Notes under the pieces: generated by a model | The model's input: only the letters and a program-made list of their open reading frames with translations | Told to the model about the DNA's origin: nothing | Database searches by the model: none | DNA from: Indioceanicola profundi | GTDB lineage: Bacteria; Pseudomonadota; Alphaproteobacteria; Azospirillales; Azospirillaceae | Direction: 5' to 3' | DNA: 64,000 nucleotides | NCBI RefSeq assembly: GCF_003568845.1 | Contig: NZ_CP030126.1 | Location: 3,145,501-3,209,500, forward strand | Translations under genes and position numbers: made by a program | In this document: positions 1-64,000 of the stretch, piece after piece | How positions within the stretch are numbered: the first letter of the stretch is position 1 | How the letters are laid out: every line of letters begins with the position of its first letter

Positions 1-1892
1 GCGTGCCGCTGCCGCCGCGCGACCTGAACGCGCGGGAGGTGGCCAGCGTGCGCGGGGCGGCGGACAGCGCGGCCCTGCGCCTGAAGCACCACGATGCCGA
101 CGTCCACGCGCTGCGCATGCCCACCGGCGAGACCGCCCGGCAGGCCTATGAGGCGCTGGAGCAGGCGCGGGTAGAGGCCATCGGCGCCCGCGACATGATC
201 GGCGTGGCCCAGAATCTGGGCGCGGCGCTGGAGGAGCGGTACCGCCGCCAGGGCTTCGACCGGATCAGCGACCGCGACCAGGCCCCGCTATCGGACGCGC
301 TGCGCCTGTTGGCGCGCGAGGCCATCACCGGGGCCGAGCCGCCGCCCAGCGCCCGCTCCGCCGTGGAGCTCTGGCGGCCCTGGGTGCAGGACAAGCTGGG
401 CGACTCGCTGGGCAGCCTCGCCGGGCTGATGGACGACCAGGACGCCTATGCCCGCTCCGTCCGCCGCCTTCTGACCGACCTCGACATGGAGGTCGGGGCC
501 GAGCCGGAGATGGAAGAGGGCCAGGAGGACGAGAGCGGGGAGGATCAGGAGCAGGGTCAGGACCCCGATCAGGACAATTCCGGCGGCGAGCAGGACAGCG
601 GCAACCAGCAGCAGGTCCAGTCCGACGAGACCGGCGAAACCCAGGTTGAGGAGACCGGCGCCGGCGAGGAGGCCCGCGACGATGCCGCCGAGATGGGCGA
701 GGGCGCAGGGTCCGAGGAGCCGGGCACGCCGGGCGAGCCCTACCGCCCCGACCGCTGGCGCAACGAGCCCGATCCGGCCGGCTACAAGGCCTTCCTCACC
801 GCCTTCGACGAGGTGGTGGATGCCGCGGAGCTGTGCGACAGCGACGAGCTGTCCCGCCTGCGCACCCTGCTGGACCACCAGCTCCAGCACCTGCACGGCA
901 TGATCGCCAAGCTGGCCAACCGGCTGCAGCGCCGGCTGATGGCCAAGCAGACCCGCGCCTGGGAGTTCGACCTGGAGGAGGGCATCCTGGATGCCGCCCG
1001 GCTCGCCCGCGTGGTCGCCAACCCCATCGTGCCGCTCTCCTTCAAGCGGGAGAACGAGACGGATTTCCGCGACACCGTGGTGACGCTGCTGATCGACAAT
1101 TCCGGCTCCATGCGCGGCCGGCCGATCACCATCGCCGCCATGAGCGCCGATATCCTGGCCCGCACGCTGGAGCGGTGCGGGGTGAAGGTGGAAATCCTGG
1201 GCTTCACCACCCGCGCCTGGAAGGGCGGGCAGAGCCGGGAGAAGTGGATACAGGCCGGCAAGCCGCCGCAGCCGGGCCGGCTGAACGATCTGCGCCATAT
1301 CGTCTACAAGGCGGCCGACGCCCCCTGGCGGCGGGTGCGCAAGAATCTCGGCCTGATGCTGCGCGAGGGAATCCTCAAGGAGAATATCGACGGGGAGGCG
1401 CTGCTCTGGGCGCACAACCGCCTGATCGCCCGGACGGAGCAGCGCCGCATCCTGATGGTGATCAGCGACGGCGCGCCGGTGGATGACAGCACCCTGTCCG
1501 TCAACTCCGGCAGCTATCTGGAAAAGCACCTCCGCCAGGTGATCGAGTGGATCGAGACCAAGAGCCCGGTCCAGCTCGTCGCCATCGGCATCGGGCACGA
1601 CGTGACCCGCTACTATCGCCGCGCCGTCACCATCGTGGACGCCGAACAGCTCGGCGGCACCATGATGGAGAAGCTGGCGGAGCTGTTCGAGGAGGGCGGC
1701 CGGCCCGGAAGCTGGTCCGCCAAGGCCCCCGCCGCGTCTCCCCAGCCATCCGCTGGCCGCAGCCCGGGCGCCGGCCGCGGACCGGGCGGCCCCTCCGCGC
1801 CCAGCGTCGCCGTCGGCACCCGCACCAGCGCCCTGGCCAGCCTGCCGCGCGGCAGCAAGACGGCCATGGCGGTGCGGAAGGGCGTGCTGTAA
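1..1892 (+). CDS. cobT: Cobaltochelatase subunit CobT (5' end outside window)
   Basis: Part of the aerobic CobNST cobaltochelatase, which inserts cobalt into hydrogenobyrinate a,c-diamide in B12 synthesis; CobS and CobT form the AAA-type partner of CobN. The frame is open from base 3 for 629 residues, and the usual first few dozen residues lie off the window. Seen: an N-terminal helical domain; a very acidic Glu/Asp/Gln-rich linker at about residues 165-250; and a C-terminal VWA domain with a MIDAS DNSGS near residue 365. The last 60 or so residues, after the expected family end (ELFEEGG), are a Pro/Ala/Gly/Ser-rich basic tail that I do not expect in CobT. The family call is secure; the role of the tail is unknown. 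Confidence 0.95.
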
Positions 1893-1919
1893 CGCCGCTG
1901 CCGCTTTTTCCTTCCGCTG

Positions 1920-1937
1920 TCCCGGCTTGCGCCGGGA
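1920..1937. repeat. Short palindrome TCCCGGC-N4-GCCGGGA downstream of cobT
   Basis: Perfect 7-base inverted repeat with a TTGC loop between the convergent ends of cobT and fahA. There is no T-run on either side, so it is not a classic terminator. The sequence resembles the small CCCGGC...GCCGGG palindromes scattered between proteobacterial genes. Confidence 0.5.
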
Positions 1938-1954
1938 TGGCGGACCTGGATGAC

Positions 1955-2977
1955 TCATACCCCCTCGTACTTCCGCACCTCCTGATCGATGGCGCCGAAG
2001 ATCGATCCGCCGGCCGCGTCGAACATCTCGATCCTGACCCGGTCGCCGAAGCGCAGGAAGGGGGTGCGGGGCTTGCCCTCGCGGATAGTCTCGATGGTGC
2101 GGATTTCCGCCAGACAGGAATAGCCCAGCCCGCCCTCCTCCACCGGCCGGCCGGGGCCGCCGTCCGGGTCCTTGTTGGACACGGTGCCGGACCCGATGAT
2201 GGCGCCGGCCCCCAGGGGCCGGGTCTTCGCCGCATGGGCCACCAGGGTGGGGAAGTCGAATGTCATGTCCGCCCCGGCATCCGGCCTGCCGAAGGGCTTG
2301 CCGTTGACGTGGCTGACCAGCGGCAGATGGAGCTTGGCCCCGTCCCAGGCGGAGCCCAGCTCGTCCGGCGTCACCGCCACGGGGCTGAAGGCGCTGGACG
2401 GCTTGGACTGGAAGAAGCCGAAGCCCTTGGCCAGCTCCGCCGGGATCAGGCCGCGCAGGCTGACATCGTTCACCAGCATGATCAGGCGGATGCAGCTCCT
2501 GGCAATCTCCGGCGTGGCCCCCATGGGCACGTCGCCGGTGATCACGGCCACCTCCCCCTCCAGATCGATGCCCCAGCCCTCATCCGCCATCAGGATGGGA
2601 TCGCGCGGACCCAGGAAGGCGTCGCTCCCGCCCTGGTACATCAGCGGATCGGTCCAGAAGCTGGGCGGCATCTCCGCCCCCCTGGCCCTGCGCACCAGCT
2701 CCACATGGTTGACATAGGCCGAACCGTCCGCCCACTGGTAGGCGCGGGGCAGGGGCGAATGGCAGGCGGCCTCATCGAAGGGCATGATCCCCTCGGCAAC
2801 GCCGGCCTCCAGCTCCGCCGCCACGCCTTCCAGCGCCGGCTTGGCGCTGTCCCAATGGTCGAGGGCCTGCTGCAGCGTCATGGCGATGGCGGGCGCGGGG
2901 CAGCAGCGACTCAGGTCCCGGGAGACCAGCACCAGCATGCCGTCCCGGCCGCCGGTCTTCAGCGTTGCGAGTTTCAT
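1955..2977 (-). CDS. fahA: Fumarylacetoacetate hydrolase (fumarylacetoacetase)
   Basis: Hydrolyses fumarylacetoacetate to fumarate and acetoacetate, the last step of tyrosine/homogentisate breakdown in the cytoplasm. The 340-residue protein is the short bacterial form with an FAH fold. Acidic metal-ligand candidates are in DLEGEVAVI (E140, E142) and LVNDVSLR (D171), with a lysine in FFQSKPSSAF. It lies directly downstream of the homogentisate dioxygenase gene on the same strand (128-base gap), so the two are probably one operon. The middle enzyme of the route, maleylacetoacetate isomerase, is encoded about 28 kb away at 30858-31514. The pathway context makes the tyrosine role much more likely than another FAH-superfamily function. 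Confidence 0.9.
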   Translation of the reverse strand: MKLATLKTGGRDGMLVLVSRDLSRCCPAPAIAMTLQQALDHWDSAKPALEGVAAELEAGVAEGIMPFDEAACHSPLPRAYQWADGSAYVNHVELVRRARGAEMPPSFWTDPLMYQGGSDAFLGPRDPILMADEGWGIDLEGEVAVITGDVPMGATPEIARSCIRLIMLVNDVSLRGLIPAELAKGFGFFQSKPSSAFSPVAVTPDELGSAWDGAKLHLPLVSHVNGKPFGRPDAGADMTFDFPTLVAHAAKTRPLGAGAIIGSGTVSNKDPDGGPGRPVEEGGLGYSCLAEIRTIETIREGKPRTPFLRFGDRVRIEMFDAAGGSIFGAIDQEVRKYEGV

Positions 2978-3105
2978 CGTGCTCTCAATTGGTAGGCCGG
3001 ATCAGGTGCGTCGCACCGTGATCAGGCGTTCTTTGGTCAGGGGATGTTCGGCGGCCCGGCATCTTCGCTCACCGAACCGCGCGGGCGTGTGTCCGCTCGT
3101 CCGGT

Positions 3106-4242
3106 CTACTTGACCCGCCAGGAGTCGGCATAGCTCTCCAGCTCCACCCCGGCCGGCAGCTCCGCCACCTCCAGCGCGTCGCGGGTGTCGATCATGACGG
3201 CATATTCGTCGGTGGCCGGCTTGGTCTGCTTCAGCATCTTGGTCAGGGCCTTGGGGTGCGGGCCGTGGGTAAAGCCGCAGGGGTGGAAGGTCACCATCCC
3301 GGCCTTGATGTTGTCGCGGCTGAAGAAGTCGCCGGCGTGGTAGAACAGCACCTCGTCGTAATCGTCGTTGTTGTGGAAGAACGGGATCTTGATCGCGTTC
3401 TCGTCCGTCTCGAACGGGCGCGGGGCGAAGGTGCAGACCACGAAGCGGTTGGCGACGAAGGTGGTGTGTGCGCTGGGCGGCAGGTGGTAGCGGTGGGACA
3501 TCAGCGGCCGGATGTCCTTCACATTCAGCCGCACCGGCGCCAGATCGCCCTTCCAGCCCACGGCATCCAGCGGGTTGAAGGGATAGGTCACCGTGCTCAG
3601 CGCGTGCCGCCGCTTGATCAGCACCTTCCAGACGCCGTCGGGACCGGTCTCCGACTGCTGCGACAGGAAGGCGTCGTCGATGGCGGGCGTGTCCAGCATG
3701 GCCGGGTCGAACACGGCGTGCGGGCCGACGATGCCGCGGTCGGGAAGCTGATAGCTGGACCCCGTCGCCTCGATCAGCAGGGCGGTCACCGGGCTGGTGG
3801 GCGACAGGCGCCACATGGTGCTGCGCGGCAGCATCACATAGTCGCCGGCGGTGACCGACAGATGGCCGTAGTCGGTGAACAGCTCGCCCGCCCCCTCATG
3901 CACGAACATCAGCTCGTCGCCGTCGCCATTGCGGACCAGATGGTCCATCGGCGCGTCGCACTTCCAGATCCGCATGCGGCAATGGGCGTTGTACAGGAAC
4001 TCCCGCGCCGCCCAGGGCGTGGCCCCGCCCTCCAGCTCCTTCACCACGTCGAAGGCGCGGGGGCGCAGCGGCCCCTCCCAGCTCAGCCAGCCGGTGGGCG
4101 GGTTGCGGTGGTACATGTGGGTGGCGGGGCCGAAGAACCCCTCCTTTCCGATCTCCCGCTCATAGGTGCCCTCGGGCAGGTTGGCGTGGGCCTGGCGGCT
4201 GGCCGTGCCCTCGACCTTGGGGAACTGGATGTACCGGCGCAT
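3106..4242 (-). CDS. hmgA: Homogentisate 1,2-dioxygenase
   Basis: Non-heme Fe(II) enzyme that opens the ring of homogentisate to maleylacetoacetate. The protein has 378 residues, shorter than the roughly 430-450 of the better known HmgA group, but it keeps the C-terminal cupin with likely iron ligands H290 (FFHNND), E297 (YDEVLF) and H326 (GFTHGPHP). The ATG opens MRRYIQFPKVEG. It is the first gene of a leftward pair with fahA and faces a divergent MarR regulator across a 206-base gap that contains a GTTTC-N4-GAAAC dyad, so repression relieved by a pathway intermediate is plausible. Confidence 0.93.
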   Translation of the reverse strand: MRRYIQFPKVEGTASRQAHANLPEGTYEREIGKEGFFGPATHMYHRNPPTGWLSWEGPLRPRAFDVVKELEGGATPWAAREFLYNAHCRMRIWKCDAPMDHLVRNGDGDELMFVHEGAGELFTDYGHLSVTAGDYVMLPRSTMWRLSPTSPVTALLIEATGSSYQLPDRGIVGPHAVFDPAMLDTPAIDDAFLSQQSETGPDGVWKVLIKRRHALSTVTYPFNPLDAVGWKGDLAPVRLNVKDIRPLMSHRYHLPPSAHTTFVANRFVVCTFAPRPFETDENAIKIPFFHNNDDYDEVLFYHAGDFFSRDNIKAGMVTFHPCGFTHGPHPKALTKMLKQTKPATDEYAVMIDTRDALEVAELPAGVELESYADSWRVK

Positions 4243-4276
4243 CGCTCTGGACCTCCCGTTTCTGTGCGCGCCCTCG

Positions 4277-4350
4277 CCCTTCGACGGACTCAGGGTGAGG
4301 GCGACCCGGCTGCGGTGCCTCGCCGAACCTCATCCTGAGCCTGTCGAAGG
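4277..4350. repeat. REP-like inverted repeat
   Basis: Left arm 4277-4300 (CCCTTCGACGGACTCAGGG...) and right arm 4328-4350 (CCTCATCCTGAGCCTGTCG...) are near-perfect reverse complements around a 27-base loop. This CTTCGACAGGCTCAGGATGAG type palindrome is a common intergenic repeat in alphaproteobacteria. It sits between hmgA and the MarR gene, so a transcript across it would form a long stem. Confidence 0.8.
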
Positions 4351-4371
4351 ATGAACGGCTCCGGCCCGACC

Positions 4372-4385
4372 GTTTCAAACGAAAC
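4372..4385. promoter_or_regulatory. Candidate MarR operator
   Basis: GTTTCAAACGAAAC is an inverted repeat (GTTTC-N4-GAAAC) 64 bases before the MarR start and 130 bases before hmgA. A second perfect 8-base palindrome, CTTGCAAG, lies at 4409-4416. Position and symmetry fit an operator of the adjacent MarR protein; binding is inferred. Confidence 0.5.
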
Positions 4386-4448
4386 GAGGTTGCCGGATGA
4401 TCGAGATGCTTGCAAGTGGAACGATCCCGCGCAAACGTGGCTCCCACG

Positions 4449-4889
4449 ATGCTTCAGCTTGAAACCTTCCTTCCCTACCGGATCAACGTGCTGGCCAAGC
4501 GCGTCAGCAAGGAGCTGGCGCGCCGGTACCAGGACCAGTTCGGGATCAGCATCCCGGAATGGCGGGTGATCGCCATATTGGGGCGGGAACAGCCGCTCAG
4601 CTCCAACGACATCGTTGAGCGCAGCCAGATGGACAAGGCGAAGGTCAGCCGCGCCGTGGCCCGGCTGGTGGAGACCGGCTTCCTGGCCCGTGCCGTGCAC
4701 CAGCAGGATCAGCGCCTGCTGCGCCTCTCCTTCACACCGGCCGGCCGCGACCTCTATGAGCGGATCGCCCCGCTGGCGCTGGAGTGGGAGCGGCAGTTGC
4801 TGGACTGCCTCGCCCCGGCGGAGCGGGAGGAGCTGACCCGGCTTCTGGACCGGCTGGATGCACGGCTGGACCGGATGGCGGAGGAGTAG
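4449..4889 (+). CDS. MarR-family transcriptional regulator
   Basis: 146-residue winged-helix regulator, from ATG MLQLETFLPYRINV; an upstream TTG would add 13 residues but has no better support. Helix-turn-helix at roughly residues 50-75 (SSNDIVERSQMDKAKVSRAV), followed by the wing (ARAVHQQDQRLLRLSFTPAG) and a C-terminal dimerisation helix. It is transcribed divergently from hmgA-fahA, so it is a good candidate for the local regulator of homogentisate degradation. The ligand is not known from sequence. Confidence 0.88.
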   Translation: MLQLETFLPYRINVLAKRVSKELARRYQDQFGISIPEWRVIAILGREQPLSSNDIVERSQMDKAKVSRAVARLVETGFLARAVHQQDQRLLRLSFTPAGRDLYERIAPLALEWERQLLDCLAPAEREELTRLLDRLDARLDRMAEE

Positions 4890-4896
4890 GGGAGCT

Positions 4897-5562
4897 CTAA
4901 TCCAGCGCCGCCCGCAACCCAGCGGCGGCGGCCAACGGGGCCAGCGGCAGGGCGCCGGCCAGCAGCCCGCCCAGCAGCAGCAAATGCGGCCGCGGCTCCA
5001 GCCCGGTCACCGCGGCGTCGATGGCCGCGGCGGCGAAGATCAAGGCGGGGATGTAGAGCGGCAGGATCAGCAGCGGCAGCAGCACCCCGCCGCGCCGCGC
5101 GCCCAGCGTCAACGCCGCTCCTACCGCACCGATCAGGCTCAGCAGCGGTGTCGCCAGCACCAGGGCCAGCAGCAGGGTGCCGTACCCGTCCGCCGGCAGG
5201 TTCAGCAGCACGGCCAGCACGGGGCTGGCCAGGATCAACGGCACCCCGGTGATCAGCCAGTGCGCCGCCACCTTGGCCAGCGCCACCGCCTCCAGCGGCA
5301 GGGGCGACAGGGCCAGCAGGTCCAGCGACCCGTCCTCATGGTCCGTCTGGAACAGCCGCTCCAGCGAGAGGAGGGAGGCCAGCAGGGCCGCCACCAGGAT
5401 CACGCCCGGCGCGATGCGGGCCAGGATGTTGGGCTCCGGCCCGATGCCAAAGGGGAACAGCACCACGCACAGCACGAAGAACAGCACTGCCGTGGCGGCA
5501 TCCGCCCCCTGGCGCAGCGCCAGCCGCAGGTCGCGTCCGATCAGGCGCAGGAAGGCCCTCAT
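4897..5562 (-). CDS. ccmB: Heme exporter protein CcmB
   Basis: Membrane subunit of the CcmABCD complex that releases heme-loaded CcmE during system I cytochrome c maturation. The 221-residue protein has six hydrophobic stretches; family motifs include the DHEDGSLDLL region, and it ends in a final transmembrane helix. Its ATG overlaps the ccmA stop by four bases (ATGA), indicating translational coupling. The usual next gene ccmC is absent: the convergent MarR gene follows after 7 bases, so the rest of the ccm set must lie elsewhere. Confidence 0.93.
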   Translation of the reverse strand: MRAFLRLIGRDLRLALRQGADAATAVLFFVLCVVLFPFGIGPEPNILARIAPGVILVAALLASLLSLERLFQTDHEDGSLDLLALSPLPLEAVALAKVAAHWLITGVPLILASPVLAVLLNLPADGYGTLLLALVLATPLLSLIGAVGAALTLGARRGGVLLPLLILPLYIPALIFAAAAIDAAVTGLEPRPHLLLLGGLLAGALPLAPLAAAAGLRAALD

Positions 5563-6218
5563 GCCAGCTCCTCCGCCGCATCGTCGGGATCGATGCCGAA
5601 ATCCGACACGTCCAGCACCTGCGGGCTTTCCAGATCCAGGTCGGTATGGGTGGACAGCACCACCATGCCGCCGGCCTCCCGGTGCCGGGCGATAGTCTCG
5701 GCGAATCGGGCCACGCTGGCGCGGTCCAGCGCCGTGGTGGGCTCGTCCAGCAGCCAGAGCGGAGCCGGGTCGAGAGCGAGGCGGGCCAGATTCAGCCGCC
5801 GCTTCTGCCCGGCGGAGAGGTAGCGGCCCGGCACCTCGGCCAGATGCGCGATCCGCATCCGCTCCAGCGCCGCCAATGCCCGGTCGCGGGCCGTGCCGGC
5901 GTCGCCGGACAGGCCGGCCCAGCCGGACAGGTTCTCCGCCGCGGTCAGGGCCGGCTTCACGGCGTCCAGATGGCCGACATAGCGCAGCCGGGCGCGGTGC
6001 GCCTCCGGATCGTCGGCGACGCGGCCGCCATCCCACAGCAGTTCGCCGGAAAAGGGCTTGGACAGCCCGGCCATCAGGCGCAGCAGGCTGGACTTGCCGC
6101 TGCCGTTCGGTCCCACCAGCACAAGCGCCCCGCCGGACGGCAGGGCGAATTCCAGATCGGTGAAGACCACACGGGCCCCGCGCAGGCAGGTCAGGGCGCG
6201 GCCTTCGAATCGGAGCAT
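5559..6218 (-). CDS. ccmA: Heme exporter ATP-binding protein CcmA
   Basis: ABC ATPase of the CcmAB complex. 219 residues starting MLRFEGRALTCLRG. Walker A GPNGSGKS near residues 39-46, signature YLSAGQKRRLNLARL, and Walker B LWLLDEPTTALD with downstream His (STHTDLD). Reading the frame further upstream would give a longer product, but the family start matches this ATG. Coupled to ccmB by an ATGA overlap. Confidence 0.93.
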   Translation of the reverse strand: MLRFEGRALTCLRGARVVFTDLEFALPSGGALVLVGPNGSGKSSLLRLMAGLSKPFSGELLWDGGRVADDPEAHRARLRYVGHLDAVKPALTAAENLSGWAGLSGDAGTARDRALAALERMRIAHLAEVPGRYLSAGQKRRLNLARLALDPAPLWLLDEPTTALDRASVARFAETIARHREAGGMVVLSTHTDLDLESPQVLDVSDFGIDPDDAAEELA

Positions 6219-6765
6219 GGCGGAGGGGCTGGTGCGTTGCGGGCGGATCGGGCGGGCCGCACCTTGCCACGGACGGGCGGAAAAGGGAAAGGCCGCTGCC
6301 GCCGAAAGGAACGGCCACCGCACGGGGCCGGTGCGGTGGCCGTCGATGGTGCCAGCCGGGGCGGGCTGGCGGAACCGCCGCAGGCCGCCGCCACTGTCGC
6401 TGGGGGGCGAAGCTCCGGCGGTTGGCCCGCGCCGTCGGCGCAGGGCGGTTCCGTGTCGAAGTGGGCCATCGGCCCTTGTTCGAATTGGCGCCGGAAAATG
6501 GCCAAAATGTGATCCCTGGCCGATCTTCCAAAATCTGCCCGCTGCCACGCGGCGGACGCATTTCCTGGTCCAAAAAAATCCCTTTTGGACCGGGGCATCT
6601 TGCCCTATATACCGCCGCAGTCGCAGCGCACGTGCCTATGGCCCCCACTCCCGTCCCCCCAGCAACTGGGACCCGGACGGCGCCGTCAGCCCGGTGGGGT
6701 TATGCAACGACGTAACGCGTACCCCCCGACCGTCCCTTAAGCAAGGCGGCGAATTGGAGGCTACG
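6219..6765. other. Gene-free ccmA/odc gap with strong hairpins
   Basis: About 550 bases without a convincing gene. It holds a perfect 13-base-pair hairpin (6311-6343: stem ACGGCCACCGCAC, 7-base loop), a second inverted repeat TCCAAAA-N7-TTTTGGA at 6569-6589, and an AT-rich promoter-like stretch. The 13-bp hairpin lies about 95 bases upstream of the ccmA start with no T-run on either side. It could be a transcript-end structure, a structured leader of ccmA or a small RNA; sequence alone does not decide. Confidence 0.45.
6584..6611 (+). promoter_or_regulatory. Candidate promoter of the ornithine decarboxylase leader
   Basis: TTTGGA (6584-6589), a 16-base spacer and TATATA (6606-6611) form the best sigma-70-like pair before odc. 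It would give a 5' leader of roughly 345 bases that includes the small ORF at 6766 and the hairpin at 6895. Confidence 0.4.
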
Positions 6766-6855
6766 ATGGTTGATGTTGTTGTCGGTGGGCCGGCCGCGCC
6801 TGCCACTATTTCTTCCAGTCAGACTTCGGCAACAGGCCACAGCGCCTGTATGTGA
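6766..6855 (+). CDS. Small upstream ORF, candidate leader peptide of odc
   Basis: A 29-codon ORF beginning MVDVVVGGPAAPATIS and ending HSACM-stop. It has a strong ribosome-binding site: GGAGG five bases before the ATG, better than that of many real genes here. It is followed by a terminator-like hairpin and then the ornithine decarboxylase start. This arrangement resembles polyamine-gene attenuators (the speF leaders of enterobacteria; a separate speF RNA motif is known upstream of alphaproteobacterial ornithine decarboxylase genes). I cannot match that motif by eye. The peptide has no similarity I recognise. Confidence 0.5.
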   Translation: MVDVVVGGPAAPATISSSQTSATGHSACM

Positions 6856-6894
6856 GCCGTTCGGGCCCGCCGTTATCGGCCTGCTTGATCGGAA

Positions 6895-6925
6895 CCGGGC
6901 ATCCGCCCGGCTGAGCCTCTTTTTT
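6895..6925 (+). terminator. Terminator-like hairpin in odc leader (possible attenuator)
   Basis: CCGGGC-ATCC-GCCCGG (6895-6910) followed nine bases later by six T residues (6920-6925), 40 bases before the odc ATG. A competing pairing is possible: GCCCG at 6865-6869, directly after the small ORF stop, can pair with CGGGC at 6896-6900 and open the terminator stem. The spacer before the T-run is long for a strong terminator. Confidence 0.5.
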
Positions 6926-6964
6926 CCGCACATACCGCCACCGCCTGCCGCCTCGGAGTCCAAG

Positions 6965-8095
6965 ATGACCGAGAAGATCTCCCGTTTCTTCCGCGAGACC
7001 GCTCCCGCCACGCCCTGCCTGATCGTCGACCTCGACGTGGTGGCGGATAATTTCACGAAGCTGAACAACGCCCTGCCCGATTCGCGGATCTTCTACGCGG
7101 TGAAGGCCAACCCGGCGCCGGAAATCCTGCGCCTGCTGGTGGGGCTGGGCTCCAGCTTCGACACCGCCTCGGTCAACGAGATCCAGGACGTGCTGGACGC
7201 CGGCGCCACGCCGGACCGCATCAGCTATGGCAACACGATCAAGAAGGCGTCCGACATCGCCCGTGCCTATGCGCTGGGCATCCGTCTCTACGCCTTCGAC
7301 AGCATCGAGGAGCTGGAGAAGATCGCCCGCCATGCGCCGGGCTCCAGGGTGTTCTGCCGCATCCTGACCTCGGGCGAGGGCGCCGACTGGCCGCTCTCCC
7401 GCAAGTTCGGCTGCGAGCCCGCGATGGCGCACGACCTGCTGCTGCAGGCCGCCGGCATGGATGTGGTGCCCTACGGCGTCTCCTTCCATGTGGGCAGCCA
7501 GCAGCGGGACGTCGGCCAGTGGGAGCAGGCGCTGGCCACCACCGCCAAGATCTTCCGCGATCTGGAGGAGAAGGGTGTCGCGCTGAAGATGGTCAATCTG
7601 GGCGGCGGCTTCCCCACCCGTTACCTGAAGGACGTGCCGACCAGCGAGGCCTATGGCAACGCCATCATGGACGCGCTGCGCAAGCATTTCGGCAACCGCA
7701 TCCCGGAGACGATCATCGAGCCGGGCCGCGGCATGGTCGGCAATGCCGGCGTGATCCATTCCGAGGTGGTGCTGATCTCCCGCAAGTCCGCCAACGACGA
7801 GAAGAGCTGGGTCTATCTGGACATCGGCAAGTTCGGCGGCCTGGCGGAGACCATGGACGAGGCGATCCAGTACCCGATCACCACCGAGCATGACGGCGGC
7901 GAGACCCAGCCGGTGATCATCGCCGGCCCGACCTGCGACAGCGCCGACGTGCTGTACGAGAAGTCCGACTACCGCCTGCCGGTCAATCTGCGCATCGGCG
8001 ACACGGTGGCGATCCAGGCGACCGGCGCCTACACCACCACCTACTCGGCGGTGAACTTCAACGGCTTCGCGCCGCTGCGGGCCTACTACATCTGA
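6965..8095 (+). CDS. odc: Ornithine/lysine decarboxylase, alanine-racemase fold
   Basis: PLP enzyme converting ornithine to putrescine at the head of polyamine synthesis. 376 residues from ATG MTEKISRFFRETAP. The PLP lysine is K47 in FYAVKANP; the Gly-rich phosphate loop is MVNLGGGFPTRY; substrate-side residues are in EPGRGMVGNAG and the C-terminal GPTCDSADVLYEK. Length and motifs fit the eukaryotic-like group IV decarboxylases of alphaproteobacteria. It is a single gene with a terminator just downstream and an unusually long structured leader. Some relatives also use lysine, so substrate range is inferred. Confidence 0.92.
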   Translation: MTEKISRFFRETAPATPCLIVDLDVVADNFTKLNNALPDSRIFYAVKANPAPEILRLLVGLGSSFDTASVNEIQDVLDAGATPDRISYGNTIKKASDIARAYALGIRLYAFDSIEELEKIARHAPGSRVFCRILTSGEGADWPLSRKFGCEPAMAHDLLLQAAGMDVVPYGVSFHVGSQQRDVGQWEQALATTAKIFRDLEEKGVALKMVNLGGGFPTRYLKDVPTSEAYGNAIMDALRKHFGNRIPETIIEPGRGMVGNAGVIHSEVVLISRKSANDEKSWVYLDIGKFGGLAETMDEAIQYPITTEHDGGETQPVIIAGPTCDSADVLYEKSDYRLPVNLRIGDTVAIQATGAYTTTYSAVNFNGFAPLRAYYI

Positions 8096-8130
8096 TTGTC
8101 AGGTCAGGTTCGGAAACGGTTGCCGGAACA

Positions 8131-8161
8131 GGGTCCGCCTCGCAAGGGGCGGGCCCTTTTT
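8131..8161 (+). terminator. Rho-independent terminator after odc
   Basis: Nine-pair stem (GGGTCCGCC with GGCGGGCCC, one G-U pair) and a short loop, followed by TTTTT. Confidence 0.85.
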
Positions 8162-8399
8162 CATGGCTGGATCAAGGGCGGCGGCCATATCCGCAGGCCG
8201 ACAACCGCATCGCCTCCTATGGTGCAGGTGCGTTATTTTTCTGCAACACTTGCCTGGAAACTCGCCCTTCGCTGGCGCTGCACTACCACTACAGGCTTGA
8301 ACGAAGCGGTTTTCCACGGCTCATAGAGAGTTCTGCGCGGCGCGCTGTATTTGCTGCATCGCGCACGCCTCAAGGATAAGCCTCACAAGGAGCGGTTCA

Positions 8400-9092
8400 A
8401 TGCGTTTTCCCCGGTTGCTCGCGTCCGCGGCGGTGGCCGCCCTGGTGATGGGTGCTGCTGGCTCGGCCCAGGCCCAGGATCTGCCGGTCGACATCTCCGC
8501 CACCGTCACTGCCACGACGGACTATCTGTTCCGCGGCGTCAGCCAGACGAACAGCGACCCCGCCCTGCAGATCGGTGTGGATGCCGCGCACGAGTCCGGG
8601 TTCTTCGGCGGCGTCTGGGCGTCGAACGTGGATTTCGAGGGCTCTGATGCCGACTACGAGGTCGATTTCTTCGTCGGCTTCGCCAACGAGGTGGGCGACT
8701 TCGCCTACTCCGCCCAGGCGCTGTACTACTACTACACCGGCGCCGGCGGCGAGGATCTGGACTACTTCGAGTTCGGCACGGACCTGAGCTACACGCTGGG
8801 CATCACCACCTACAACGTGGCCGCCTACTGGAGCCCGGACTATTCCGGCAACAGCGGTGACTCCTGGTACCTGGCCTACGGCGTCGATCTGGCCCTGAGC
8901 GACTCCTGGACCGCCTATGTCGGCGCCGGCTGGAACGGCTTCGAGGAGCTGGACAACTACATCAACACCAACTTCGGCCTGTCCTACAGCTACGAGGGCT
9001 GGGTGTTCGACGGTCAGTACTCCACGACCGATGTCCCGAACAGCGACATCGCCGACGACAAGTTCGTCTTCTCGGTCTCCAAGACCTTCTGA
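8400..9092 (+). CDS. TorF-family putative outer-membrane porin
   Basis: 230 residues with a clear Sec signal (MRFPRLLASAAVAALVMG, cleavage after AQA) and then alternating aromatic/small-residue beta strands rich in Tyr and Asp, ending in Phe (SVSKTF) as outer-membrane beta barrels do. The motif TTDYLFRGVSQT near the mature N-terminus marks the Gcw_chp/TorF family. Substrate unknown. A good ribosome site (AAGGAG) precedes the ATG. The 240-base upstream gap shows no gene and no promoter I can assign with confidence. Confidence 0.88.
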   Translation: MRFPRLLASAAVAALVMGAAGSAQAQDLPVDISATVTATTDYLFRGVSQTNSDPALQIGVDAAHESGFFGGVWASNVDFEGSDADYEVDFFVGFANEVGDFAYSAQALYYYYTGAGGEDLDYFEFGTDLSYTLGITTYNVAAYWSPDYSGNSGDSWYLAYGVDLALSDSWTAYVGAGWNGFEELDNYINTNFGLSYSYEGWVFDGQYSTTDVPNSDIADDKFVFSVSKTF

Positions 9093-9123
9093 TCGAGGCC
9101 GGTTCGACCGGTCGAGTGATCAA

Positions 9124-9152
9124 GGCCGGCGCCCCGGGGCGCCGGCCTTTTT
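9124..9152 (+). terminator. Rho-independent terminator after torF-like gene
   Basis: Perfect ten-pair stem GGCCGGCGCC / GGCGCCGGCC with CCGG loop followed by TTTTT. Confidence 0.9.
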
Positions 9153-9207
9153 CATTGGTTCTCTGGTCTGATCGCGCCGGAGCGATCGAGCCCCGGTTCC
9201 GTCCAGC

Positions 9208-10425
9208 TCAACGCGGGTCCGGAAGCAACTCCGCCAGGGCGGGCGCCAGCCGCGCCACCGCTTCTTCCAGCCGGGCGGGGGAGCTGGCGAAACACAGGCG
9301 CAGATGCCCTTCGCCGCCCCCGCCGAAGGCGCTGCCCGGCGCCAGCCCGACGGCGCAGCGGTCCACCACGGCGCGGGCGAAGGCCAGCGAATCCGTCACG
9401 CCGGACAGGCGCAGGAACGCGTAGAACGCGCCGGGCGGCGGCGTGACCGACACGCCGGGAACCTGGTTCAGCGCGCGGGTCACCATGTCCCGCCCGGCAC
9501 GGCAGCGCGCCACGGTCTCCTCCAGGAACGCCTCCCCATGCCGTAGCGCGGCCAGCCCGCCCATCTGCACGAACTCCGCCGTGCCGGAGGTGTTAATCTG
9601 CACCAGCTTCTCCAGCGCCAGCCCCATCTCCGGCGGCGTGGTCAGCCAGCCGAGCCGCCAGCCCGTCATCGCCCAGTTCTTGGAGAAGCTGTTGACCACC
9701 ACCAGCCGCTCCTCCGGCCCCGCGATTTCCAGGAAGGAGGGAGCGGCGGGACGGTCGTAGACCAGCCGGCTGTAGACCTCGTCCGCGATCAGCCAGACGC
9801 CGCGCACCCGGACCAGATCCCACAGCGCTTGCATCTCCGCCCGCTCCAGAATCCAGCCCGTGGGATTGCCGGGGGAGTTCACGAACACCGCTTTGGTGCG
9901 CGGGCCGACGGCGGCGGCGAGCGCGTCCAGGTCCAGCCGCCAGTCCGCCGGACCAGCGCCTTCCACCGGCTGTAGCGGCACCTCGACCACCACGCCGCCG
10001 ACAAGGCGGGCGGCGGAGACGACGTTGGGCCAGACCGGCGTGACCACCACCAGCTCGTCGCCGGGGTCCAGCAGGGCCTGCATGGTCAGCATGATGGCCT
10101 GCATGCCGCTTCCGGTGACGGTGATTCGGTCCTCCCCCACCGGGGCGGCGCCGTTGGGCGCGCAATGCACCCGCGTCAGATAGCTGGCCAGCTCCGCCCG
10201 CAGTTCCGGCAGGCCGCGCTGGTGGGTGTAGAAGACCTGCCCGTCGCGGATGGCGCGGTCGCAGGCTTCCCGGATGAAGTCCGGCGTCGGGATGTCCCCC
10301 TCTCCGACCCAAAGCGGGATCAGCCCCGGCCGGCCCCGGCCGTACTGGATGATCTGGAGGATGCGCGTCTCCTCCAGACCGGCGACCGTCGGGCGGAGGC
10401 CGGAAAGATCGGGGTGGGCGTGCAT
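9208..10425 (-). CDS. Class I PLP-dependent aminotransferase
   Basis: 405 residues from ATG MHAHPDLSGLRPTVAG, preceded by AGGAG. Fold-type I aminotransferase: substrate/PLP motifs VGEGDIPTPDFI, NSPGNPTGWI, and the PLP lysine in VVNSFSKNWAMTGWRLGW, with a C-terminal arginine in HLRLCFASS. Such SKNWAMTGWRLGW enzymes include aspartate, aromatic and prephenate aminotransferases; the exact amino donor cannot be assigned. It is an isolated leftward gene. Confidence 0.88.
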   Translation of the reverse strand: MHAHPDLSGLRPTVAGLEETRILQIIQYGRGRPGLIPLWVGEGDIPTPDFIREACDRAIRDGQVFYTHQRGLPELRAELASYLTRVHCAPNGAAPVGEDRITVTGSGMQAIMLTMQALLDPGDELVVVTPVWPNVVSAARLVGGVVVEVPLQPVEGAGPADWRLDLDALAAAVGPRTKAVFVNSPGNPTGWILERAEMQALWDLVRVRGVWLIADEVYSRLVYDRPAAPSFLEIAGPEERLVVVNSFSKNWAMTGWRLGWLTTPPEMGLALEKLVQINTSGTAEFVQMGGLAALRHGEAFLEETVARCRAGRDMVTRALNQVPGVSVTPPPGAFYAFLRLSGVTDSLAFARAVVDRCAVGLAPGSAFGGGGEGHLRLCFASSPARLEEAVARLAPALAELLPDPR

Positions 10426-10568
10426 GGATCGCAGCTCCTCTCGGGCGGGGCCGGCGCACCATAGCGCGGGGCGCTCCAGCCATGGAAGCCCCGCCGGCCT
10501 GGAACATTGCGGGGCCTGCGCCATCAGCTCCCTTGCATCGCGTTCCCCTTACGCACAGCTTACGCGCC

Positions 10569-11642
10569 ATGACGCATCCTCCCCCCGTTTCCGGTTCCGC
10601 AGCATCCGCCCCGCCGCAGGGCGGCGATCCCGGCATGCTGTTCGACGACATGTCGCGCGATGCGCTGCACATCCTTCCGCTGGGGATGCTGCCGATCCGC
10701 ACGCCCGGCCTGCGCCGTGCCAAGCTGATCCGGAACGCCCGTCTGGAGACGGTGGTGGAGGTGTTCCAGGACCGCGCGACGGGAAGCGGGCAGGTCCATC
10801 CGGACCGGCTGCCCGTCCTGTTCCCGACCCACAAGGCCGAGCTGCAGGCGGATACGGCCCAGGTCGCCAAGCTGACCCAGGTCAACAGCTTCGATGTCTA
10901 TACCCTGCGCAAGGAGCTGCGCCGGCTGGGGATCGAGGTCAACGACACGGCCTTCCTGCGCCTGTCCGCCCAGAAGCGGGGCGAGCTGACCGGCTATATG
11001 AAGGATTTCACCCGGCCGCTGATCCAGCAGGTCTACGGGACGGAGGACCGGCGCATCGGCGACACCTCCGACATCCTGTCCATGCTGTCCAACCCGGACC
11101 GGGAGGAGGCGTTGCGGAACCTGCGGCGGCTCTCCGACCGGCTGAAGGTCGAACTGAACGAGATTCCCGAGTTCCTTGAGGAATACGGGGACGTGTTCCT
11201 GAGCCTGGCCTACTTCCGGAGCTGCCTGGACGGCATCGTGCCGGAGGTGCAGCGCTTCCTGAAATGGGCCGACGAGGCAGGGGAGAGCGAGAACATCGCC
11301 CGCGACCGACTGGTCATGCGCATGCTGGACGACGTCCGCAGCAAGCTGACCGGCATCACCACCTCCATCACCGGCCGGTTCGAGGCCTTCGACCGCCGCT
11401 CCCAGGATTTCTGGACCGACATCAGCGCCGACAGCTTCCGCGAGGTGCGCAGCCAGATCGAGGCGCACCACGTCACCATCGGCGGCGTGCTGTGCGGGCT
11501 GGCGGTGAAGACGGCGCTCTGGCGTGAACGCTTCCCGCGCGGCGGCGGCAGCCCGCAGAAGCGGGTGGAGTTCATCCGCAGCGAGATCATGCCCGGTCTG
11601 GACCACATCCTGATGCTTGAACAGAGCGCCGGGAAGGTCTGA
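10569..11642 (+). CDS. Conserved-looking helical protein of unknown function
   Basis: 357 residues from ATG MTHPPPVSGSAASAPP. No signal peptide or membrane segment. The first 30 residues are Pro/Ala/Ser-rich; the rest is predicted to be mostly helical and charged, with a stretch VLCGLAVKTALWRERF near the C-terminus that could be a hydrophobic core helix. I do not recognise a domain. Codon usage and GC match the neighbours. It is transcribed alone, divergent from the aminotransferase and 80 bases upstream of the PuuD-like gene, with which it may share a transcript. Confidence 0.7.
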   Translation: MTHPPPVSGSAASAPPQGGDPGMLFDDMSRDALHILPLGMLPIRTPGLRRAKLIRNARLETVVEVFQDRATGSGQVHPDRLPVLFPTHKAELQADTAQVAKLTQVNSFDVYTLRKELRRLGIEVNDTAFLRLSAQKRGELTGYMKDFTRPLIQQVYGTEDRRIGDTSDILSMLSNPDREEALRNLRRLSDRLKVELNEIPEFLEEYGDVFLSLAYFRSCLDGIVPEVQRFLKWADEAGESENIARDRLVMRMLDDVRSKLTGITTSITGRFEAFDRRSQDFWTDISADSFREVRSQIEAHHVTIGGVLCGLAVKTALWRERFPRGGGSPQKRVEFIRSEIMPGLDHILMLEQSAGKV

Positions 11643-11722
11643 TCTGCCGGCCGGCCCGGTTGACAGCCTGCCCCGGGGGCGGCCACCCTGCGGCCCTGCC
11701 CCTGACCAGTGAAGAGCGCCTC

Positions 11723-12472
11723 ATGTCCAGCCTGCCCCTCGTCGGCGTTCCGGCCTGCGCCCGCCAGATCGGGAACCACCCTTTCCATGTGGCCGGGGAC
11801 AAATATGTCCGCGCGGTCAGCCACGGGGCCGGCGCCTGGCCCATGGTGCTGCCGGCGCTGGGCGACTGGTACGATGTGGAGGCGGTGGTGGACCGGCTGG
11901 ACGGGCTCTTCTTCACCGGAAGCCCCTCAAACGTCCATCCCACCCTCTATGGCCGGACGCCGGGAACGGAGGCGCCGCCGCACGATGCCGACCGCGACGC
12001 CACCACCCTGCCGCTGCTGAAGGCCGCCATCGCCAAGGGCGTGCCGGTGATGTGCGTCTGCCGCGGCTTCCAGGAGCTGAACGTGGCCCTGGGCGGCACG
12101 CTGCATCCCCGCGTGCACGAGGTGCCCGGACTGAACGACCACCGGGAGGACAAGGATGCGCCGGTGGAGGTGCAGTACGGTCCCGCCCACACGGTCCGCC
12201 TGACCCCCGGCGGCTATCTGGCCGCCATCACCGGCCGGGAGGAGCTGACCGTCAACTCCCTGCACGGCCAGGGCATCGACCGGCTGGCCCCCCGGCTGGC
12301 GGTGGAGGCTGCCGCCCCCGACGGGCTGGTGGAAGCCGTGCGGGTGGAGGACCACCCCTTCGCCCTGGCGGTGCAGTGGCACCCGGAATGGCGCTTCTGG
12401 GAAGACGAGGCTTCCACCGCCATGCTGAAGGCCTTCGGCGAGGCCGTGCGCCTGCGCGCGGCCGGACGGTGA
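11723..12472 (+). CDS. Gamma-glutamyl-gamma-aminobutyrate hydrolase family (class I glutamine amidotransferase-like)
   Basis: 249-residue peptidase C26 protein. The nucleophile motif is MCVCRGFQELNVALGG (usually G-x-CRG-x-QE), with the catalytic His-x-Glu in LAVQWHPEW. Family members such as PuuD release GABA from gamma-glutamyl-GABA in putrescine degradation, which would fit the nearby ornithine decarboxylase, although no other puu gene is present. The start ATG MSSLPLVGVPACARQ is preceded by only a weak ribosome site. Confidence 0.85.
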   Translation: MSSLPLVGVPACARQIGNHPFHVAGDKYVRAVSHGAGAWPMVLPALGDWYDVEAVVDRLDGLFFTGSPSNVHPTLYGRTPGTEAPPHDADRDATTLPLLKAAIAKGVPVMCVCRGFQELNVALGGTLHPRVHEVPGLNDHREDKDAPVEVQYGPAHTVRLTPGGYLAAITGREELTVNSLHGQGIDRLAPRLAVEAAAPDGLVEAVRVEDHPFALAVQWHPEWRFWEDEASTAMLKAFGEAVRLRAAGR

Positions 12473-12487
12473 GGGCGGCGCGAAAAG

Positions 12488-12522
12488 GCAGGTCGGATCG
12501 AGCATAGCGAGGTCCGACCTGC
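12488..12522. repeat. REP-like palindrome between convergent genes
   Basis: Perfect ten-base arms GCAGGTCGGA / TCCGACCTGC around a 15-base loop. The AGGTCGG core resembles the 28-base palindrome repeated at 22644, 23111, 23191 and 31533. No T-run follows. Confidence 0.6.
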
Positions 12523-12549
12523 GGGTCGCTATGGGGCGTCGCCTGATCC

Positions 12550-13539
12550 TCAGAAATCCGACTGGATCACGCGGTCGGGCGGGGTGTGGCCGTCAATGAA
12601 GCTTTTCACATTGACCAGCACCTTCTCCCCCATGTCCACGCGCCCCTCATAGGTGGCGCTGCCCAGGTGCGGGAGAAGCACGACATTGTCGAGCTTCAGC
12701 AGCTTGGGGTCGATGGTCGGCTCATGCTCGAACACGTCCAGCCCGGCGCCCGCGATCTCCTTGCGCTGGAGCATCCTGGACAGGGTGGCCTCGTCGATCA
12801 CCTCGCCGCGGCTGGTATTCACCACGATGGCGCTGGGCTTCAGCAACTGCAGCCGGCGGGCATTCAGCAGATGGTACGTCGCCGGAGTGCGCGGGCAGTT
12901 GATGGAGACGATGTCCATGCGCGAGAGCATCTGGTCCAGGCTGTCCCAGTAGGTCGCCTCCAGCTCCGTCTCCACATCGGGGTGGACGCGCTTGCGGTTG
13001 TGGTAGTGGATCGACAGGCCGAAGCCCTTGGCGCGGCGGGCCAGGGCCTGGCCGATGCGGCCCATGCCGATGATGCCCAGCCGCTTTCCCGTCAGGCGCG
13101 TTCCCAGCATGATGGTGGGGGCCCAGCCGCTCCACCGTCCGGCGCGCACCAGCCGCTCGCCTTCCGACAGGCGGCGGGCCACGGCCAGGATCAGGGCCAT
13201 GGTCATGTCCGCCGTATCCTCGGTCAGGACGCCCGGCGTGTTGGTGACGATGATTCCCCGCTCCCGCGCGGCGCGCAGGTCGATGTGATCGACGCCGTTG
13301 CCGAAATTGGCGATCAGCTTCAGCTGCGGCCCCGCCTCCGCGATCAGGCCGGCATCGATGCGGTCCGTGACCGTGGGGACCAGCACGTCCGCCGTGGCCA
13401 TCGCCTCCCCCAACTCGGCACGGGACAGGGGATGGTCGTCCAGGTTCAGGCGGGTCTGGAACAGCTCCATCATCCGCGTCTCGATCACGTCGGGCAGCTT
13501 GCGGGTGACGACGACCAGCGGCTTCTTGGTTGGCGGCAT
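12550..13539 (-). CDS. D-2-hydroxyacid dehydrogenase (glyoxylate/hydroxypyruvate reductase type)
   Basis: 329 residues from ATG MPPTKKPLVVVTRK. Reduces a 2-ketoacid with NAD(P)H. Rossmann motif GIIGMGRIGQ; catalytic Arg in NTSRGEVID, Glu in DVFEHEP and His in LLPHLGSAT are all present. Similar to GyaR/GhrB-type glyoxylate reductases. The cofactor-specificity loop reads HYHNRKRV, whose Asn-Arg-Lys after the strand favours NADPH. Convergent with the PuuD-like gene. Confidence 0.88.
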   Translation of the reverse strand: MPPTKKPLVVVTRKLPDVIETRMMELFQTRLNLDDHPLSRAELGEAMATADVLVPTVTDRIDAGLIAEAGPQLKLIANFGNGVDHIDLRAARERGIIVTNTPGVLTEDTADMTMALILAVARRLSEGERLVRAGRWSGWAPTIMLGTRLTGKRLGIIGMGRIGQALARRAKGFGLSIHYHNRKRVHPDVETELEATYWDSLDQMLSRMDIVSINCPRTPATYHLLNARRLQLLKPSAIVVNTSRGEVIDEATLSRMLQRKEIAGAGLDVFEHEPTIDPKLLKLDNVVLLPHLGSATYEGRVDMGEKVLVNVKSFIDGHTPPDRVIQSDF

Positions 13540-13718
13540 GGCGGATACTCTGCTTCCGGACTGCCCTTCTGCCATAGCAGCGGTCCCGCCGGCTGTCCAT
13601 CCGGCAAGGGGGCTGCCGCTTCCGGCAGGCGCACGGAGCCGAGGCATGCCCGCCCCTTGACCCGCGACATCCTGCGGAGCACAAACTCCCCGCATTGGCA
13701 AGGCTGTGCGGAAGCGAT

Positions 13719-14315
13719 ATGGCGGTGGTGCAGGTCGGGATGAAGCAGGATCGTCTTCGGGCGGTGCGCAACGGTGGGCTGGGTCTGTGCCTGACGGCCC
13801 TCGGGCTGGCGGCGGCCTGCCTGCCCGCCATGGTTCCGCCCGCCTTCGCCCAGGAGGAGCCGGCGGAGACGGACCCCCGGCCGGACGCCATCATCCGTAG
13901 CGGCCTGCCGGTGCCGCGCTTCGTCACCCTGCGCTCGGGCGAGGTGAATGTGCGCACGGGGCCGGGCGTGCGCTATCCGGTGGACTGGGTGTTCGTGCGC
14001 CAGGGCATGCCGGTGGAGGTGACCGCGGAGTTCGACACCTGGCGGCGCATCCGCGATTGGGAAGGCACGCAGGGCTGGGTGCATCAGTCCATGCTGTCGG
14101 GCCGCCGCGCCGTGGTGGTTCTGGGCGAGATTCGGACCCTGCGGCAGAGCGCGGACTCCTCCTCTCCCGCCCTCGCCCAGGCGGAGCCGGGCGTCATGGG
14201 TCGGCTGCTGAGCTGTCAGGATGCCTGGTGCCTGGTGGAAATGCAGGGAATCCGCGGCTGGCTGCGCCGGGATGAGATCTGGGGCGTCTATCCGGACGAG
14301 CGGGTGGAGGATTAA
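13719..14315 (+). CDS. Exported SH3-domain protein
   Basis: Signal peptide (hydrophobic GLCLTALGLAAACL, cleavage near AFAQ), a short Glu/Asp/Pro linker, then two bacterial SH3 repeats: RFVTLRSGEVNVRTGPGV...GWVHQSML and a second unit ending WCLVEMQGIRGWLRRDEIWGVY. Probably periplasmic, binding peptide or murein. Start uncertain: ATG at 13719 has GGAAG four bases upstream, while an in-frame ATG at 13740 (MKQDRLRAVRNG) gives a more typical signal peptide. Confidence 0.82.
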   Translation: MAVVQVGMKQDRLRAVRNGGLGLCLTALGLAAACLPAMVPPAFAQEEPAETDPRPDAIIRSGLPVPRFVTLRSGEVNVRTGPGVRYPVDWVFVRQGMPVEVTAEFDTWRRIRDWEGTQGWVHQSMLSGRRAVVVLGEIRTLRQSADSSSPALAQAEPGVMGRLLSCQDAWCLVEMQGIRGWLRRDEIWGVYPDERVED

Positions 14316-14378
14316 GGCGGCGCTCCGCCGCCATGCCGCCTGTTGTCCAGCCATGCGGACGCGAACAGGGGAAGCACG

Positions 14379-14951
14379 ATGCAGGACGGGGACGGGCGCA
14401 GCGAAAAGCAGAAGATGCTGGCGGGAGAGCTGTACCGTGCGGTTGGGCCGGAAATCACGGCCGACGCGTTGCGGGCGGATCGGCTGCTGCGCGCCTACAA
14501 CGCCACGGGCGCCGACGAGGCGGCGCGGCGCGGGGCGATCCTGGAAGAACTGATGGGAAAGGTGGGAGCCGGGGTGGTGCTTCGCCCGCCGTTCCATTGC
14601 GACTACGGCTACAATATCAGCCTGGGCGACGGGGTCTTCGCCAATTTCGGCTGCGTGTTCCTGGACGTGGTGGGGATCGAGATCGGCGACGGCTGCCAGA
14701 TCGGCCCCATGGTGCAGATTCTCACGGCGGATCACCCGCGCGATCCGGAGCTGCGGCGGCAGGGGTTCGAGAGCGGGAAGCCGGTTGCCGTCGGGCGGAA
14801 CGTCTGGATCGGCGGCGGTGCCATCATCCTGCCCGGCATCCGCATCGGGAACGACGCCATCATCGGGGCTGGCAGCGTGGTGACGCGCGATGTTCCGCCC
14901 GGCGCGACCGTCGCGGGCAATCCGGCCAGGGCGTTGGGCCGGACGGGCTGA
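14379..14951 (+). CDS. Maltose O-acetyltransferase-type hexapeptide transferase
   Basis: 190-residue left-handed beta-helix acetyltransferase. N-terminal Mac domain (KMLAGELYRAVGPEITADALRA) followed by hexapeptide repeats, catalytic His in LTADHPRDPELR, and C-terminal repeats NVWIGGGAIILPGIRIGNDAIIG. Transfers acetyl from acetyl-CoA to a sugar hydroxyl. The ATG follows GGGGAAGCACG. Sits 63 bases after the SH3 gene on the same strand. NodL-like versions act on lipochitin signals, but nothing here suggests nodulation. Confidence 0.88.
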   Translation: MQDGDGRSEKQKMLAGELYRAVGPEITADALRADRLLRAYNATGADEAARRGAILEELMGKVGAGVVLRPPFHCDYGYNISLGDGVFANFGCVFLDVVGIEIGDGCQIGPMVQILTADHPRDPELRRQGFESGKPVAVGRNVWIGGGAIILPGIRIGNDAIIGAGSVVTRDVPPGATVAGNPARALGRTG

Positions 14952-14966
14952 TGCCGTCCCGCCCTG

Positions 14967-16352
14967 TCACTTCAGCGCCAGCAGCTCCGGCACGGACAGC
15001 AGGATGAATTCGGTATCCTCCGCCGTGCCGGGTGTGCGGCCGGCGCTGTAGGGGAAGTTGTTGTCGTTGGCGATCAGCACCTGGCTGTCGCCGACCCGCT
15101 CTACGCTCTCGATGGTCGCGAAGGGAAAGTTGAACCTGCCCTCGCCGCCCACGCTGCCGCTGTGGACTTCCGGGTCCTGGATCGCGAGAAGATCCACATG
15201 GCCCAGCTTGCGCAGCGCGCCGCCATCCTTCACGCCGGCGCGGGTGACCATGTACAGCCGCTTGAAGCGGGCCGGGCGGGGATAGCAGTCGGGGCGGGGC
15301 GTATTGGCGTCCGGACAGGCGCGGGCCGCATCGCCCTCGCCCTCGTCACGCTCAAGCACCAGGGCGCGGTCCTGGTCCAGCCAGGTGACTTCGCCGATGG
15401 CATTGCCGTCGCGCTCCAGCGTGTAGGTCCAGGACCGTCCGGTCCATCCGCCGCTGCCGGAATCCGCCGCCACATCGAATTCGAGCCAGCGCAGGCGGGG
15501 CTTGCCGTCGGCGAAGGTTTCCGGCTTGCCCTCCCGCCAGACCGGCCCTTCCAGCAAGGCGTAGAGATAGCGGCCATCCGCCGAGGCGGTCATCCCCTCG
15601 AACCCGCGGGAGCGGGCGATGTCGAAGGAGATCTTTCCGTCCGGCTTGGCGGGCAGCCGCATCGAGGGATGATCGGGGGACCGGACGGGCCGGCCGTCCA
15701 CCACCGCCTCCCACAGCCCGATCAGCCGGCCCTTCGTATCGAAGCGCAGCAGCCAGGGGCCGAACTCCTCCCCGACCCAGAACCCGTCGCCGGCGGCCAC
15801 CAGACTTTCAGGGTCGATGTCGGCGCCGGTCAGGTAGCGCCGGTCGGTTCCTTCCAGCGTGATGGGCCAGGGCATCAGCCGGTCCGGGTCGGACAGCCAT
15901 ATCGTCTCCAGATGGCGCACGGCGCCGTCGCTCCAGTCCGGCCGCAGCCTGTGGATGGCGGGCATGGCATCGACGGAATTCGTCCTGGCGCCCAGCCCGT
16001 TGTCGGTGATGGCCCAGTAGCTCCCCTGCGGTCCGTGACGCAGCCCGGAAATGCCCTGGAGCGGTTGGCCCAGCACAGGCAGGCCCGGCATTCCGTGCAC
16101 GGGAATAGCACCCAGTGCCTCCACCCGCCGTCCATCGTCGCTGGCGAACTTGCCCGTGCTGAGCAGCAGCGGCGGCGCGTCCGCCGGCGGCTTCAGCGCG
16201 CTCCCGGCCGGCAGCACGGCGATGCCGTCCAGGCGCGCGGGCAGGGCGCGATCCTGCGCCGGTGCCGGCGCAGCGAACGTCAGAGCCAGGGCCGTCAGTG
16301 CGGCGGTCGCAGGATGCGGCAGGCGGAAGCGGCGGAACGGGCGCAGTCTCAT
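14967..16352 (-). CDS. Exported phytase-like/esterase-like beta-propeller protein
   Basis: 461 residues from ATG MRLRPFRRFRLPHPATAAL with a Sec signal ending near APAPAQ. The mature part carries the phytase-like domain (PF13449 type): GISGLRHGPQGSYWAITDNG, GADIDPESLVAAGDGFWVGEEFGPWLLRFD, RGFEGMTASADGRYLYALLEG and a C-terminal IANDNNFPYSAGRTPG. Likely periplasmic or secreted. True substrate unknown; some members hydrolyse esters or phosphoesters. GGAGGA lies ten bases before the start. Confidence 0.85.
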   Translation of the reverse strand: MRLRPFRRFRLPHPATAALTALALTFAAPAPAQDRALPARLDGIAVLPAGSALKPPADAPPLLLSTGKFASDDGRRVEALGAIPVHGMPGLPVLGQPLQGISGLRHGPQGSYWAITDNGLGARTNSVDAMPAIHRLRPDWSDGAVRHLETIWLSDPDRLMPWPITLEGTDRRYLTGADIDPESLVAAGDGFWVGEEFGPWLLRFDTKGRLIGLWEAVVDGRPVRSPDHPSMRLPAKPDGKISFDIARSRGFEGMTASADGRYLYALLEGPVWREGKPETFADGKPRLRWLEFDVAADSGSGGWTGRSWTYTLERDGNAIGEVTWLDQDRALVLERDEGEGDAARACPDANTPRPDCYPRPARFKRLYMVTRAGVKDGGALRKLGHVDLLAIQDPEVHSGSVGGEGRFNFPFATIESVERVGDSQVLIANDNNFPYSAGRTPGTAEDTEFILLSVPELLALK

Positions 16353-16534
16353 GCCGGACGGGTCCTCCCATTGTTTGGCGTGAAGTATGCCCCGCCCCTG
16401 GCGGCGAATGCAGCCCTCGCCGGCCCGGATACCTCCCAAGCGTGGCCGCGATATGGCATGGTGACAGGGAAACGCAGCCGGCGACGGCAAGGTCCGCACC
16501 GGGGCGCGATGACGGAATGGATGAGGAAACGGTA

Positions 16535-17251
16535 ATGGGCGCATCCGTTCTGGTGGGATCGGTCGGAGGGCTGGCGCTGGCGGGGGCATTCCTGCTGGCG
16601 ACGCATTTCGGCGTGTCCAGCACGCGCCTCCGCCCCCTGCTGGTGGATCGGATCGGCGTCAACGCCTACCTCTCCCTCTACTCCCTCGTCTCCGCGGTCG
16701 CCTTCGCCTGGCTGGTGGCCGCCTATGGCGGCGTGCCCTATGTCAAGCTCTGGGACTGGGCGCCCTGGCAGGGTTGGGCGCCTCTGCTGCTGATGCCCGT
16801 CGCCCTGCTGCTCGTCATCGGGGGACTGACCGTGCGCAGCCCCACCTCGGTCGGGCAGGAGAAGGCGCTGCACACGGCCGAGCCCGCGCGGGGACTGCTT
16901 CGCGTCACCCGGCACCCGTTCCTGTGGGGCGTGACCATCTGGGCGGCCGCCCATCTGCCGCCGAACGGGGATGTCGGCAGCCTGATCTTCTTCGGCACGC
17001 TGGGGGCGCTCGGGCTGGTGGGCGCCATGCTGATCGACGGAAAACGACGTGCCGCCCTGGGGCTGGATTGGGAGAGGTTCGAGGAGTCCACCAGCTTCGT
17101 TCCTTTCGCCGCGGTGGTCCGGGGACAGCAGAGTCTGGCGCGCGCCGCGGCTGAATTCGGCCTGATCCGGCTGGCCGCGGTGGCCGTGTTGTACGGCCTA
17201 ATACTGCATCTGCATCCGGTTCTGTTCGGGGTACCGGCTATTCCGCGCTGA
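16535..17251 (+). CDS. NnrU-family membrane protein
   Basis: 238 residues with six or so transmembrane stretches and the family's RVTRHPFLWGVTIWAAAHL motif, shared with isoprenylcysteine-methyltransferase-like membrane proteins. NnrU was named from denitrification regulons, but no denitrification gene is near. GAGGA precedes the ATG. An upstream in-frame ATG MDEETVMG would add six residues. Confidence 0.85.
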   Translation: MGASVLVGSVGGLALAGAFLLATHFGVSSTRLRPLLVDRIGVNAYLSLYSLVSAVAFAWLVAAYGGVPYVKLWDWAPWQGWAPLLLMPVALLLVIGGLTVRSPTSVGQEKALHTAEPARGLLRVTRHPFLWGVTIWAAAHLPPNGDVGSLIFFGTLGALGLVGAMLIDGKRRAALGLDWERFEESTSFVPFAAVVRGQQSLARAAAEFGLIRLAAVAVLYGLILHLHPVLFGVPAIPR

Positions 17252-17405
17252 AAGTCGGAGTTTCCTACGAGTTTAGTTCTATTACTTAGGCCGGTTTCTC
17301 ATGTGAACATGTTCGTGCACACTGTCGTGTGTAATAAAAGTTCTATAAAACAACCTTACTTCATGGCATATTCGCAAAAAAATGACCTGCAAGGGGAGTG
17401 TCCTC
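17252..17405 (+). promoter_or_regulatory. AT-rich promoter region with two dyads
   Basis: A 154-base stretch markedly richer in A+T than its surroundings. It contains the perfect palindrome GAACATGTTC (17305-17314), a second dyad CACAC-N4-GTGTG (17318-17331) and a TATAAA (17345-17350) suited as a -10 box. It most likely drives the 71-residue gene that follows. Confidence 0.5.
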
Positions 17406-17621
17406 ATGCCGTCAGACTCTTTTCGTAAGCTTATGCAGTTACAGACCTCCGGGGAGTTCGCCTCGGAGGAGGACCCCTATCTGTCCGCCCGGCTGAATTA
17501 CGAAGCGGAATGCCAGAAGTACGGCATCGATCCGCGTCTGGGCCTGCTCGATCCCTTGGCCTATGCGCTCGAAGTTGTGAGCCGGATGGAACCGGACGAC
17601 CAGGGGCCGAAGCGGCGCTGA
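17406..17621 (+). CDS. Small unknown protein
   Basis: 71 residues, MPSDSFRKLMQLQTSGEFA..., soluble and acidic, with no recognisable domain. ATG chosen because GGGGAG lies seven bases upstream; an ATG at 17382 without such a site would add eight residues. Its own AT-rich promoter region suggests separate control. Confidence 0.65.
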   Translation: MPSDSFRKLMQLQTSGEFASEEDPYLSARLNYEAECQKYGIDPRLGLLDPLAYALEVVSRMEPDDQGPKRR

Positions 17622-17664
17622 CCGCAGACCTTCGCCATCGCATCAGGCAGGCATTCTGCAGCCT

Positions 17665-17686
17665 TGATGCATATAAGTGTGCATCA
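17665..17686. promoter_or_regulatory. Candidate operator before yifB/comM
   Basis: TGATGCA-N8-TGCATCA, a perfect seven-base inverted repeat with an AT-rich centre, 35 bases before the GTG start of the next gene. Confidence 0.4.
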
Positions 17687-17720
17687 TACACTCGCTCCAC
17701 GGGTATTGCGGGAGGGGCGG

Positions 17721-19253
17721 GTGGTCGCGCGCGTGGGTACGGTCGCCTTCCAGGGGATCGAAGTACTGGACATCGACGTCCAGGTGCAGATGTCCAACGG
17801 GCAGGTGGCCTTCACCGTCGTCGGCCTTCCCGACAAGGCGGTGGGCGAAAGCCGGGAGCGGGTGCGCAGCGCCCTGCATGCGCTTGGCATCGCCATCCCG
17901 CACAAGCGGCTGGCCGTGAATCTCGCCCCGGCCGATGTAATGAAGGAAGGCTCCCACTTCGATCTGCCAATTGCACTGGCCCTGCTGGTGCTGATGGGCG
18001 TGCTGCCCGGCGATGAGCTGCAACGCTTCCATGCGCTGGGGGAGCTGGGGCTGGATGGCGGCATCGCCCCGGTAGCGGGGGTGCTGCCGGCGGCCATCAA
18101 TGCGGCCGGGCAGGGGCGCGGGCTGATCTGCCCGGCCGCCTGCGGCGGTGAGGCGGCCTGGGCCGGCGACCTGGAAATCCTGGCAGCACCCTCCCTGCTG
18201 TCCATCGTGAACCATTTCAAGGGCACCCAGGTGCTCTCCCGGCCGGAGCCGAAGCTGCAACAGGCGGACGATCCGGGCTCAATCCGCGACCTGCGCGACG
18301 TGAAGGGCCAGGAAACCGCAAAGCGCACGCTGGAGGTGGCGGCCAACGGCGGCCACAACATGCTGATGATGGGTCCGCCCGGATCGGGCAAGTCCATGCT
18401 GGCCAGCCGCCTGCCCGGCCTGCTGCCGCCGCTCGACCCGGCGGAGGCGTTGGAGGTCAGCATGATCCACTCCGTCGCCGGCCAGTTGGAAGGCGGCCGC
18501 CTGATCCGCAGGCGGCCCTACAGGGAAGTGCATCACAGCGCCACCCTGGCCGCGATGGTGGGCGGGGGCATGCGCGCCAAGCCGGGGGAGATCAGCCTGG
18601 CCCACCAGGGCGTGCTGTTCCTGGACGAGCTGCCGGAATTCCAGCGCGGCACGCTGGAGGCCCTGCGCCAGCCCATGGAAACCGGCCGCTCCACCATCGC
18701 GCGGGCGAACCACCATGTGGTCTATCCGGCGCGGTTCCAGCTCGTGGCCGCCATGAATCCCTGCCGCTGCGGCCATCTGGACGATCCGTCGCTGGCCTGC
18801 AACCGCGCCCCGAAATGCGCCCAGGACTACCAGTCGAAAATCTCCGGCCCGCTTTTCGACCGCATCGACCTGCATGTGGACGTGCCCGCCGTCACCCCGG
18901 CCGACCTGTCCCTGCCGCCCCCGCGGGAGGGAACGGAGTTGGTGGCGGCACGGGTGGCGCAGGTGCGGGAGGTGCAGCGCCAGCGCTATGCCAGCCTGAA
19001 CCATCAGGGCGCCCCCGTGATCCGCACCAATGCGGAGGCGGATGGCGAGCTGCTGGAGAAGGTGGCCGCCCCGGACAGCGCCGGCCGCACGCTGCTGACC
19101 GAAGCGGCGGAGCGGCTGCGGCTGTCCGCTCGCGGCTACCACCGCGTCCTGCGCGTGGCCCGTACCCTGGCCGACATGGACGGGAAGGCGGAGGTGCGCC
19201 GAATCCATGTGGCCGAGGCGCTGAGCTACCGGCGGACGGTGCCGGGGCGCTGA
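17721..19253 (+). CDS. comM: YifB/ComM-family Mg-chelatase-like AAA ATPase
   Basis: 510 residues from GTG (VVARVGTVAFQGIEVLDIDV), chosen because family members begin here and GGAGG lies five bases upstream; an ATG at 17664 would add 19 atypical residues. N-terminal ChlI-like domain, Walker A GPPGSGKSMLASRL, Walker B GVLFLDELPEF, a Cys-rich loop (MNPCRCGH...CNRAPKCAQDY), and arginine residues of the AAA core in GPLFDRIDLHVDVP. ComM is a helicase that promotes branch migration during integration of transforming DNA. Confidence 0.92.
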   Translation: MVARVGTVAFQGIEVLDIDVQVQMSNGQVAFTVVGLPDKAVGESRERVRSALHALGIAIPHKRLAVNLAPADVMKEGSHFDLPIALALLVLMGVLPGDELQRFHALGELGLDGGIAPVAGVLPAAINAAGQGRGLICPAACGGEAAWAGDLEILAAPSLLSIVNHFKGTQVLSRPEPKLQQADDPGSIRDLRDVKGQETAKRTLEVAANGGHNMLMMGPPGSGKSMLASRLPGLLPPLDPAEALEVSMIHSVAGQLEGGRLIRRRPYREVHHSATLAAMVGGGMRAKPGEISLAHQGVLFLDELPEFQRGTLEALRQPMETGRSTIARANHHVVYPARFQLVAAMNPCRCGHLDDPSLACNRAPKCAQDYQSKISGPLFDRIDLHVDVPAVTPADLSLPPPREGTELVAARVAQVREVQRQRYASLNHQGAPVIRTNAEADGELLEKVAAPDSAGRTLLTEAAERLRLSARGYHRVLRVARTLADMDGKAEVRRIHVAEALSYRRTVPGR

Positions 19254-19328
19254 GGGCACGGAGCTTGTAACAACAGGCGGATGGCGTGCAGCATGTGGCC
19301 GTGCTCCCATCTGGAGATTGCCCGGCCC

Positions 19329-21377
19329 ATGCTCCGGTCCCCTGTGCGCCCGCTTCGCCATCTTGTCCTTCTGGCCGCCCTTCTGATGCCCGCCGCCGCC
19401 CAAGCGGCGGTGGAACGGGTGGAGGTGACGGAGCGGACACCTTTCGCGGAGGGAATGAGCTTTGGCGAGGCCGGGGCCTATGAGATGGTGCGGGGCCGGG
19501 TGCATTACGCGGTCGATCCGGACGATCCCGCCAATGCCGCCATCGTCGATGTGGAGCTGGCCCCGCGCGACGGGCGCGGTCTGGTGAACTTCTCCGGCGA
19601 TTTCGTCATGCTGCGCCCGGCCGATCCGGCAAAGGCGGACAGCACGCTGCTCTATGAAGTCACGAACCGGGGCGGCATCGGCATCCTGGGCCAGTTGAAC
19701 GGCGCCCGCGCCACGCCGGACCTCCGGACGGCGGAGGATGCCGGCACCGGCTTCCTGATGCGGCAGGGCTTTACCCTGCTGTGGTCCGCGTGGAACTGGG
19801 ATGTGGGGATCGCGGAGAACCTCCAGGCCAGCCTGCCGGTGGCCCGCCAGCCGGACGGGGCGCCCATCATCGGCAAGGTGGCCTATGAGCTGGTGCCCAG
19901 CGCCGAGGCCGACGCCCTGGACTGGACCGGGCTGCGGGCCAAGGGCTACATGCCTGCCGTGCCGGACGATCCGGAGGCGGTGCTGAGCGTGCGGGACGCG
20001 CCGCGCGGCCAGCGCACCACGCTGCCTCGCGACTCCTGGCGCTTCGAGACCGGCCCCGACGGGCGGCCCACCTTGATCCGGCTGGAGGGCGGGTTCCAGC
20101 CCGGCCGCATTTATGAGCTGGTCTTCACGGCACAGGACCCGGTGGTGGTCGGGCTCGGTCTGGCGGCCGTGCGGGACATCCTGTCCCATGCCAAACAGCA
20201 GGGGATCGCCGGGGCACCCCGGCCAGACCGTGTTCTGGCCTACGGCATCAGCCAGTCCGGCCGCTTCATCAGCCACATGCTGTGGCAGGGCTTCCATGTG
20301 GATGAGCAGGGGCGGCCGGTGTTCGACGGGGCGGTGATCCATGTGGCCGGCGGCGGCAAGGGCAGCTTCAACCATCGCTTCGCCCAGACCACCCGGCATT
20401 TCAGCATGTGGGAAGACCATATCTATCCCACCGACTTCCACCCCTTCGCCCCCGCGCCCACCACCAATCCGGTGACGGGCGAACAGGCGGGGCTGCTGGA
20501 CCGGGTTCAGGGTGACGGGCCCAAGCTGGTCTTCACCAATACAAGTGCGGAATATTGGAACCGTGCGGCCAGCCTGATCCACACCACGCCGGACGGGCGG
20601 CAGGATGTGACCCCGCCGGAGAATGTGCGGATTTACCACCTGTCCGGCGCGCAGCATTTCGTCGCGCGCCAGCGGGAACGGGGCACCTTCGCCAACTGCG
20701 TCAACCCGCTGGACCATCAGCGGGCCATGCGCGCCATCACCGTCGCCCTGCGCGACTGGGTACGCGACGGCACGGCCCCGCCGCCGAACCGCCATCCCAC
20801 CATCGCCGACGGCACGCTGGTGACGGCGGAGGCGTACAAGCGCGACTTCCCCGCCATTCCCGGCCTGCGCCTACCCGACGGCCCCTTGGTGCCCGCCCGG
20901 CTGGACAACGGCCCCCGATTCGCCAGCGCCGGTATCGCTGACACGGTGCCGCCGATCTGGGGTGAGCCCTATCCCGTGCTGGTGCCGGCCCCGGACAAAG
21001 ACGGGCTGGACCTGGGCGGCATCCGCCTGCCGGACATCGAAGCTCCGCTGGGGACCCATACGGGCTGGAATACGAGGAACGAGGCGGCCGGCGCGCCGGG
21101 GGCCACCGACCGCTGGCAGGGCAGCTTCCTGCCCTTCGCACTGACGGCGGCCAAGCGCGCCGAGGATGGCGACCCGCGCCTGTCCCTGGCGGAGCGCTAC
21201 GGGGACAAGGCCGCCTATCTGGCCCAGGTGCGGGCCGCGGCGGACCGGTCCGTGGCGGACGGGTTCCTGCTGGCCGGGGAGGTGCCCGACCTGCTGGGCC
21301 GGGCCGAAGGGTTCTGGGACCGGATGCAGGCCCGCGACGTCGATAGTGCTGCCTGCGCCTACATGTTCGCGGAATAA
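19329..21377 (+). CDS. Exported alpha/beta-hydrolase domain protein
   Basis: 682 residues with signal peptide MLRSPVRPLRHLVLLAALLM...AQA. The large exported proteins of this family carry an alpha/beta-hydrolase domain; the nucleophile elbow is probably YGISQSGRF (G-x-S-x-S-G). Conserved-looking blocks include YEVTNRGG, LLWSAWNWD and HVAGGGKGSFNHRF. Substrate unknown; likely an ester or lactone hydrolase in the periplasm. A start at 19281 is open but would bury the signal peptide. Confidence 0.82.
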   Translation: MLRSPVRPLRHLVLLAALLMPAAAQAAVERVEVTERTPFAEGMSFGEAGAYEMVRGRVHYAVDPDDPANAAIVDVELAPRDGRGLVNFSGDFVMLRPADPAKADSTLLYEVTNRGGIGILGQLNGARATPDLRTAEDAGTGFLMRQGFTLLWSAWNWDVGIAENLQASLPVARQPDGAPIIGKVAYELVPSAEADALDWTGLRAKGYMPAVPDDPEAVLSVRDAPRGQRTTLPRDSWRFETGPDGRPTLIRLEGGFQPGRIYELVFTAQDPVVVGLGLAAVRDILSHAKQQGIAGAPRPDRVLAYGISQSGRFISHMLWQGFHVDEQGRPVFDGAVIHVAGGGKGSFNHRFAQTTRHFSMWEDHIYPTDFHPFAPAPTTNPVTGEQAGLLDRVQGDGPKLVFTNTSAEYWNRAASLIHTTPDGRQDVTPPENVRIYHLSGAQHFVARQRERGTFANCVNPLDHQRAMRAITVALRDWVRDGTAPPPNRHPTIADGTLVTAEAYKRDFPAIPGLRLPDGPLVPARLDNGPRFASAGIADTVPPIWGEPYPVLVPAPDKDGLDLGGIRLPDIEAPLGTHTGWNTRNEAAGAPGATDRWQGSFLPFALTAAKRAEDGDPRLSLAERYGDKAAYLAQVRAAADRSVADGFLLAGEVPDLLGRAEGFWDRMQARDVDSAACAYMFAE

Positions 21378-21392
21378 GGGCTGCCGCCCGCC

Positions 21393-21827
21393 TCAGAACG
21401 GCTTCACGATCACCAGGATGACGATGCCGATCAGCAGAAGGGTCGGCACCTCGTTCAGGATGCGGAAGTATTTGTGCGTCTTGACGTTCCGGTCGGCCTC
21501 GAAGTTCTTCCGGTGCTTGCCCAGGATGCCGTGCACGGCGGACATGCCGATCACCAGCAGGATCTTGGTGTGCAGCCAGCCCTGGCCCTGCATCCAGCCC
21601 GGTTCCAGCGCCACCAGCGCGAAGCCGAACACCCAGGTGGCCACCATGGCCGGGGTCATGATGGCCTTGTAGAGCCGCCGCTCCATCACCTTGAAGGTCT
21701 CGGACTGCTTCGACCCCGGCTCCGCCTCCGTATGGTAGACGAACAAGCGGGGCAGATAGAGCATGGCGGCCATCCAGGAGATGATCGCCAGGACGTGCAG
21801 CGCCTTGACCCAGAGATAGATGTCCAT
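21393..21827 (-). CDS. hemJ: Protoporphyrinogen oxidase HemJ
   Basis: 144-residue four-helix membrane protein of the CopD/HemJ group: MDIYLWVKALHVLAIISWMAAM with the conserved His, LPRLFVYHTEAEPGS, ERRLYKAIMTPAM and WLHTKILLV. HemJ oxidises protoporphyrinogen IX in bacteria lacking HemG/HemY, common in alphaproteobacteria. The ATG at 21827 gives the normal family length; a 22-residue upstream extension is unlikely. Convergent with the hydrolase gene, 15 bases apart. Confidence 0.9.
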   Translation of the reverse strand: MDIYLWVKALHVLAIISWMAAMLYLPRLFVYHTEAEPGSKQSETFKVMERRLYKAIMTPAMVATWVFGFALVALEPGWMQGQGWLHTKILLVIGMSAVHGILGKHRKNFEADRNVKTHKYFRILNEVPTLLLIGIVILVIVKPF

Positions 21828-21921
21828 TCTTGCCGGCTCCCTTGTGGCGTGGGGACGTTCTACTGTGCCCGTGGAGCGAGGGGAAGCCGCCAAAGGGAAA
21901 GTGGTCGGTATGCCGCGCCGT

Positions 21922-22557
21922 TCAGGTCTGCCAGCCGGGGAACAGGGCGCGCAGGCCTGTCGCGATGATCTCCACCGCCACCGCGGCCAGCAACAGGCCG
22001 AACAGCCGGTTCATGATGTTGAGGCCCGTCTGGCCCAGCCGGTGCCCGATCGGCACCGCCATGCGCAGGCTGATCCACAGCAGCATGCAGACGAACAGGA
22101 TGCAGGCCACCACCATGGCCGCATGCTCCCACCCCTCGCCGCGCTGCATCTGGATGATGACGGCGGAGATGGAGCCGGGGCCGGCCATCAGCGGAATGCC
22201 CAGCGGCACCACGCCCACGGCGGCCTTCTGCTCCGCCTCGTTCGCCTCCGTCGCGGTGTGCTGCACGGGAGAGACCTTGGCGTTCAGCATGCTGAGCGAG
22301 ATCAGCAGAAGCACCAGCCCGCCGCCGACCCGGAAGCTGTCCAGGCTGGTCCCCAGCACCTTCAGGATCAGGTCGCCCAGGAAGGCGGAGGTCAGCATCA
22401 CCGCCGCCACCGTCAACACCGCCGAACTGGCCGTCGACGCCCGCTCCTGCTCCGACCGGCCCTCGGTGAGGGACAGGAAGATCGGGATGGCGGCGAAAGG
22501 CGTCAGGATCGCGAACAGCGCGATGACGAAGCGGGAATATTCGGACCAGGGTTCCAT
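21922..22557 (-). CDS. MarC-family integral membrane protein
   Basis: 211 residues with six transmembrane segments; motifs FAILTPFAAIPIFLSLTEG, VGVVPLGIPLMAGPGSISAVI and NIMNRLFGLLLAAVAVEII are diagnostic of MarC/UPF0056. The transport function is not established for the family (it is not a proven multidrug pump). Same strand as hemJ, 94 bases upstream; the two may be co-transcribed. Confidence 0.9.
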   Translation of the reverse strand: MEPWSEYSRFVIALFAILTPFAAIPIFLSLTEGRSEQERASTASSAVLTVAAVMLTSAFLGDLILKVLGTSLDSFRVGGGLVLLLISLSMLNAKVSPVQHTATEANEAEQKAAVGVVPLGIPLMAGPGSISAVIIQMQRGEGWEHAAMVVACILFVCMLLWISLRMAVPIGHRLGQTGLNIMNRLFGLLLAAVAVEIIATGLRALFPGWQT

Positions 22558-22643
22558 GGCGGCGGGCTATCCGGAAGAGAGCGGCGGATGAAGGTAATCG
22601 ACCGGGGGCCGGGATGCACGCGGCCTGCACGGCCAGTCTCTGC

Positions 22644-23080
22644 GTAGGTCGGTCATGCGGAGCGTGGCCGACACCCTTCGCCTATCCTCCGGGCCATTTG
22701 ATCCCGTTCTCCCTGTGGAGAGGGATGGTTCGGGGTGTTGGAAAGGATGGATAGGATGAATGGGATGGCACGCCGGACCGGCGGAGCCAATCCTGTATAA
22801 TTCAGCTTGCACCGGCCAATGAGGTCCTCTCCCTCATCCTATCCATCCTATCCATCCTATTCATCCTTGCCTGATTCCAGACAGTCTCTCACGGCCTGCG
22901 GGAACCGAGCCGAATGTCCGGGCTGGTGACATCTCGAAAGATGAAAATGATGAAGAGGATGAAAATGATGGTGCAGGGCTATTCGGTTCTCACCTCAGCT
23001 CCCGATTGGTCTTGAACACTGCCTGCGGCGCGCCCGGTCCATCATCTTCATCATTTTCATCATTCATGATGTCACCAGCC
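22644..23080. repeat. Composite palindromic repeat, copy 1
   Basis: Three modules in a row. Module 1: REP-like palindrome GTAGGTCGGTCATGC... (22644-22671). Module 2: 22742-22868, bounded by AAGGATGGATAGGATGAA and its near reverse complement, with a core containing CGCCGGACCGGCGGAGCC. Module 3: 22921-23080, bounded by GGCTGGTGACATCTCGAAAG and its complement, with arms made of GATGAAAATGATG units and a core CTTGAACACTGCCTGCGG. The same order recurs at 23191-23605 and 31533-31951. No ORF of note. Confidence 0.88.
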
Positions 23081-23110
23081 TCGACGCCGAGGCTCTAACG
23101 GGCAACCCTG

Positions 23111-23138
23111 TCGGCCACGCTGCGCGTGACCGACCTAC
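23111..23138. repeat. Inverted copy of the 28-base module-1 palindrome
   Basis: Exact reverse complement, 28 of 28 bases, of the copies at 23191-23218 and 31533-31560. With the former it makes a perfect 28-base inverted repeat separated by 52 bases. Confidence 0.9.
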
Positions 23139-23190
23139 TCCGGACATTGATCCGTAGCGCCTGCCGCCTGGGCTTGTACACCGCAGAGCC

Positions 23191-23605
23191 GTAGGTCGGT
23201 CACGCGCAGCGTGGCCGACATCCATCGCTCATCCGCGCCATTGAACGCCGTCCTCCCCGTGGGGAGGCTTGGTTCTGGATAGGGGAAAGGATGGATAAGG
23301 ATAACGGAGCCCCCATCACCTGCCGGTGCGGGCTGCTGCTGAAGGACTGGCTCCGCCGGTCCGGCGCGCTATCCCATTCATCCTATCCATCCTTGCCTGA
23401 TAACCAACCGTCTTTCACGGCCTGTGCGAACCGGGCCAAATGGCCGGCCGGTGACATCTAGAAAGATGAATAAGATGAACAGGATGAAAATGATGGTGCG
23501 GGGCCATTTGACTTCCGTCTCGGCCCCCGCCCGGTCTTGAGCACTGCCTGCGGCGCGCTCAGTCCATCATCCTCATCCTTCCCATCTTTCAAAATATCTC
23601 CGGCC
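23191..23605. repeat. Composite palindromic repeat, copy 2 (module-2 core inverted)
   Basis: Module 1 at 23191-23218 (identical to 31533-31560); module 2 at about 23286-23397; module 3 at 23446-23605 (GGTGACATCTAGAAAGATG... to ...CCCATCTTTCAAAATATC, right end decayed). Within module 2 the GCCGGTCCGGCG / GGCTCCGCC core runs opposite to copies 1 and 3, while modules 1 and 3 keep their orientation. The repeat ends 15 bases from the lysK stop. Confidence 0.88.
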
Positions 23606-23619
23606 CGACCGCTAAGGGC

Positions 23620-25224
23620 TCAGCCCAGCCCGCCCTCCGCCCCGCCCGGCTTCAGGGCGGTGTCGATCAGGGCGATGGTTTCCTGGACACCGTAGAGCTG
23701 GACGAAGCTGCCCATCCGGGGACCGCTGGTCTGGCCCAGCAGAACCTCGTACAGGGCCTGGAACCAGGCGCGCAGCTCGGTGAAGCCGTGGCGCTTGCCG
23801 ACCTCGAACACCTGGTTCTGGATTTCCTCCGCCCCGGCTTCGGCGCTGAGGCCGGCCAGCACGGCGCGCAGATCCTCCAACGCCGCCCGCTCCTGCTCGC
23901 TCGGCGCGCGGAAGCGCTTCGTGGGCTTCACGAAGTCCTGGTAGTAGGTGACGGCATAGCCCACCAGCCGGTCCAGGAAGGGTGCCGTTTCCGGCGAGGC
24001 GCCCGGCGCATAGCGGCGGATAAAGCCCCACATCACCTCCGCATTCTCCGCATTGGCGGCCCCGGCGAGGTTCAGCAGCAGGCCGAAGGTCAGGCCGGCC
24101 GTGCCCTTCACGTCGTTGGGGATGCTGCCATTGTGGATGTGCCAGACCGGCGTTTCCATCTTCTGCGCCGGGTCCAGCGCGTCGAACTTGGAGATGAAGG
24201 TCAGGTAATCGTCCACGGCGCGCGGGATAACGTCGAAATACAGCTTCTTGGCCGCCCGCGGCTTGTTGAACATGTAGAGCGACAGGCTCTCCGGCGGGGC
24301 GTAGCGCAGCCATTCCTCCATGGTCAGGCCGTTGCCCTTGGACTTGCTGATCTTCTGGCCCTTCTCGTCCAGGAACAGCTCGTAATTGAAACCTTCCGGC
24401 GGGCGGCCGCCCAGGATCTTCACGATCTTGTGGCCCAGCTCCACGGACGGGATCAGGTCCTTGCCGGCCATCTCGTAATCCACGCCCAGCGCGAACCAGC
24501 GCATGGCCCAGTCCGGCTTCCACTGCAGCTTGGTGTGGCCGCCGGTGACCGGCGCCTCCACCTTCCTGCCGTCCTCATCCTCGAACACGATGGTGCCGGC
24601 GTCCACATTGCGCTCCAGGATGGGAACCTGGAGCACGCGGCCGGTGCTGGGGCTGACGGGCAGGAAGGGGCTGTAGGTGGCCTGCCGCTCCTCGCCCAGC
24701 GTGGGCAGCATTACCGCCATGATCTCGTCATAGCGCTCCAGCACCCGCAGCAGGGCCTGGTCGAAGCGGCCGGAGGTATACCAGTCGGTGGAGGACTGGA
24801 ACTCGTACTCGAAGCCGAAGCTGTCCAGGAAGCCCCGCAGCATGGCGTTGTTGTGGTGGCCGAAGCTTTCGAACTTGCCGAACGGGTCGGGCACCTTGGT
24901 CAGCGGCTTGTGCAGATGCTCGGCCAGCATCTCCCGGTTCGGCACATTCTCCGGCACCTTGCGGAATCCGTCCATGTCGTCGCTGAAGGCGAACAGGCGG
25001 GTGGGCAGGTCCGGGCGCATGCGCTGGAACGCCTGCCGCACCATGGTGGTGCGCGCCACCTCCCCGAAGGTGCCCATATGCGGCAGTCCGGACGGGCCGT
25101 AGCCGGTCTCGAACAGCACATAGCCCTTTTCCGGTTTCTTCTCGGCGTACCGGGCAACCAGCTTGCGCGCCTCCTCGAACGGCCACGCCTTCGCCTGCAA
25201 CGCCAGGTCAGTATCGCCGGACAT
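23620..25224 (-). CDS. lysK: Lysyl-tRNA synthetase, class I (archaeal type)
   Basis: Charges tRNA-Lys. 534 residues from [22 protein letters not shown]; a GTG four codons upstream is an alternative. Class I signatures: a HIGH-type motif in [13 protein letters not shown] and a KMSKS-type KISKSKG. Most bacteria use the unrelated class II LysS; the class I form is characteristic of many alphaproteobacteria, spirochaetes and archaea. No duplicate is present in the window. Confidence 0.95.
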
Positions 25225-25429
25225 ATCACTCACCACAGTCGGAAAAGGGTTGAAAGAGCCGGAACCCTAGGGGCTGGGCGGGATGCGGTCAACGGGCGGG
25301 AGATGCAGGCCAGACCAACAGTCGGCGGCGCAGGTCCGGCCCGCTTCGCATGGTTCACCCCCGCATTCGCCAAATCGCCATGATCGGCGCTAGACTTGAC
25401 CGCTCTGCTCCCCAGGCCAAGGCATCCCC

Positions 25430-26296
25430 ATGCTCCCGTTCCTGCGCACCCGCCTCGGCATGTCCCTGCTGTTCGCCCTGCTGGCGCTTGTGGCCTGGGC
25501 GGGGCTGCTGGACCGGGCGGAACGGGCGGTGCTGCCCGGCACGCTGGCCGGGGCGGGGGAGCGGGTGCTGGAGGAGAACCTCACCCGCGCGGCCGCCCTG
25601 TTCGCGACGGCCCGCACCTTGAACGCCGCCATTTCCGTGCTCCAGTCGGCGGAGGTGACGGCGGGCGTGTCGGTCGGGGCAGGGGTGGAGGGCACCGTCG
25701 TGCCCGGTCAGGCGCTGGACCCCATCAACGACCTGATCGAGCGGTTCAGCGCCATCATGCTCTCCGCCACCGTGGCGCTGGGCGCTGCGACATTGCTGGT
25801 CACAGCGGGGGATGTTTACGGCTTCGGGGTCCTGTTGCCGCTGGGGTTGCTGCTGGCGGCGACGGCGCTCTGGCTGCCGGGGGCAATCGGCAGCGGTTTC
25901 CGTCGGGGCGGGCAATTGCTGCTGGTGGCGGCCCTGGTCGCCAAGGTCGGCCTGCCGGTTGCCGTGTTGGCGACGGAGCAGGTGGCAGAGGGGCTGGTGC
26001 AGCCCACGCTCGACCGGGCGGAGGCGGAGCTGGCCGCCATCGACCTGCCTACGCTGCCAACCGACCCCGCGGCGGAGCAGGACCGGTCCTGGCTGGAGCG
26101 GCTGCGCGCCATGACCGACATTGGCGAGCAGATCCGTCAGGCGGCGGGGGCCGCGGCCAGTCTGGCCGACACCGTCATCGCCCTGACCGTGGCCTATGTG
26201 GTGAAAATCCTGGTCCTGCCGGTGGTGATGCTGTGGCTGCTGGGCCGGGTGGCGGAGATGCTGATCGGCGGCCTGCTTCCGAAGCGGCAGGAATAA
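25430..26296 (+). CDS. Membrane protein of unknown function
   Basis: 288 residues. An N-terminal hydrophobic helix (MSLLFALLALVAWAGLL), a long periplasm-facing segment (ERAVLPGTLAGAGERVLEENL...), then hydrophobic segments around SAIMLSATVALGAATLLVTAG, VLLPLGLLLAATALWLPG, LLLVAALVAKVGLPVAVL and a C-terminal IALTVAYVVKILVLPVVMLWLL. The block DPINDLIERFSAIML looks conserved. I know of no function. Divergent from lysK. Confidence 0.72.
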   Translation: MLPFLRTRLGMSLLFALLALVAWAGLLDRAERAVLPGTLAGAGERVLEENLTRAAALFATARTLNAAISVLQSAEVTAGVSVGAGVEGTVVPGQALDPINDLIERFSAIMLSATVALGAATLLVTAGDVYGFGVLLPLGLLLAATALWLPGAIGSGFRRGGQLLLVAALVAKVGLPVAVLATEQVAEGLVQPTLDRAEAELAAIDLPTLPTDPAAEQDRSWLERLRAMTDIGEQIRQAAGAAASLADTVIALTVAYVVKILVLPVVMLWLLGRVAEMLIGGLLPKRQE

Positions 26297-26305
26297 CCGG
26301 CCGGG

Positions 26306-26734
26306 TCAGTCCGCCGGCGCCCTGTCGCCCACGGCCAGCGCCGGAAGGGCGGTCAGCAGGGCGGCGAGCACCGGCGGCCCCGCCAGGATCGCCATCGCCG
26401 GCGGGCCGCCGGGAGCGCCGGCCAGGGCGGTCGTGACCAGGACCGCCACCCCGCCCAGGAACAGCAGCGCCCAAATGAAGAAGAAGTTGACGGTGAGCAG
26501 CCGGATCGGCTCCACCCCGCGCCATTCATGCACCAGATAATGCGCCATGGCGAAATAGGCCGTGGCCCCGCCGATGGCGGCCAGCATGGGCGCCATATCC
26601 GTCAGCAGGAAAGTCGCTCCATAGGCCGCCGCGCCGCCGATGGCCGCCGCCGCCAGCATCGCAAAGGCACCGCCCAAAGCCGGGAGAAGTCCGGCGTCCC
26701 CACGCCGGTCCCGGCCCATCTCGATCGCCGCCAT
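26306..26734 (-). CDS. Small integral membrane protein, unknown function
   Basis: 142 residues from ATG MAAIEMGRDRRGDAG, the first start with a plausible ribosome site (GGCGGGGAC). Four hydrophobic helices (LGGAFAMLAAAAIGGAAAYG, APMLAAIGGATAYFAMAHYL, VNFFFIWALLFLGGVAVLV, AILAGPPVLAALLTALPAL). It is convergent with the preceding membrane protein, 9 bases apart. Confidence 0.65.
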   Translation of the reverse strand: MAAIEMGRDRRGDAGLLPALGGAFAMLAAAAIGGAAAYGATFLLTDMAPMLAAIGGATAYFAMAHYLVHEWRGVEPIRLLTVNFFFIWALLFLGGVAVLVTTALAGAPGGPPAMAILAGPPVLAALLTALPALAVGDRAPAD

Positions 26735-26866
26735 GATTGTCCCCGCCTGCCCGACCTGCCCGGCGCCCATAATGCCGGTGCTTTTTATTTCGAATATCGA
26801 ACCGTGATATTCCGTGGCCGTCAAGCCCGATGGACGGTGGTTTCCGGCTGCCGAAAGGGGGATGGC

Positions 26867-28201
26867 TCAGACCGATCGGCGCTGCCACTCCCGGAACAGC
26901 CGCTCCGCCTCGTCCGATCCGGCCAGAATTTCGATCACACGCAGGCTGTTGAACATGCGGCGCTGGACCTCCGCGCCGGGCTGGCCGCGCAGAACGGTTT
27001 CGGTCCCGGCCTCCACCTGCCGGCGGATCTCGTTGATCTTGGCATCCACCTCCCGCTTGATGCCGAGATGGGGGGCCAGACGGGCGGATTTGCGGAGGGC
27101 GAGCGCCAGCTGTTCCGCCTTCCGGACCTTCTCGTCCGGATCGACGGCGGCGTCGGGCCCGAACAGCGTGCCCAGAAGCGCTTGGTCCACGTCGCTGACG
27201 ATGGTGCGCTTGACGAATTCCCCGATTTCCGTCCTCGCTCCGTCCACCTTCCTCGACATCTCCTTGTCCCGAAGCGCCAGCACCGCCTCGTTCACGGAGT
27301 TCAGCCCCTCGGTCAGCCGTTCCGCCGTGGCGGCCAGCTCGCTGCTGTCGGCGGATGCGGCCTCGCGGTCCATGTCGGAGGTCTGGCGCAGCAGGTTGCC
27401 GACGACGATCCCGGACAGCTCCCTGGTCAGCCCCTCCTTCTCCTGCGGCGTGCCGCCCAGCCTGACCTCCTGCAGCATCCGCAGCAGGTCGCCGGGCCGC
27501 CTCATCCGGCTGGTGAGAACCAGCAGGGCAGGGCCGGTGTGGCGGGGATTCTCCCGCCCCAGCTCGATCATCGCCGTCTTGACGATCTCGACATGGCTTT
27601 CCGCCAGCTCGCCGATGGGCTTGGCCGGCAGGGCCAGCTTCAGCGCCTCGATCCGCGGCCCGATGCGGACCACATCCGCCACGGTGGCGAGCTGGTTCAG
27701 CACGTCCTCGTCCCGGCCGAACAGGGTGACCTGGAGCTTCAGGTTGGCCCGGACCTCCACAAGCAGTTGGTCCAGCGCCGCCGCTCCCGCCGTCCACAGC
27801 GGCTCGCCGACGACGGCAAGCGCGCGGGCGTCCCGCGAATCGATGGTGGACAGGGTCGACTGCATCTCCGCCACCAGACCGTGGGGCAGCCGGTCGCGCA
27901 ACGCCCGCCAGCACGGGGCCAGCACCGCGCGGGATATGCGGTTCAGACGGCGCTGGTATCCCATGGGATCGTCCAGCACATCCTCCACCGGGCGGAAGAA
28001 CAGCCGGGATACCGCCAGCCGGCGGGGCGGGCGCAACTCCGTCAAACGCGGGCGGATCGTCTCGAAGGCGCCCTGCACCTCCGGCCGCTCGCGCATCTGC
28101 TCCAGCAGCTCATAAATCTTCAGGAACTTGCCGTCCGGTAGCCGGGCGCTTTCCGCCGCCAGCCGGGACCATTCGTCGGCGTTGCCGTCCCCTCCCGACA
28201 T
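26867..28201 (-). CDS. Large helical protein of unknown function, second gene of a pair
   Basis: 444 residues, soluble, strongly charged and mostly helical (long runs such as EFVKRTIVSDVDQALLGTLF and EKVRKAEQLALALRKSARLA). No signal peptide, membrane span or known motif that I can see. The ATG overlaps the stop of the preceding gene by one base (TGATG), so the two products are translationally coupled and likely act together. An upstream start within the preceding gene is possible but unnecessary. Confidence 0.72.
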   Translation of the reverse strand: MSGGDGNADEWSRLAAESARLPDGKFLKIYELLEQMRERPEVQGAFETIRPRLTELRPPRRLAVSRLFFRPVEDVLDDPMGYQRRLNRISRAVLAPCWRALRDRLPHGLVAEMQSTLSTIDSRDARALAVVGEPLWTAGAAALDQLLVEVRANLKLQVTLFGRDEDVLNQLATVADVVRIGPRIEALKLALPAKPIGELAESHVEIVKTAMIELGRENPRHTGPALLVLTSRMRRPGDLLRMLQEVRLGGTPQEKEGLTRELSGIVVGNLLRQTSDMDREAASADSSELAATAERLTEGLNSVNEAVLALRDKEMSRKVDGARTEIGEFVKRTIVSDVDQALLGTLFGPDAAVDPDEKVRKAEQLALALRKSARLAPHLGIKREVDAKINEIRRQVEAGTETVLRGQPGAEVQRRMFNSLRVIEILAGSDEAERLFREWQRRSV

Positions 28202-29361
28202 CAGGCCGCTCCCGCTTTCAGCGATTCCATGCGCATCACCGCCGGCATGTCCAGCGCGCCGGTCCGCCAGTCCTCGTTCACCCGTACCCAGCGGCGCTGG
28301 ATGCGGGCCAGGGCGTCCATGTCGAAGCTTTCGGTGCTCATGGCGATCTCCTCCTTCGGGATCACCGGCACCAGGCGGGAGATGTCGGCCACCATGCTCT
28401 GCTGCGCCTCGCCCGGCGCATCGCGCACGCTTTCCCACATGGCCAGGATGAAGTCCCAGCCGTCCAGCAGCCAGGAGATGCGGCCCACATGGGCCAGGAT
28501 GGCGGTGCGGAAGCGCTGTTCCCCATGGATGATCTGTTTGGCGTCGGCGCAGACCTTGTCCATCTGGACCATCCGCATCTTCACCAGTTCCAGCGTGTGC
28601 CGCCCCACCTCGGCGACGAACCGCGCCAGATCGGATGCGTCCGACAGGTCCAGATTGGCCCAGCGGTCCAGCTCCGCGCAGAACTCGTCCAGCCGGGTGG
28701 CGAGCGCCCGCAGCCGGCCCGGTTCCGGGCAGTAGGGCAGTCCCACCGGGGCCACCACCGCCCCCAGCCGTTCCACCACTGCGGACAGCATCTCCGGCTG
28801 GACCTTGACGATCTGGGCCACCTTGCCCAGCGCCTGGCGCGCCATCCGCCTGGATTCGTCCACATTCATGCCGGGGCGCAGCAGGTCCGCCGCCCCCATG
28901 CCGACCAGCTTCAGCAGCTCCGTCACCAGGATGAACTGGGTCAGGACCAGATACTGCCCGTCCCTGTCCAGCGCCTTGGCGGCGGCCAGGGCGGCATCCG
29001 GCCCGGCCACGCCGGACGCCTGAACCTCCAGCGAGGCGTGGCGGATCGACTCCGGCGAATGCACCTCCAGCTTGGAGATGGCATCGAACAGCAGCCGGTC
29101 GTGCAGGGTCACCGTCATCATGGACGGCACCGTCTTCCAGGGCATCACATAGACGCCCTTGCCGCCGGTGAAGTTGGGCAGCAGGAACTCGAACTGCTCG
29201 TTCCGGTCCAGCCGCAGGCGCGCCTGGGCCAGCAGGGGCGTGGTGAAGGGAACCGCCACCCCCCGCTCGGCGAAGGTGGAGGGGATGAACTCCTCCGCGA
29301 CGCCGACGCTCTGGCGACCGATCCGCTTTGTCTCATCCATGCTGTGACTGCCCGCCGCCAT
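28201..29361 (-). CDS. Protein of unknown function, first gene of a pair
   Basis: 386 residues. The start ATG MAAGSHSMDETKRIG has an AGGA site; a second ATG seven codons in is possible. The N-terminal third is beta-rich (AQARLRLDRNEQFEFLLPNFTGGKGVYVMPWKTVPSMMTVT), and the remainder is helical with DEFCAELDRWANLDLSDASDL and a Trp-rich segment SWLLDGWDFILAMWESV. Not recognised. It heads a two-gene leftward unit with the 444-residue protein. Confidence 0.72.
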   Translation of the reverse strand: MAAGSHSMDETKRIGRQSVGVAEEFIPSTFAERGVAVPFTTPLLAQARLRLDRNEQFEFLLPNFTGGKGVYVMPWKTVPSMMTVTLHDRLLFDAISKLEVHSPESIRHASLEVQASGVAGPDAALAAAKALDRDGQYLVLTQFILVTELLKLVGMGAADLLRPGMNVDESRRMARQALGKVAQIVKVQPEMLSAVVERLGAVVAPVGLPYCPEPGRLRALATRLDEFCAELDRWANLDLSDASDLARFVAEVGRHTLELVKMRMVQMDKVCADAKQIIHGEQRFRTAILAHVGRISWLLDGWDFILAMWESVRDAPGEAQQSMVADISRLVPVIPKEEIAMSTESFDMDALARIQRRWVRVNEDWRTGALDMPAVMRMESLKAGAA

Positions 29362-29531
29362 CGGCGCATCCTGTTGGAAAATCGCACCTTCTCAATTTTA
29401 TATAAATTGTGCAGATGCGCCAGTGGCTGCCGGTGACATCGTGCGGGGCGGACCGCGGCAAACCGCCCCTGGTACGGCGGCCGGCTGTTGAACCCCGTCC
29501 GGCGCAGCCCTGCCGTGCCGGGGGCTGTGCC

Positions 29532-29561
29532 TTGACCCGCTGCGGGGGGTGCTCCTACATT
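29532..29561 (+). promoter_or_regulatory. Probable trxA promoter
   Basis: TTGACC (-35), 18-base spacer, TACATT (-10), about 95 bases before the thioredoxin start. Confidence 0.55.
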
Positions 29562-29657
29562 CTGTGGCGACAAGCCGCCGTGGCTTCTGTGCCACCGGTA
29601 TACCAAACCTGGGGTCAGCCGGGCCAAACCCGGGATCCCCAACGTGGGAACATCACC

Positions 29658-29978
29658 ATGAGCACCACCAAGGTGACCGACTCCAGCTTCGAAGCCGACG
29701 TTCTGAAGGCCGAGGGTCCGGTCCTGATCGACTTCTGGGCGGAATGGTGCGGCCCCTGTAAGATGATCGGCCCGGCGCTGGAGGAAATCTCCGAGGAGCT
29801 GGCCGGCAAGGTGACCGTCGCTAAGATCAATATCGACGAGAATCCGATGGTCCCGGGCAAGTACGGCGTCCGCGGCATCCCGACCCTGATGCTGTTCAAG
29901 GGCGGTCAGGTCGCCGCCACGAAGGTCGGCGCCCTGCCGAAGCAGCAGCTCAAGAGCTGGATCGAGCAGTCGCTCTGA
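29658..29978 (+). CDS. trxA: Thioredoxin
   Basis: 106-residue classical thioredoxin: active site [10 protein letters not shown] near residue 31, cis-proline in [11 protein letters not shown]. Reduces protein disulfides in the cytoplasm with electrons from thioredoxin reductase. [18 protein letters not shown]. Single gene with its own promoter and a strong terminator. Confidence 0.96.
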
Positions 29979-30003
29979 TCGGCCGGCAAAGGGTCAAGGC
30001 AAA

Positions 30004-30032
30004 GGGGCTCCGGACGATCCGGGGCCCCTTTT
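30004..30032 (+). terminator. Rho-independent terminator after trxA
   Basis: Eleven-pair stem GGGGCTCCGGA / TCCGGGGCCCC with a CGA loop and a TTTT tail. Confidence 0.9.
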
Positions 30033-30045
30033 CCTTTGGGCGGCG

Positions 30046-30801
30046 CTAAAGCCCTCTCAGGCCGCCATGCGCGCCCACGACCTCCCCGGTCACCCAGGCG
30101 GAGCCGGGGCCGGACAGCCAGGCCACGACGGCGGCGATATCCGCCGGCTCCCCGATGCGGCCCAGCGCGGTGCGCTCCATGACCTGGGCGGCGCGGCTCA
30201 TGTCGCCGGACTTGAAACGGTCGGTGGCGGTCACGCCGGGCGCGACAGCGTTGACGGTGATGCCCAGCGGCCCCAACTCCTGCGCCAGCACGCCGGTCAT
30301 GGCATGCACCGCCCCCTTGCTGGCGGCGTAAAGGGCGCGCAGCCCCACCGGCATGTCCACGATCACGCTGCCCACCAGCACGATGCGCCCGCCGGCCGTC
30401 ATGTGCCGCGCCGCCTCCCGCGCCAGCAGCAGCGGCGCGCCGGCGTTCACGGCCAGCACCCTGGATATCTCTGCGGGCACCAGCTCCCGCACCGGGCCGA
30501 AGCCGCCGGTTCCGGCGTTGCAGACCAGGATGTCGGGCGTACCCATGCGGGCCATGGTTTCGGCGTACAGCCGGACGGCCCCGCCCTCCTCGGCCAGCTC
30601 CACCAGATCGGCCTGGAAAATTTCCGCCCGCACGCCATGGGCGCGGCAGGCCGCGGCCACACTTTCCGCTTCCGCCGCCGCCTGACCGTAATGAATGGCG
30701 ACATCGGCGCCGTCGCGCGCCAGCCGCTCCGCAATGGCGGCGCCGATCCCGCGTGAGGCGCCAGTGACCAGCGCCAGCTTGCCGTTCAGAAGCTTTTCCA
30801 T
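30046..30801 (-). CDS. Short-chain dehydrogenase/reductase (FabG-like)
   Basis: 251 residues from ATG MEKLLNGKLALVTG. NAD(P) loop TGASRGIGAAI, NAG motif VCNAGTGGFG, catalytic Ser in LVGSVIV and YxxxK in YAASKGAVH with the normal 12-residue spacing. Resembles 3-oxoacyl-ACP reductases, but it is far from other fatty-acid genes and the substrate is unknown. Divergent from maiA across 56 bases. Confidence 0.88.
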   Translation of the reverse strand: MEKLLNGKLALVTGASRGIGAAIAERLARDGADVAIHYGQAAAEAESVAAACRAHGVRAEIFQADLVELAEEGGAVRLYAETMARMGTPDILVCNAGTGGFGPVRELVPAEISRVLAVNAGAPLLLAREAARHMTAGGRIVLVGSVIVDMPVGLRALYAASKGAVHAMTGVLAQELGPLGITVNAVAPGVTATDRFKSGDMSRAAQVMERTALGRIGEPADIAAVVAWLSGPGSAWVTGEVVGAHGGLRGL

Positions 30802-30857
30802 GCACAGTTCCGCAGCAAGGCCAGACCCCATCGAGCCCGGAACGGATAGCACGAGAC

Positions 30858-31514
30858 ATGAAGCTGTATACCTATTTCCGCTCCTCCGCCGCCTACCGGG
30901 TGCGGATCGCGCTGAACCTCAAGGGCCTTGGCTACGAGGCGGTGCCGGTGCATCTGCTGAAGGACGGGGGGGAGCATCTGCGGCCCGAATACCGGGCCAT
31001 CAACCCGCTGGGGCTGGTGCCCTCGCTGGAGGATGCCGGCAACCTGCTGACCCAGTCGCTGGCCATCGTGGAGTATCTGGAGGAGACCCGGCCGGAACCG
31101 GCCCTGCTGCCGAAGGACGCGCTGGCGCGTGCCAGGGTGCGGGCCTTCGCCCACGGCATCGCCTGCGACATCCACCCGATCAACAATCTGCGCATCCTGA
31201 AATATCTGCGCGGCCCCCTGCACCAGGGGGAGGACCAGGTGCAGCGCTGGATCAGGACCTGGGTGGAAACCGGCATGAACGCGCTGGAGCGTATGGTGGA
31301 CCGGCCGGGCCGCATCCCGCAGGAGGGCGGGCGGTTCTGCTTCGGCGACACGCCCGGCATGGCGGACCTCTGCCTGATTCCGCAGATGTTCAACGCCCGG
31401 CGTTTCGAGTGCGACCTCTCCGGCTGCCCCACCCTGGTCGCCATCGACGCCCACTGCCGCACCCTGCCGGCCTTCGCCGATGCAGCGCCGGAGAATCAGC
31501 CGGATGCCGCATAG
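30858..31514 (+). CDS. maiA: Maleylacetoacetate isomerase (zeta-class GST)
   Basis: 218 residues; the zeta GST signature SSAAYRVRIALNLKG with the catalytic SSAA serine, a cis-proline region (LGLVPSLE) and C-terminal helical domain containing GMADLCLIPQMFNA. Isomerises maleylacetoacetate to fumarylacetoacetate, linking HmgA and FahA encoded near the left end of the window. Not adjacent to them, so it is regulated separately. Confidence 0.92.
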   Translation: MKLYTYFRSSAAYRVRIALNLKGLGYEAVPVHLLKDGGEHLRPEYRAINPLGLVPSLEDAGNLLTQSLAIVEYLEETRPEPALLPKDALARARVRAFAHGIACDIHPINNLRILKYLRGPLHQGEDQVQRWIRTWVETGMNALERMVDRPGRIPQEGGRFCFGDTPGMADLCLIPQMFNARRFECDLSGCPTLVAIDAHCRTLPAFADAAPENQPDAA

Positions 31515-31532
31515 GTCGTGCTGACAATAAAC

Positions 31533-31951
31533 GTAGGTCGGTCACGCGCAGCGTGGCCGAAACCCTTCGCCTGTCCGGTCCATTTGACGCTGTTCTCCCT
31601 GTGGAGGGGGGGGCGGGGAATTGGCAAGGATGACGGGATGGCGCGCCGGACCGGCGGAGCCAGTCCTGGATCACCAGCCCGCACCGGCGGATGAGGTGCT
31701 CTCCCTCATCCTATCCATCCCATTCATCCTTGCCTGATAACCGAATGCCTGCCGGGGCTGGCGCGGACAGGGTCGAATGGATGGGCTGGTGACATCTCGA
31801 AAGATGAAAAAGATGGAAAGGATGAAAATGATGGAGCGGGGCCATTCGCCTAAGCCTCAGCTTCCGGTTCGTCTTGATCACTGCCTGCGGCGCGCCCGGT
31901 CCATCATCTTTATCCTTCCCATCTTTTTCATCTTTCATAATGTCAACAGCC
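31533..31951. repeat. Composite palindromic repeat, copy 3
   Basis: Begins 18 bases after the maiA stop. Module 1 at 31533-31560 (28 bases identical to 23191-23218), module 2 at about 31626-31735 (left arm shortened; core in the same direction as copy 1), module 3 at 31784-31951 (GGCTGGTGACATCTCGAAAG ... CATAATGTCAACAGCC). It fills most of the gene-free interval between maiA and the next gene. Confidence 0.88.
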
Positions 31952-32057
31952 CCGACGCCCGCCTTTCGAGATGACACAAGCCCCGAACCGCACCGGGTCG
32001 TGAACCAGCGCCCGGCCGTGCTAAGCTCCGGCCGGTTCAGGTCTTTTCGGATGTGAG

Positions 32058-32372
32058 ATGAGAAATTTCCACTGGCACCCCGCGTTGATCCTGGTCCTGC
32101 TGATCCTGGGCGGGCTGGCGTATCTTTTCTTCGATTACGGCACGCTCGACCGTTGCCAGATGATGCGTCAGGAGGTGCGGCAGCGCTTTACGCGGGGAGA
32201 GGTGCCGGCCGAGGTGCGGGACAGCCCCGGCGGGCAGCTTGTGGTCGGGCTGGTGGAAGGCGGGCCGAGCCGGTTCCTGACCTACGACCTGTCCAAGAAT
32301 GTCTGCATGACGAAGACCGCCCGCATGTGGTTCGCCGACGACACGGAGATCGGCGCGATCCTGATGGACTGA
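32058..32372 (+). CDS. Small membrane-anchored protein, unknown
   Basis: 104 residues: MRNFHWHPALILVLLILGG gives one N-terminal transmembrane helix, followed by a soluble domain with two cysteines (DRCQMM and NVCMTK). GGATGTGAG precedes the ATG. Convergent with irr. Confidence 0.7.
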   Translation: MRNFHWHPALILVLLILGGLAYLFFDYGTLDRCQMMRQEVRQRFTRGEVPAEVRDSPGGQLVVGLVEGGPSRFLTYDLSKNVCMTKTARMWFADDTEIGAILMD

Positions 32373-32384
32373 GCGGGCGTCCGC

Positions 32385-32801
32385 TCAGCCCTCGGTCAGG
32401 CGGATGATGACATCGACGCGGGCCACGCGGGTGCCCGCGGGCGCATTGGGGATCGCGGCCAGGGATACATGCTCCCCCGGAATGTCCTGCAGCTTGCCGG
32501 ACCCCTCATAGAAGAAGTGGTGGTGGTCGTCGGTGTTGGTGTCGAAGTAGGACCGTCCCGCTTCCACCACCACCTCGCGCAGCAGGCCGGCGCCGGTAAA
32601 CTGGTGCAGCGTGTTGTAGACGGTAGCCAGCGATACCTGCATGGAGGCGGCGGCTGCTTCGCCATGCAGCTGTTCCGCCGTGACATGGCGTTCCTGCCCG
32701 TCGAACAGCAGCTTCGCCAGTGCAAGGCGCTGGCGGGTGGGGCGCAGACCGGCCTTGGTCAGGCGGTCCAGGGCGTGGCTGTAGGGTCTCGTCATGCTCA
32801 T
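32385..32801 (-). CDS. irr: Iron response regulator Irr (Fur family)
   Basis: 138-residue Fur-like repressor/activator that senses heme status in alphaproteobacteria and controls heme synthesis and iron uptake. Winged helix with SLATVYNTLHQF recognition helix; the His-rich TNTDDHHHFFYEG region is typical of Irr heme binding; the CxxC zinc motif of Fur is absent. Start ATG MSMTRPYSHALDRL; nearby in-frame ATGs at 32795 and 32810 cannot be excluded. An Irr-box-like palindrome lies about 90 bases upstream. Confidence 0.9.
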   Translation of the reverse strand: MSMTRPYSHALDRLTKAGLRPTRQRLALAKLLFDGQERHVTAEQLHGEAAAASMQVSLATVYNTLHQFTGAGLLREVVVEAGRSYFDTNTDDHHHFFYEGSGKLQDIPGEHVSLAAIPNAPAGTRVARVDVIIRLTEG

Positions 32802-32870
32802 GAACAGCATATGAGCGGGCAGATGCACCGTTGGAAGAGGGCCTGACAGGCGATCCCCGTTCGGATGCAC

Positions 32871-32916
32871 TGCAACGCAGGCGGATATATTTGGAATGAT
32901 TCCGATCTGCGTTGCA
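32871..32916. promoter_or_regulatory. Irr-box-like palindrome inside a larger dyad
   Basis: TTTGGAATGATTCCGAT (32890-32906) closely follows the iron-control-element pattern TTTAGAA-N3-TTCTAAA known for Irr. It lies within a second perfect inverted repeat, TGCAACGCAG (32871-32880) and CTGCGTTGCA (32907-32916). Placed upstream of irr, it suggests autoregulation; it could equally act on the 66-residue gene whose 3' end lies 19 bases away. Confidence 0.65.
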
Positions 32917-32934
32917 ACTGCGAAAAGCGCGGCA

Positions 32935-33135
32935 TCATCCCAGCCCCACCAGAAGGACCAGGGCCGCGGCGGCGGCAACCAGCGCCCTGTCGCCCCGCGG
33001 CGATACCGCCGCCCGCAGGAAATCCTGGTCGGCGGCCTGTGCATCCAGCCGCAACAGCATGGAAAGCCGCCCCATCGCCAGAACGGCGATGAGCACGGCC
33101 AATAGGCAGATCGGGATCAGGGTCCAGGCAACCAT
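32935..33135 (-). CDS. Small two-helix membrane protein
   Basis: 66 residues: MVAWTLIPICLLAVLIAVLAM (helix 1), a polar loop SMLLRLDAQAADQDFLRAAV, and ALVAAAAALVLLVGLG (helix 2). AAGGGG lies just before the ATG. Not recognised. It lies between the nitronate monooxygenase-like gene and irr, all leftward. Confidence 0.6.
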   Translation of the reverse strand: MVAWTLIPICLLAVLIAVLAMGRLSMLLRLDAQAADQDFLRAAVSPRGDRALVAAAAALVLLVGLG

Positions 33136-33154
33136 GTCCCCTTAACACGGGGAC
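33136..33154. repeat. Inverted repeat GTCCCC-N7-GGGGAC
   Basis: Perfect six-base arms that include the ribosome-binding site of the 66-residue gene, so a stem in the mRNA would hide that site. Confidence 0.5.
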
Positions 33155-33199
33155 AGGGCCGCGGGTTCACACCGGCGGCACGGAGCCCGCCGGGCGGGG

Positions 33200-34654
33200 T
33201 CAGTACCCCGTCTGGATGCGGTCTATCAGCTCCTTCACCGTCGGCACGAAGCCGTTGGCGTACCATTCGTCCTGGCCGAAGCGATAGGCGTTGTGACCGG
33301 CGAACATCAACTGGTCCTCGGTATCGTCCGAGTGGCTGATGTTCTGCAGGGTCTTCTGGATGCAGAAGCTGCGCGGGTCGGCCTTGCGGCCGGTGGTGCC
33401 TTCCTCGTTCTGCGCCCAGTTGGAGAACTGGCAGGCGCTGAGGCAGCCCATGCAGTCGACCTGGTCCTTCAGGATTTCCCGGCTCTTCTCCTTGGTCACG
33501 AAGATGAGCGTGGTGTCCGGGGTCTTCAGGGCAGTGTCGAAGCCCTCCCGCACCCAGCCCTCCGCCCGCTCCTTGTCGTGCGGGGTCAGGTAGACGGGGC
33601 GGCCGCGGGGGCCGATCAGGAATTCGTCCGTGTGGTCGCCCACGGGATCGTTGGAATAGACCACCTGCCGCTCGGACCGCTTCCGCAGCTCCTCCAGGAA
33701 GGGGTTGCGCACGGCCGAGGAGTAGAAGCCGGTGGGGCTGAACTTGTTCAGATAGACATCGCCCGGCTTCAGCGTCAGCAGACGCTGCTTCCAGGCGGTG
33801 CTGATCGGGCTTTCCTGCGTCAGCAGCGGGCGGGTGCCGAACTGGAAGGCGACGGGGCCGATCTCCGGATTGTCCAGGAAATGCTGCCATTCCGATAGCC
33901 ACCAGACGCCGCCGGCCATGACGATCGGCACGTTCTGAAGGCCGAAGCCGTTCATCATGGTGCGCAGGGCCGCGACGCGCGGATAGGGGTCCTCCGGCTT
34001 CAGCGGGTCCTCGGAATTGGACAGGCCGTTATGGCCGCCGGCCAGCCACGGGTCCTCGTAGACAACGCCGCCCAGATGGTCGGGCCACTTGCTGTAGGCG
34101 CGCAGCCACAGCGCCCGGAAGGCGCGGGCGGAGCTGACGATGGGGTAATAGTGGACGCCGTGCTTCACGGAGATTTCCGCCACGCGGTAGGGCATGCCCG
34201 CACCGCAGGTGACGCCATGGATCAGGCCCTTGGCCCCTTCCAGCACGCCGTGCAGGATCTGCTCGGCCCCGCCCATCTCCCAAAGCACGTTCATGTGGAT
34301 GCGGCCCTGGCCGTTCGACATCTCGTGCGCGATGCGGGCCTGGGCGATGCCGCCCTGGATGCCGTAGGCGATCAGCTCCTCATGCCGCTCCCGCCGGGTG
34401 CGGCCGCGATAGACCTGGGGGACCAGGTTGCCGTCCTCGTCATAGAAGTCGGCATTGACGCCGGAGAAGGTTCCGATGCCGCCGGCCGCCGCCCAGGCGC
34501 CGGAGCTTTCCCCGTTGGACACGGAAATGCCCTTGCCGCCTTCCACCAGCGGGAGAACTTCCTTGCCGGACATGACCAGGGACTGCAACGCCTTCAACGT
34601 TCCCTCCGAAACACGCTCCTGCGGCCCTGATTGCGGGCGCATGCAAGGCTGCAT
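33200..34654 (-). CDS. Nitronate monooxygenase / 2-nitropropane dioxygenase-like flavoprotein
   Basis: 484-residue FMN TIM-barrel protein: SGAWAAAGGIGTFSG near the N-terminus, GLIHGVTCGAGMPY, NVPIVMAGGVWWLSE and AFQFGTRPLLTQESP in the barrel. The C-terminal third carries CMGCLSACQFSNWAQ, a cysteine cluster not usual in the short NMO enzymes (about 320-380 residues). This long form is common in alphaproteobacteria; the natural substrate is unclear. A second ATG (MRPQSG) four codons in is an alternative start. Confidence 0.82.
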   Translation of the reverse strand: MQPCMRPQSGPQERVSEGTLKALQSLVMSGKEVLPLVEGGKGISVSNGESSGAWAAAGGIGTFSGVNADFYDEDGNLVPQVYRGRTRRERHEELIAYGIQGGIAQARIAHEMSNGQGRIHMNVLWEMGGAEQILHGVLEGAKGLIHGVTCGAGMPYRVAEISVKHGVHYYPIVSSARAFRALWLRAYSKWPDHLGGVVYEDPWLAGGHNGLSNSEDPLKPEDPYPRVAALRTMMNGFGLQNVPIVMAGGVWWLSEWQHFLDNPEIGPVAFQFGTRPLLTQESPISTAWKQRLLTLKPGDVYLNKFSPTGFYSSAVRNPFLEELRKRSERQVVYSNDPVGDHTDEFLIGPRGRPVYLTPHDKERAEGWVREGFDTALKTPDTTLIFVTKEKSREILKDQVDCMGCLSACQFSNWAQNEEGTTGRKADPRSFCIQKTLQNISHSDDTEDQLMFAGHNAYRFGQDEWYANGFVPTVKELIDRIQTGY

Positions 34655-34693
34655 ATAGGAATTGGCCCCGCAGCGGAAGAGCCTGCCTCACGC

Positions 34694-34714
34694 TTTGTTA
34701 CAGCCTGTAGCAAA
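34694..34714. promoter_or_regulatory. Candidate operator upstream of nitronate monooxygenase gene
   Basis: TTTGTTACA-GCC-TGTAGCAAA: nine-base arms with one mismatch, 40 bases before the leftward start. The size and symmetry fit a TetR- or MarR-type site, but no regulator gene is adjacent. Confidence 0.45.
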
Positions 34715-34833
34715 TGCCGCTGGGCCGGTTGGCACATCGCCAACAGACAAACCGCCCTGGTATCCACCTGCTATTTCCGTCATCCTGGCTTCCGCCGGGG
34801 CGGTCGGAACACATGAAGCCGGCCCCCGGCCCG

Positions 34834-35574
34834 TCAACCGCCCGCCATCAGGGGCGCCAGGGTCTGGGGCGTGTCGGTGAAGACGCCCGCCACACTCCAG
34901 GACAGGACCTCCCGCGCCGCCGGAAGGCTGTTGACGGTATAGGCCAGCACCGGGCGGCCGGTGGCGCGGTAGGCCTTGATGCTGGCCTCATCCTCCCTCC
35001 GGGCATTGACATGGATGGTGGCGGCCCGGACCCGGTCGGCCTGTTCGGCCCAGTCGGGCCGGCGGCGGTCGATCAGGTAGCCGATGGGCCAGTCCGGGGC
35101 CACGGTGCGCGCCATTTCCAGCGCTGCGAAATCGAAGCTGCTGACCAGCGGCGGGGGCGCGCCCTCGGGCCAGAGGGAGCGGGCCAGGGTCAGCGCCACC
35201 CCGGCCGTCTCCTCCGCCCGGCCGGGGCAGGGCTTGATCTCCAGATTGATGCGCATGCCCAGCCGCCAGACCAGGTCCAGCGCCTCCGCCAGGGTGGGCA
35301 CCTGCTCGCCGATGAAGGCGGCCCCGAACCAGCGCCCGGCGTCGAGCTGCTTGACGTCGGCCAGCGCCTTCTCCGCCACCGGGCCATTTCCGTTGGTGGT
35401 GCGGTCGACCAGATCGTCATGCATCAGGATGGGGATGCGGTCGGAGGTCAGCTTGACGTCCACTTCCACCCATGTCGCCCCCTGGGCCGCCGCGGCCTTG
35501 ATGCCGGCCAGTGTGTTCTCCGGCGCGTGCTTGGCGGCACCGCGGTGCCCAATGATGCGCGGAAGCTCGATCAT
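34834..35574 (-). CDS. ugpQ: Glycerophosphodiester phosphodiesterase
   Basis: 246 residues; cleaves glycerophosphodiesters to glycerol-3-phosphate and an alcohol. GDPD signature GHRGAAKHAPENTLAG with catalytic His, VEVDVKLTSDRIPILMHDD with metal-binding acids, and LEIKPCPG. No signal peptide, so cytoplasmic. The start overlaps the end of the upstream gene by four bases (ATGA). Confidence 0.92.
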   Translation of the reverse strand: MIELPRIIGHRGAAKHAPENTLAGIKAAAAQGATWVEVDVKLTSDRIPILMHDDLVDRTTNGNGPVAEKALADVKQLDAGRWFGAAFIGEQVPTLAEALDLVWRLGMRINLEIKPCPGRAEETAGVALTLARSLWPEGAPPPLVSSFDFAALEMARTVAPDWPIGYLIDRRRPDWAEQADRVRAATIHVNARREDEASIKAYRATGRPVLAYTVNSLPAAREVLSWSVAGVFTDTPQTLAPLMAGG

Positions 35575-36104
35575 GGCGTGCCCCTTTCCTGTTGCGCCGG
35601 CGGCTCCGCAACCGGGAAGCCGAGCGAGGCGAAATTCTCCTGCGTCGCCGCGGACAGGCGCAGCCCGTTGGCCTCCGCCGCCCGCGCCACCATCTCCGCC
35701 ACCGCCTCGAACCCGTCCAGCGTGCTTTCCAAGCCGATCCGGCGCGGTTTACCGGCGGGGGTGCGGCCCTTGACCACCAGATGCATCCACCCCCCGGTCC
35801 GGTCCCGGCGCGTGGAGTAGTAACGGAGATCGACGGATTGCATCTCCCGCCAGCGGATGGCCGCGCCCAGGGGCGCGTGCAGCATCAGCCCTTCCTCATC
35901 CACCTCCACCCGCGTCAACTGGCGCTGGCCGGTGCGGGCGGCGAAGAGGACGAAGAGAAATGCGGCCGCCAGCAGTGGCACGGCGATCAGCGGATGCGGG
36001 TGGGCCAGCAGAAAGGGAAACAGCGTCAGCGCCAGCCCGGCCCCGGCCCGCAGCCAGTCCGCCCGCAGCGCCGCCGCGGGATAGCGTCCGAAATTGCGGG
36101 CCAC
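35571..36104 (-). CDS. Membrane protein with PH-like cytoplasmic domain, unknown
   Basis: 177 residues. Two transmembrane helices (AGAGLALTLFPFLLAHPHP, LIAVPLLAAAFLFVLFAA), then a soluble domain (RQLTRVEVDEEGLMLHAPLGAAIRWREMQSV) of the kind seen in bacterial PH-like proteins. Co-transcribed with ugpQ (ATGA overlap) and 8 bases after the HIT gene. Confidence 0.7.
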   Translation of the reverse strand: MARNFGRYPAAALRADWLRAGAGLALTLFPFLLAHPHPLIAVPLLAAAFLFVLFAARTGQRQLTRVEVDEEGLMLHAPLGAAIRWREMQSVDLRYYSTRRDRTGGWMHLVVKGRTPAGKPRRIGLESTLDGFEAVAEMVARAAEANGLRLSAATQENFASLGFPVAEPPAQQERGTP

Positions 36105-36112
36105 GGTTGGGG

Positions 36113-36478
36113 TCAGTCCACCCGGACCAGCATCGGGCCCAGCGGCCGGCCGCCCAGGATATGCACATGGTAGTGCGGTACCTCCTGGTGGCTGTCCGGC
36201 CCGTGGTTGGCGACCAGCCGGTAGCCGGTATCCTCCACCCCCGCCTGCTGGGCGATCAGCCCCACCGCGCGGGTGAAGGCCACGATCTCCTCCGGCCGGG
36301 CGGTCTCGGCGAAGTCGGCATGGCTGACATAAGGGCCCTTGGGGATCACCAGGATGTGGGTGGGGGCCTGCGGCCGGATGTCATGAAACGCCAGCACATG
36401 CTGGTCTTCGAACACCTTATTGCAGGGAATCTCCCCGCGCAGGATTTTGGCGAAGATGTTGTTCGGATCGTAGGCCAT
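36113..36478 (-). CDS. HIT-family nucleotide hydrolase
   Basis: 121 residues with the histidine triad VPHYHVHILGG near the C-terminus and ILVIPKGPYVSHADF in the middle. HinT-type proteins hydrolyse purine nucleoside phosphoramidates and adenylates. Placed right after hisE in the leftward cluster; HIT genes are frequent neighbours of hisE in alphaproteobacteria. Confidence 0.92.
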   Translation of the reverse strand: MAYDPNNIFAKILRGEIPCNKVFEDQHVLAFHDIRPQAPTHILVIPKGPYVSHADFAETARPEEIVAFTRAVGLIAQQAGVEDTGYRLVANHGPDSHQEVPHYHVHILGGRPLGPMLVRVD

Positions 36479-36504
36479 TCGGTCCCCCCGGAGTCTGCGT
36501 TCTA

Positions 36505-36840
36505 TCAGCTTTTGCGGCTCTTCTTTTCCTCGATGCCGCTGATGCCCTTGCGGTTCTCCAGGATGGAGAAGACCTCCGCGGGGTCAAGCCCTGCATCGGC
36601 CCATAGCACGAGAAGGTGGTAGAGCAGGTCCGCCGACTCTTCCGCCAGCTTCTGACGGTCGCCGCGCACGGCCTCGATCACCGTCTCCACCGCCTCCTCG
36701 CCCACCTTCTGGGCGATCTTGGCCCGCCCGCGGGAGAAGAGCCGCGCGGTGTGGGAACTGTCGGGATCGGCGCCCTTGCGGGACAGGATGGTGGCGTAGA
36801 GCTCATCCAGGATGCCGGCATCCTGTTTCGACTTGGCCAT
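36505..36840 (-). CDS. hisE: Phosphoribosyl-ATP pyrophosphatase
   Basis: 111-residue MazG-like enzyme for step 2 of histidine synthesis. Metal-binding helix motif [17 protein letters not shown] and [13 protein letters not shown]. Separate from hisI, as usual in alphaproteobacteria. 12 bases after hisF. Confidence 0.94.
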
Positions 36841-36852
36841 CGGGGCTGTCCT

Positions 36853-37614
36853 TCAATCCAGGCGGATGGGAATGCCGGCAGCGGCCATGTGTTCCTTGGC
36901 CTGCCGGACGGAGAAGGTGCCGAAATGGAAGATGCTGGCCGCCAGCACGGCGGAGGCATGGCCCTCCCGCACCCCGTCCACCAGATGGTCCAGGGTGCCG
37001 ACGCCGCCGGACGCGACCACCGGCACCGGCACGGCGTCGGCCACGGCGCGGGTCAAGCCGAGATCGAAGCCGGATTTGGTGCCGTCGCGGTCCATGCTGG
37101 TCAGTAGGATTTCGCCGGCCCCGTATTCGGCCATGCGCTGGGCCCATTCCACCGCGTCCAGGCCGGTGCGGTTGCGCCCGCCATGGGTGAAGACCTCCCA
37201 CTTGCCGGGGGCGACGGCTTTCGCATCCACCGCCACCACCACGCACTGCGCCCCGAACTTCTCCGCCGCCTCGCGCACGAAGTCGGGGCGGTTCACGGCG
37301 GCGGTGTTGATGGACACCTTGTCGGCCCCGGCCAGCAGCAGCTTGCGGATATCCTCCACAGCCCGCACGCCGCCGCCCACGGTCAGGGGCATGAACACCT
37401 GTTCCGCCGTGCGGCGGACCACGTCGAAGATGGTGTCCCGGTTCTCGTGGCTGGCGGTGATGTCCAGGAAGGTCAGCTCGTCGGCGCCGGCGGCGTCATA
37501 GACCCGCGCCTGCTCCACCGGGTCGCCGGCATCAATCAGGTCCACGAAGTTGACGCCCTTGACCACACGGCCGTCCTTGACGTCCAGGCAGGGGATGATG
37601 CGGCTCTTCAGCAT
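36853..37614 (-). CDS. hisF: Imidazole glycerol phosphate synthase subunit HisF
   Basis: 253-residue TIM-barrel cyclase. Catalytic Asp in [15 protein letters not shown] and the second in VVAVDAKAV; phosphate loops [12 protein letters not shown] and [11 protein letters not shown]. Works with HisH, encoded upstream. Seven bases separate it from hisA. Confidence 0.96.
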
Positions 37615-37621
37615 AAGCGGC

Positions 37622-38350
37622 TCACCGGTCGCCCATCAGGGCCAGGGCTTCGGCGGGATCGACCCGGCCGTCATACAGGGCGCGACCGCAGATGACGCCA
37701 GCGATGCCGGTATGCGCCTCCGCCTTCAACGCCTCCAGGTCCTTGATGCTGGAAACGCCGCCCGAGGCGATCACCGGAGTGGTCAGGTGGCAGGCCAGAT
37801 TGGCCGTGCTTTCCACATTCACCCCGGCCATGGCGCCGTCGCGGTTGATGTCGGTGAAGATGATGGCGGCGACACCGCAATCCTCGAACTTCAGCGCGAG
37901 GTCCAGCGCCTTGATCTCGCTGGTCTCGGCCCAGCCCTCCACCGCCACATAACCGTCGCGGGCGTCGATGCCCACCGCCACGCGGCCGGGGAAGGTGCGG
38001 CAGGCCTCCTTCACCAGCTCGGGATTCTTCACCGCCACGGTGCCCAGGATCACGCGGGTCACGCCGCGCTCCAGCCACTGCCCGATGGTGGCCATGTCGC
38101 GGATGCCGCCGCCGAGCTGCACCGGCAGCTCCACGCGCGCCAGGATGCGCTCCACCGCCTCGGCATTCACCGGGCGACCGGCGAAGGCGCCGTTCAAATC
38201 CACCAGATGAAGCCAGCGGAAGCCGGCGGTCTGGAAGCTTTCCGCCTGCTCGGCGGGGTCGATGTTGAAGACGGTCGCCTGATCCATTTCGCCGCGCAGC
38301 AGGCGCACGGCCTTCCCGTCCTTCAGGTCGATCGCCGGATAAATGATCAT
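37622..38350 (-). CDS. hisA: ProFAR isomerase HisA
   Basis: 242-residue TIM barrel, [16 protein letters not shown] with the catalytic Asp and the second catalytic Asp in [11 protein letters not shown]. Carries out step 4 of histidine synthesis. Its ATG overlaps the stop of the GNAT gene (ATGA). Confidence 0.96.
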
Positions 38351-38925
38351 GATGAGAGCGGTACCCCGGTGATGTCGGTCGTCGGCTTCGCCTTGGCGGT
38401 CAGGTCCTTGTAGTAGAAGAAACCGGCAAAGACCTGCCCATGCGCCTCGGCATAATAAGGATGTGTTCCCCAGCGCTGATAGCCAAGCTGTTCATACAGG
38501 GTGATAGCCGCTTTCTGGCTGTCGCGTACGTCCAGATTCAGGACCTTGTACTTTTCCGTACGCGCCCGCTCCTCCACCGCCAGGGTCAGCTTGCGGGCCA
38601 GGCCGTGGCCGCGCGCCCAGGGGGCGACGAAGCTGGTGGTCAGGGTGGCGGCGAAGCGCTGCGCCTCGTTGTTCCGGGTCGGGCGCACAAGCTGGGCGGA
38701 GCCGCAGATGATGCCGTCCAGCCGTCCGACGAACAGCGTACGTTCCGGAACCGCCAGCACGCCTTTCCAATAGCGTTCCATGGCGGCGCGGTCGGGCGGG
38801 TCCACCCAGCCGAATCCGCCGCCGTCCTTGATCGCCGCATCGGTCGCATCGCACAGATCCTCCAGGTCGCTGGCCCGGAACCTGTCGATCTCCTCGACCT
38901 CGGTGACTGCCTTCAAGCCGCTCAT
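38347..38925 (-). CDS. GNAT-family N-acetyltransferase embedded in the his operon
   Basis: 192 residues; acetyl-CoA-binding core [23 protein letters not shown] (motif A, R/Q-x-x-G-x-G/A) and the C-terminal [21 protein letters not shown]. Inserted between hisH and hisA and coupled to hisA by a four-base overlap, so it is made with the histidine enzymes. Substrate unknown; a role in histidine or arylamine acetylation is speculation. Confidence 0.88.
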
Positions 38926-38959
38926 GGGCCGACCTCGGGTGTCGTGGATGCCTGACGGC

Positions 38960-39607
38960 TCACAGCCGCCAGCGCAGGAAGGACGAAATCAGCGCCAACC
39001 CGGCCGCCTGGCTCTTCTCCGGATGGAACTGCGTTCCCACCAGATTGTCGCGCCCGACGATGGCCGCCACCGGCCCACCATAGTCCACCGCGGCCAGAAT
39101 CCGGCCCGGGTCCTTCGGCACCATATGGAAGGAATGCACGAAATAGGCGTGCTGTCCCGCCTCTATATCGGCCAGAACCGGATGGCCCGGCTGCCGCACT
39201 TCCAGTGCATTCCACCCCATATGGGGAATCTTCAGGCTGGGGTCCGCGGGCCGAAGCGGCACCACCTCGGCATCCAGCCAGCCCAGCCCCTCATGCGTTC
39301 CATGTTCCCGCCCGATGCGGGCCATCAGCTGCATGCCGACGCAGATGCCGAGGAAGGGCCGGCCGCCGCGGATCACCGTCTCCTCCAGCGCCTCCATCAT
39401 GCCGGGCACGGAGCGCAGGCCGCGCATGCAGTCGCCGAAGGCGCCGACGCCGGGCAGCACGATGCGGTCGGCCGCCCGCACCCGCGCCGGGTCGTCGGTG
39501 ACCTCCACCGTCAACCCCATCCCGTTCTCCAGCGCCGCCCGCTCCACCGCCTTGGCGGCCGAGCGCAGATTGCCGGACCCGTAATCGATCAGCGCGACCG
39601 TGCTCAC
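38960..39607 (-). CDS. hisH: Imidazole glycerol phosphate synthase subunit HisH
   Basis: 215-residue class I glutaminase. Starts at GTG ([16 protein letters not shown]) that overlaps the hisB stop by four bases (GTGA). Nucleophile Cys in [11 protein letters not shown]; catalytic His/Glu in [10 protein letters not shown]. Supplies ammonia to HisF. Confidence 0.95.
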
Positions 39608-40206
39608 AGCGAACCGCCCAGGACGCCCTTGGTGCTGGGCACCGCGTCGGATTTGCGGGGGTCGATCTCGATGGCGGCGCGCAGGGACCGGGCCAGGGCC
39701 TTGTAGCAGCTCTCCACGATGTGGTGGTTGTTCTCGCCGTACAGGTTCTCGACATGCAGGGTGGCGCCGGCCGCCTGGGCGAAGGCCTGGAACCATTCCT
39801 TGAACAGCTCCGTGTCCATCTCCCCCAGCTTGTCGCGGGTGAACCCCACCTTCCAGATCAGGTAGGGGCGGTTGGACAGGTCGATGGCGCAGCGGGTCAG
39901 CGCCTCGTCCATCGGCAGATAGGCGTGGCCGTAGCGCTGGATGCCCTTGCGGTCGCCCAAGGCCCGGTTCACCGCCTCGCCGATGGCGATGCCGCTGTCC
40001 TCGGTGGTGTGGTGGAAGTCGATATGCAGATCGCCCTCCGCCTCCACCTCCAGGTCGATCAGCGAATGGCGGCTGAGCTGCTCCAGCATATGGTCCAGGA
40101 ACCCGACGCCGGTCCTGACCTCGTACCGGCCGGTGCCGTCCAGATCGACGGTGACCTTGATGCGGGTTTCCTTGGTCGTACGCTCGACCGTGGCGCGGCG
40201 GCTCAT
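39604..40206 (-). CDS. hisB: Imidazoleglycerol-phosphate dehydratase
   Basis: 200 residues, the monofunctional dehydratase without the E. coli phosphatase domain. Mn-binding motifs [16 protein letters not shown] and [19 protein letters not shown]. Start [16 protein letters not shown] follows GAGGGG; an upstream ATG would add nine residues. First gene of the leftward his run. Confidence 0.95.
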
Positions 40207-40376
40207 GGGCGGCCCCTCTGGCTCGGGTGTCACCGGTTAGGTAGCAGCCACCCCCCGCCCTGTCCAGCCAGGGGCCCGTCCCGCCTGGGCCAAGGCTGAT
40301 GCGTGCCGGGCGCATTGCCGCGACTACACTTGCAGGATAGGGTTCCTTTCTCTCGTAAAACGGGAAGGCGCCCGGC

Positions 40377-41993
40377 ATGCGCGCAGCTTCCGCCATCATC
40401 GTTCCGGCCGTCCTGGCGACGGCCCTGCTGCTGACCGGCTGCGGTGGGATAGGCCTGCCGGAGGACCGGAGGGGGGCCCCTGCGGAAACGATGCCGCAGC
40501 CGGGACGGCTGGCGCCGGTGCTGCTGAACCGGGTGCGGGTGGATATCCCGCGCGGCACCGACTTCGGCGGCTACGAGTTCGGCCTGCTCTGCGCCCCGCC
40601 TTATCAGCGCCTGGGCTGGACCACGGCCCGCCAGCTCCTGTCCGATGCCCAGGGGACTGTTGAGGACGGGCTGGCGGAGGGCGGGCTGGACGTGGCCGGC
40701 CAGGCCCGCCGCCCCTTCGAGGTGGAAGAAGACATGCAGCGGGCGGAGATGCAGGTGGCCGGCCGGGTCACCGGCCTGCGCGTCGCCCTCTGCAACCGCG
40801 TGAACTGGCTGACCGGCTGGAGCGAGGGGGCGAGCGGGGAGGCGGTGGTGCGGGTGGAATGGAGCCTGTTCGACCGCCTGACCCGCCGCACTCTGGCGAC
40901 CGAGGTCACGGAGGGGCGGGGGGAGACCGACGGGGCCACCCTGGATGGCGAGTTCTCGGCCGTCCACGCCGCGCTCTATGACGCCGCTGCCCGCTTTGCC
41001 CGCTCCCCCCGGCTGCGCCTGCGCCTGTCCCGCGATGGCGGCGCCCGGCCGCAGAGGGCGGAGGCGCAGCCGGGGGCGGACGGCGTCGATCCCTGGCCGG
41101 ACGATACCCCCGGCCCGGCCCGTTGGAGCACGGGCGCGGACCTCGCCGAGGGTGCGGGCGGCATGGCCGGGGAGCGGGACATTGCAGACCTGGACGATGC
41201 TTCTCCTGGCCTCCCGCCCGCCCGGTCCATGCCAGCCCTGTCCACGGAGGTGCCGCCGGCGGCGCTCCCGGCAGACGACCGGAGTTCGGGCAGGCGAGAC
41301 CGCGCCGCTCCAGACGGGCAGGATGCTCCCGGCGTGTCGGCTTCTCCCGATGCGGTCCATCTAGGAGCCCGCTGGCCGGCACTGGCGATCCCGGCCCTCC
41401 CGCCCTATGCCGCTCCCCTGGCCGGGCGGGCGGAGCGGGTGCAGGCCGGCGGGGTGATGGTGGCGGCGGGGGCGGGGCACGGTTCCGGCTTCTTCATCGC
41501 CGACGGGCTGGTCCTGACCAACGCCCATGTGGTGGGGCACGCCGCCCGCGTGCGGGTGGTCACGGCGGACGGCACTGCCCTGGTCGGCACGGTGGAGCGG
41601 CGGGAACCGATGCGCGACGTGGCCCTGGTCCGGGTGCCGCGCGGCGGCTGGCCCCCGATGCCCCTGCGGCTGGCTCGGCCGCGGGTGAGCGAGGATGTAT
41701 TCGCCCTGGGCGCGCCCTTGCTGGAGCGCCACAGCGGCACCCTCACCCGCGGCATCGTCAGCGCCTGGCGCACCCGTGAGGGCGGCCAGCTCTTCCTCCA
41801 GGCCGACGTCGCCATCCAGCCCGGCAGCAGCGGCGGGCCCCTGATGGACGGGCACGGCAATGTGATCGGCCTGACCGTGTCCGGCGTCGGCGAAACCGAC
41901 CACGGCATCAACTACTTCATCCCGATCCCGGAAGCGCTGGAGCGGCTCGGGATCGTGCTGAAGGCGGCGGGAACGGCAGCGGATGGGCAATGA
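40377..41993 (+). CDS. Lipoprotein with S1C trypsin-like protease domain
   Basis: 538 residues. Lipoprotein signal with lipobox LLTGC (Cys22), so membrane-anchored. Residues about 45-220 form a domain I do not recognise; a long Pro/Ala/Asp-rich linker follows to about 345; then a Deg-type protease domain with catalytic His (LTNAHVVG), Asp (MRDVALVRV) and Ser ([11 protein letters not shown]). No PDZ domain follows, unlike DegP. The unusual N-terminal half may be the substrate or partner-binding part. Confidence 0.85.
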
Positions 41994-42372
41994 TGTGAAG
42001 AGGGACGACCCGCTGAGCGCCGAGGTGCTTGGAGCGGCATTCGCCGTTGCCAACACCCTCGGCCATGGCTTCCTGGAAGCCGTCTACCGGCGCGCCATGG
42101 TCCGCGAACTCTCACTGAAGGGCATCCTGGTTGAGGAAGAGGTCGGCTTCAGCGTCACTTACAAGGGCCAGCAGGTTGGCCGCTATAGGGCCGATCTGGT
42201 CGTGGATGGCCGGATCATTGTCGAACTGAAATGCGTCGAACGGCTTGTCTCACCCCACGTCGCGCAGACCTTCAACTATCTCAGGGCAAGCGGGCTTTCG
42301 GTGGCGCTGCTCGTCAACTTCGGGCGGCCGAGGATCGAATGGAAGCGGCTGTATCTGGGCGAGGGGTTTTGA
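41983..42372 (+). CDS. GxxExxY protein
   Basis: 129 residues. The name-giving motif is GHGFLEAVY (G-x-x-E-x-x-Y), followed by YRADLVVDGRIIVELKCVE, a D...ExK arrangement of PD-(D/E)XK nuclease-like folds. Function unproven. ATG overlaps the protease stop by 11 bases. It is followed 37 bases later by a 223-base element with long terminal inverted repeats, the only such lone copy in the window. Confidence 0.88.
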   Translation: MGNDVKRDDPLSAEVLGAAFAVANTLGHGFLEAVYRRAMVRELSLKGILVEEEVGFSVTYKGQQVGRYRADLVVDGRIIVELKCVERLVSPHVAQTFNYLRASGLSVALLVNFGRPRIEWKRLYLGEGF

Positions 42373-42400
42373 GAGTGGGACAGCTTCGAGAGCCAGCGTT

Positions 42401-42639
42401 GGAAGGGAGACATTCTAGAAAGATGAAAATGATGAACAGGATGAATATGATGGGGCGCGGCGGACTGGTTCAGTCTGCCATTCGCCGACATCAATTTTGA
42501 AATGGGCGCTTTGCGCCCGGTAAAGATCCGGATTTGTTCATGCCATGGCTGCTGAAGGTCCTCGCAGCTGGAGACGATGCTCTCCTCCATCATTTTCATC
42601 CTGTTCATCATTTTCATCTTTCTAGAATGTCTCCCCTCC
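42401..42639. repeat. Lone palindromic element with 45-base inverted arms
   Basis: Left arm 42409-42453 (GACATTCTAGAAAGATGAAA...) and right arm 42587-42631 are reverse complements with a single mismatch in 45 bases; weaker pairing continues eight bases outward on both sides. The arms are the same GATGAAAATGATG type as module 3 of the composite repeats, but the 133-base core is mostly different. No ORF inside, no clear target-site duplication. Looks like a MITE-type or REP-type non-autonomous element. Confidence 0.88.
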
Positions 42640-42726
42640 CGACGCCAAGCCCGTGTCCTCACCCCTCCCGACACAAGGCCCCGACATCGCCCCCCACGGC
42701 GCATGATCGAGCGCATCCCCGCCCCG

Positions 42727-42754
42727 CTTGATCCGTTCTTGCCCCTGCCCACAT
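42727..42754 (+). promoter_or_regulatory. Candidate heat-shock (sigma-32) promoter of hslVU
   Basis: CTTGAT, 15-base spacer, CCCACATAG, about 67 bases before hslV; a reasonable match to the CTTGAAA / CCCCATNT pattern of RpoH promoters, as expected for this protease. Confidence 0.5.
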
Positions 42755-42820
42755 AGCAGGGATCGATTCCGGGGGCCGGCGTGTGGCGCCGAGCCGCCCC
42801 TTCCGTAACCGGCAGGTCAG

Positions 42821-43378
42821 ATGTCCAATACCTCTTCCAGCCACGATCCGATCCAGTGGCACGGCACCACCATCCTGTGTGTCCGCAAGGGCGGGCAGGT
42901 GGTGATCGCCGGTGACGGCCAGGTCTCCATGGGCCAGACCGTCATGAAATCCAATGCCAAGAAGGTCCGCCGCCTGGCCGGCGGGCAGGTGATGGCCGGG
43001 TTCGCCGGCGCCACCGCCGACGCCTTCGCCCTGTTCGAGCGGCTCGAGGCCAAGCTCGAGCAGCATCCGGGCCAGCTCACCCGCGCCGCCGTCGAAATGG
43101 CCAAGGACTGGCGCACCGACCGCTATCTGCGCCGGCTGGAGGCCATGATGGCCGTGGCCGACAAGGATGTCTCCCTGGTCATCACCGGCAATGGCGACGT
43201 GCTGGAGCCGGAGGACGGGATCATCGGCATCGGCTCCGGCGGCAGCTTCGCGCTGGCCGCCGCCCGCGCCCTGATCGACCAGGACCTCGACGCCGAATCC
43301 ATCGCGCGCCGCGCCATGAAGATCGCCGCCGATATCTGCGTCTATACCAACCACAATGTCGTCGTGGAGAAGATGTGA
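42821..43378 (+). CDS. hslV: ATP-dependent protease peptidase subunit HslV
   Basis: 185 residues; N-terminal-threonine protease. The catalytic Thr follows after processing in [34 protein letters not shown] and [16 protein letters not shown] are family blocks. Forms a dodecamer capped by HslU. Stop is two bases before the hslU ATG. Confidence 0.96.
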
Positions 43379-43380
43379 CC

Positions 43381-44691
43381 ATGACCGCCTTCTCCCCCCG
43401 CGAGATCGTTTCCGAGCTCGACCGCTACATCGTCGGCCAGCATGAGGCGAAGCGCGCCGTCGCCATCGCGCTGCGCAACCGCTGGCGCCGCCAGCAGCTT
43501 CCCGAGGGGCTGCGCGAGGAGGTTCTGCCCAAGAACATCCTGATGATCGGCCCCACCGGAGTCGGCAAGACCGAGATCGCGCGCCGGCTGGCGAAGCTTG
43601 CCAACGCGCCCTTCCTGAAGGTCGAGGCCACCAAATTCACCGAGGTCGGCTATGTCGGCCGCGATGTGGAGCAGATCGTCCGCGATCTGGTGGAGATCGC
43701 CATCACCCTGACCAAGGAGCGGCTGCGCAAGGAGGTCCAGGCCAAGGCGGAGCTGCATGCCGAGGACCGGGTGCTGAACGCCCTTGTCGGCGAGAGCGCC
43801 GGCACGGAGACGCGCGCCAAGTTCCGCAAGATGCTGCGGGAAGGCACGCTGAACGACAAGGAAATCGAGATCCAGGTCCAGGACAACCAGACCCCGGGCA
43901 TGCCGACCTTCGACATTTCCGGCATGCCCGGCTCCCAGATGGGCATGGTCAATCTGGGCGACATCTTCGGCAAGGCCTTCGGCGGCCGCATGAAGACCCG
44001 CCGCATGACCGTGGCGGAGAGCTACGAGGTGCTGGTGGCTGAGGAGGCCGAGAAGCTGCTGGACCAGGAGAAGGTGACCAAGGAGGCGATCCACGTCACC
44101 GAGCAGACCGGCATCGTCTTCCTGGACGAGATCGACAAGATCACCGCCCGGTCGGAGCGCGGCGGCGCCGATGTCAGCCGCGAAGGCGTGCAGCGCGACC
44201 TGCTGCCCCTGATCGAGGGCACCACCGTCAACACCAAGCACGGGCCGGTGAAGACCGACCACATCCTGTTCGTGGCCTCCGGCGCCTTCCATCTGGCGAA
44301 GCCCAGCGACCTGCTGCCGGAGCTGCAGGGCCGCCTGCCGATCCGGGTCAATCTCCAGCCGCTCACCCGCGACGATTTCCGCCGCATCCTGACGGAGCCG
44401 GAAGCCAGCCTGATCAAGCAGTATATCGCGCTGCTGGCCACCGAGGAGGTGATCCTGGACTTCACCGAGGACGGGATCGACGAGCTGGCCAATCTGGCCG
44501 CGGAGATCAACCGCACGGTGGAGAATATCGGCGCCCGCCGCCTGCACACGGTGATGGAGCGCCTGCTGGAGGATGTCAGCTTCAACGCCTCCGACCGCGG
44601 CGGCCAGACCGTGACCATCGACAAGGAATTTGTCCGCGCCCAGCTCGAAGGGCTGGCGCAGAACACGGACCTGTCGAAGTTCATCCTGTAA
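43381..44691 (+). CDS. hslU: ATP-dependent protease ATPase subunit HslU
   Basis: 436 residues from [23 protein letters not shown]; a GTG two codons earlier overlaps the hslV stop. Walker A GPTGVGKT (57-64), pore motif [13 protein letters not shown] domain, Walker [11 protein letters not shown] and C-terminal DLSKFIL, which inserts into HslV. Unfolds substrates for HslV. Confidence 0.96.
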
Positions 44692-44703
44692 GACGCGTAC
44701 GCC

Positions 44704-45216
44704 CTACCCCGCCGCCCGCTCCAGCACCACGTCCACGCCCGATTCCTGCACCGGGCGGAAGCCGTGTCGGGCCAGCAGGCGGCGGGCCGGGTTGTTGTAG
44801 AGCAGGGTTATCCTGAGCGGCCGGCCGGCCTGTCCGGCCAGGGCGCACAGTCCGGCGATCACCTGCCCGCCCAGGCCGCCGTTCCGCAGGGCGGGATGTA
44901 TCACCCCGTCCAGCAGCAGGATGGGGCCGGAGCCCGTCCAGTCCAGCACCATTCCGCCCGCCACCCCCTCCCGCCCCAACAGTATGAGCGGCGTCGCGCC
45001 GGGCCTGCGGCGGCGCAGGCCGGAGCGCCACTCGTCCAGCCGCATGCCCGTCATCATGCCGCGCACCTCCGCCGGGGCGTTGGCCAGGCTTTCCTCCACC
45101 TCCGCCGCGATCAGGGCGCGCATCTCGCCGACATGGTCGGGCATCGCCGGGTGGCAGGACAGGGGACGGGGCAGGCAGGACAGGCGCTCATGCAGCAGGA
45201 CGGGAAGCGGCGACAT
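44704..45216 (-). CDS. GNAT-like acetyltransferase
   Basis: 170 residues; the acetyl-CoA site appears as VIHPALRNGGLGGQVIAGLCAL followed by LLYNNPARRLLARHGFRPVQES. The N-terminal half is divergent. Substrate unknown. Convergent with hslU, 12 bases apart. Confidence 0.75.
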   Translation of the reverse strand: MSPLPVLLHERLSCLPRPLSCHPAMPDHVGEMRALIAAEVEESLANAPAEVRGMMTGMRLDEWRSGLRRRRPGATPLILLGREGVAGGMVLDWTGSGPILLLDGVIHPALRNGGLGGQVIAGLCALAGQAGRPLRITLLYNNPARRLLARHGFRPVQESGVDVVLERAAG

Positions 45217-45324
45217 CTTTGACCTGGGCGGGAGAGTTGCGCTGGAGCGTGCAACCTATTCCTGTCCGTCGCATCCTGTGCGTGAACTGCTTCACAGCCC
45301 ACGCACGTACATCCTCATCACCTG

Positions 45325-46200
45325 TTAGTCGATCCGCCGCACCGTATAGCCACGGTCGGCCAGCAGCTTGGGCAGGGCGTCCGGCCCGACCAGATGCAGC
45401 GCGCCGACGGCGACGAAATCCGTACCGGATTTCTTCAGCTCGGCCTCCATGGCGTCGGCCCAGGCCAGGTTGCGTGCCCGCACGAACACCTCATAGGCAT
45501 GGGGATGCTCGTTCAGCAGGTCGGCGACGAACACATCCTCCAGCCCGCTGATGTCGCCGGCCGCCCATGAGGCGACGACCTTGTCCAGATGGCCCAGCTC
45601 GGCCATGTCGTCCAGCGTGGCTTCCAGCAGGGCCACCTGCACGTCGTCCGGCAGATCGGCGATGAAGCGGATCTGCTGTTCCGCCGTTTCCAGCTCCCGC
45701 ACGGCGGAGTCCGGCACCAGCCGGCGCAACGCCTTGTCCACGCCGCTGTCGGGCGAATAGCCTGCCCGCACCATGGCGACTCCGGCCAGCATCACCGCGG
45801 CCGGGGCGGGCTTGAAGGGGTCCAGCTGGGCCGGCTGCGCGCCCAGTTCCGCGGCCATGGCGCCGAACCGCTTGTACAGGGCCGGGTCCAGCCTGGACGA
45901 GAGCGGGTTGTTCGTGTCCAGCATCAGCGGGACCATGCGGCCCATCAGGACCGGGTCCTCCAGCCGAATCGGGTCCACCTCGAACCAGACCTCTTCCGCG
46001 GTCTCCAGCGCCTTCCGCATCTCCTCGGATTTCCACTGCGTGTCCGGCCGCAGGACGTGCACCGTGCCGAACAGGACCATCCGGCTGTCGGCATCCGTCA
46101 CTTCCCACATGGGCGGCTTGGCCGCGGCCGGCTGGACCGCCGCAATTCCCATCGCCGCCGCGGCAATAGCGCCGCATGCCCACCGTGCCCAGACGATCAT
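45325..46200 (-). CDS. TraB/GumN-family protein
   Basis: 291 residues from ATG MIVWARWACGAIAAAAMG with a signal peptide ending near AAAKP. Conserved LFGTVHVLRPD (GTxH) near the mature N-terminus and VAVGALHLVGPDALPKLLADRGYTVRRI at the end, the hallmarks of TraB/GumN (Tiki-like putative metalloproteases). Divergent from a MarR gene, with a shared strong dyad between them. Confidence 0.87.
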   Translation of the reverse strand: MIVWARWACGAIAAAAMGIAAVQPAAAKPPMWEVTDADSRMVLFGTVHVLRPDTQWKSEEMRKALETAEEVWFEVDPIRLEDPVLMGRMVPLMLDTNNPLSSRLDPALYKRFGAMAAELGAQPAQLDPFKPAPAAVMLAGVAMVRAGYSPDSGVDKALRRLVPDSAVRELETAEQQIRFIADLPDDVQVALLEATLDDMAELGHLDKVVASWAAGDISGLEDVFVADLLNEHPHAYEVFVRARNLAWADAMEAELKKSGTDFVAVGALHLVGPDALPKLLADRGYTVRRID

Positions 46201-46274
46201 TCCGTTACTCCCGATTGCATGCCGGATGCCCGGCGCGACCGGCAGGATAAGCGCCGGAAGCGGCAGGACCAAGT

Positions 46275-46332
46275 GTAACCGTTATGGTCCATATGCGGAC
46301 TGGTTATTGCGCTAACGGACCACAACGGTTAC
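46275..46332. promoter_or_regulatory. Divergent operator pair between traB-like and marR genes
   Basis: GTAACCGTTATGGTCC (46275-46290) and GGACCACAACGGTTAC (46317-46332) are reverse complements with one mismatch in 16, separated by 26 bases. They lie between the two divergent starts (46200 and 46343), as expected for MarR autorepression plus control of the traB-like gene. Confidence 0.65.
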
Positions 46333-46342
46333 ATTCTCCCGC

Positions 46343-46834
46343 ATGTCGTCCGGCCACCAGATATTCTTCCTGATGACCCGGGCCAGCCATGCGCTGACCC
46401 GGTTCGTGGACCGTGAGCTGGACTCGCGCTTTTCGATCACCTCCACCCAACTTGCCGCATTGACGCGGATCGCGGCGGATGAGGGCTGCCTGCTGACGGA
46501 GCTGGCGGCGGGGCTGGGGCTGAACAAGTCGGCCGTCACCACCCTGGCCCGCCGGCTGGAGCGGCAGGGGCTGGCGGTGCGGGAGGCGAGTGCTGCCGAC
46601 GGACGCGCCACCAGCCTGTGGCTGACCGACGCGGGGCGGGAGGTGGTGACCCGGGCCGGGCCGCTGCTGGTCGAGTTCGATGCCCGTCTGGCCGACGATC
46701 TCAGCCGGGAGGAGGCGGCGCTGGTGGCGGGGTTCCTGTCCGGCCTTCTGGACCGGTTCGCAGGCTCCGGCCCGTCGCTGCGGGAGCGGACCTACTGCCC
46801 GCCGGCCCGGCATGGCCGGCTCCCGCGGGAGTAA
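46343..46834 (+). CDS. MarR-family transcriptional regulator
   Basis: 163 residues: FLMTRASHALTRFVDREL helix, TSTQLAALTRIAADEGCLLTEL, recognition helix LNKSAVTTLARRLERQGL, wing REASAADGRATSLWLT. The right half of the 16-base dyad ends ten bases before its ATG, so it very likely represses itself. Target neighbour: the divergent TraB/GumN gene. Confidence 0.88.
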   Translation: MSSGHQIFFLMTRASHALTRFVDRELDSRFSITSTQLAALTRIAADEGCLLTELAAGLGLNKSAVTTLARRLERQGLAVREASAADGRATSLWLTDAGREVVTRAGPLLVEFDARLADDLSREEAALVAGFLSGLLDRFAGSGPSLRERTYCPPARHGRLPRE

Positions 46835-46925
46835 TCCCGATCAGGGCTGGACGGATCGCCCCGCCGACACCACCGTTAGATTCAAGACAGCCGGCATGTT
46901 GCCGGCCCTTGGATGAAAGGCGCGC

Positions 46926-47651
46926 ATGGACGGGCAGGTCGGGCTGATGGGCGAAACCGGCAGCGGAGTCGGGCCGCTGCCGCTGGAAATGGTCCAGCTT
47001 TCGGCCGCTATGTCGCTGGACGGCCATATCGACGGCTGCGGCCCCGCCCCGCTGGTCCTGTCCTGCCCGGAGGATTGCCGGGAAGTGCACGGGCTGCGCG
47101 CCGGCATGGACGCGATCCTGGTCGGGGCCGGCACCGTGAGGCGCGACGATCCACGCCTGACGGTGCGCTTTCCCGACCTGATCGAGGAACGCCGGACGGC
47201 GGGCCTGCCGGAACAGCCGGCCAAGGTGGTGCTGACCGCCAGCGGCGACCTCGATCCCGGCGCGCGCTTCTTCGCCGTTGGCGGCCCGCGCCTGGTGCTC
47301 TGCCCGGCTGCCAAGGCGGCGCACCTGCGGAGCAGGCTGGGCGGCGCTGCGGAGGTGGTGGGACTGCCGGACCTGCGGGCCGGAACGGTCCTGGCGGCGC
47401 TGGCCGATTGCGGAATCCGCCGCCTGCTGGTGGAGGGCGGCTGCTCCGTCCTCACCCTGTTCCTGGAGGCGGGGGCGTTCCACCGGCTGCGGCTGGCGGT
47501 GGCGCCCTTCTTCATCGGCGGCGGGGACGCTCCGCGGCTGGTCGGGCCGGGCCGCTTCCTGCACGGCCCCGGAAACCGGCTGCGGGTCGAGCGCACCACG
47601 CTGGTCGGCGATGTCAGCGTGATCGACCTGGTCAACAATCAGGCAGGATAG
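46926..47651 (+). CDS. RibD C-terminal-domain (dihydrofolate reductase fold) protein
   Basis: 241 residues; AMSLDGHIDG, LRAGMDAILVGAGTVRRDDPRLTVR and RRLLVEGGCSVLTLFLEAGAFHRLRLAVAPFFIGGG match the reductase half of RibD and stand-alone pyrimidine-reductase-like proteins. Without the deaminase domain, a role in riboflavin synthesis is possible but not shown. Its last 20 bases overlap the convergent downstream gene. Confidence 0.87.
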   Translation: MDGQVGLMGETGSGVGPLPLEMVQLSAAMSLDGHIDGCGPAPLVLSCPEDCREVHGLRAGMDAILVGAGTVRRDDPRLTVRFPDLIEERRTAGLPEQPAKVVLTASGDLDPGARFFAVGGPRLVLCPAAKAAHLRSRLGGAAEVVGLPDLRAGTVLAALADCGIRRLLVEGGCSVLTLFLEAGAFHRLRLAVAPFFIGGGDAPRLVGPGRFLHGPGNRLRVERTTLVGDVSVIDLVNNQAG

Positions 47652-48201
47652 GCCGCACTGCCGCCGCTCCGGCGCAGGGCCGCACCGCCCGTAGCGGCAA
47701 CGGAGGCAGGGCGGCTGCCGTCAGGTCCAGCCATTCCAGAAGTTCCTCCCGGTCGTAGGGGCGGGCCAGCCGGGCCAGGAGAAGACCCGTGCTGGCGGTC
47801 TTACCCTGCTGGAGCAGGGACACCAGCCGGATCAGCGCGGCTTCATCCCCGCTCAGCGCCGTGACGCAGCCGTTCTGGATGTCCGGCTGTCCCAGGGGCA
47901 GCCGGTGCAGAAGGTCCAGCGCCATGTCCCAGGGCAGCAGCGCGTCCGACCAGCGGGCGCCGAGATGGCGTCGGAACTCCGCCTCCACCTCCTGCCAGCG
48001 GTGGCGGCCGTGCCGCCAGCGCCGCGCCGACCAGAGCAGCAACTGCTCCGCCGGGGACAGGTCGAACACGGACAGGGGCCGCGGCTGCTGGGCCGGCGGC
48101 ATGTCCATGGGGCGGAAGTCCAGCGGCGTCCGCGGCCATGCCACGCTCGCCACGCCGGCCGCCAGGGGCGGCAGCTTCTGTCCACCATCCGCAACGCGCA
48201 T
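47632..48201 (-). CDS. Unknown protein
   Basis: 189 residues from ATG MRVADGGQKLPPLAAG, with GAGAGG upstream. The segment SPAEQLLLWSARRWRHGRHRW followed by WSDALLPWDMALDLL and QNGCVTALSGDEAALIRLVSLLQQG gives a mostly helical, Trp/Arg-rich protein. No function recognised. The overlap with the reductase gene means both cannot be freely altered there. Confidence 0.68.
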   Translation of the reverse strand: MRVADGGQKLPPLAAGVASVAWPRTPLDFRPMDMPPAQQPRPLSVFDLSPAEQLLLWSARRWRHGRHRWQEVEAEFRRHLGARWSDALLPWDMALDLLHRLPLGQPDIQNGCVTALSGDEAALIRLVSLLQQGKTASTGLLLARLARPYDREELLEWLDLTAAALPPLPLRAVRPCAGAAAVRPILPDC

Positions 48202-48365
48202 GATCGCACCTCTCCATCCATGGTGTGGCATGCAGGATATTGAGAGTCATTCGCATTTGCAAGGGTGCCGTGGATCGGGAACGAGGATCGGGCCGCACCG
48301 GTTGACAGGGCGACAGGTCCCGACGCTGGGACATTCCTCAGAACCGGACAGACAGGAGGACATCC

Positions 48366-48656
48366 ATGGCAAGCGGAGCCCGCGGCAGCGAAGCCCAGAC
48401 GACCACCGACCACGAGACGATCCGCAAATGGGCGGAAGCCCGCAACGGTCGTCCGGCATCGGTGAAGGGCACGCACAAGGGCGATGACGGCGGCATCCTG
48501 CGCATCGACTTCGACGAGCAGGAAGAAGGGCTGGAGCCCATCACCTGGGACGAGTTCTTCAAGACCTTCGAGGATCGTGAGCTGGCCTTCCTCTATCAGG
48601 ACGAAATCGACGGCAACAAGAGCCGCTTCTTCAAACTGGTAAGCCGCAAGCACTGA
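48366..48656 (+). CDS. Small conserved-type protein of unknown function
   Basis: 96 residues, acidic: TDHETIRKWAEARNGRPASVKGTHKGDDGG, then DEFFKTFEDRELAFLYQDEI. Relatives are sometimes labelled as branching-enzyme fragments, which the sequence does not support. A perfect AGGAGG lies upstream of the ATG, suggesting high expression. Confidence 0.8.
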   Translation: MASGARGSEAQTTTDHETIRKWAEARNGRPASVKGTHKGDDGGILRIDFDEQEEGLEPITWDEFFKTFEDRELAFLYQDEIDGNKSRFFKLVSRKH

Positions 48657-48768
48657 CGGACGGCCGGGCGCGTCGTCCCTGCCGCGCGGGCATCCGCCCG
48701 CCGCGGGCGGGAACCCGTGAGCGCCCGTGCCGGTTGCCAGGGCCACGACCAACGAAAGGGAGAATCCC

Positions 48769-49461
48769 ATGCCGCGCCATCAGATCAGCGCCGCCACCGC
48801 CGCCACGGCCCTACTGCTGCTGGCCGCCCCGGCTGTCGCCCAGCAGGGCGGGAGCGCCGGGGGCGCCGCCGCCCAGACCGAACGTCGGGGTCCGATCGGC
48901 ACCCAGACGCAGACCAGTCCGGACGACCGGCTGCTGCAACAGACCAATCCGGCCGGTGCCGACGTGCAGATGACGGCCACGGCCGAGCTGCAGGGCCCCA
49001 AGGGCGAGCGCATGGGAACGGTGGCCTTCGTCGAGACGCCGAACGGCACGCTGGTGCAGATCCGCCTTCAGAACGTTCCGGCCGGCGGCCATGGGCTGCA
49101 CATCCACCAGAACGGAGCCTGCGAGCCGCCGGACTTCAAGTCCGCCGGCGGCCACTACGCGCCAGGCGGCAACAGCCACGGCATCCTCAGCGAGAAGGGC
49201 ATGCATGCCGGCGACCTGCCCAACGTCTATGCCGAGCAGGACGGGGTCGTACAGGTCGACTACTTCACCCAGAGCGTCCAGATCCAGCCCGGCGGCACTG
49301 CCAGCCTGCTGCCCAGCGGCAGCCGCTCCGTCGTGCTGCACGCCACGGTGGACGATTACAGCACCGATCCGGCCGGCGATTCCGGCAATCGCATCGCCTG
49401 CGGCGTGATTGTCTCGCCCATGGCGGATGCCGGCGTGGCCCCGGAAAAGCCGGGCCGCTGA
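48769..49461 (+). CDS. sodC: Periplasmic Cu/Zn superoxide dismutase
   Basis: 230 residues with a signal peptide ([14 protein letters not shown]) and a Gln/Gly-rich spacer of about 50 residues. Metal ligands: GHGLHIHQNG, SAGGHYAPGG, HAGDLPN and the late VVLHATVDDYSTDP; disulfide cysteines in NGACEPP and IACGVIV. Dismutates superoxide in the periplasm. ATG chosen at the AAGGGAG site. Confidence 0.92.
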   Translation: MPRHQISAATAATALLLLAAPAVAQQGGSAGGAAAQTERRGPIGTQTQTSPDDRLLQQTNPAGADVQMTATAELQGPKGERMGTVAFVETPNGTLVQIRLQNVPAGGHGLHIHQNGACEPPDFKSAGGHYAPGGNSHGILSEKGMHAGDLPNVYAEQDGVVQVDYFTQSVQIQPGGTASLLPSGSRSVVLHATVDDYSTDPAGDSGNRIACGVIVSPMADAGVAPEKPGR

Positions 49462-49493
49462 GCGAAGCCTTCCAGCCTGCGCATTGGCCGGGG

Positions 49494-49510
49494 CCCGTTC
49501 TGAGAACGGG
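49494..49510. repeat. Small palindrome between sodC and the iron-binding gene
   Basis: CCCGTTC-TGA-GAACGGG, perfect seven-base arms with a three-base loop, 33 bases after the sodC stop; no T-run, so at best a weak transcript end. Confidence 0.45.
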
Positions 49511-49522
49511 TCGCATTTGCCC

Positions 49523-49575
49523 TTGACAGGCCCCGGCCCTGCGGCCAATCTGCGCGCAACTGCGAACAATTCGCA
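49523..49575 (+). promoter_or_regulatory. Promoter/operator region of the iron-binding protein gene
   Basis: Consensus -35 TTGACA (49523-49528) with only a weak -10 (CAATCT after 17 bases), then a perfect palindrome TGCGAA-CAA-TTCGCA (49561-49575) close to the expected transcript start. A regulator binding there would block transcription; iron control is likely from the gene type but not readable from the motif. Confidence 0.45.
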
Positions 49576-49615
49576 ACATCGATCCGCAGAACCCGGGTTG
49601 GGGAGGAGTATCGCA

Positions 49616-50665
49616 ATGGGCATGATCGGTCGGCGCGCACTGGGCCGCGGTGCGCTGGGAGTGGTGATCGGCACGGCGCTGCTGGCGCTGGGCGGCGGGT
49701 CCGCCCTGGCTGCGGGAGAGGTGAACATCTACTCCTCCCGCCACTACGATTCGGACCAGCTGCTCTATGATGCCTTCGAGAAGGAAACCGGCATCCGCGT
49801 CAACCTGATCGAAGGCAAGGATGACGAGCTGATCGAGCGCATGAAGGCCGAAGGGCGCAACAGCCCGGCCGACGTGCTGGTCGCGGTGGATGCCGGCCGG
49901 CTGTGGCGCGCGCAGGAGGCCGGAATCCTCCAGCCCGTCAGCTCCGACTATCTGAGCAAGACCATCCCGCCGCAGTACCGGGAGAAGGACGGCCACTGGT
50001 TCGGCCTGTCCAGCCGCGCCCGCGTCATCATCTACAACAAGGACGCGGTGAAGCCGGAAGAGCTGTCCACCTACGAGGATCTGGCCGATCCGAAGTGGAA
50101 GGACCGGCTGCTGATCCGCAGCTCCACCAACGTCTACAACCAGTCCCTGACCGGCTCCATCCTGGCCGCGCACGGGCCGGAGAAGACCGAGGAGTGGGCC
50201 CGCGGCATCGCCGCCAACCTGGCCCGCCCGCCCCAGGGCGGCGATACCGACCAGATCCTGGCCGTCGCGGCCGGGGAAGGCGACGTCGCCATCTCCAACA
50301 CCTACTATTTCGGCCGCATGCTGAATTCCGACGATCCGAAGGTGAAGGCGCAGGCGGAGAAGGTGGGCGTGTTCTTCCCGAACCAGAACGACCGCGGCAC
50401 CCATGTGAACATCTCCGGCGCGGGCGTGGCCGCCCATGCGCCGAACAAGGCGAACGCGATCAAGTTCATCGAGTTCCTGGCCGGCCCGGAGGCGCAGAAG
50501 ATCTTCGCCGACGCGAACTACGAGTATCCGGTGCTGAGCAGCGTGCCGCCGCACCCCACCGTGGCCGCCTGGGGCGAATTCACCGCCGACAAGCTGAATG
50601 CCGCCGAATACGGCCGCAACAACGCCGAGGCGCTCAAGATCATGGACCGCGCCGGCTGGAAGTAA
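49616..50665 (+). CDS. Periplasmic ferric-iron-binding protein (FbpA/FutA type)
   Basis: 349 residues with a signal peptide ending ALAAG. Mature start [22 protein letters not shown] is typical of FutA/FbpA-like receptors; iron tyrosines are likely in [11 protein letters not shown], with YSSRHY contributing. Ends in [15 protein letters not shown]. The permease and ATPase genes expected of an ABC importer are not adjacent; the terminator right after shows it is transcribed alone. GGAGGA precedes the ATG. Confidence 0.92.
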
Positions 50666-50718
50666 GCGCCGCGCCGGGTCCGAACCGTCCCGTTCCGGTC
50701 GTCCTCCGGAACCACCTC

Positions 50719-50750
50719 ATGGCCCGCTGGCAACGGCGGGCCATTTTCTT
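50719..50750 (+). terminator. Rho-independent terminator
   Basis: ATGGCCCGC / GCGGGCCAT perfect nine-pair stem, eight-base loop, TTTTCTT tail. Confidence 0.85.
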
Positions 50751-50760
50751 GTCATCCCGG

Positions 50761-50835
50761 CAGGGTTCGATGCGACGGCAAGATGCGGAACCCTGATCCG
50801 CGGGCCTGCCCTGTTGACGGAACGAGGTCAACAGG
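50761..50835 (+). other. Two hairpins upstream of accD
   Basis: CAGGGTTC / GAACCCTG (50761-50795) and CCTGTTGAC / GTCAACAGG (50810-50835), both perfect, within the 160 bases before accD. No T-run follows. They may shape the accD leader or be chance palindromes. Confidence 0.4.
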
Positions 50836-50918
50836 ACTACCCAATCCACCAGTCCCACGATGGCGGTCGCGGCTTGATCGCGCCTGCGCGGATCGCGACC
50901 CGTCCTGAGAGCGCTTGC

Positions 50919-51857
50919 ATGAACTGGCTCACCAACTTCGTCCGGCCCAAGATCCAGTCCCTGATGTCCTCCAAGAAGGATGTCCCGGACAATCTCTGGC
51001 ACAAATGCCCCTCCTGCGAAGCGATGATCTTCCATCGCGACCTGGAGGAGAACCTGCATGTCTGCCAGCATTGCGGGCACCATATGCGCATCGGGCCGGA
51101 GAAGCGGCTGCAGATGCTGTTCGATCCGGGCTTTGAGACGATCGAGCTGCCCAAGGTGCTGGTCGATCCGCTGAAGTTCCGGGATCAGAAGCGCTATACG
51201 GACCGGCTGAAGGACGCCCAGTCCAAGACCGGGCGGCAGGACGCCATCATCGTGGCGCATGGCGCCATCAACGGCCAGCCGGCCGTCATCGCCGCCTTCG
51301 ACTTCGGCTTCATGGGCGGTTCCATGGGCATGGCGGTGGGTGAGGCGCTGGTGGCGGCGGCCAAGCTGGCCGTGCTGCAGCAGGTTCCCCTGATCGCCAT
51401 TCCAGCCTCGGGCGGTGCGCGCATGCAGGAGGCGATCCTGTCGCTGATGCAGATGCCGCGCAGCATCATCGCGGTGGAAATGGTGAAGGAGGCCGGGCTG
51501 CCCTATCTTGTGGTGCTGACCGACCCCACCACCGGCGGCGTCACCGCCAGCTTCGCCATGGTGGGCGACATCCATATCGCCGAGCCGGGGGCCATCATCG
51601 GCTTCGCCGGCGCCCGCGTGATCGAAAGCACCATCCGCGAGACCCTGCCGGAAGGGTTCCAGCGCTCCGAATACCTGCTGGAGCATGGGATGGTGGACAT
51701 GGTGGTCCACCGCAAGGAGCTGAAATCCACGCTGGGCCGCGTCATCGACCTGCTGCGCCGGCCGGGTCCGGGTGCGGAGATCCTGAAGATGCTGCCGCGC
51801 GACGAGCGGCTGACGGCGACCCGGCCGGGTCCGGTGCCGGTTCAGACCGCGGAATAA
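50919..51857 (+). CDS. accD: Acetyl-CoA carboxylase carboxyltransferase subunit beta
   Basis: 312 residues. Four-cysteine zinc finger (C30, C33, C49, C52: HKCPSC...CQHC), then the crotonase-like core [47 protein letters not shown]. Pairs with AccA to make malonyl-CoA. Next gene folC follows after 23 bases, the classical accD-folC pairing. Confidence 0.96.
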
Positions 51858-51880
51858 CGCTGACCAAGGACGCCCGAGTC

Positions 51881-53206
51881 ATGATCAAGGCGGCGGTCGC
51901 CCCGGCCGAGCCGCGGCTGGAAGCCGTGCTGGAGCGGATGCGGCGGCTGCATCCGAAGGTGATCGACCTGTCGCTCGGCCGGATCGAGCGGCTGCTGGCC
52001 AAGCTCGGCAATCCGGAGCGGCGGCTGCCGCCCGTTGCCCATGTGGCCGGCACCAACGGCAAGGGCAGCACCGTCGCCTTCCTGCGCGCCATGGCCGAGG
52101 CGGCGGGGTACAAGGTGCATGTCTATACCAGCCCGCATCTGGTGCATTTCCATGAGCGCATCCGGCTGGCCGGTTCCCTGATCGGCGATCCGGCGCTGGC
52201 GGAGCTGCTGGAGGAGATCGAGCGGCTGAACGGGGACGACCCGATCACCTTCTTCGAGATCACCACCGCCGCCGCCTTCCAGGCCTTCGCCCAGGTTCCG
52301 GCCGACCTGACGCTGCTGGAGGTGGGGCTGGGCGGCCGGCTGGACGCCACCAACGTGATCGACCGGCCCGCCGTCTCCGTGCTGACCCGCATCAGCATGG
52401 ACCATATGCAGTTCCTGGGCGGCACGATCCAGGAGATCGCGGCGGAAAAGGCCGGAATCCTGAAGCCGGGCGCGCCCGCCGTGGCCTATCCCCAAGCGGA
52501 CCCCGCCGTGACCTCCGTGTTCCGGGCGCGGGCCGCCGAACTGGGCGCGCCGCTGCGCCTGTTTGGCGCGCCGGAGGGCTGGCACGCGGAGGTGACGGAA
52601 ACCGGCATGCGCTACAGCGGCGGCGGCCGGGTGCTGGAGCTGCCCGCCCCCGGCCTTGCCGGGGCGCACCAGGTGCTGAATGCCGGCCTTGCCGTCGCCG
52701 CGTCGGAGCATCTGCCGGTGGCGATCCCGAACGAGGCCGTGATGCGGGGCCTCGCCGCCGTGGAATGGCCGGCCCGGCTGCAACGGCTGACCCGCGGCCC
52801 GCTGGCGGACATCCTGCCCGCCGGTTGGGAACTGCTGCTGGATGGCGGACATAATGACAGCGCCGGCGAGGTGCTGGCGGCGCAGGCGCAGCGCTGGGCT
52901 GACGACGGCCGGCCGCTGGACCTTGTCTTCGGCATGCTGGGCAGCAAGCGCCCGCTGGATTTCCTGGGTCCGCTGGCCCCCCATGTGCGCCGCGTGGCCG
53001 CTGTTTCCATCCCGGACGAACCAGCCGCCCTGCCGGCGGCCGAGGTGGCGGCCCTGGCCCGCGACGCCGGCATCGCGGCAGTGGAGCCGGCGGTCAGCGT
53101 GGAGCAGGCCGTGCGGCTGCTGACCTATGGCGCGGACCAGCCGGCCCGCATCCTGATCTGCGGCTCGCTCTATCTCGCCGGAACGGTGCTGCGGGACAAT
53201 GGCTAG
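51881..53206 (+). CDS. folC: Folylpolyglutamate / dihydrofolate synthase
   Basis: 441-residue Mur-ligase-fold enzyme adding glutamate to (dihydro)folate. P-loop AGTNGKGSTVAFLRAM, SPHLVHFHERIR, VGLGGRLDATNV, ISMDHMQFLG and the C-terminal LLDGGHNDSAGEVLAAQ. Co-transcribed with accD. Confidence 0.95.
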   Translation: MIKAAVAPAEPRLEAVLERMRRLHPKVIDLSLGRIERLLAKLGNPERRLPPVAHVAGTNGKGSTVAFLRAMAEAAGYKVHVYTSPHLVHFHERIRLAGSLIGDPALAELLEEIERLNGDDPITFFEITTAAAFQAFAQVPADLTLLEVGLGGRLDATNVIDRPAVSVLTRISMDHMQFLGGTIQEIAAEKAGILKPGAPAVAYPQADPAVTSVFRARAAELGAPLRLFGAPEGWHAEVTETGMRYSGGGRVLELPAPGLAGAHQVLNAGLAVAASEHLPVAIPNEAVMRGLAAVEWPARLQRLTRGPLADILPAGWELLLDGGHNDSAGEVLAAQAQRWADDGRPLDLVFGMLGSKRPLDFLGPLAPHVRRVAAVSIPDEPAALPAAEVAALARDAGIAAVEPAVSVEQAVRLLTYGADQPARILICGSLYLAGTVLRDNG

Positions 53207-53262
53207 ACCGGACCCGCTGCCGCCGCCTGGACATGCGGCCCGGTAGCGGCTAACACCCATCC

Positions 53263-53787
53263 ATGGACCTGATCGTCGAAACCGCCCCCGGCGGGGGGCA
53301 TGTGTTGAACGTCGGCGGACGACGCTATGCCTGCGCCATCGGGCGCGGCGGCATCGTTGCGGACAAGCGGGAGGGGGATGGCGGCACGCCCGTGGGGGCC
53401 TGGCCCATCCGCCGGGTACTGTACCGGCCCGACCGGCTGGCGGCACCCCGCACCGCCCTGCCGGTTTCGGAAATCACGCCCGACGACGGCTGGTGCGACG
53501 ACCCCGCCCACCCGGACTACAACCGCCCCGTCAGGCGTCCCTTCGCCGCCGGCCATGAGGAGATGTGGCGGGAGGACCATGCCTATGACGTGGTCGTGGT
53601 GCTGGGCCATAATGACGACCCGCCGGTTCCCGGCCTGGGCAGCGCGGTGTTCCTGCATGTGAGCCGTCCGGCGGAGCAGCAGCCGGGCTTCATGCCCACG
53701 GCCGGTTGCGTGGCCTTGCCCTTGCCGCATTTGCTGGAGGTACTGGCGCTGTGCGGCCCGGGAGACCGGCTGGTCGTGCCCGCCTGA
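53263..53787 (+). CDS. L,D-transpeptidase (YkuD family)
   Basis: 174 residues with the YkuD active site HVSRPAEQQPGFMPTAGCVAL (His...Gly-Cys). No clear signal peptide, so this may be one of the YkuD-like proteins of unclear location. Opens with GGGHVLNVGGRRYACAIGRGG and carries the early motif DGGTPVGAWPIRRV. Same strand as folC, 56 bases on. Confidence 0.88.
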   Translation: MDLIVETAPGGGHVLNVGGRRYACAIGRGGIVADKREGDGGTPVGAWPIRRVLYRPDRLAAPRTALPVSEITPDDGWCDDPAHPDYNRPVRRPFAAGHEEMWREDHAYDVVVVLGHNDDPPVPGLGSAVFLHVSRPAEQQPGFMPTAGCVALPLPHLLEVLALCGPGDRLVVPA

Positions 53788-53849
53788 CCCGGCCGGATCG
53801 AAGCGAACCCGGAACGAACCGGGAGCGAACAAGGAAGGAGCATCGGCCC

Positions 53850-54146
53850 ATGCGCCTCGTGGCCCGTATCCTCGGCCTGCTGCTGATCGCCGTCGCCTTC
53901 GGCCTGTTCCTGCGCGATCTGGCGATGGACGGGCCGGCCGGCACGGTGGGCGATGTCTGGTACAGCCTGCACCCGCCCAGCCTGAACCTGCTCCAGGCCG
54001 GCATCCAGCGGCATGTCAGCCCGGCCCTGTGGGACAATGCGGTGCTGCCCGCCCTGCTCTGGCCGGCGGTGATCACGGTCCTGGCGCCGGGCCTGCTTCT
54101 GCTGCTCTGGGGCTTCTGGCCGCGCCGGGACCGGGACCGCTTCTGA
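53850..54146 (+). CDS. Small two-helix membrane protein, unknown
   Basis: 98 residues; helices RILGLLLIAVAFGLFLRDLAM and ALLWPAVITVLAPGLLLLLWGFW separated by a polar loop, ending PRRDRDRF. AAGGAG precedes the ATG. Probably in the same transcript as the YkuD gene. Confidence 0.75.
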   Translation: MRLVARILGLLLIAVAFGLFLRDLAMDGPAGTVGDVWYSLHPPSLNLLQAGIQRHVSPALWDNAVLPALLWPAVITVLAPGLLLLLWGFWPRRDRDRF

Positions 54147-54169
54147 CCGGACGCCCTGCCCGTCGGGCT

Positions 54170-54616
54170 TCAGCCCCCGCGGGCCTCGCCCAGCTCGCGG
54201 GTGGTCTTTTCAAGGCGCTGGGCCAGCTCCCGCATGATCTCCACCGCCATCTGCGGAAATTCGGTGATGAGGCGGAAGAACTGCTCCTTGGAGACCCGCA
54301 GGCATCTCAGCTGCGTGCGGGCGCGGACAGTGGCGGTGCGGGGCACGTCGCAGAGGATGGCGATCTCGCCCAGGACGCCGTTCTTCTCCACCACGGCCAC
54401 GACAACCGGTCCCTGGGGCGTTTCCACGATGATTTCCGCCTCGCCCTCCAGCACCACATAGGCGGCATCCGCCACCTCGTCCTGCCGGAACAGCACGGCG
54501 CCGGCCTCGAACCCGACGCGCTCGCTGGTGAAGGCCAGCAGCTTCAACTTGGACACCTCGATGTTGGCGAACAGCTTTATGCGCCGTAGCGCCTCCACAT
54601 CCTCGGCAATGCTCAC
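54170..54616 (-). CDS. Cyclic-nucleotide-binding domain protein
   Basis: 148 residues from GTG (VSIAEDVEALRRIKLFANI). One cNMP domain: GAVLFRQDEVADAAYVVLEGEAEII, phosphate-binding-cassette-like NGVLGEIAILCDVPRTATVRA, ending in a charged helix; no DNA-binding domain, so a stand-alone sensor or partner. The start is uncertain because GTG has a distant GGGAG and an open frame continues upstream. Confidence 0.82.
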   Translation of the reverse strand: MSIAEDVEALRRIKLFANIEVSKLKLLAFTSERVGFEAGAVLFRQDEVADAAYVVLEGEAEIIVETPQGPVVVAVVEKNGVLGEIAILCDVPRTATVRARTQLRCLRVSKEQFFRLITEFPQMAVEIMRELAQRLEKTTRELGEARGG

Positions 54617-54727
54617 AGGGCGTGTTCTCCCAGGCGGCTTCCAAAACGATAGGTCAAGTGGTGCCGCAGCCCGGCGGGCTTGTCCAGCCTCTCGACCGCG
54701 TCCGGATGCCATGTTACCGGCTTGGGC

Positions 54728-55252
54728 ATGAGCGCGATCCTGTATCTGGCCCAACCGCTCGACCCCGCCGGGGAGCGGCACACCCTGCACCTCGTGGAAG
54801 CGCTGGCCGCGGCGGGGGCCGCCACGGTGCTGGCCTGGGGCGGCATCCGCCTGCCCGCTCTGGCGGGGGTGGAGCTCGCGCCACTGCCGCCGGCGGGCGG
54901 GTTGATGGCGGGCGGGCACTGGATACTGGACCCGGACGGGCAGCCGGTGGACCATGCCTGGAAGAAGCGGCGCGCCGCAGCCAGCCTGGCCATAGCGGCG
55001 CGGGTCCGGCCGGCGCTGCTGCTGCTGGACGGGGCGGCCTTTGGCAGCGGTGCCTTCCGGTTCGAGCTGAAGCCGCTGCTGGAGATCGCGGCGCGCCGGC
55101 AGCCCCGGCCGCTGATCGCCGTCTGGTCGCCCGGCGGCACGCCGCTGCCGGTGCCGGAGGGGCAGCGCGCCCCCGACCGGGTGGTGGGCGAAGCGGAGCC
55201 GGCAGCCGCGGCCGCAACTCTGAGAACTCTGTTGGGGGAAACGGGCGGCTGA
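54728..55252 (+). CDS. N-terminal-domain-only remnant of a GT28-like glycosyltransferase
   Basis: 174 residues, ATG MSAILYLAQPLDPAGERHTL. The pattern GERHTLHLVEALAAAGAATVLAWGG...LPPAGG...DGQPVDHAWKKRRAAASLAIAARVRPALLLLD...FRFELKPLLEIAARRQPRP matches the acceptor-side half of a MurG-like glycosyltransferase family of about 370-400 residues. The nucleotide-sugar-binding half is missing: the frame ends 55 residues later at GETGG, directly against the convergent MFS gene. Either a truncated pseudogene or a minimal protein. Confidence 0.6.
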   Translation: MSAILYLAQPLDPAGERHTLHLVEALAAAGAATVLAWGGIRLPALAGVELAPLPPAGGLMAGGHWILDPDGQPVDHAWKKRRAAASLAIAARVRPALLLLDGAAFGSGAFRFELKPLLEIAARRQPRPLIAVWSPGGTPLPVPEGQRAPDRVVGEAEPAAAAATLRTLLGETGG

Positions 55253-56518
55253 TCAGCCGGGCGGCGTGTTGGCCCGTGCTGCGACGGCCTTTACCCGGTG
55301 GCTGCTGGCCGCATGGCGGGGAACCATCCGTTCCAACCGCCACATCAGGTAGGGGGCCGGCACGCTGACCAGGATGGCCAGGATCGCCACCGTCTGGACA
55401 TGCAGCAGCGATCCGTCCGGAGCGGAGTCCAGCACGGTTGCCGCCCCCATCGCACCGATGGAGCTGAAAACCTGGGTGCAGGCCTGCACCAGCGCCATGA
55501 ACCCCGCCCGCTCCCCCGGATCGGGCACCTTGGAGACGGCGGTGCTCTGGGCCACGATGCGGGCGGTATTGAACATCATGGAGCAGGGCACCAGCAGCAG
55601 GGCCGGCAGCGCTACCCAGTCCCGACCCACGAAGATCAGCCAGATCGTGGCCGCCATGCCGGCCGTGGTGGCGAGCGTGACGGGGGTGGAGCCGAAACGG
55701 TCCACCAACTGGCCGGTCCAGCGCATGCCGAAGAAGCTCACCACCCCGCCCACCATGTAGAGCAGGCCCAGATCCTCCCGCGGGAAGTCCAGGTTGAACT
55801 GCAGGAAGACCGGCAGGTTCGTCATCACCATGAAGCCGGGGATGATCGCCACCGCCGCCAGCGCCAGTGCCAGCAGGGTGGAGCGGCGCGCCGCGATGCG
55901 CATGAGCCGCATCAGCGGATTTCCCCTATCGGCCGGCATATCGGCCAGATGCAGCCGTTGCGACGGCAGCATGGTCATGGAAAAGATCATCAGCGCCACG
56001 CCAAGCCCGGCGACCGCCAGGAAGGTCACCCGCCAGGAGGTGAGATGCGCGATCTCAAGCCCCAGCGGGATTCCGAAGACGGCGCCGATGGAAATGGCGC
56101 TGGTGACCATGCCCATGGCCTGCCCGCGCCGCTCGATCGGCACATTGTCCGCCACGACGGAGACGGACAGGGCAGCCGCCGGTCCGCCGAACAGGCCGGA
56201 GAAGATGCGCGCCGCGATCAGGCTCTCCAGGTTCCAGGCCATGGCGGCGGCGATGTTGCCCAGGATCAGCCCGGTGAGCGCCATAGCCAGGGCAGGGCGG
56301 CGGTCGAACCGGTCGATGAACAGGGCGGAGCTGATGCCGCCGAAGGCGGAGGCGATGGTGTAGCCCGCCATGATCCAACCCACCTGGGCCGGCGGGATGC
56401 CCAGATCGCGGGTGAAATCCGGCCCCAACGGCATGACGATCATGAAGGACAGCACGCCGACAAGCTGCACCGTCGTCATCAGGGCGCTGAGGCGCCATTC
56501 CGTGGAAGTCAGCTTCAA
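55253..56518 (-). CDS. MFS transporter
   Basis: 421 residues with 12 predicted membrane helices. Between helices 2 and 3 is LFIDRFDRRPALAMALTG (MFS motif A); the N-half TTVQLVGVLSFMIVMPLGPDFTRDLGIPPAQVGW resembles drug:H+ antiporter-1 carriers such as the arabinose-efflux-like group. Substrate unknown. Its stop abuts the stop of the convergent glycosyltransferase remnant. Confidence 0.9.
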   Translation of the reverse strand: MKLTSTEWRLSALMTTVQLVGVLSFMIVMPLGPDFTRDLGIPPAQVGWIMAGYTIASAFGGISSALFIDRFDRRPALAMALTGLILGNIAAAMAWNLESLIAARIFSGLFGGPAAALSVSVVADNVPIERRGQAMGMVTSAISIGAVFGIPLGLEIAHLTSWRVTFLAVAGLGVALMIFSMTMLPSQRLHLADMPADRGNPLMRLMRIAARRSTLLALALAAVAIIPGFMVMTNLPVFLQFNLDFPREDLGLLYMVGGVVSFFGMRWTGQLVDRFGSTPVTLATTAGMAATIWLIFVGRDWVALPALLLVPCSMMFNTARIVAQSTAVSKVPDPGERAGFMALVQACTQVFSSIGAMGAATVLDSAPDGSLLHVQTVAILAILVSVPAPYLMWRLERMVPRHAASSHRVKAVAARANTPPG

Positions 56519-56645
56519 TAGAAGTCCGGCGGCAGGGGCGGATGAGCGGCAGACCGGTCATACCCTTCCGCGCGGGCCCCGTCCACTATCCCATAACGAC
56601 ATATCGCCCTGTCATGCAACTGCGCCGGGCGTGCGGCGCTTGCCA

Positions 56646-57320
56646 TCAGGCGATCCGGCGCAACTCCTCCCGACGGGCGCTGTCCAGGTTCAGATGCCCG
56701 GCCAGCCGGTCCAGATAATCATGCTCCGCCGGGCTGTCCGGGCGGATGGCGAGGTGGGACGCGAGCCAGATTTCCTCCGCCAGTTCCGGCCCGCCGGTGC
56801 GGGCATGGCCGGCGATATCCTCCAGGCTCGGCGGGTTCTCCAGCTCCCGCTCCAGGATCTGGCGCTCCTCGCCGCTGGCTCCCGCCCGGTCCAGCATGGA
56901 CAGAATGCGGCCGCGCTCCTCCCGGTCGATATGTCCGTCGGCATTGGCGGCGGCCACCATGGCGCGGACCAGAAGCAGCGCCTTCTGGTCGCCGATCCGC
57001 ATGGCGGGATCGTCCGGGGCCGGGCCGCGCACCAATTGCTCGGCCATGCGGTCGCCCAGGGACGGGCCGGTTCCGTGGGCGCTGCGCCCCTGCAGATGCA
57101 CCGTGGGCGCGTTCTCCGCCGCCGGGTTCGCCGCCTTCATCTGTTGGTAGGCCTGATAGGCCAGATACCCCAGGCTTGCCAGGCTTCCCGTCTGGCCAAT
57201 GCCCCCGCGCGAGGCATGGAGGGGCGTGCGGGTGGCGCTGGCGAAGACCGATCCGCGGGCGCTGCGCCCGCCCAGGCCGGATGCCAACAAGGTGCCGAGT
57301 ATGCGCTGAATATTCGCCAT
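56646..57320 (-). CDS. DUF533 (TerB-like, YebE-type) protein
   Basis: 224 residues. N-terminal Gly/Ser/Arg-rich part, one short hydrophobic stretch (SLASLGYLAYQAYQQM), then a TerB-like helical domain LLLVRAMVAAANADGHIDREERGRIL with acidic residues. GGAGGA before the ATG. Last gene of the leftward phage-shock run (65 bases after the 72-residue gene), suggesting an envelope-stress role. Confidence 0.82.
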   Translation of the reverse strand: MANIQRILGTLLASGLGGRSARGSVFASATRTPLHASRGGIGQTGSLASLGYLAYQAYQQMKAANPAAENAPTVHLQGRSAHGTGPSLGDRMAEQLVRGPAPDDPAMRIGDQKALLLVRAMVAAANADGHIDREERGRILSMLDRAGASGEERQILERELENPPSLEDIAGHARTGGPELAEEIWLASHLAIRPDSPAEHDYLDRLAGHLNLDSARREELRRIA

Positions 57321-57384
57321 GGCCGGTTTCTTTCCTCCCGTTCGCTGCCCAAGGGGCAACAGGGTGGAGGACGGGCCGTTCCGC

Positions 57385-57603
57385 TCAGCGCCGGGCGCGC
57401 CAGCCCGGAGCCTCGGCGTCCAGGATCTTCTCCAGCTGCACCACCCGCTCATCCAGCCGCTCGGCCCGGGTCAGCAGCTCCGTCTCCACCTTGGAGGAGA
57501 GGCCGCCCACCTTCATGGCCCGCCACTTGGTCAGGTGACTCATCACGATGGCGGTGATCGGGATCATCAATGCGAGGATGGGGATGAGGATTCCACCGGA
57601 CAT
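57385..57603 (-). CDS. PspB-like small membrane protein (second copy)
   Basis: 72 residues. N-terminal helix MSGGILIPILALMIPITAIV, basic patch HLTKWRAMK, coiled coil and C-terminal QLEKILDAEAPGWRA, which is identical over 15 residues to the end of the pspB product. Lies at the far end of the psp run, next to the 80-residue protein. Confidence 0.8.
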   Translation of the reverse strand: MSGGILIPILALMIPITAIVMSHLTKWRAMKVGGLSSKVETELLTRAERLDERVVQLEKILDAEAPGWRARR

Positions 57604-57612
57604 GTCAGTACC

Positions 57613-57855
57613 TCAGGGCTGGTCGGCCAGCCGGCCGAGCTCGCGGTTGAGCTGGAATTCGGGGCTGGTCACATAGGCCTCGATGTCGCCCACCCGCTTC
57701 TCGATCTGTTCCAGCGCGCGGACATGGCGGCGGACATCGACGTCGCGCTTGGCCGCCTCCACATCCAGCCGCTGCCATTTCCGCATCTCGCGGGTCACGA
57801 TGGCGACGATCGGGATCAGGAGCGCCAGGATGGGGATGAGAAGGCCGGCGCTCAT
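57613..57855 (-). CDS. Small psp-operon membrane protein with PspC-like tail
   Basis: 80 residues. The N-terminal helix MSAGLLIPILALLIPIVAIV resembles the 72-residue protein, while the C-terminal AYVTSPEFQLNRELGRL copies the end of PspC (GYVASPEFTLNRQFKDL). Three bases separate it from the pspC stop. It appears to combine a PspB-type anchor with a PspC-type tail. Confidence 0.8.
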   Translation of the reverse strand: MSAGLLIPILALLIPIVAIVTREMRKWQRLDVEAAKRDVDVRRHVRALEQIEKRVGDIEAYVTSPEFQLNRELGRLADQP

Positions 57856-57858
57856 GGT

Positions 57859-58584
57859 TCAGTTCTTCTCCAGGTCCTTGAACTGGCGGTTCAGGGTGAA
57901 TTCCGGGGAGGCGACATAGCCCTCCATGGCCGAAATCTCCTGCTCCAGCGTCCGGAACTTGGACCGCAATCCGGCCAGGGTCTGGTCCGGCTTGGTGGTG
58001 ACCGAGCGCCAGAACACCTCTTCCTCCGGGGAGTCGAACAGGTGCGTCGGCCGCTCCTTCAGGATCATCCACAGGATCACATAGCCGACCAGGAAGATCG
58101 GGCCGGAGATGAACAGCCCCAGCACGACGCCGATGCGGATAAGGGCGCTGTCCACGTTGAAATAGTCGGCGATCCCGGCGCAGACCCCGCCCAGCTTGCC
58201 TTCCCGCTTGTTGCGGTACAGCCGGTTCGGGTTGGGGGAGCGGTAATAAGGGTCCATGCGGTTCATCGAGGAGGTCTCCTGCCCGCGGCCCGCATCCATG
58301 GCCGCGCCCTGCGCCGCGCCATTGCCGGAGGTCCCGTACCAGCCGCCGGCGCCGCCCTCATCATAGCGCCGGTCGTGGCGTCCGCCGAGTCCGCCGAGGC
58401 CCAGATAGGCGCTCCAGCTCATGTCCCTGGGCTTGCCGAGGAAATCCTCGGCCCAGTCCTGGCCGCCGCCCCGTCCGGAGCGGTAGCCGCCCTGCATCCG
58501 TCCGGGACGGTAGGAGCAGCGCCAGTTCCCCTTGTCGCGGCGGCCCGGGAAGGGCGGCGGGGTCGTCCTGTCCTCCTGGGTCAT
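57859..58584 (-). CDS. pspC: Phage-shock protein PspC with long N-terminal extension
   Basis: 241 residues. The PspC domain is at about residues 119-180 (RLYRNKREGKLGGVCAGIADYF...FLVGYVILWMILK), followed by a coiled coil and a SPEFTLNRQF tail. The first 106 residues are Gly/Arg/Tyr-rich low complexity and unusual; an internal ATG at 58266 (MNRMDPYYRSPN) with AGGAG nine bases upstream would give a normal 135-residue PspC. Inner membrane; senses damage with PspB and releases PspA. ATG overlaps the pspB stop (ATGA). Confidence 0.88.
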   Translation of the reverse strand: MTQEDRTTPPPFPGRRDKGNWRCSYRPGRMQGGYRSGRGGGQDWAEDFLGKPRDMSWSAYLGLGGLGGRHDRRYDEGGAGGWYGTSGNGAAQGAAMDAGRGQETSSMNRMDPYYRSPNPNRLYRNKREGKLGGVCAGIADYFNVDSALIRIGVVLGLFISGPIFLVGYVILWMILKERPTHLFDSPEEEVFWRSVTTKPDQTLAGLRSKFRTLEQEISAMEGYVASPEFTLNRQFKDLEKN

Positions 58585-58808
58585 GACTTTGCCCTCCATC
58601 CCGGCGCTTCCGCATCCAGGATCTTCTCGAGCTGGCGGATGCGATCCTCCATCTGGCCGGCGCTGTGGTACAGGTCGGCCATCATCTGCTCATCATCGGC
58701 GGAAAGGGTCTTCGCGATACGCCACTTGGTCACATAGTGGAAAATGATCCAGACCGGCGCCACGATGACCATGAATATGATGACCGGGACGATAAAAAAC
58801 TCGGACAT
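58581..58808 (-). CDS. pspB: Phage-shock protein PspB
   Basis: 75 residues: membrane helix FFIVPVIIFMVIVAPVWIIFHY, the KWR basic patch, coiled coil, and C-terminal QLEKILDAEAPGWRAKS. Partner of PspC in stress sensing. Confidence 0.9.
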   Translation of the reverse strand: MSEFFIVPVIIFMVIVAPVWIIFHYVTKWRIAKTLSADDEQMMADLYHSAGQMEDRIRQLEKILDAEAPGWRAKS

Positions 58809-58871
58809 CGATGCCCCCCGTCGGGTGGAAGATGGAACGGGCGCCGCCTGTCAGGGGCGCCCGGCCCGTCC

Positions 58872-59552
58872 TCAGCCCTGCTGCTGACCCTTCTTCTGCG
58901 CCATACGCGCCTTCAGCGCGTCCAGCTCGGACTGGACCTTGGCGTCCGCTTCGAGCTCGGCGATCTCTTCCGCCACGCTCCTCTTGCGGCCCATTTCCAT
59001 GACCTCGGCCTTGCCTTCCAGCACATCGAGATTGCGCTCGACCTGCTCGAAACGGCTGAAAGCATCGGTGATGCGGGTATCGTACAGTTGCGTACGCACC
59101 TTCAACTGGTTTGTCGCAGTCTTATGGCGGGCGATCAGCGCCTTCTCGCGGGCCTTGGCGTCGGCCAGCTTGGCCTGCAGCTTGCCGATGTCGTCGTTGG
59201 TCTTGGACAGGGCCTCGTCCAGCCGCTCCAGCTCGCGGCTCATGGCATCGACCATTTCGGCAATCTGGCTGCGGGCCACCAGGGCGCCCTTGGCCAGGTC
59301 CTCACGGTCCTTCGACAGGGCGAACTCGGCCTTGCGCTCCCACTCCTCCGCCTCGCGGCGGCGGTCGGCCAGCTTGCGCTCGATCTCCTTCTTTTCCGCC
59401 ACCGTCTTCACGGCGGAGGAGCGGACCTCGACCAGCGTATCCTCCATTTCCTGGATCATCAGGCGGATCAGCTTCTCAGGATCCTCCGCGCGGTCCAGGA
59501 TGGAATTCAGGTTGGAATTGATGATGTCGCCGAGACGGGAAAAGATGCCCAT
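58872..59552 (-). CDS. pspA: Phage-shock protein PspA
   Basis: 226-residue ESCRT-III-like coiled-coil protein. MGIFSRLGDIINSNLNSILD amphipathic start, RAEDPEKLIRLMIQEMEDTL family signature, long helices to a Gln/Lys tail. Peripheral membrane protein that stabilises the inner membrane and inhibits PspF when free. ATG with AAGGAG upstream. Confidence 0.95.
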   Translation of the reverse strand: MGIFSRLGDIINSNLNSILDRAEDPEKLIRLMIQEMEDTLVEVRSSAVKTVAEKKEIERKLADRRREAEEWERKAEFALSKDREDLAKGALVARSQIAEMVDAMSRELERLDEALSKTNDDIGKLQAKLADAKAREKALIARHKTATNQLKVRTQLYDTRITDAFSRFEQVERNLDVLEGKAEVMEMGRKRSVAEEIAELEADAKVQSELDALKARMAQKKGQQQG

Positions 59553-59565
59553 GTCGGGGTCTCCT

Positions 59566-59766
59566 TCAGGCAAGGGCAATGAAAAGGTTGCTCATCACGG
59601 TCGCGACCGCAAGGATGATCCAGGCCTCCACGGGAACGGCCCGGAAATCTTCATAGAGGTCCCGCAGCAGCCCGCCCGACGGGCCGGACAGATCGGTCCG
59701 GTCCTCGGCGGCCGTCCGGCCCACGGTGCGATCGCGGTATCCTTGATCGAACGTATGGTCGGTCAT
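59566..59766 (-). CDS. Small membrane protein heading the psp operon
   Basis: 66 residues; a polar N-terminal half with many Arg/Asp and one C-terminal helix AWIILAVATVMSNLFIALA. AGGAG precedes the ATG. First gene after the sigma-54 promoter, 13 bases before pspA. Not similar to E. coli PspD that I can tell; a psp-specific accessory by position. Confidence 0.75.
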   Translation of the reverse strand: MTDHTFDQGYRDRTVGRTAAEDRTDLSGPSGGLLRDLYEDFRAVPVEAWIILAVATVMSNLFIALA

Positions 59767-59813
59767 CTGCGGTCTCCTGCTTCACGGTTCCCGATGTGTC
59801 GCTGGGATAAACA

Positions 59814-59828
59814 GCAAACCGCGTGCCA
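59814..59828 (-). promoter_or_regulatory. Sigma-54 promoter of the psp operon
   Basis: Read on the minus strand: TGGCAC-GCGGT-TTGC, a perfect -24/-12 element, 47 bases before the first gene. The PspF gene is divergent, so its binding sites should lie between about 59840 and 60000; I could not pick them out by eye. Confidence 0.85.
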
Positions 59829-60002
59829 AGCCGGGCGAATGGTCCGGAAGCTCTGTAAAACCTAGGAATCCCGCCATTTCCGGCCTTGACCGCAGGAGCG
59901 GCCCGGCATAGGCTTCGCCCAAGATTTCGCGATTCCCACCACTGGGTCGCCGATCCCGCCAATCTGGCCGATCTCCTGGCCGCATCGAAGGTGGCAGACC
60001 CC

Positions 60003-61187
60003 ATGAACGCAGCCGCCAGCCCTCCGTCCCTCATCGGCCAGGCGCCCAGCTTCCTGGAACTGATGGAGCATGTGTCCCGCGCCGCGGCCCTGAACCGGCC
60101 CACATTGGTGATCGGGGAGCGGGGCACCGGCAAGGAGCTGGTGGGTGCCCGCTTGCACTATCTGTCGCCGCGCTGGGACAAGCCCTTCGTCAAGCTGAAC
60201 TGCGCCGCCCTGTCGGAGACGCTGCTGGAGACGGAGCTGTTCGGGCATGAGGCCGGCGCCTTCACCGGCGCCTCCAAGCGCCACCAGGGCCGGTTCGAGC
60301 TGGCGGACGGCGGCACGCTGTTCCTGGACGAGATCGCGACCTCCAGCGTGCGCGTGCAGGAGAAAATCCTGCGCGTCATCGAATATGGCGAGTTCGAGCG
60401 GGTGGGCGGCACCCAGACCATCGAGGTGGATGTGCGGGTGGTGGGCGCCACCAATGCCGACCTGCCCCGCATGGCGGATCAGGGCCGGTTCCGCGCCGAT
60501 CTGCTGGATCGGCTGAGCTTCGACGTACTGACCATCCCGCCGCTCCGCGCCCGGCCGGAGGACATTTCCATGCTGGCGGAGCATTTCGGTGTGGCCATGG
60601 CGCGGGAGCTCGACCGCCCCTTCTTCGCCGGCTTCACGCCGGAAGCGATGGACAGCCTGCTGTCCTACGAATGGCCGGGCAATGTGCGCGAGCTGAAGAA
60701 TGTGGTGGAGCGGGCCGTCTACAAGCAGGCCGACCCGGCGGACCCGATCGACGAGGTGCAGTTCGACCCGTTCGAGAGCCCCTGGCGGCCCCGCCAGATG
60801 GCGATCTATGAGCGGGAGCCGATCATGGCCCAGCTTCCGGCGGTTCCCGCCGGCGCCAACGGCCATGCGCCGGCCGCGCCGAACGGGGGCAACGGGGCGA
60901 ACGGCCTGCCCGGTCCCATCTCCGGGATCGTGCTGCCGGCCGACACTGTGGTTCATCTCTGGCCCAAGGACGGGGGCCATTGCGACTTCCTGGGACAGGT
61001 GGCCGATTTCGAGAAGGCGCTGCTGCGCGCGGCGCTGGAGCGGAACCAGTACCATCAGAAGCGCGCCGCCTCCGACCTCGGCCTGAACTACCACCAGTTC
61101 CGTGGCTATCTGCGCAAGTACGAGCTTCTGGAGAAGCGCAGCCGCTCCGGCGAGGCCGGGGACGGCGAGGAGATGGCGGAGGCCTGA
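60003..61187 (+). CDS. pspF: Sigma-54-dependent activator PspF
   Basis: 394 residues, no N-terminal sensor domain, as for PspF (controlled by PspA binding). Walker A GERGTGKE (38-45), GAFTGA loop (85-90) that contacts sigma-54, Walker B GGTLFLDEI, WPGNVRELKN sensor region, Fis-type HTH near the end (KRAASDLGLNYHQFRGYLRKY). A Gly/Ala/Asn/Pro-rich linker (about residues 282-305) before the HTH makes it longer than the roughly 325-residue E. coli protein. Divergent from the psp operon. Confidence 0.92.
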   Translation: MNAAASPPSLIGQAPSFLELMEHVSRAAALNRPTLVIGERGTGKELVGARLHYLSPRWDKPFVKLNCAALSETLLETELFGHEAGAFTGASKRHQGRFELADGGTLFLDEIATSSVRVQEKILRVIEYGEFERVGGTQTIEVDVRVVGATNADLPRMADQGRFRADLLDRLSFDVLTIPPLRARPEDISMLAEHFGVAMARELDRPFFAGFTPEAMDSLLSYEWPGNVRELKNVVERAVYKQADPADPIDEVQFDPFESPWRPRQMAIYEREPIMAQLPAVPAGANGHAPAAPNGGNGANGLPGPISGIVLPADTVVHLWPKDGGHCDFLGQVADFEKALLRAALERNQYHQKRAASDLGLNYHQFRGYLRKYELLEKRSRSGEAGDGEEMAEA

Positions 61188-61214
61188 GCCTCCGCCACGC
61201 TCGTCGGGAACGGC

Positions 61215-63164
61215 TCAGTTCCCGATATGCTGCTTCAGGAACCGCTCCCAGGCGGAGAAGATGCCGATCATCTGCTCCGCAGTCTGGGGGCTGTGGTCCA
61301 TGCCCTTGATCTCGATATATTCATACGGCTTCCCGGCATCCTTCAACGCGGCCGCCATGTCGCGGCTGTGCTCGACGAAGGCCTGGACGTCCATGTCGCC
61401 ATGGATCAGCAGCACCGGAATCTCCACCCGCTTGGCCTGGTGATAGGGGGAGACCGCCTGCAAGCTGTCCCTGTTTCCGAAGAAGAACAGGGAGCGGTTG
61501 AACTCCGTACCGTCGGTGCTCCACGCCAGCTCCTTCCAGAGCCGGTCCAGGTTGGACACCGGCGCGGTGGCGATGGCGCATTTGAAAAGGCCGCTGTCCT
61601 GTGCTGCGCCGATCAGGGCCGAATAGCCGCCATAGGACCAGCCGACGATGCAGATGCGGTCGGGATCGGCGACTCCCTGTTCGATGGCCCAGCGCACCCC
61701 ATCCACCACGTCGGTCTGCATCTTGCCGCCCCACTCGCCCCGGCCGGCCTTCATGAACTTGGTTCCGTAGCCCGCGGAACCGCGGAAGTTCGGCTGCAGC
61801 ACGGCATAGCCGCGGCTGGCCAGGAACTGGGACAGGGTGTCGAATGACTGGTCGTCACGGGCGATGGGACCGCCGTGCGGAAGAACGATGAAGGGCAGCT
61901 TGCCCCCCTCGCGTCCCGGCGGCAGGGTCAGGTAGGCGGGGATGTCCCACCCGTCGCGGGCCTTGTAGCTGACGGCCTCGCGGCGGCCGATGGCCTCCTG
62001 CGGGATGCCGGGGAAGGTGTCGGCCAGGGTAACGAGCTGCTTGTTCTGGCGGTCGAACACCATGTAGGCGGTCGGCGTCGTCGGACCCTGGCTCAGCAGC
62101 AGCGTGAAGCGGCCGTCCTGCGTCCAGTCCATCACCACCTCGGTGCTGTCCGGCACCGCCTTGTCCAGCCCTTCCTGCAGCTTCTGGATCGCGGGATCGA
62201 AGAAGATGTGGACCGGCAGGTCGCGGTAATAGGACAGCCCGATCACTTCGCCGCGGCGCATGATCGGGGAGGCGGCGTCGAACCGCTCCTCTGCGAGGAT
62301 CTTCTCCTTGAAGGTCCCGGCCTTCAGGTCGAAGGTATAGACGGCGCTGGTGTCGGACTCATGGTTGGAGACGACATAGAGCGTGTCGTCCTTCCCGAAG
62401 CCGAGCGGAACCAGTTCGGTATCGTCGTCCAGCGAGATGCGGGAGATTTCCTGGAACTCGGCATCGAGGCCGGTCCGGAACAGGAAGCGCTGGGTCTTGG
62501 TCCGGTCGTCGAACCTTGTGGCCAGACGCAACTTGCCGCTGGGATCGGGCATGAAGGACAGCCCGCTGGCCCGGCTCCGCTCCAGCCGCTCCATCTTGCC
62601 GGTATAGATGTTCAGACGGCCGATCACCTGGCTGCGGCCGTCCGGGGCGACGATCATCACATGGTCGTGATCGATGAACTGCAGGATGCCGCCGCTGGTC
62701 CAGGCGGCATAGCCGGGCTCGAACTTCGGCTCATACAGCACGCGCAGGTTCTTTCCGTCCCGCTCCACCGCGCCCATGCGGGAAAAGCGGACGGGAACCC
62801 GGCGGCCGGGGCCGTCGGCGAAAATGCTGTCACGGCCGATCACCTGGAAAATGATCGTGTCGGAATTGGCCCACTGGATCGTGGCGAACTGGTAGTCGCC
62901 GGGCGGAATCACGACCGGCTTGTCGCCCGCGCTCGTCTCCAGCTTCTGAATGACCAGATGTTGCACGCCGTTGACCAGGGCCAGATAGGCCACATGCGTG
63001 CCGTTGGGTGAAAGCTCCACCTGCGATGCCGCCGGCATGGCATAGGCTTCCACCGGCGGCGGCGCCGCAAGCGCCGGCCGGGCCGTCATGACGCCCATGG
63101 CCCCGAATGTCAGAATACCGAACGTGGCCAGACCTGCGACGCCACGTCGAAACGCCATCCCCAT
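61215..63164 (-). CDS. S9-family (prolyl oligopeptidase-type) exported peptidase
   Basis: 649 residues with a signal peptide (FGAMGVMTARPALAA). N-terminal beta-propeller, then an alpha/beta-hydrolase domain with Ser in VGWSYGGYSAL, Asp in LIHGDMDVQ and His in KGMDHSPQ. Probably a periplasmic acylaminoacyl- or dipeptidyl-peptidase. GGAGGGGA lies before the ATG. Convergent with pspF. Confidence 0.9.
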   Translation of the reverse strand: MGMAFRRGVAGLATFGILTFGAMGVMTARPALAAPPPVEAYAMPAASQVELSPNGTHVAYLALVNGVQHLVIQKLETSAGDKPVVIPPGDYQFATIQWANSDTIIFQVIGRDSIFADGPGRRVPVRFSRMGAVERDGKNLRVLYEPKFEPGYAAWTSGGILQFIDHDHVMIVAPDGRSQVIGRLNIYTGKMERLERSRASGLSFMPDPSGKLRLATRFDDRTKTQRFLFRTGLDAEFQEISRISLDDDTELVPLGFGKDDTLYVVSNHESDTSAVYTFDLKAGTFKEKILAEERFDAASPIMRRGEVIGLSYYRDLPVHIFFDPAIQKLQEGLDKAVPDSTEVVMDWTQDGRFTLLLSQGPTTPTAYMVFDRQNKQLVTLADTFPGIPQEAIGRREAVSYKARDGWDIPAYLTLPPGREGGKLPFIVLPHGGPIARDDQSFDTLSQFLASRGYAVLQPNFRGSAGYGTKFMKAGRGEWGGKMQTDVVDGVRWAIEQGVADPDRICIVGWSYGGYSALIGAAQDSGLFKCAIATAPVSNLDRLWKELAWSTDGTEFNRSLFFFGNRDSLQAVSPYHQAKRVEIPVLLIHGDMDVQAFVEHSRDMAAALKDAGKPYEYIEIKGMDHSPQTAEQMIGIFSAWERFLKQHIGN

Positions 63165-63545
63165 ACTCTCCCCTCCGCAACAACGGGTGCAAATACCTTC
63201 TTATTGAGGGGGTATCGACATGGCCGCCGCAACCCCAAAAGAACGGATATTCTTCTTCTCCGAAAGGGAGGTGGCGGCCTGCAACACCGCGCTTCGGAGC
63301 GCCGATGGTGTCCGCCGGGCAACAGCTTCCGGCGCTGGCCAGCTTTCACCCCCGGACTGCCGTGAAATCGTCGAATTCGCACACCAGATGGTCGGCTGTG
63401 CAGGTCACCTTCGGGCCGGCGCGCCTGCGGACGGGAAACCCTGCGGGCTTGGGATGCAGGCGGGTTTCCCTTAGTTTGGGTGAAACGCCGCAGCGGCCCC
63501 GGATCGAACGGCGCGCCTCCACAACCGACACAGCATGGCGGAACC
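63165..63545. other. Intergenic region with inverted repeat upstream of the PBP gene
   Basis: 381 bases between divergent genes, no convincing ORF. GGGAAACCC (63433-63441) and GGGTTTCCC (63462-63470) are perfect nine-base arms around 20 bases, about 75 bases before the penicillin-binding-protein start. It could be an operator or a leader hairpin. Confidence 0.45.
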
Positions 63546-64000
63546 GTGAGCATTACAGGCAGGAAACAGGGTGAACCGCTGACGGCGCCGCCGAAACCGC
63601 CGAAGCCGCCCGGCCAGGGGCCGAAGCCCCGGAAGGCCAAGCCGGCTAAGAAAAGCGGCGGCTGGGGGCGGAGCATCGCCAAATGGGGCGTGGTGACGGC
63701 CATCTGGGGCTTCCTGGCCGTGCTGTTCACCGTGGCCTGGTTCGCCCACGACATGCCGGACGTGGCCGATGCCGTGAAGTTCGAGCGGCGGCCGGCGGTG
63801 ACGCTGGTGGCGGCCGACGGCGCGCCCTTCCACCGCTTCGGCGACCTGCGCGGGGCCACCGTGCATATGGAGGACCTGCCGCAGCACCTGATCGAGGCCG
63901 TGGTGGCGACGGAGGACCGGCGCTTCTGGTGGCATTTCGGGCTGGACCCCATCGGCATCGCGCGCGCCGCCTGGACAAACTGGCGGGCAGGGCGCGTGGT
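63546..64000 (+). CDS. Class A penicillin-binding protein, N-terminal part (runs off window)
   Basis: 151 codons from GTG (VSITGRKQGEPLTA); continues past the window. A Pro/Lys-rich cytoplasmic tail (PPKPPKPPGQGPKPRKAKP), a membrane helix (VVTAIWGFLAVLFTVAW), then the start of the GT51 transglycosylase domain with catalytic Glu in VVATEDRRFWWHFGLD. Bifunctional murein synthase of the PBP1 type; the transpeptidase part is not visible, so a monofunctional enzyme cannot be excluded. Confidence 0.85.
   Translation, partial: MSITGRKQGEPLTAPPKPPKPPGQGPKPRKAKPAKKSGGWGRSIAKWGVVTAIWGFLAVLFTVAWFAHDMPDVADAVKFERRPAVTLVAADGAPFHRFGDLRGATVHMEDLPQHLIEAVVATEDRRFWWHFGLDPIGIARAAWTNWRAGRV

Follow-up and report, generated by a model that had tools for sequence, protein, structure and literature searches.

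A probable BIME/REPIN-like mosaic in Indioceanicola profundi, with two hairpin modules between GTAG-type REPs and one module found in both orientations

Two tandem units of a composite repeat, arranged head-to-tail, fill the interval beside lysK in Indioceanicola profundi (positions 22644-23605), each with the order REP, palindrome A, palindrome B. The family to which they belong is probably a non-coding, non-autonomous interspersed BIME/REPIN-like mosaic built on GTAG-type REPs, likely spread by a RAYT (REP-associated Y1 transposase) and largely selfish or neutral. Elements of this kind are already known; new here is a REPIN/BIME-like mosaic that carries two hairpin modules as cargo, with one of the two found in both orientations. 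The window, i.e., the whole stretch of 64,000 nucleotides that was analysed, corresponds to C1:3145501-3209500 in a genome of 5.37 Mb in four contigs, in which C1 comprises 3.44 Mb and starts at dnaA. It contains the following features (window positions):

21922-22557, minus strand: flanking gene of a MarC-family membrane protein (Pfam PF01914)
22644-22673, plus strand: GTAG-type REP GTAGGTCGGTCATGCGGAGCGTGGCCGACA opening copy 1, one of 97 genome matches to GTAGGTCGG-N8-22-CCGAC (control pattern: 11)
22740-22872, plus strand: A module of copy 1 with forward loop (type 1); hairpin whose arms consist of 9-bp GGATGRATR repeats, with a GC-rich loop of ~64 nt
22873-22920, plus strand: conserved 'mid' spacer between A and B
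22922-23080, plus strand: B module of copy 1; its hairpin has ~47-nt arms built from 9-bp GATGAANNN repeats (GGTGACATCTcGAAAGATGAAAATGATG...) and a ~60-nt loop
23109-23138, minus strand: inverted GTAG REP ending copy 1, pairing with 22644-22673 as a 495-bp head-to-head (HH, GTAG outside) dimer
23139-23190, no strand: 52-bp linker of a tail-to-tail REP pair, kept in 5/5 type 1-type 2 dimers
23191-23220, plus strand: GTAG REP opening copy 2
23284-23397, plus strand: A module of copy 2 with inverted loop (type 2); 55 nt at 93% complementarity to the A module of copy 1
23446-23605, plus strand: B module of copy 2, with no REP downstream, ending ~15 bp short of the lysK stop codon
23620-25236, minus strand: flanking lysK, class I lysyl-tRNA synthetase (Pfam PF01921, NCBIfam NF001968)
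31533-31951, plus strand: third copy, with REP at 31533-31561, forward A from 31623 (left arm shortened), B at 31788-31951 and no 3' REP
42406-42634, plus strand: lone B arms without A or REP, complementary at ~47/48 outer positions; ~130-nt interior unlike the usual B loop

An earlier note, made from the letters of the window, had described a gene-free interval with two copies of one ordered unit by lysK and a third copy at 31533-31951. All modules lie where it placed them, and blastn with copy 1 (E ~5e-62 for copy 2, ~2e-101 for copy 3), period-9 and folding signals all far exceed chance. The order of the unit is indeed kept, but the two tandem copies are not the same, as copy 2 carries an inverted A loop and has no inverted REP at its end. 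That reading had missed the inversion of the loop and the inverted REP at the 3' end of copy 1, as well as the adjoining second REPIN type and the chromosomal clustering described below. The tail-to-tail REPs at 23109-23138 and 23191-23220 are complementary over all 30 nt, and the third copy starts 19 bp past the stop codon of a maleylacetoacetate isomerase-like gene. A coding role of 22644-23605 was discarded: its ORFs lack the strong third-position GC of genuine local genes, and the copies differ by single-base indels. In line with the claim of a gene-free interval, no coding signature was found. An Rfam search of the window returned no family reaching the gathering threshold, and a tRNA search of the window was likewise empty.

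As the earlier note had supposed, the family is dispersed and not only the product of local duplication: a blastn search with copy 1 together with a pattern search yields 20 A-bearing copies at 15 loci, which with B-only and partial pieces amount to 17 loci, all on C1. Identity among copies ranges from 66 to 97% (median ~76-83%), and the copies, being diverged, show no sign of current activity. In the aligned layout, a REP (+) is followed by a spacer of ~65 nt, A with its ~64-nt loop, a spacer of ~50 nt, B with ~47-nt arms and a ~60-nt loop, ~30 nt of further sequence, and a REP (-). The A arms are arrays of the 9-bp unit GGATGAATA / GGATGRATR, the B arms arrays of the 9-bp unit GATGAAAAT / GATGAANNN. 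The genome matches the period-9 pattern GATGRANRNGATGRANRNGATG 80 times and its reversed control not at all; the sole match off the family loci, at C1:2422391, is an extra GATG period-9 array. The A module was never seen outside the element context in a genome search. B also occurs apart from A and REPs, at 42406-42634 of the window, and lone B arms are present at C1:2868668 as well.

In six complete type 1 copies, which measure 479-495 bp, there are REPs at both ends with GTAG outside, and the HH spacer of the element (~420-435 bp) houses the two hairpin modules. Most type 2 copies are without the 3' REP, several other copies also lack one REP, and the 5' REP is absent from some. The 5' boundary is sharp: REP-bearing copies start exactly at GTAG, the flank diverges there, and the preceding base is C in all copies. 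Among the ten copies with a 3' REP, five run into the 52-bp linker and a type 2 unit, and the other five into a REPIN of the GTAGGTCGCAA class. This second class reads GTAGGTCGCAAGG...TTGCGAC and is regularly joined to the 3' end of the element (e.g., C1:3356793-3356877), while at 2384 kb an entire dimer is enclosed by two GCAA-type REPs in HH orientation. The family thus shows the combination that characterizes BIMEs, i.e., alternately oriented REPs with other conserved motifs, dispersed and intergenic.

The REP of the element consists of GTAG beside an imperfect palindromic stem, GTAGGTCGGTCACGC-GCA-GCGTGGCCGAC, variants of which with compensated stems occur genome-wide; the REP-type structure suggested earlier is thereby supported, as one of GTAG type. 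The matches to GTAGGTCGG-N8-22-CCGAC are distributed all round C1 (96), with 1 on C2. The genome also contains 15 ordinary HH dimers with a median of ~89 bp, two of which (1147423/1147467 and 3065168/3065212) use a TCACGC-type REP as in the element, without A or B. The earlier note had advised looking for a RAYT-type transposase elsewhere in the genome, and the single Y1 transposase encoded there is indeed a RAYT (C1:2600075-2600617, NF047646, 194.7 bits), flanked by inverted GTAG REPs at 2600000(+) and 2600708(-). The REPs beside the RAYT are of a different stem subclass (GTAGGTCGGCGCCGAGC...) and share GTAGGTCGG...CCGAC with the REPs of the element. Since the inner stem differs, the link to the RAYT is one of association, and it is by association that this enzyme is the candidate mover of the element.

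Our explanation would be as follows. The core unit would be an oversized HH REP dimer, a 'giant REPIN' of 479-495 bp from GTAG to GTAG, the spacer of which captured the hairpin modules A and B. The mosaic would have spread as a unit, either as the HH unit, as the head-to-tail dimer (type 1, tail-to-tail REPs and type 2), or joined to a GTAGGTCGCAA-class REPIN. The likely agent would be the sole chromosomal RAYT acting on single-stranded REP hairpins, with recombination or replication slippage between copies perhaps assisting, and exchange between its own inverted arms would have turned the A loop in half of the copies. Several points weigh against the explanation: the REPs at the RAYT have a different stem, a 5' or 3' REP is missing from part of the copies, B occurs alone, the copies are diverged, and A and B keep to one arc of the chromosome although REPs do not. 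Inspection by eye shows no target-site duplication at type 2 or B-only copies, but RAYT-type movement would not need one. We infer the RAYT as mover, these units of movement, and a selfish or neutral status rather than a selected function.

The A loop is forward in 10 copies and inverted in the other 10. The outer ends of A are not turned with it: among the inverted copies, 9/10 retain GGAAAGG at the left end and 8/10 CCTTGCC at the right end, as in forward copies, which places the inversion breakpoints within the arms. When mapped on a tree built from the remainder of the element, loop orientation requires 3 changes and a single inverted clade is weakly rejected (p 0.046, the tree being poorly resolved), whereas with the tree of A itself one inverted clade is not rejected (p 0.33). 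A one-off origin of the inversion is thus disfavoured, not disproved; the loop has probably flipped more than once, via exchange between the arms. With the A loop in mixed orientation across otherwise aligned copies, the family is an archive of how long imperfect palindromes have undergone inversion in a bacterial chromosome.

A search of 81 genomes from the same taxonomic order did not find the family, and the A-arm pattern occurs in 0/384 other alphaproteobacterial genomes. A blastn search against plasmids gave no match, the exact degenerate A- and B-arm patterns were unmatched in viral and genome collections (in which the own genome is possibly absent), and a literature search on the arm sequences returned nothing relevant. 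One empty site was observed: in a relative (G054), which is too distant for a base-level joint, 37 bp separate the convergent gene pair that ends in ccmI, and here a 957-bp type 1-type 2 dimer widens the gap to 1034 bp. Three relatives carry differing single genes in the lysK-marC interval, hence no clean empty-site comparison is available there, and the interval may for this reason be an insertion hotspot. The Usp-phasin pair is not conserved in relatives, which precludes a clean comparison as well. The earlier proposal of a non-autonomous mobile unit agrees with the lack of an internal transposase, the strictly intergenic siting, the absence from the relatives searched and the 37-bp empty site, and is plausible; the case for mobility rests on this one site.

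Each of the 17 loci is intergenic, in most cases with a stop codon 5-60 bp away; seven have convergent neighbouring genes and none has clearly divergent ones, as judged from gene orientations called by a simple GC-frame score without curation. This matches the placement described for GTAG REPs in general, which are intergenic and near 3' ends, between convergent or co-oriented gene pairs (PMC3733652). The genes left of two different copies (C1:3094913-3095890 and 3369797-3370792) look like paralogues, and a second MarC-like gene adjoins the copy at 3107864. The 17 loci are confined to a 1.13-Mb arc, 33% of C1, which runs from 2384 kb through 3440 kb to 78 kb, next to dnaA (p ~3e-7 under random placement), whereas 37 of the 96 REP matches on C1 lie outside it. 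Simple RAYT transposition does not explain why A and B keep to one third of C1; possible reasons are that the element spread locally, that neighbouring copies recombined, or that an arc of the chromosome was exchanged in the past. At C1:3002306-3003247, the A modules of neighbouring copies are 92% alike in opposite orientation and the remainder 76%, the kind of pattern that gene conversion between inverted neighbours would leave.

The arc also speaks for a reading in which the family spread without any transposase, by recombination- or replication-based duplication such as gene conversion or template switching at hairpins, which would explain both the confinement and the homogenisation of neighbours. 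Type 2 copies that lie closer together are also more alike (Mantel r -0.76, eight copies; weaker overall), and the 3002-kb neighbours fit the same picture. However, type 1 copies show no distance effect, and ectopic recombination alone is insufficient for flanks that are unrelated between loci and a 5' boundary that is sharp at GTAG. We regard this reading as quite unlikely. Somewhat better placed, although still unlikely in our view, is the possibility that A and B are MITEs of other, lost transposons, their arms being terminal inverted repeats, which landed beside REPs; their order would have been fixed by duplicating one block, and REPs and RAYT would be uninvolved in the spread. Lone B arms, one pair of them around a different interior, speak for such an origin, as do arms far longer than REPs, the absence of the 5' or 3' REP from some copies, and the extension of the block beyond the 3' REP into a type 2 unit or the second REPIN. 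Against it, A is confined to the element, the B-only copies lack a target-site duplication, a non-exhaustive search saw no transposase with ends matching A or B, and the REP-bearing copies begin precisely at GTAG.

A selected RNA or DNA structure, i.e., a long hairpin that guards 3' ends, attenuates read-through or organises the chromosome, appears very improbable. Folding is strong on both strands compared to shuffled sequences (z -10.6 for DNA, plus strand; z -11.7 for RNA, minus strand), gene 3' ends are preferred, and the loci cluster on the chromosome side adjoining dnaA. However, the same sites are favoured by REPs in general, B and the REPs are variably present, searches of relatives did not find the family, and there is no compensatory change, as the duplex energies of a copy's own arms are no better than those of arms combined across copies (A, p 0.34; B, p 0.20). 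The arms would thus stay complementary because both retain the repeat, rather than by co-varying, and selection for hairpins is not supported. A source of long-hairpin RNA, as the earlier note had also considered, is physically possible; it is the selection for such a hairpin that finds no support. Compared with these alternatives, the REP-based mosaic likely spread by the RAYT remains our preferred explanation.

REP ends that enclose ~430 bp of structured non-REP DNA in a genome with one RAYT constitute a natural test of RAYT cargo size and of mosaic assembly. A bolder form of the preferred explanation joins two propositions, namely that A is a recurrently inverting segment, with the 9-bp-repeat arms as inversion sites, the loop flipping at many loci and the outer ends fixed, and that the RAYT system mobilises REP-bounded cargo of ~0.5-1 kb rather than only REPINs of ~100 bp; taken together, the two are doubtful. 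REPINs and BIMEs are usually units of ~100 bp. MITEs are recognised by terminal inverted repeats from a known transposon and a target-site duplication, and here no such duplication is visible and a non-exhaustive search gave no transposon ends. Rhizobial RIMEs resemble the element, by description, in being ordered modules that are dispersed and non-coding, and to our knowledge GTAG REP ends are no known feature of either RIMEs or BOX.

Pneumococcal BOX (PMC3049150), again likened by description, shares the ordered modules and the dispersed, non-coding character. BIMEs (PMC2817692) are likewise intergenic mosaics of alternately oriented REPs and other motifs; the element differs from them in its additional motifs, which are long palindromes with arms of period 9, one being found in both orientations. 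With GTAG REPs and their HH and tail-to-tail dimers (PMC3733652) and with REPINs (PMC3116915), the element shares GTAG outside the stem, the imperfect palindrome, both types of dimer (the enclosing HH one in its six complete copies), the intergenic position near 3' ends and a RAYT gene flanked by GTAG REPs. It departs from them in its larger fixed mosaics, in the confinement of A and B to one arc, and in its HH spacer of ~420-435 bp with two long hairpins, whereas published spacers of GTAG REP dimers are mostly 20-100 bp (PMC3733652); the element is therefore filed as a variant and not as an ordinary REPIN. A regular association of REPs with longer palindromes is also seen in GTAG-15 of Anabaena variabilis and CGTC-1 of H. 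neapolitanus, whose REP dimers are inserted in long palindromes (PMC3733652). The nesting is reversed in the element described here, where it is the REP dimer that encloses the palindromes.
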